DNA from: Clostridiales bacterium
GTDB lineage: Bacteria > Bacillota_A > Clostridia > Lachnospirales > Bianqueaceae
NCBI GenBank assembly: GCA_019423265.1
Contig: JAHZBS010000093.1
Coordinates: forward strand, 1 to 8,916
DNA: 8,916 nt
Direction: 5' to 3'
In this document: positions 1 through 8,916 of the stretch, piece after piece
How positions within the stretch are numbered: position 1 is the stretch's first letter
How the letters are laid out: each line of letters starts with the position of its first letter
Position numbers and translations under genes: made by a program
The notes under the pieces: generated by a model
The model's database searches: none
What the model saw: only the letters and a program-made list of their open reading frames with translations
Told to the model about the DNA's origin: nothing

Positions 1-578
1 CGGTCCAATTTCTTTTGCAGGATCTGGAACACTGGGATCGTCTTGCTGGCCACGATCCAGACCACCACCAACAGCGCGGCAATGATAACGGCCAGAATCC
101 AGGTCAGCTGTGGTGCGCTCTCGATCGCTTTTATGATTCCCCAGATGCACATAATCGGCGCCATCATCATCATGCGCATCCCCATGACCACCAACTGCTG
201 TAGCTGCATGACGTCATTGGTGGTTCTCGTTATCAGCGACGCAGTCCCGATGGTATCGAACTCATGTAACGAGTAGTTTTCCACTTTTTCAAAGAGCGAC
301 TGCCGCAGATCCTTTGCAAATCCGGCGGCGGTTCTGGCCGCACACAGAGTCGCCAAAATTGTCACCACCGCAATGATCCCTGAAACAGCTAACATCTTGC
401 CACCGGTCCGGTACAGCTCGCTTAAATCGTTGCTCATGCTTGCCGCCGGAATGCCATTGACGATGTCCGACATCAGATCCGGCAGCGTCAGCTGCCCCCA
501 GCACTGGATAACGACCAGCACGACGGCTAACACAATCGCCGGCAGGTACTTTTTTAAATACCGAAATAATCTAGTCAA
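1..578 (-). CDS. ABC multidrug-type exporter, N-terminal part (runs off left edge)
   Basis: About 192 residues are readable without a stop from a TTG codon at 578. They form the first part of an ABC exporter membrane domain: a basic start (MTRLFRYLKKYLP), hydrophobic segments near residues 13-28 and 61-80, and later membrane segments around 137-150 and 160-180. The motif ASLITRTTND at residues 113-122 is the conserved EFD..ASLITR.TNDV region of bacterial heterodimeric multidrug half-transporters. The ATPase domain lies beyond the window. The TTG overlaps the last 8 bases of the MarR gene and is preceded by GGAG within that gene's last codons, so translation is probably coupled. In Clostridia this gene order usually continues with a second half-transporter, which cannot be checked here. 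The substrate is unknown; drug or peptide export is inferred from the family only. Confidence 0.85.
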   Translation of the reverse strand, partial: MTRLFRYLKKYLPAIVLAVVLVVIQCWGQLTLPDLMSDIVNGIPAASMSNDLSELYRTGGKMLAVSGIIAVVTILATLCAARTAAGFAKDLRQSLFEKVENYSLHEFDTIGTASLITRTTNDVMQLQQLVVMGMRMMMMAPIMCIWGIIKAIESAPQLTWILAVIIAALLVVVWIVASKTIPVFQILQKKLD

Positions 579-1041
579 CCTCTCCAACCTCCGTCCACTT
601 GTAATGCTCCTTCGCCACTTTGTCCAGGATCCGGATCAGAGACCGGGTATCCTCTTCCCCCAACACGGCCACCAGATTCGCTAGGCTCTGCATAAAATGT
701 TCCTGCGTCTTCTTTCCCATCTCAAGTCCTGCCTCTGTGAAACTTACGATGATCTTCCTCCGGTCTTGCCGGCTGACGGTCCTCTCCACAATTCCTTTTT
801 CCTCCATGGAGCTCAGCAGCTTTGTGACGGTGGGGGCCGTCACGCGAAGCTTCTGACTCAACCTCGACACCGTCACCGGCTCCTCCGACTCCATCTGTAG
901 ATGCAGTATCGCTCCCATCAACATGATCTCGCTCCGGTTGAATTTCTCATGCAGCGGCGCCTTCCTCTGCGTCCTCTGAAACCGCATGACCGCCATCATC
1001 AGCTGCGATTCCAGTGACGTGTCATCCCAGCATTCTCTCAT
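571..1041 (-). CDS. MarR-family transcriptional regulator
   Basis: This is a 156-residue protein from the preferred start (168 from an upstream ATG at 1077). It has the MarR winged-helix layout: an N-terminal helical dimerisation part, a helix-turn-helix around SRLSQKLRVTAPTVTKLLSS, then the wing VSRQDRRKIIVSFTEAG, whose DRR.I.V.LT pattern is diagnostic, and a C-terminal helix pair. The start at 1041 is chosen because GGAGG at 1047-1051 lies 5 bases upstream; the ATG at 1077 has no ribosome binding site. MarR proteins bind palindromic operators as dimers and release them on binding small phenolic or drug-like ligands. The overlapping exporter gene downstream and the symmetrical motif over its promoter suggest autoregulation of the regulator-exporter operon. 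The ligand cannot be read from sequence. Confidence 0.93.
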   Translation of the reverse strand: MRECWDDTSLESQLMMAVMRFQRTQRKAPLHEKFNRSEIMLMGAILHLQMESEEPVTVSRLSQKLRVTAPTVTKLLSSMEEKGIVERTVSRQDRRKIIVSFTEAGLEMGKKTQEHFMQSLANLVAVLGEEDTRSLIRILDKVAKEHYKWTEVGEVD

Positions 1042-1046
1042 CGTAT

Positions 1047-1051
1047 CCTCC
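1047..1051 (-). promoter_or_regulatory. Ribosome binding site of the MarR gene
   Basis: GGAGG on the minus strand is 5 bases before ATG 1041-1039. It decides the start over the longer frame from 1077, which has only AT-rich sequence upstream. Confidence 0.75.
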
Positions 1052-1086
1052 ATTCCATTGTCCACTTTATTTAGCATTGCAAATAA

Positions 1087-1115
1087 TTAGCATGAGTAAT
1101 ATTTAACCACACTAA
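1087..1115. promoter_or_regulatory. Possible MarR operator: tandem TTA-N7-TAA motifs
   Basis: Two 13-base motifs with TTA at one end and TAA at the other (1087-1099 and 1103-1115) are separated by 3 bases, giving a 16-base period. They cover the -10 element and the predicted transcription start of the MarR promoter, where a repressor would act. The inner 7 bases differ between copies and are not palindromic. Assignment to this MarR protein is inference. Confidence 0.4.
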
Positions 1116-1129
1116 ATTTTATTTGTCAA
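1101..1129 (-). promoter_or_regulatory. Promoter of the MarR-exporter operon
   Basis: On the minus strand a consensus TTGACA (1124-1129) is followed after 17 bases by TTAAAT (1101-1106, 4 of 6 matches to TATAAT). Transcription would start near 1094 and give a leader of about 50 bases to the ATG at 1041. Confidence 0.75.
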
Positions 1130-1156
1130 GCAGCAAACTGTAAGCCTTTTTATCAT

Positions 1157-1314
1157 TATAATCTCCATTCCGGAGCGTCAGCGACGGGGCGAAGAGAAAT
1201 TTGCGAAGGCGATTTCTCTTCTGCCATAAGAGCTATTTGTGGCGCTCCGGCACAAATAGCCGTGTGAAAAATAAGCTTTTCGAGCTTATTTTTCACACTA
1301 TACCCTGTTTTTTT
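1157..1314 (+). ncRNA. Candidate structured RNA or palindromic repeat element with three hairpins
   Basis: This non-coding block fills most of the gap between the divergent promoters. It starts with a perfect TATAAT (1157-1162) whose transcript would begin near 1169. The segment CCGGAGCG (1170-1177) follows. Hairpin 1 pairs 1191-1200 with 1212-1221 (10 bp), extendable by GGC/GCC across one bulged T. Hairpin 2 pairs 1232-1241 with 1251-1260 (10 bp, 9-base loop). Hairpin 3 pairs 1262-1277 with 1283-1298 (16 bp, 5-base loop). The loop of hairpin 2 contains CGCTCCGG (1243-1250), the exact complement of 1170-1177, so a pseudoknot is possible. Seven T residues occur at 1308-1314, 9 bases past hairpin 3. 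No good -35 matches the TATAAT, and hairpins look similar on both strands, so the strand and the RNA nature are uncertain. A dispersed mobile palindromic repeat is the main alternative. I do not recognise it as a known RNA family. Confidence 0.4.
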
Positions 1315-1335
1315 CTACTTTTTCCCTGTTACCAC

Positions 1336-1364
1336 TTTTCAAGCCGTTAAAATGATGGTATCAT
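1336..1364 (+). promoter_or_regulatory. Promoter of the ABC-F gene
   Basis: TTTTCA (1336-1341, 4 of 6 to TTGACA) is followed after 17 bases by TATCAT (1359-1364, 5 of 6 to TATAAT). The start would be near 1371, only about 20 bases before the chosen ATG, so there is no room for an attenuation leader from this promoter. Confidence 0.65.
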
Positions 1365-1375
1365 AAAGATGGAAT

Positions 1376-1380
1376 GGAGG
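1376..1380 (+). promoter_or_regulatory. Ribosome binding site of the ABC-F gene
   Basis: GGAGG lies 11 bases before the ATG at 1392, a slightly long spacing. It overlaps the upstream in-frame ATG at 1374, so it cannot serve that codon. Confidence 0.6.
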
Positions 1381-1391
1381 TCTATCGTATT

Positions 1392-3311
1392 ATGATTGCA
1401 TCCGCAAACGGAATTCAAAAAAGTTTCGTCACCACAGAGGTTTTGCGCAATGTAACCTTTCATATAGAGGCGAAAGAAAAGATGGCGCTGGTCGGCGTCA
1501 ATGGAGCCGGAAAATCAACGCTCTTTAACATCCTTCGGGGCGCAATGCCACCGGATGAAGGCCAGCTTTACCTGCAAAAGAATCTTCGAATTGGATATCT
1601 GCCGCAAAACGCGGAGATCTCTTCGGCAAATACTGTACAGGATGAGCTGCTCCAAGTGTTTGAACCCGTTGTGCAGCTGGAAAATCAGCTCCGCGACATG
1701 GAACAGCAGATGAGGGATTGCGCCGATCCCTCCTTGCTGGACTCCTATGCGCGCCTCTCCCATGATTTTGAAGAAGCCGATGGCTACTCGTATCAGAGCC
1801 GTGTACGCGGCGTCCTGAAGGGGCTGGGATTTACCGAAACCGAATACCAGCTCCCTGTATCTCTCCTGTCCGGCGGCCAGAAATCCCGCGTTGCCCTTGG
1901 CAAAATTCTGCTGTCCAAGCCGGACTTATTGCTGTTGGATGAACCCACCAACCATCTGGACATTGATGCTATAAGCTGGCTGGAGGGCTTTCTCGCATCC
2001 TTCCCCGGGGCTGCGCTGATCATATCCCACGACCGCTATTTTCTGGATAAGCTCTGTACCAAAACCTTGGAGCTGGAGCGCGGCATTTCTTCCACCTACA
2101 ATGGCAACTATTCCTATTATACCAGGGAAAAAGAGGCGCGGGCGAAAGCGGCTCTCCGAGAATATGAGGCGCAGCAGGCGGAGATTCGGCACCAGGAGGA
2201 AGTCATCGCCAAGCTGCGATCCTTTAATATGGAGAAATTCATCCGCCGCGCGCAGAGCCGGGAAAAGATTCTGGACAAGATGGAGATTTTGGACAAGCCG
2301 GTGTCTCTGGACGCCTCCATGAAATTAACCTTTACCCCGAAAATTCTCAGCGGAGAAGAGGTCCTGAGCGTGGAGGGTCTCTGTAAAGCCTTTGACGGGA
2401 AACGCCTCTTTCAAAATTTAAACTTTGCTATCCGGCGGGGCGAAAAAGTGGCGCTCCTGGGCGCTAACGGCACGGGAAAGACCACCTTGTTCCGAATCAT
2501 AATGGGGCAGGCGGCCGCCGACAGTGGCTATCTGCGCCTGGGCGTAAAGGTATACCCTGGATATTATGATCAGGAACAGGAAAATCTATCTCCCGGCAAG
2601 ACGATTCTGGACGAGATTTACGATGCCTTTCCGCAGATGACCCTTGGGCAAATTCGCAGCGTCCTCGGCTCCTTCTTATTCCGGGGGGAGGACGTATTTA
2701 AGCTGATCCGTGATCTGAGCGGCGGAGAGAGGGCGCGGGTGTCGCTGTGCAAGATTATGCTCTCCCAGTCCAATTTCTTATTGCTGGATGAGCCAACCAA
2801 TCATCTGGATATCATTTCCAGGGAAATACTCGAGGATAACCTGCGCCGCTATGAGGGGACGCTGCTCTTCATCTCCCACGACCGCTATTTCATCAACCGC
2901 GTCGCTGACAAAATCCTCGTCTTAACTCCGGAGGGAATCCAAACCTATCTCGGCAATTACGACTTCTATATGGAGCACCTCACAAAGCCGGAGGCAGCGA
3001 CCGGACAGACGCCTTCCCCGGCAACCGCCAATAAAGAGGACTACCTCCAGCAAAAACAGTCTCAGAGCGAGCTGCGCAAAAAAAAGACCCGGCTGCGGCG
3101 GCTGGAAGACGATATCGAGAAGGCGGAGGAGCGCATCGCGGAAATCGAGGGCCAGATGTTGCTGCCGGAGTTCTACTCAAGCGCCAGCGCCTTCCGCGAT
3201 CTAGAGGAAAAAAAAGCGGCTCTGGAAGCGCAGATCGAGGATTGGATGCGCCAGTGGGACGCGCTGTCCGAAGAGATTGAATTAGCTCCGCCTCCGGCGG
3301 ATTTTTCATAA
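1392..3311 (+). CDS. ABC-F family ATPase (YdiF-type, ribosome-associated)
   Basis: This 639-residue protein has two ABC ATPase domains and no membrane segment. Counting from Met 1392, domain 1 has Walker A GVNGAGKST (about 35-43), signature LSGGQK (159-164), Walker B LLLLDEPTNHLD (179-190) and ISHDRYF. A charged linker with KFIRRAQSREKILDKMEILD follows; this is the inter-domain arm that reaches the ribosomal P-site tRNA in this family. Domain 2 has GANGTGKTT (357-365), LSGGE (442-446) and LLLDEPTNHLD (463-473). A charged coiled-coil tail spans about 550-622, as in Bacillus YdiF, which has similar length. The family frame begins MIxxxNGIxKSF, so ATG 1392 is preferred to ATG 1374, which would add six residues and overlaps the GGAGG. 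ABC-F proteins rescue or tune ribosomes, and some give resistance to ribosome-binding antibiotics; which applies here is not readable. The gene is transcribed alone, away from the MarR-exporter operon. Confidence 0.95.
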   Translation: MIASANGIQKSFVTTEVLRNVTFHIEAKEKMALVGVNGAGKSTLFNILRGAMPPDEGQLYLQKNLRIGYLPQNAEISSANTVQDELLQVFEPVVQLENQLRDMEQQMRDCADPSLLDSYARLSHDFEEADGYSYQSRVRGVLKGLGFTETEYQLPVSLLSGGQKSRVALGKILLSKPDLLLLDEPTNHLDIDAISWLEGFLASFPGAALIISHDRYFLDKLCTKTLELERGISSTYNGNYSYYTREKEARAKAALREYEAQQAEIRHQEEVIAKLRSFNMEKFIRRAQSREKILDKMEILDKPVSLDASMKLTFTPKILSGEEVLSVEGLCKAFDGKRLFQNLNFAIRRGEKVALLGANGTGKTTLFRIIMGQAAADSGYLRLGVKVYPGYYDQEQENLSPGKTILDEIYDAFPQMTLGQIRSVLGSFLFRGEDVFKLIRDLSGGERARVSLCKIMLSQSNFLLLDEPTNHLDIISREILEDNLRRYEGTLLFISHDRYFINRVADKILVLTPEGIQTYLGNYDFYMEHLTKPEAATGQTPSPATANKEDYLQQKQSQSELRKKKTRLRRLEDDIEKAEERIAEIEGQMLLPEFYSSASAFRDLEEKKAALEAQIEDWMRQWDALSEEIELAPPPADFS

Positions 3312-3315
3312 AAAT

Positions 3316-3349
3316 GGAGTTAGGGTATGTGCCCTAACTCCGCTTTTTT
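3316..3349. terminator. Bidirectional terminator shared by two converging genes
   Basis: The perfect 10-bp stem GGAGTTAGGG (3316-3325) / CCCTAACTCC (3332-3341) has a 6-base loop. On the plus strand it is followed by GC and six T (3344-3349), ending the ABC-F transcript just after its stop at 3311. On the minus strand five T follow (3310-3314). The TAG stop of the surface-protein gene (3334-3336) lies within the right arm, so the last codons of that gene are part of its own terminator. Confidence 0.85.
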
Positions 3350-6108
3350 GAATACAGGAGGGTTGCCGTGAGGCCGGAGCCAGCAAGGACAAGCAGGACA
3401 ATCCAGAGGATCCAATTGGCTGTGTCGCCTGTCTGCGGGTTGTTTACGTTCGTGTCGGATCCGGCATTGTCGCTTGGGTCCGAAGAATTGTTGTCCGGGG
3501 GATTCTCTGTCTCTGTCCCCAGCGCCGGGATTTCAATGGCCGCCTTTTTATAGCCGCACACGGTACATTCCTCATGTTTGGCCCCCGCATCTGTTGCGGT
3601 AGCCTCTTGATCAACCACCCATGTAAAGGTATGGGACGCCTTATCCGATATGGCATCACAGTCTTCGCATCCATGCCAGTGATCGGCATCGTCGCTGGCC
3701 CATTGGCTGCCGAAGGTGTGGGGAACGGCCGGGAGCTCCACCGCCGCCTTTTTATAGCCGCACACGGTGCATTCCTCGTGCCGGCTGCCCTTTTCTGTGC
3801 AGGTGGCTTCCCTGTCCACTACCCACGTAAAGGTGTGGGCTCCGACGCTCCCCCTCTCCTCCTCGCAGATCGTACACAGATGGTAGTGCTCGTTCTCATC
3901 GTATTTCCATTCTTCTCCAAACTCATGTCCTTCTATCGCCTCTTCCACCGTATAGGTTCCATCTGCGCGCCGATTTGTCGGAGTGAAATTGGGTGCGCAG
4001 TATTCTATGGGGACTTGGCTGCTGAAGGTGCCGCCAGAAACGCTGATCTTGGTATCCTCGCTGTACAGCGCATTCGTGCCTCCGTTAATCGCCCTGAAAT
4101 CACCGCCGGTCACATTGATCTGGATCTTATCGATATCAAGCGGATCGTTATTCTGGGGATTGTTCTCATATAGCGCGGTATACCCGGAGATACTGCCGCC
4201 CTGAATGTTGACCGTAATGGGCAGTTTGGTGGTATGCTGTGCCACCGCAATGCCTGCGCCATCGCTGGTGCTGCCGTTTCCATTGGGCGTAACCGACGAG
4301 GGGGAGCCCGTGCCCGTGATGACGCCGCCGGTGACATTCAATGTGCCGGCGCGCATCTCAATACCGGTTGCCCCGGTAATCGTGCCGCTCTCGATATTGA
4401 GAGTACCCTGCTGCGGATGATAGATAGCCTGACTCTCCGAGGTCAGCTCGGCATTTCCCTTAATCGTGATCTCGGTATTGTGACTCGTGCCGTTTCCGGA
4501 GACAGCGAAGCCTCTCGTGGCGATTTTACCGCCGTCAACCGTCGCTCTGCCAATGGCGTCCTCCGTTCCAAAGACCGCTAAGCCGACGCATCCGTAGGTG
4601 TCATACTCATTGCTGCCAAATAGACTGTCCTGTATCACAGTACCGGCGTTTACTATGATTTCACCTCCGTAGTTGCCCTGCAAGATGTAGTTATAGCTGT
4701 CCGTACTCTTATCAGGGCAATAGGATGTGATGGTCACATTGTCGGTGGAAAGCACGCCTGTTGCTTGAACCGCAAATGCCACCCGGCTGCCGGTGTTGAT
4801 ATCCTCCGTGCGTTTATCGATGACAGTACCGTTGGTAACCCTTGTGGTGCCGTCAATGACTGCCAAACCAAAGAACTTTCCGTCCGTTCCCACAAGATTC
4901 AGGGTATGGGTCTGAAGGTCCAGCGTAACGCTCCTGCGGATGATGACCGAACTGACATCCGCGTTCTTCAGCAGGTTGACTGTGGCGCCGGCTGGGGCCG
5001 CGCTGATAGCGGCTTCAACCGTCTTAAAGTACTGACCGTCAACCTCTGCCACATGGGCGTCCGTCTGGCTGGTCGCCTTATTTACCGTGACCGTATTACC
5101 GCTGCCCTCCGTCTCATACCCATCCGGGACAAATGGGCTTACATCGCTGGAATAGGTGCCGCCGGTGACTTTTACCGTGGCGCCTGAATAGCCCTTTTGG
5201 ACACTGGGCGCACCGTTGGCCGCCGTAAACGTGCCATCGGTAATGGTCAAAGTCCCCTTATTGTATGTATCATTGTCATAGCCGCACCAGACAGCCGCCT
5301 TGCCTTTATCGCCCTGGGTTTCAAAGGTACCGCCATTGATCGTTGCCACATTCCAGTTCATCAGCGCGTGTTGGGCTACATTGACAAAGCTGCCGCCATT
5401 GACGACTAAAATGGCATAGTCGTCATTCTTAATGGTATTCAGACCCCCGCTGAATGTACCGCCGTTGATGGTCAGCTTTGCCTCGGCGGTTGGCATAGGT
5501 TCACTGCTGCCGTTCACAGCGCTGGAATAATTTTGCCATCCATTCGCCACCAGGCTAGAGTATTGGCCATTGTTCTGCTCTACGGTGACACCTTCGTTGA
5601 TGGTCATCGTCCCAAAATTCTTAATGGTATACCACGAATTTCCGCCATTGTCTTCCGCGCTCTGACCATTTTCCTGCGAACGGGTATAGGTACAGCCGTT
5701 CAATGTGGCTGTCGCCCCTACGGTATTATACACAGCGCCTTTTCCGTGGCTCACATTGTCCACAGTGCCGGAACCGTTGATGGTCAGGGTTCCATTGTTT
5801 AGTATGGTGTGCGCTTTCACATTGTCCGAGGTGTCATTGGCCAGCGTGACGCCGGATGCCAGCTCCAGCGTAATGTCTGCACCTGAGGGGATCACCACGT
5901 TTTCATTGGTGGAGGCCACAACTTGAATGGTGGTCGCCACATTGCCAGCCGCCGTCACCGCCGACATTATCGTCTCATATTCCGAGCTTCCGATCTTTGC
6001 CACAGCCTCTCCATCGCCCTCTGCCAACGCCAGAGCCGGCGCCAGAGAAAGTACCATGGCAAATGTGAGAAATAGTGCCAGCAGTTTGCTCTGTCTCTCT
6101 CTTTTCAC
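3334..6108 (-). CDS. Secreted, sortase-anchored beta-helix surface protein with Cys/His repeats
   Basis: This 924-residue protein starts with GTG, with AAGGAGG 8 bases upstream. Residues 1-29 are a signal peptide (MKRERQSK, hydrophobic core, ALALA cut site). Residues 37-342 and 352-721 are two related halves. Each opens with an A.(V/I)....Y.T...A(V/I).AA..... (T/V)(I/V) pattern and closes with GGT(Y/F)SS.V plus a PDGY-like strand. In between are many (L/V)(T/V)(I/V)NGGTF-like turns, as in right-handed parallel beta-helix proteins. Residues 727-794 and 795-862 are two 68-residue repeats, each with H.F..W..D...H(Y/W)H.C..C and then HTFTWVVD..AT......HEECTVCGYKKAA. A linker rich in Asn, Asp and Ser leads to NPQTG (890-894), a hydrophobic span (about 899-918) and the tail YSKKRS, a wall-sorting signal of LPxTG type with Asn in the first position. 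It probably sits in the cell wall. Beta-helices of this kind often bind or cleave polysaccharide, but I see no recognisable catalytic motif. Role unknown; adhesion or glycan binding is only a guess. Confidence 0.92.
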   Translation of the reverse strand: MKRERQSKLLALFLTFAMVLSLAPALALAEGDGEAVAKIGSSEYETIMSAVTAAGNVATTIQVVASTNENVVIPSGADITLELASGVTLANDTSDNVKAHTILNNGTLTINGSGTVDNVSHGKGAVYNTVGATATLNGCTYTRSQENGQSAEDNGGNSWYTIKNFGTMTINEGVTVEQNNGQYSSLVANGWQNYSSAVNGSSEPMPTAEAKLTINGGTFSGGLNTIKNDDYAILVVNGGSFVNVAQHALMNWNVATINGGTFETQGDKGKAAVWCGYDNDTYNKGTLTITDGTFTAANGAPSVQKGYSGATVKVTGGTYSSDVSPFVPDGYETEGSGNTVTVNKATSQTDAHVAEVDGQYFKTVEAAISAAPAGATVNLLKNADVSSVIIRRSVTLDLQTHTLNLVGTDGKFFGLAVIDGTTRVTNGTVIDKRTEDINTGSRVAFAVQATGVLSTDNVTITSYCPDKSTDSYNYILQGNYGGEIIVNAGTVIQDSLFGSNEYDTYGCVGLAVFGTEDAIGRATVDGGKIATRGFAVSGNGTSHNTEITIKGNAELTSESQAIYHPQQGTLNIESGTITGATGIEMRAGTLNVTGGVITGTGSPSSVTPNGNGSTSDGAGIAVAQHTTKLPITVNIQGGSISGYTALYENNPQNNDPLDIDKIQINVTGGDFRAINGGTNALYSEDTKISVSGGTFSSQVPIEYCAPNFTPTNRRADGTYTVEEAIEGHEFGEEWKYDENEHYHLCTICEEERGSVGAHTFTWVVDREATCTEKGSRHEECTVCGYKKAAVELPAVPHTFGSQWASDDADHWHGCEDCDAISDKASHTFTWVVDQEATATDAGAKHEECTVCGYKKAAIEIPALGTETENPPDNNSSDPSDNAGSDTNVNNPQTGDTANWILWIVLLVLAGSGLTATLLYSKKRS
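3523..3930 (-). repeat. Two tandem 204-base units encoding 68-residue Cys/His repeats
   Basis: Unit 1 is 3930-3727 and unit 2 is 3726-3523, with an exact 204-base period. Conservation is uneven: the part encoding CTVCGYKKAA (3540-3576 against 3744-3780) is nearly identical, with the first 25 bases the same, while the middle has diverged. Unit 1 has an extra Cys (C770, in ATCTEKG) that is Ala (A838, in ATATDAG) in unit 2. Confidence 0.85.
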
Positions 6109-6116
6109 TTGCTCTT

Positions 6117-6123
6117 CCTCCTT
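6117..6123 (-). promoter_or_regulatory. Ribosome binding site of the surface-protein gene
   Basis: AAGGAGG on the minus strand lies 8 bases before the GTG at 6108-6106. It supports this non-ATG start, which also gives a normal signal peptide. Confidence 0.8.
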
Positions 6124-6168
6124 CTGATCTGTACCCTACAGTGACGAAAGATAACAATATATGAGATC

Positions 6169-6197
6169 AGTATATACCAACCGCTGTATTTTTTCAA
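6169..6197 (-). promoter_or_regulatory. Promoter of the surface-protein gene
   Basis: TTGAAA (6192-6197, 5 of 6) and TATACT (6169-6174, 5 of 6) lie 17 bases apart on the minus strand. Transcription would start near 6162 with a leader of about 54 bases. A 7-base inverted repeat (AGATCAG at 6164-6170, CTGATCT at 6124-6130) flanks the start and the ribosome binding site, and a third GATCAG occurs at 6214-6219. Confidence 0.75.
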
Positions 6198-6300
6198 GCA
6201 CCGTTTTTACCTTGATCAGAAATTACAATGACGGCTTATGCCGAACAGGCTTGGTATTTGCGTGAAAAGTATTTAAGAATGAAACGAGGTGACTAACCGA

Positions 6301-7980
6301 TTACCACGTCACTTCTCTAGGGCGGAGGGGATCCCACACCGCCTCCGTGTCAAAGAGATACATGTACATTTCCCGGCGATTGCGAAGGGAATATCCGTCC
6401 AACGCCTTCCGGTCTTGAAAAATTCCCAGCCCATCCGGCTCCTGCGCCAGATACGGCTTTGCCCCCACGCCACAAAAGATCCGAAACCCCGTGTCATACA
6501 GCAATTCATGGAGCTTGCCGGAACGGACGTGACCGCCATAGGGCCACGCCATAACTTTGGTCGGCCCTACGAGGGACGCAACCTCCGCCTGCCAGCTTGT
6601 CGTATCGTATTCCGCTTTGCTGTACGGAATCTGATCCATGTGATAGTGCCCGTACCCATGGCTGGCAAAGTTCCAGCCCTCCTCCTTCAGCGCCGCAACC
6701 ACCTGCAGCGCCCCCTCTTTTTCCGCCTCGCTGTCGGTCCCCTCCGGCGCGCCTGTCTGGGTCCGGTACCCGAAGATCCCCTGGAATCCCGTGAGGCATA
6801 GGGTGCCCCGCGCTCCCTGGAAACTAAAGTCCGGGTGTTCTCTGACAAAACTATCCACAATGGGGAACACTTCGTTTTCATAGCTGTAGATCTCGTCTCC
6901 GCCGGCTGTCTTCGTGTAGGACAGAACGCGCCCCCTGTCATCCACGACCAATTTATCAACCATCCCCGTGTGCATCTTTCGGGCGTCATACACCACGTCG
7001 TCCACGGAAAGGATCAGCGGCTTCTTCCCTCTGGGCAGCATCAATTTCGCAACCCTGTCCCGATCTCCGGATTCATCGAGAAGCAGATTGATATCGATCA
7101 GTATGTAGCCCTTCTCGTACAGGTTCTCCAAAATGAGCGTAAACTCGTGGGGCGTGATACAATCCGTGTCCAGCGATTTGGTCATGGACGGACTCGAATA
7201 ACACAGCTCGGGAAATGCGATCAAACAGTGGGTAAATACATGTTCCACCGGCCCTGTGTACTCCACCAGCTCCGTCTGAAATGCTTCATACTCATCGATC
7301 GTCTGTTGGAGCCCGTTTAAAGCCGAATCCTCCGGCGCCGCGGCGAGAAGTTCCCCCAAAAGCGCCCTCGCCTCGTCTATTTTGTACAGACAGAGGTACT
7401 CGTTCACCTTCTCCGGTGCATTCTCGATCAGCTTCCGGATCATCTTCTCCTTTTCCTGCTCCGCCTTTTCACTGTAGATGGGATCCTCCGAGTCTACCTG
7501 TTTAAAGCAGTCCAATGCCGCAGCGTAGTCCTCCATCGCAGCGCACGCGATTCCCTCCTGGTAGGCCTCCCGCCCTGCCTGAATGCTGTCGGCGTAGGAC
7601 AAATATTTGTCCGCTTGGCCCGACGCCTCCGCAAACAGCCGGTAGCTCCTCATGCAGCGGATCAGCTGGTCATAGGACAGCTCCTCATTGCAGTACAAAT
7701 CCATGAGGCGCTTCATCTCCTGATACAAAGGCTTTCTATATTTTTCTCCCTTTCGGTTCAGCCTATCTTCCTCCCGGTTCAGTCCCGTCTGCTCCGCCGT
7801 CAGTGCTTTTTCCGTAAAGGCGCTGATCACGTCTCCCGCCGGACTTGGATTGAACAGCTCTGACAGGGAGGTGTCAGAAATCTTGAGGTATCCGTACAGG
7901 ATTCCGCCCCCCGCCAAGATCAGCAATTCAATGACCAACAGTACAACCAGTGGCCTTGTACACTTCCCACGCTTTGCCAT
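6301..7980 (-). CDS. Membrane-anchored polysaccharide deacetylase-like protein with TPR-like region
   Basis: This 559-residue protein starts at ATG 7980 with GAGGGG about 6 bases upstream. Residues 1-9 are basic (MAKRGKCTR) and about 10-31 form one membrane helix, so the rest should lie outside the cell. Residues 60-240 are helical and charged, with a TPR-like pair (AYQEGIACAAMEDYAAALDCF, then IDEARALLGELLAAAPED). Residues 245-559 carry a CE4/NodB deacetylase fold: SVDDVVY (325-331) with the Asp pair D327-D328, SHGYGHYHMD (440-449) with the metal-binding H441-x3-H445, and WPYGG (479-483) in place of RxPxG. The gap between the Asp pair and the His motif is about 113 residues, against about 50 in pneumococcal PgdA, so this domain has an insertion. 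CE4 enzymes remove acetyl groups from peptidoglycan or other GlcNAc polymers; the substrate here is unknown. The gene lies 192 bases upstream of the surface-protein gene, which has its own promoter. Confidence 0.88.
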   Translation of the reverse strand: MAKRGKCTRPLVVLLVIELLILAGGGILYGYLKISDTSLSELFNPSPAGDVISAFTEKALTAEQTGLNREEDRLNRKGEKYRKPLYQEMKRLMDLYCNEELSYDQLIRCMRSYRLFAEASGQADKYLSYADSIQAGREAYQEGIACAAMEDYAAALDCFKQVDSEDPIYSEKAEQEKEKMIRKLIENAPEKVNEYLCLYKIDEARALLGELLAAAPEDSALNGLQQTIDEYEAFQTELVEYTGPVEHVFTHCLIAFPELCYSSPSMTKSLDTDCITPHEFTLILENLYEKGYILIDINLLLDESGDRDRVAKLMLPRGKKPLILSVDDVVYDARKMHTGMVDKLVVDDRGRVLSYTKTAGGDEIYSYENEVFPIVDSFVREHPDFSFQGARGTLCLTGFQGIFGYRTQTGAPEGTDSEAEKEGALQVVAALKEEGWNFASHGYGHYHMDQIPYSKAEYDTTSWQAEVASLVGPTKVMAWPYGGHVRSGKLHELLYDTGFRIFCGVGAKPYLAQEPDGLGIFQDRKALDGYSLRNRREMYMYLFDTEAVWDPLRPREVTW

Positions 7981-8014
7981 CCATTTCCCCTCACTTTCAA
8001 CAATGGTTACCCAT

Positions 8015-8020
8015 ATTATA
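8015..8020 (-). promoter_or_regulatory. -10 element of the deacetylase gene
   Basis: A perfect TATAAT is read on the minus strand. Transcription would start near 8008, about 28 bases before the ATG. No convincing -35 is present at 16-18 bases; that position is next to a direct repeat, which fits a promoter needing an activator. Confidence 0.55.
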
Positions 8021-8037
8021 CTGCAAAATTTGTCGAA

Positions 8038-8070
8038 AGGTGTTAAATGGGAATTACGCAGGTGTTAAAT
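8038..8070 (-). promoter_or_regulatory. Direct repeat, possible OmpR-family regulator site
   Basis: The 11-base sequence AGGTGTTAAAT (plus strand) occurs exactly at 8038-8048 and 8060-8070, a 22-base period or two helical turns. It lies about 30 to 62 bases upstream of the predicted transcription start. Read in gene direction each copy contains TTAACA, the PhoP half-site of Bacillus; read the other way TGTTAA fits the WalR half-site TGTWAH. Both normally repeat every 11 bases, so the middle copy is degenerate here. Binding is inference. Confidence 0.4.
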
Positions 8071-8083
8071 CTTCATTGAATTT

Positions 8084-8916
8084 TTATAGCGCCATGCCGA
8101 CAATTGGGATGGTGATCACGGATAAAAGCGTCGATAAGAATACAATCTGGGCGGACAGGTACGCATCCCGCCCGAATTTTTCGGCCATCATGGCCAGATT
8201 GGCGGCTACGGGCATGGCGGTGATCAGGACCGGTATGCTCAGCCGGATTCCCCTCGCGCCGCATAAGTATAAGATCCCCATAAAGAGAAAGGGAAGTCCC
8301 AGTAGCCGAATCCCGCTCAGAATATACACTTTGGGCGCGCGAAAGAGCTGCCTCAAGTCCGCCTGCGCCAACAACAGCCCGGCTAAGATCATGGCCAGCG
8401 GCGTCGTCAAGTCTCCCGTCATCTTCACAACTCGCCCCAGGCTCTCCGGCAGTTGAATCGAACAGATAAAGAGCAAAAAGCCGATCAGGGTTCCCACTGT
8501 CGCCGGATTTAGGGTACTGCGGATCCGCTTCCAGACCGATACGGACTTCGCTTGTCCCTCTCGCTCCCATATATAGACGCCCCAGGAGTTGACGATTAAG
8601 TAGAGAGGGAGCACATAGAGAGCCACATAAAAAGCGCCCTCCTCCCCAAGAAGCGCGGATACCACAGGAATGCCCATATAGCCAAAGTTAGGAAACGCCA
8701 TGCTGTACAGGAACACGAGCTTTTCCTCCCGAAACGCCGGCACCCACCTTACGATGAGCCGGCCGATCCAGTAGGAGACCACAATGATCCCCACGCAGGT
8801 TGCGATCAACACCGCGCCCGTCCCGAGGATTTCCTTTGAAAAGGGGCGTTGCAGTGCATCGATCACCATGGCGGGCACGCAGATACAAAACAAAAACTGG
8901 GATATGTCCTTGGAGA
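8084..8916 (-). CDS. AEC (auxin efflux carrier) family permease, N-terminus cut by right edge
   Basis: About 276 residues are visible, and the frame stays open to the right edge (SKDISQFLFCICVPAMV), so the true start lies outside. The TTG at 8893 is not a believable start because coding sequence continues upstream. Nine hydrophobic segments can be counted, including FPNFGYMGIPVV, LNPATVGTLIGFLL and a final half beginning near LTTPLAMILAGLLLAQ; with the missing first helix this gives the ten of the AEC family. The full protein is usually about 300-320 residues, so some 30 are lacking. Members move organic anions such as malate or malonate, or have unknown substrates; the substrate here cannot be told. 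It is the first of three minus-strand genes, 103 bases from the deacetylase gene, with no terminator seen between. Confidence 0.88.
   Translation of the reverse strand, partial: SKDISQFLFCICVPAMVIDALQRPFSKEILGTGAVLIATCVGIIVVSYWIGRLIVRWVPAFREEKLVFLYSMAFPNFGYMGIPVVSALLGEEGAFYVALYVLPLYLIVNSWGVYIWEREGQAKSVSVWKRIRSTLNPATVGTLIGFLLFICSIQLPESLGRVVKMTGDLTTPLAMILAGLLLAQADLRQLFRAPKVYILSGIRLLGLPFLFMGILYLCGARGIRLSIPVLITAMPVAANLAMMAEKFGRDAYLSAQIVFLSTLLSVITIPIVGMAL

Follow-up and report, generated by a model that had tools for sequence, protein, structure and literature searches.

The block at positions 1,157 to 1,314 of the window, meaning the whole 8,916-nucleotide stretch of Clostridiales DNA analyzed here, is very probably a minus-strand copy of a mobile element, non-autonomous, high in copy number and approximately 140-145 bp long, which inserts between a gene's Shine-Dalgarno (SD) sequence and its start codon and re-supplies the displaced SD. 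The informative strand of the block is the minus strand, where the conserved reading is SD, spacer, start codon. Read in that direction, members of the element family share one order: an SD-like resident flank, AGTGTGAAAAAT opening P1, P2 with a loop of 9-11 bases, P3 and a small P4, followed by a strand complementing the P2 loop, the motif AATGGAG, a spacer and a start codon.

The window copy and its fold

The three stems and the eight-base loop complement described in the first-pass annotation are present as claimed, both in an arm search and in folding against shuffled sequences. The eight-base match is exact and is contained in an 11-nt arm pair that is 91% complementary. The fold z-score of the block is -8.0 on the plus strand and -6.6 on the minus strand, and on either strand 0 of 200 dinucleotide shuffles fold as well.

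Table 1. Features of the element copy in the window and of the reading frames that touch it.
Feature	Position	Strand	Basis
Mobile unit, 140 bp	1160..1299	-	ends from homologous occupied/empty sites of the sister genomes (ParB-gene site)
R1 match, 142.3 bits	1154-1306	-	covariance model against window
P1 hairpin, arms 1283-1298 + 1262-1277 (perfect, 16 bp)	1262..1298	-	fold, arm search, covariation
P2 hairpin, arms 1251-1260 + 1232-1241 (perfect, 10 bp), 9-nt loop 1242-1250	1232..1260	-	fold, arm search, covariation
P3 hairpin, 1223-1225/1188-1190 + 1212-1221/1191-1200 (the latter perfect, 10 bp), one unpaired base between	1188..1225	-	fold, arm search, covariation
P4 small hairpin	1176..1186	-	fold prediction; alignment across family unreliable
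Pseudoknot strand 1 (P2 loop)	1243..1250	-	arm search, covariation
Pseudoknot strand 2, 3 bases upstream of SD	1170..1177	-	arm search, covariation
Element's own SD core GGAG, inside GGAATGGAG (1163-1171)	1163..1166	-	sequence; conserved in listed copies
ATG after element's SD	1154..1156	-	sequence
14-codon ORF MIKRLTVCCLTNKI after element, orphan or micro-ORF	1112..1156	-	ORF reading
Upstream ORF, GTG start inside P1, 46 codons, stop overlaps ATG (TAATG)	1156..1296	-	ORF reading

Across the family the outer part of P1 (GTGTGAAAAAT/ATTTTTCACAC) is almost invariant, and P3 preserves its pairing with a variable sequence. P4 has bases in common with a pseudoknot strand and so competes with the full pseudoknot. 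The window copy is complete, and its nearest counterpart among the collected copies, from genome G589, is 91.6% identical to it. Between 70 and 115 bases beyond the copy lies a MarR-like gene, whose start at 1041 was judged by its SD. We infer that the gene once led by the window copy has been lost, or that the 14-codon micro-ORF is its remnant.

Several further observations concern the surroundings of the copy. The sequence GGAATGGAGG serves as the SD of both neighboring genes, MarR-like and ABC-F (1047-1056 and 1371-1380), and a weak R1 match of 12.9 bits covers 1039-1075 on the minus strand. These SDs could be footprints of lost elements or could reflect a local SD preference. An ABC-F query returned 24 loci whose best segments are 21-50% identical, none of them usable for synteny. 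Farther along, at 3334-6108, a minus-strand ORF of 924 aa with a GTG start has only a weak NCBIfam match and, at E 0.001, no Pfam family.

The first-pass annotation had also read the plus strand, where TATAAT at 1157-1162 was taken as a promoter with a transcript start, possibly that of a free-standing small RNA. The hexamer is present and the plus strand folds strongly (z -8.0). However, this hexamer complements the spacer between SD and ATG, stands at that place in just 4 of 126 copies and is used by none of the sites reported in a promoter scan, and in other copies the transcripts would start out of start codons. A plus-strand RNA started in this way is almost certainly wrong for a block whose minus strand is conserved as SD, spacer and start codon, and we abandoned it once that SD/ATG pattern had emerged. 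The T-run said to follow the block exists (1308-1314) and falls outside the mobile unit. Attenuation, in turn, had been set aside on the ground that the block lies outside the leaders of both flanking genes, which is true of the window copy but misleading for the family, whose members are found inside 5' leaders.

Distribution and copy number

Relatives of the block are dispersed within one family-level group of gut bacteria, which may be the Lachnospiraceae. The nearest genome, G304, was located by its enolase, and DNA matches occur in 34 of 397 sampled genomes of its family, with two candidates scored per genome. A covariance model, R1, was built from 28 copies and applied to the best 150 candidates per genome. 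The resulting counts are lower bounds: at least 140 copies in G575, at least 84 in G589, at least 65 in G490, at least 35 in G778, at least 17 in G410 and at least 16 in G725. Many copies in varied settings, which had been proposed beforehand as the mark of a mobile repeat, are thus what the family search returned. Within genomes the median identity of the copies is 95.6% in G410, 94.9% in G725, 88.4% in G589 and 81.1% in G575, and their flanks are dissimilar.

Beyond this group matches become rare. In an even sample of the class, R1 matches 3 of 391 genomes, all three of them in the sample of G304's family; seven candidates were scored per genome under strict filters, so weak copies have possibly been missed. 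One genome, G212, has an R1 match in the class sample and no DNA match in the family search. A DNA search of 291 genomes from one class sample gave no match, nor did a search of plasmids with the element. Six pattern scans of viral contigs yielded 76 stretches with no recognizable copy; one of them, L029, proved on reading to lie inside a coding gene, and R1 matched none of the remaining 75.

Seven records matched in a distant DNA search with an E limit of 1. Three of them, from the gut and deposited as 'Bacteriophage sp.' (MT837007, MT836788 and MT838414), hold relatives of the element, and the other four matched through a 24-base stretch. In these three records the window pairing CCGGAGCG/CGCTCCGG becomes CCGCAGGCG/CGCCTGCGG, with both sides changed. 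We rejected a viral origin, since the same records carry chromosomal-looking genes (enolase and FeoB-like by reading, the enolase confirmed by a Pfam scan).

Rfam 15 has no gathering-score match in the window, nor over the element in 20 loci, and its sub-threshold matches to the window are poor, the best being HrrF at 30.4 of 77 bits. Approximately 1 kb from one element copy lies a TwoAYGGAY RNA (RF01731, 99.2 bits; L063:2588-2752).

Five shorter sequences (L252:11222-11332, L235:17540-17641, L248:5788-5887, L248:6907-7002 and L059:1958-2111) have the P1 end and the GGAATGGAG end without P3, and these shorter relatives form a wider superfamily of such leader elements. Two copies (L118:2658-2819 and L252:12726-12822) carry a terminator-like hairpin and a T-run in the place of P1. 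The 9-mer GGAATGGAG itself occurs 37 times in L235-L253, 380 kb of G778, against a median of 2 and a maximum of 10 for 200 permuted 9-mers. In 29 of these 37 cases an ORF of 60 or more codons begins at SD distance downstream of it, and many of the occurrences follow directly after a small hairpin.

Occupied and empty sites in sister genomes

The sister species G725 and G410 are approximately 96% identical at shared loci, and four sites are occupied in one of them and empty in the other. All four lie in the spacer between an SD and a start codon, and the empty loci have no R1 match. At the ParB gene the sequence of the empty allele is GAGGTGTACT-GATATG; in the occupied allele the unit AGTGTG...GGAATGGAGATT separates the two halves, with 0 or 1 base duplicated. 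At the RidA gene G725 is occupied and G410 empty, and ATGGAGGTT on both flanks could be a target duplication. At the genes for a GGDEF protein and for MntP the situation is reversed, G410 being occupied and G725 empty, with small further junction differences that include an extra AGTAT in the empty GGDEF allele. Given the RidA flanks and this AGTAT, the absence of a duplication is clean only at the ParB site. Compared allele by allele at the level of sequence, the four pairs show recent insertion between SD and start codon.

A fifth locus extends the comparison to the genus. At an aminotransferase-family gene of G575 the element is absent, among the matches listed, from 6 of the 8 genus relatives with an orthologue, and these six orthologue loci have no R1 match. 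The first-pass suggestion of a dispersed palindromic repeat was therefore right in kind, given the many copies, their varied settings and the occupied and empty sites.

Two candidate mobilizers were rejected, each being present in 1 of the 6 high- or medium-copy genomes searched: a Y1 transposase, as a weak partial match in genomes that may be incomplete, which speaks against an IS200/IS605-derived element, and an IS110-type recombinase, which speaks against one of the IS110/bridge-RNA kind. Separately, a 195-aa tyrosine recombinase nearest to XerA/FimB-like models (L146:313-900) is encoded immediately downstream of a copy and close to a flagellin-like ORF.

Position before the start codons of unrelated genes

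In the loci fetched, R1 gave 129 hits of at least 52 bits, and removal of three exact duplicates left 126 copies, which are not a random sample because the loci were fetched for their high score. An ATG ends 106 of the 126. In 101 the copy ends in an ATG, GTG or TTG that starts an ORF either 60 or more codons long or still open at the end of the locus, and 109 pass the downstream-ORF test when the start may lie a few bases away. The 17 copies that fail include the window copy; in three others (L165, L156 and L140) another element or its remnant follows, and in two (L124 and L134) the copy sits in a different repeat. Three G490 copies (L124:3519-3852, L130:1153-1488 and L134:1220-1502) are found in a separate repeat of approximately 300 bp with apparent terminal inverted repeats.

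The genes led by these copies share no evident function. A Pfam scan of 30 proteins encoded downstream (ten in G575, twenty in other genomes) matched 27 of them to 27 different leading families, among which are enolase, ParB, RidA, QueC, QueH, MgtE and ZnuA, and left 3 without a match. This spread argues against a regulon, and the functionally coherent set of downstream genes that a riboswitch would serve was not found among the 30 proteins. At the other end of the element, 105 of 117 copies have an SD-like motif ahead of their front start codon, compared with 559 of 3125 control windows.

The bias toward SD-ATG positions may reflect survivorship instead of targeting. A small repeat could insert broadly and persist at such positions only because its unit happens to end in GGAATGGAG, and the 17 failing copies, the three G490 copies inside a different repeat and the choice of copies by score, not at random, would all be compatible with this. 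Yet four of four reconstructed events fall in SD-ATG spacers, and most copies have an SD on their left flank. We consider broad insertion followed by loss a possible but rather unlikely account of the family.

Covariation of the stems and the pseudoknot

The pairing of P1-P3 was assessed in an alignment of 28 sequences (A1), in which 93.0% of the P1-P3 cells are paired and 23 of the 38 pairs show changes on both sides. On five measures of covariation, 0 of 500 shuffles reach any of the values observed. Since MAFFT misaligned the two pseudoknot classes, the pseudoknot was tested by matching the loop of each copy with its own 3' strand and with those of other copies. The mean longest Watson-Crick run is 6.70 for own strands and 4.46 for permuted ones, with a maximum of 5.04 in 2000 permutations (n=123 of 126), and a run of 5 or fewer is found in 33 of the 123 copies. 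Among 16 class-2 sequences, 97.7% of the pseudoknot cells are paired and 4 of 8 pairs changed on both sides; for one measure there, further pair types, 96 of 500 shuffles reach the observed value. As judged from the aligned copies, P1-P3 and the pseudoknot covary, and the compensatory changes anticipated in the first-pass annotation were found both in the stems and in the loop/5'-end pairing.

The P1-P3 cells contain 43 G.U and 56 A.C combinations, or approximately 37 and 40 without the weak last pair of P3. With G.U not above A.C, these counts do not point to selection on a sense RNA fold over a DNA fold, and the fold may be kept as DNA, as RNA or as both.

A strongly covarying pseudoknot three bases from an SD, together with the SD that 105 of 117 copies have ahead of their front start codon, invites comparison with a cis-regulatory RNA, riboswitch-like or a leader-peptide switch, in which the pseudoknot frees or hides the SD upon a signal or upon translation of the upstream ORF. 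Folding with ViennaRNA gives this comparison a divided answer. With the pseudoknot strands reserved, SD openness in the CUCC-type class goes up from 0.30 to 0.54 (n=42), and in the window copy from 0.01 to 0.56. In the other class, however, the same operation lowers it from 0.48 to 0.31 (n=52), and overall openness moves only from 0.40 to 0.41 (n=94 of 126). A family-wide SD switch was rejected as unsupported, the two classes shifting in opposite ways.

Further evidence against regulation in cis comes from the downstream genes, which are unrelated, from insertion sites that differ between sister species and from the missing sense-RNA wobble bias. The upstream ORF usually keeps its start in the family and not its length, which ranges from 2 to more than 500 codons and in some copies runs into the gene region. 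Such a spread indicates that the peptide is not conserved, and a conserved upstream-ORF peptide was rejected on this ground, yet nine predicted proteins resemble the window's version. Taken together, we regard a dedicated cis-regulatory RNA as improbable and favor a mobile element.

A model for insertion and tolerance

As a mobile element, the unit acts as DNA, inserting behind the SDs of unrelated genes and ahead of their start codons, as the four sites show. Its downstream end brings its own SD to a few bases before the start codon, so that the gene keeps an SD, a feature visible in the copies themselves, and this SD probably serves the gene from then on. The resident SD comes to face a GTG, ATG or TTG at the element front, from which it would drive a short upstream ORF. 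The resulting leader RNA is predicted to fold into P1, P2 and P3, with a loop-to-3'-end pseudoknot ending 3 bases before the SD; covariation establishes the pairing, and we infer that it forms as RNA. Genes probably tolerate the insertion because their SD is re-supplied, and this would account for the high copy number. A target duplication of few or no bases and the lack of terminal inverted repeats would together suggest a conservative process or a single-strand process that recognizes hairpins.

A stronger form of the model holds that the element integrates specifically into translation-initiation regions, perhaps led there by its own folded nucleic acid and by the GGAG common to target and element end. 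The product would be a two-start leader, in which the resident SD serves the element GTG and the element SD serves the gene, coupling expression to ribosome traffic. We regard this directed form as doubtful.

Small mobile repeats usually sit where they are least harmful. This family lands in a highly sensitive site of the gene and brings along the very signal that it displaces. If targeting is real, the element has an insertion specificity for ribosome-binding sites that is worth understanding and perhaps using; if survivorship accounts for the pattern, it shows that a parasite carrying an SD can thereby turn harmless. As one genome has at least 140 such leaders, the family is also relevant to the way common gut bacteria set translation.

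Comparison with known systems

No description of this element family was found among the openly licensed papers of PMC (CC0, CC BY and CC BY-SA), which is weak evidence of absence. Translational riboswitches such as preQ1-II and SAM-II have a pseudoknot that adjoins the SD of the downstream gene, as the element does. Unlike them, the element is mobile, occurs in high copy, precedes unrelated genes and has no Rfam match. Elements derived from IS200/IS605 and REP sequences have subterminal hairpins, lack terminal inverted repeats and insert without target duplication. The element likewise has subterminal hairpins and no terminal inverted repeats, but its first hairpin begins at the second base and leaves no room upstream for a guide sequence of the IS200/IS605 kind.

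MITEs are short, non-coding, folded and high-copy sequences that are presumably mobilized in trans (PMC3049150). The element resembles them in being short, non-coding, folded, high-copy and mobile, presumably in trans as well. It differs in having no terminal inverted repeats, none being found between AGTGTGAAAAAT and GGAATGGAGATT and the arm search giving no pair at 1160-1171/1288-1299, and in showing no clear target duplication at the ParB site. Without terminal inverted repeats and with an ambiguous target duplication, it is not classed as a strict MITE.

The pneumococcal BOX, RUP and SPRITE sequences are interspersed repeats, small, strongly folded and high in copy number, that are regarded as non-autonomous mobile elements; they can contain small ORFs and be transcribed together with genes (PMC3049150). 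They are over-represented between convergent genes; SPRITE, for example, has 15 upstream and 15 convergent copies (Table 1 of PMC3049150). An excess between convergent genes was not found among the 126 score-selected copies of the present family, 101 of which lead an ORF. The element family agrees with BOX, RUP and SPRITE in being small, high-copy, strongly folded and interspersed, and differs in lying mostly directly before start codons, with an SD and a covarying pseudoknot. Small folded interspersed repeats such as BOX, RUP and SPRITE are the nearest described kind.
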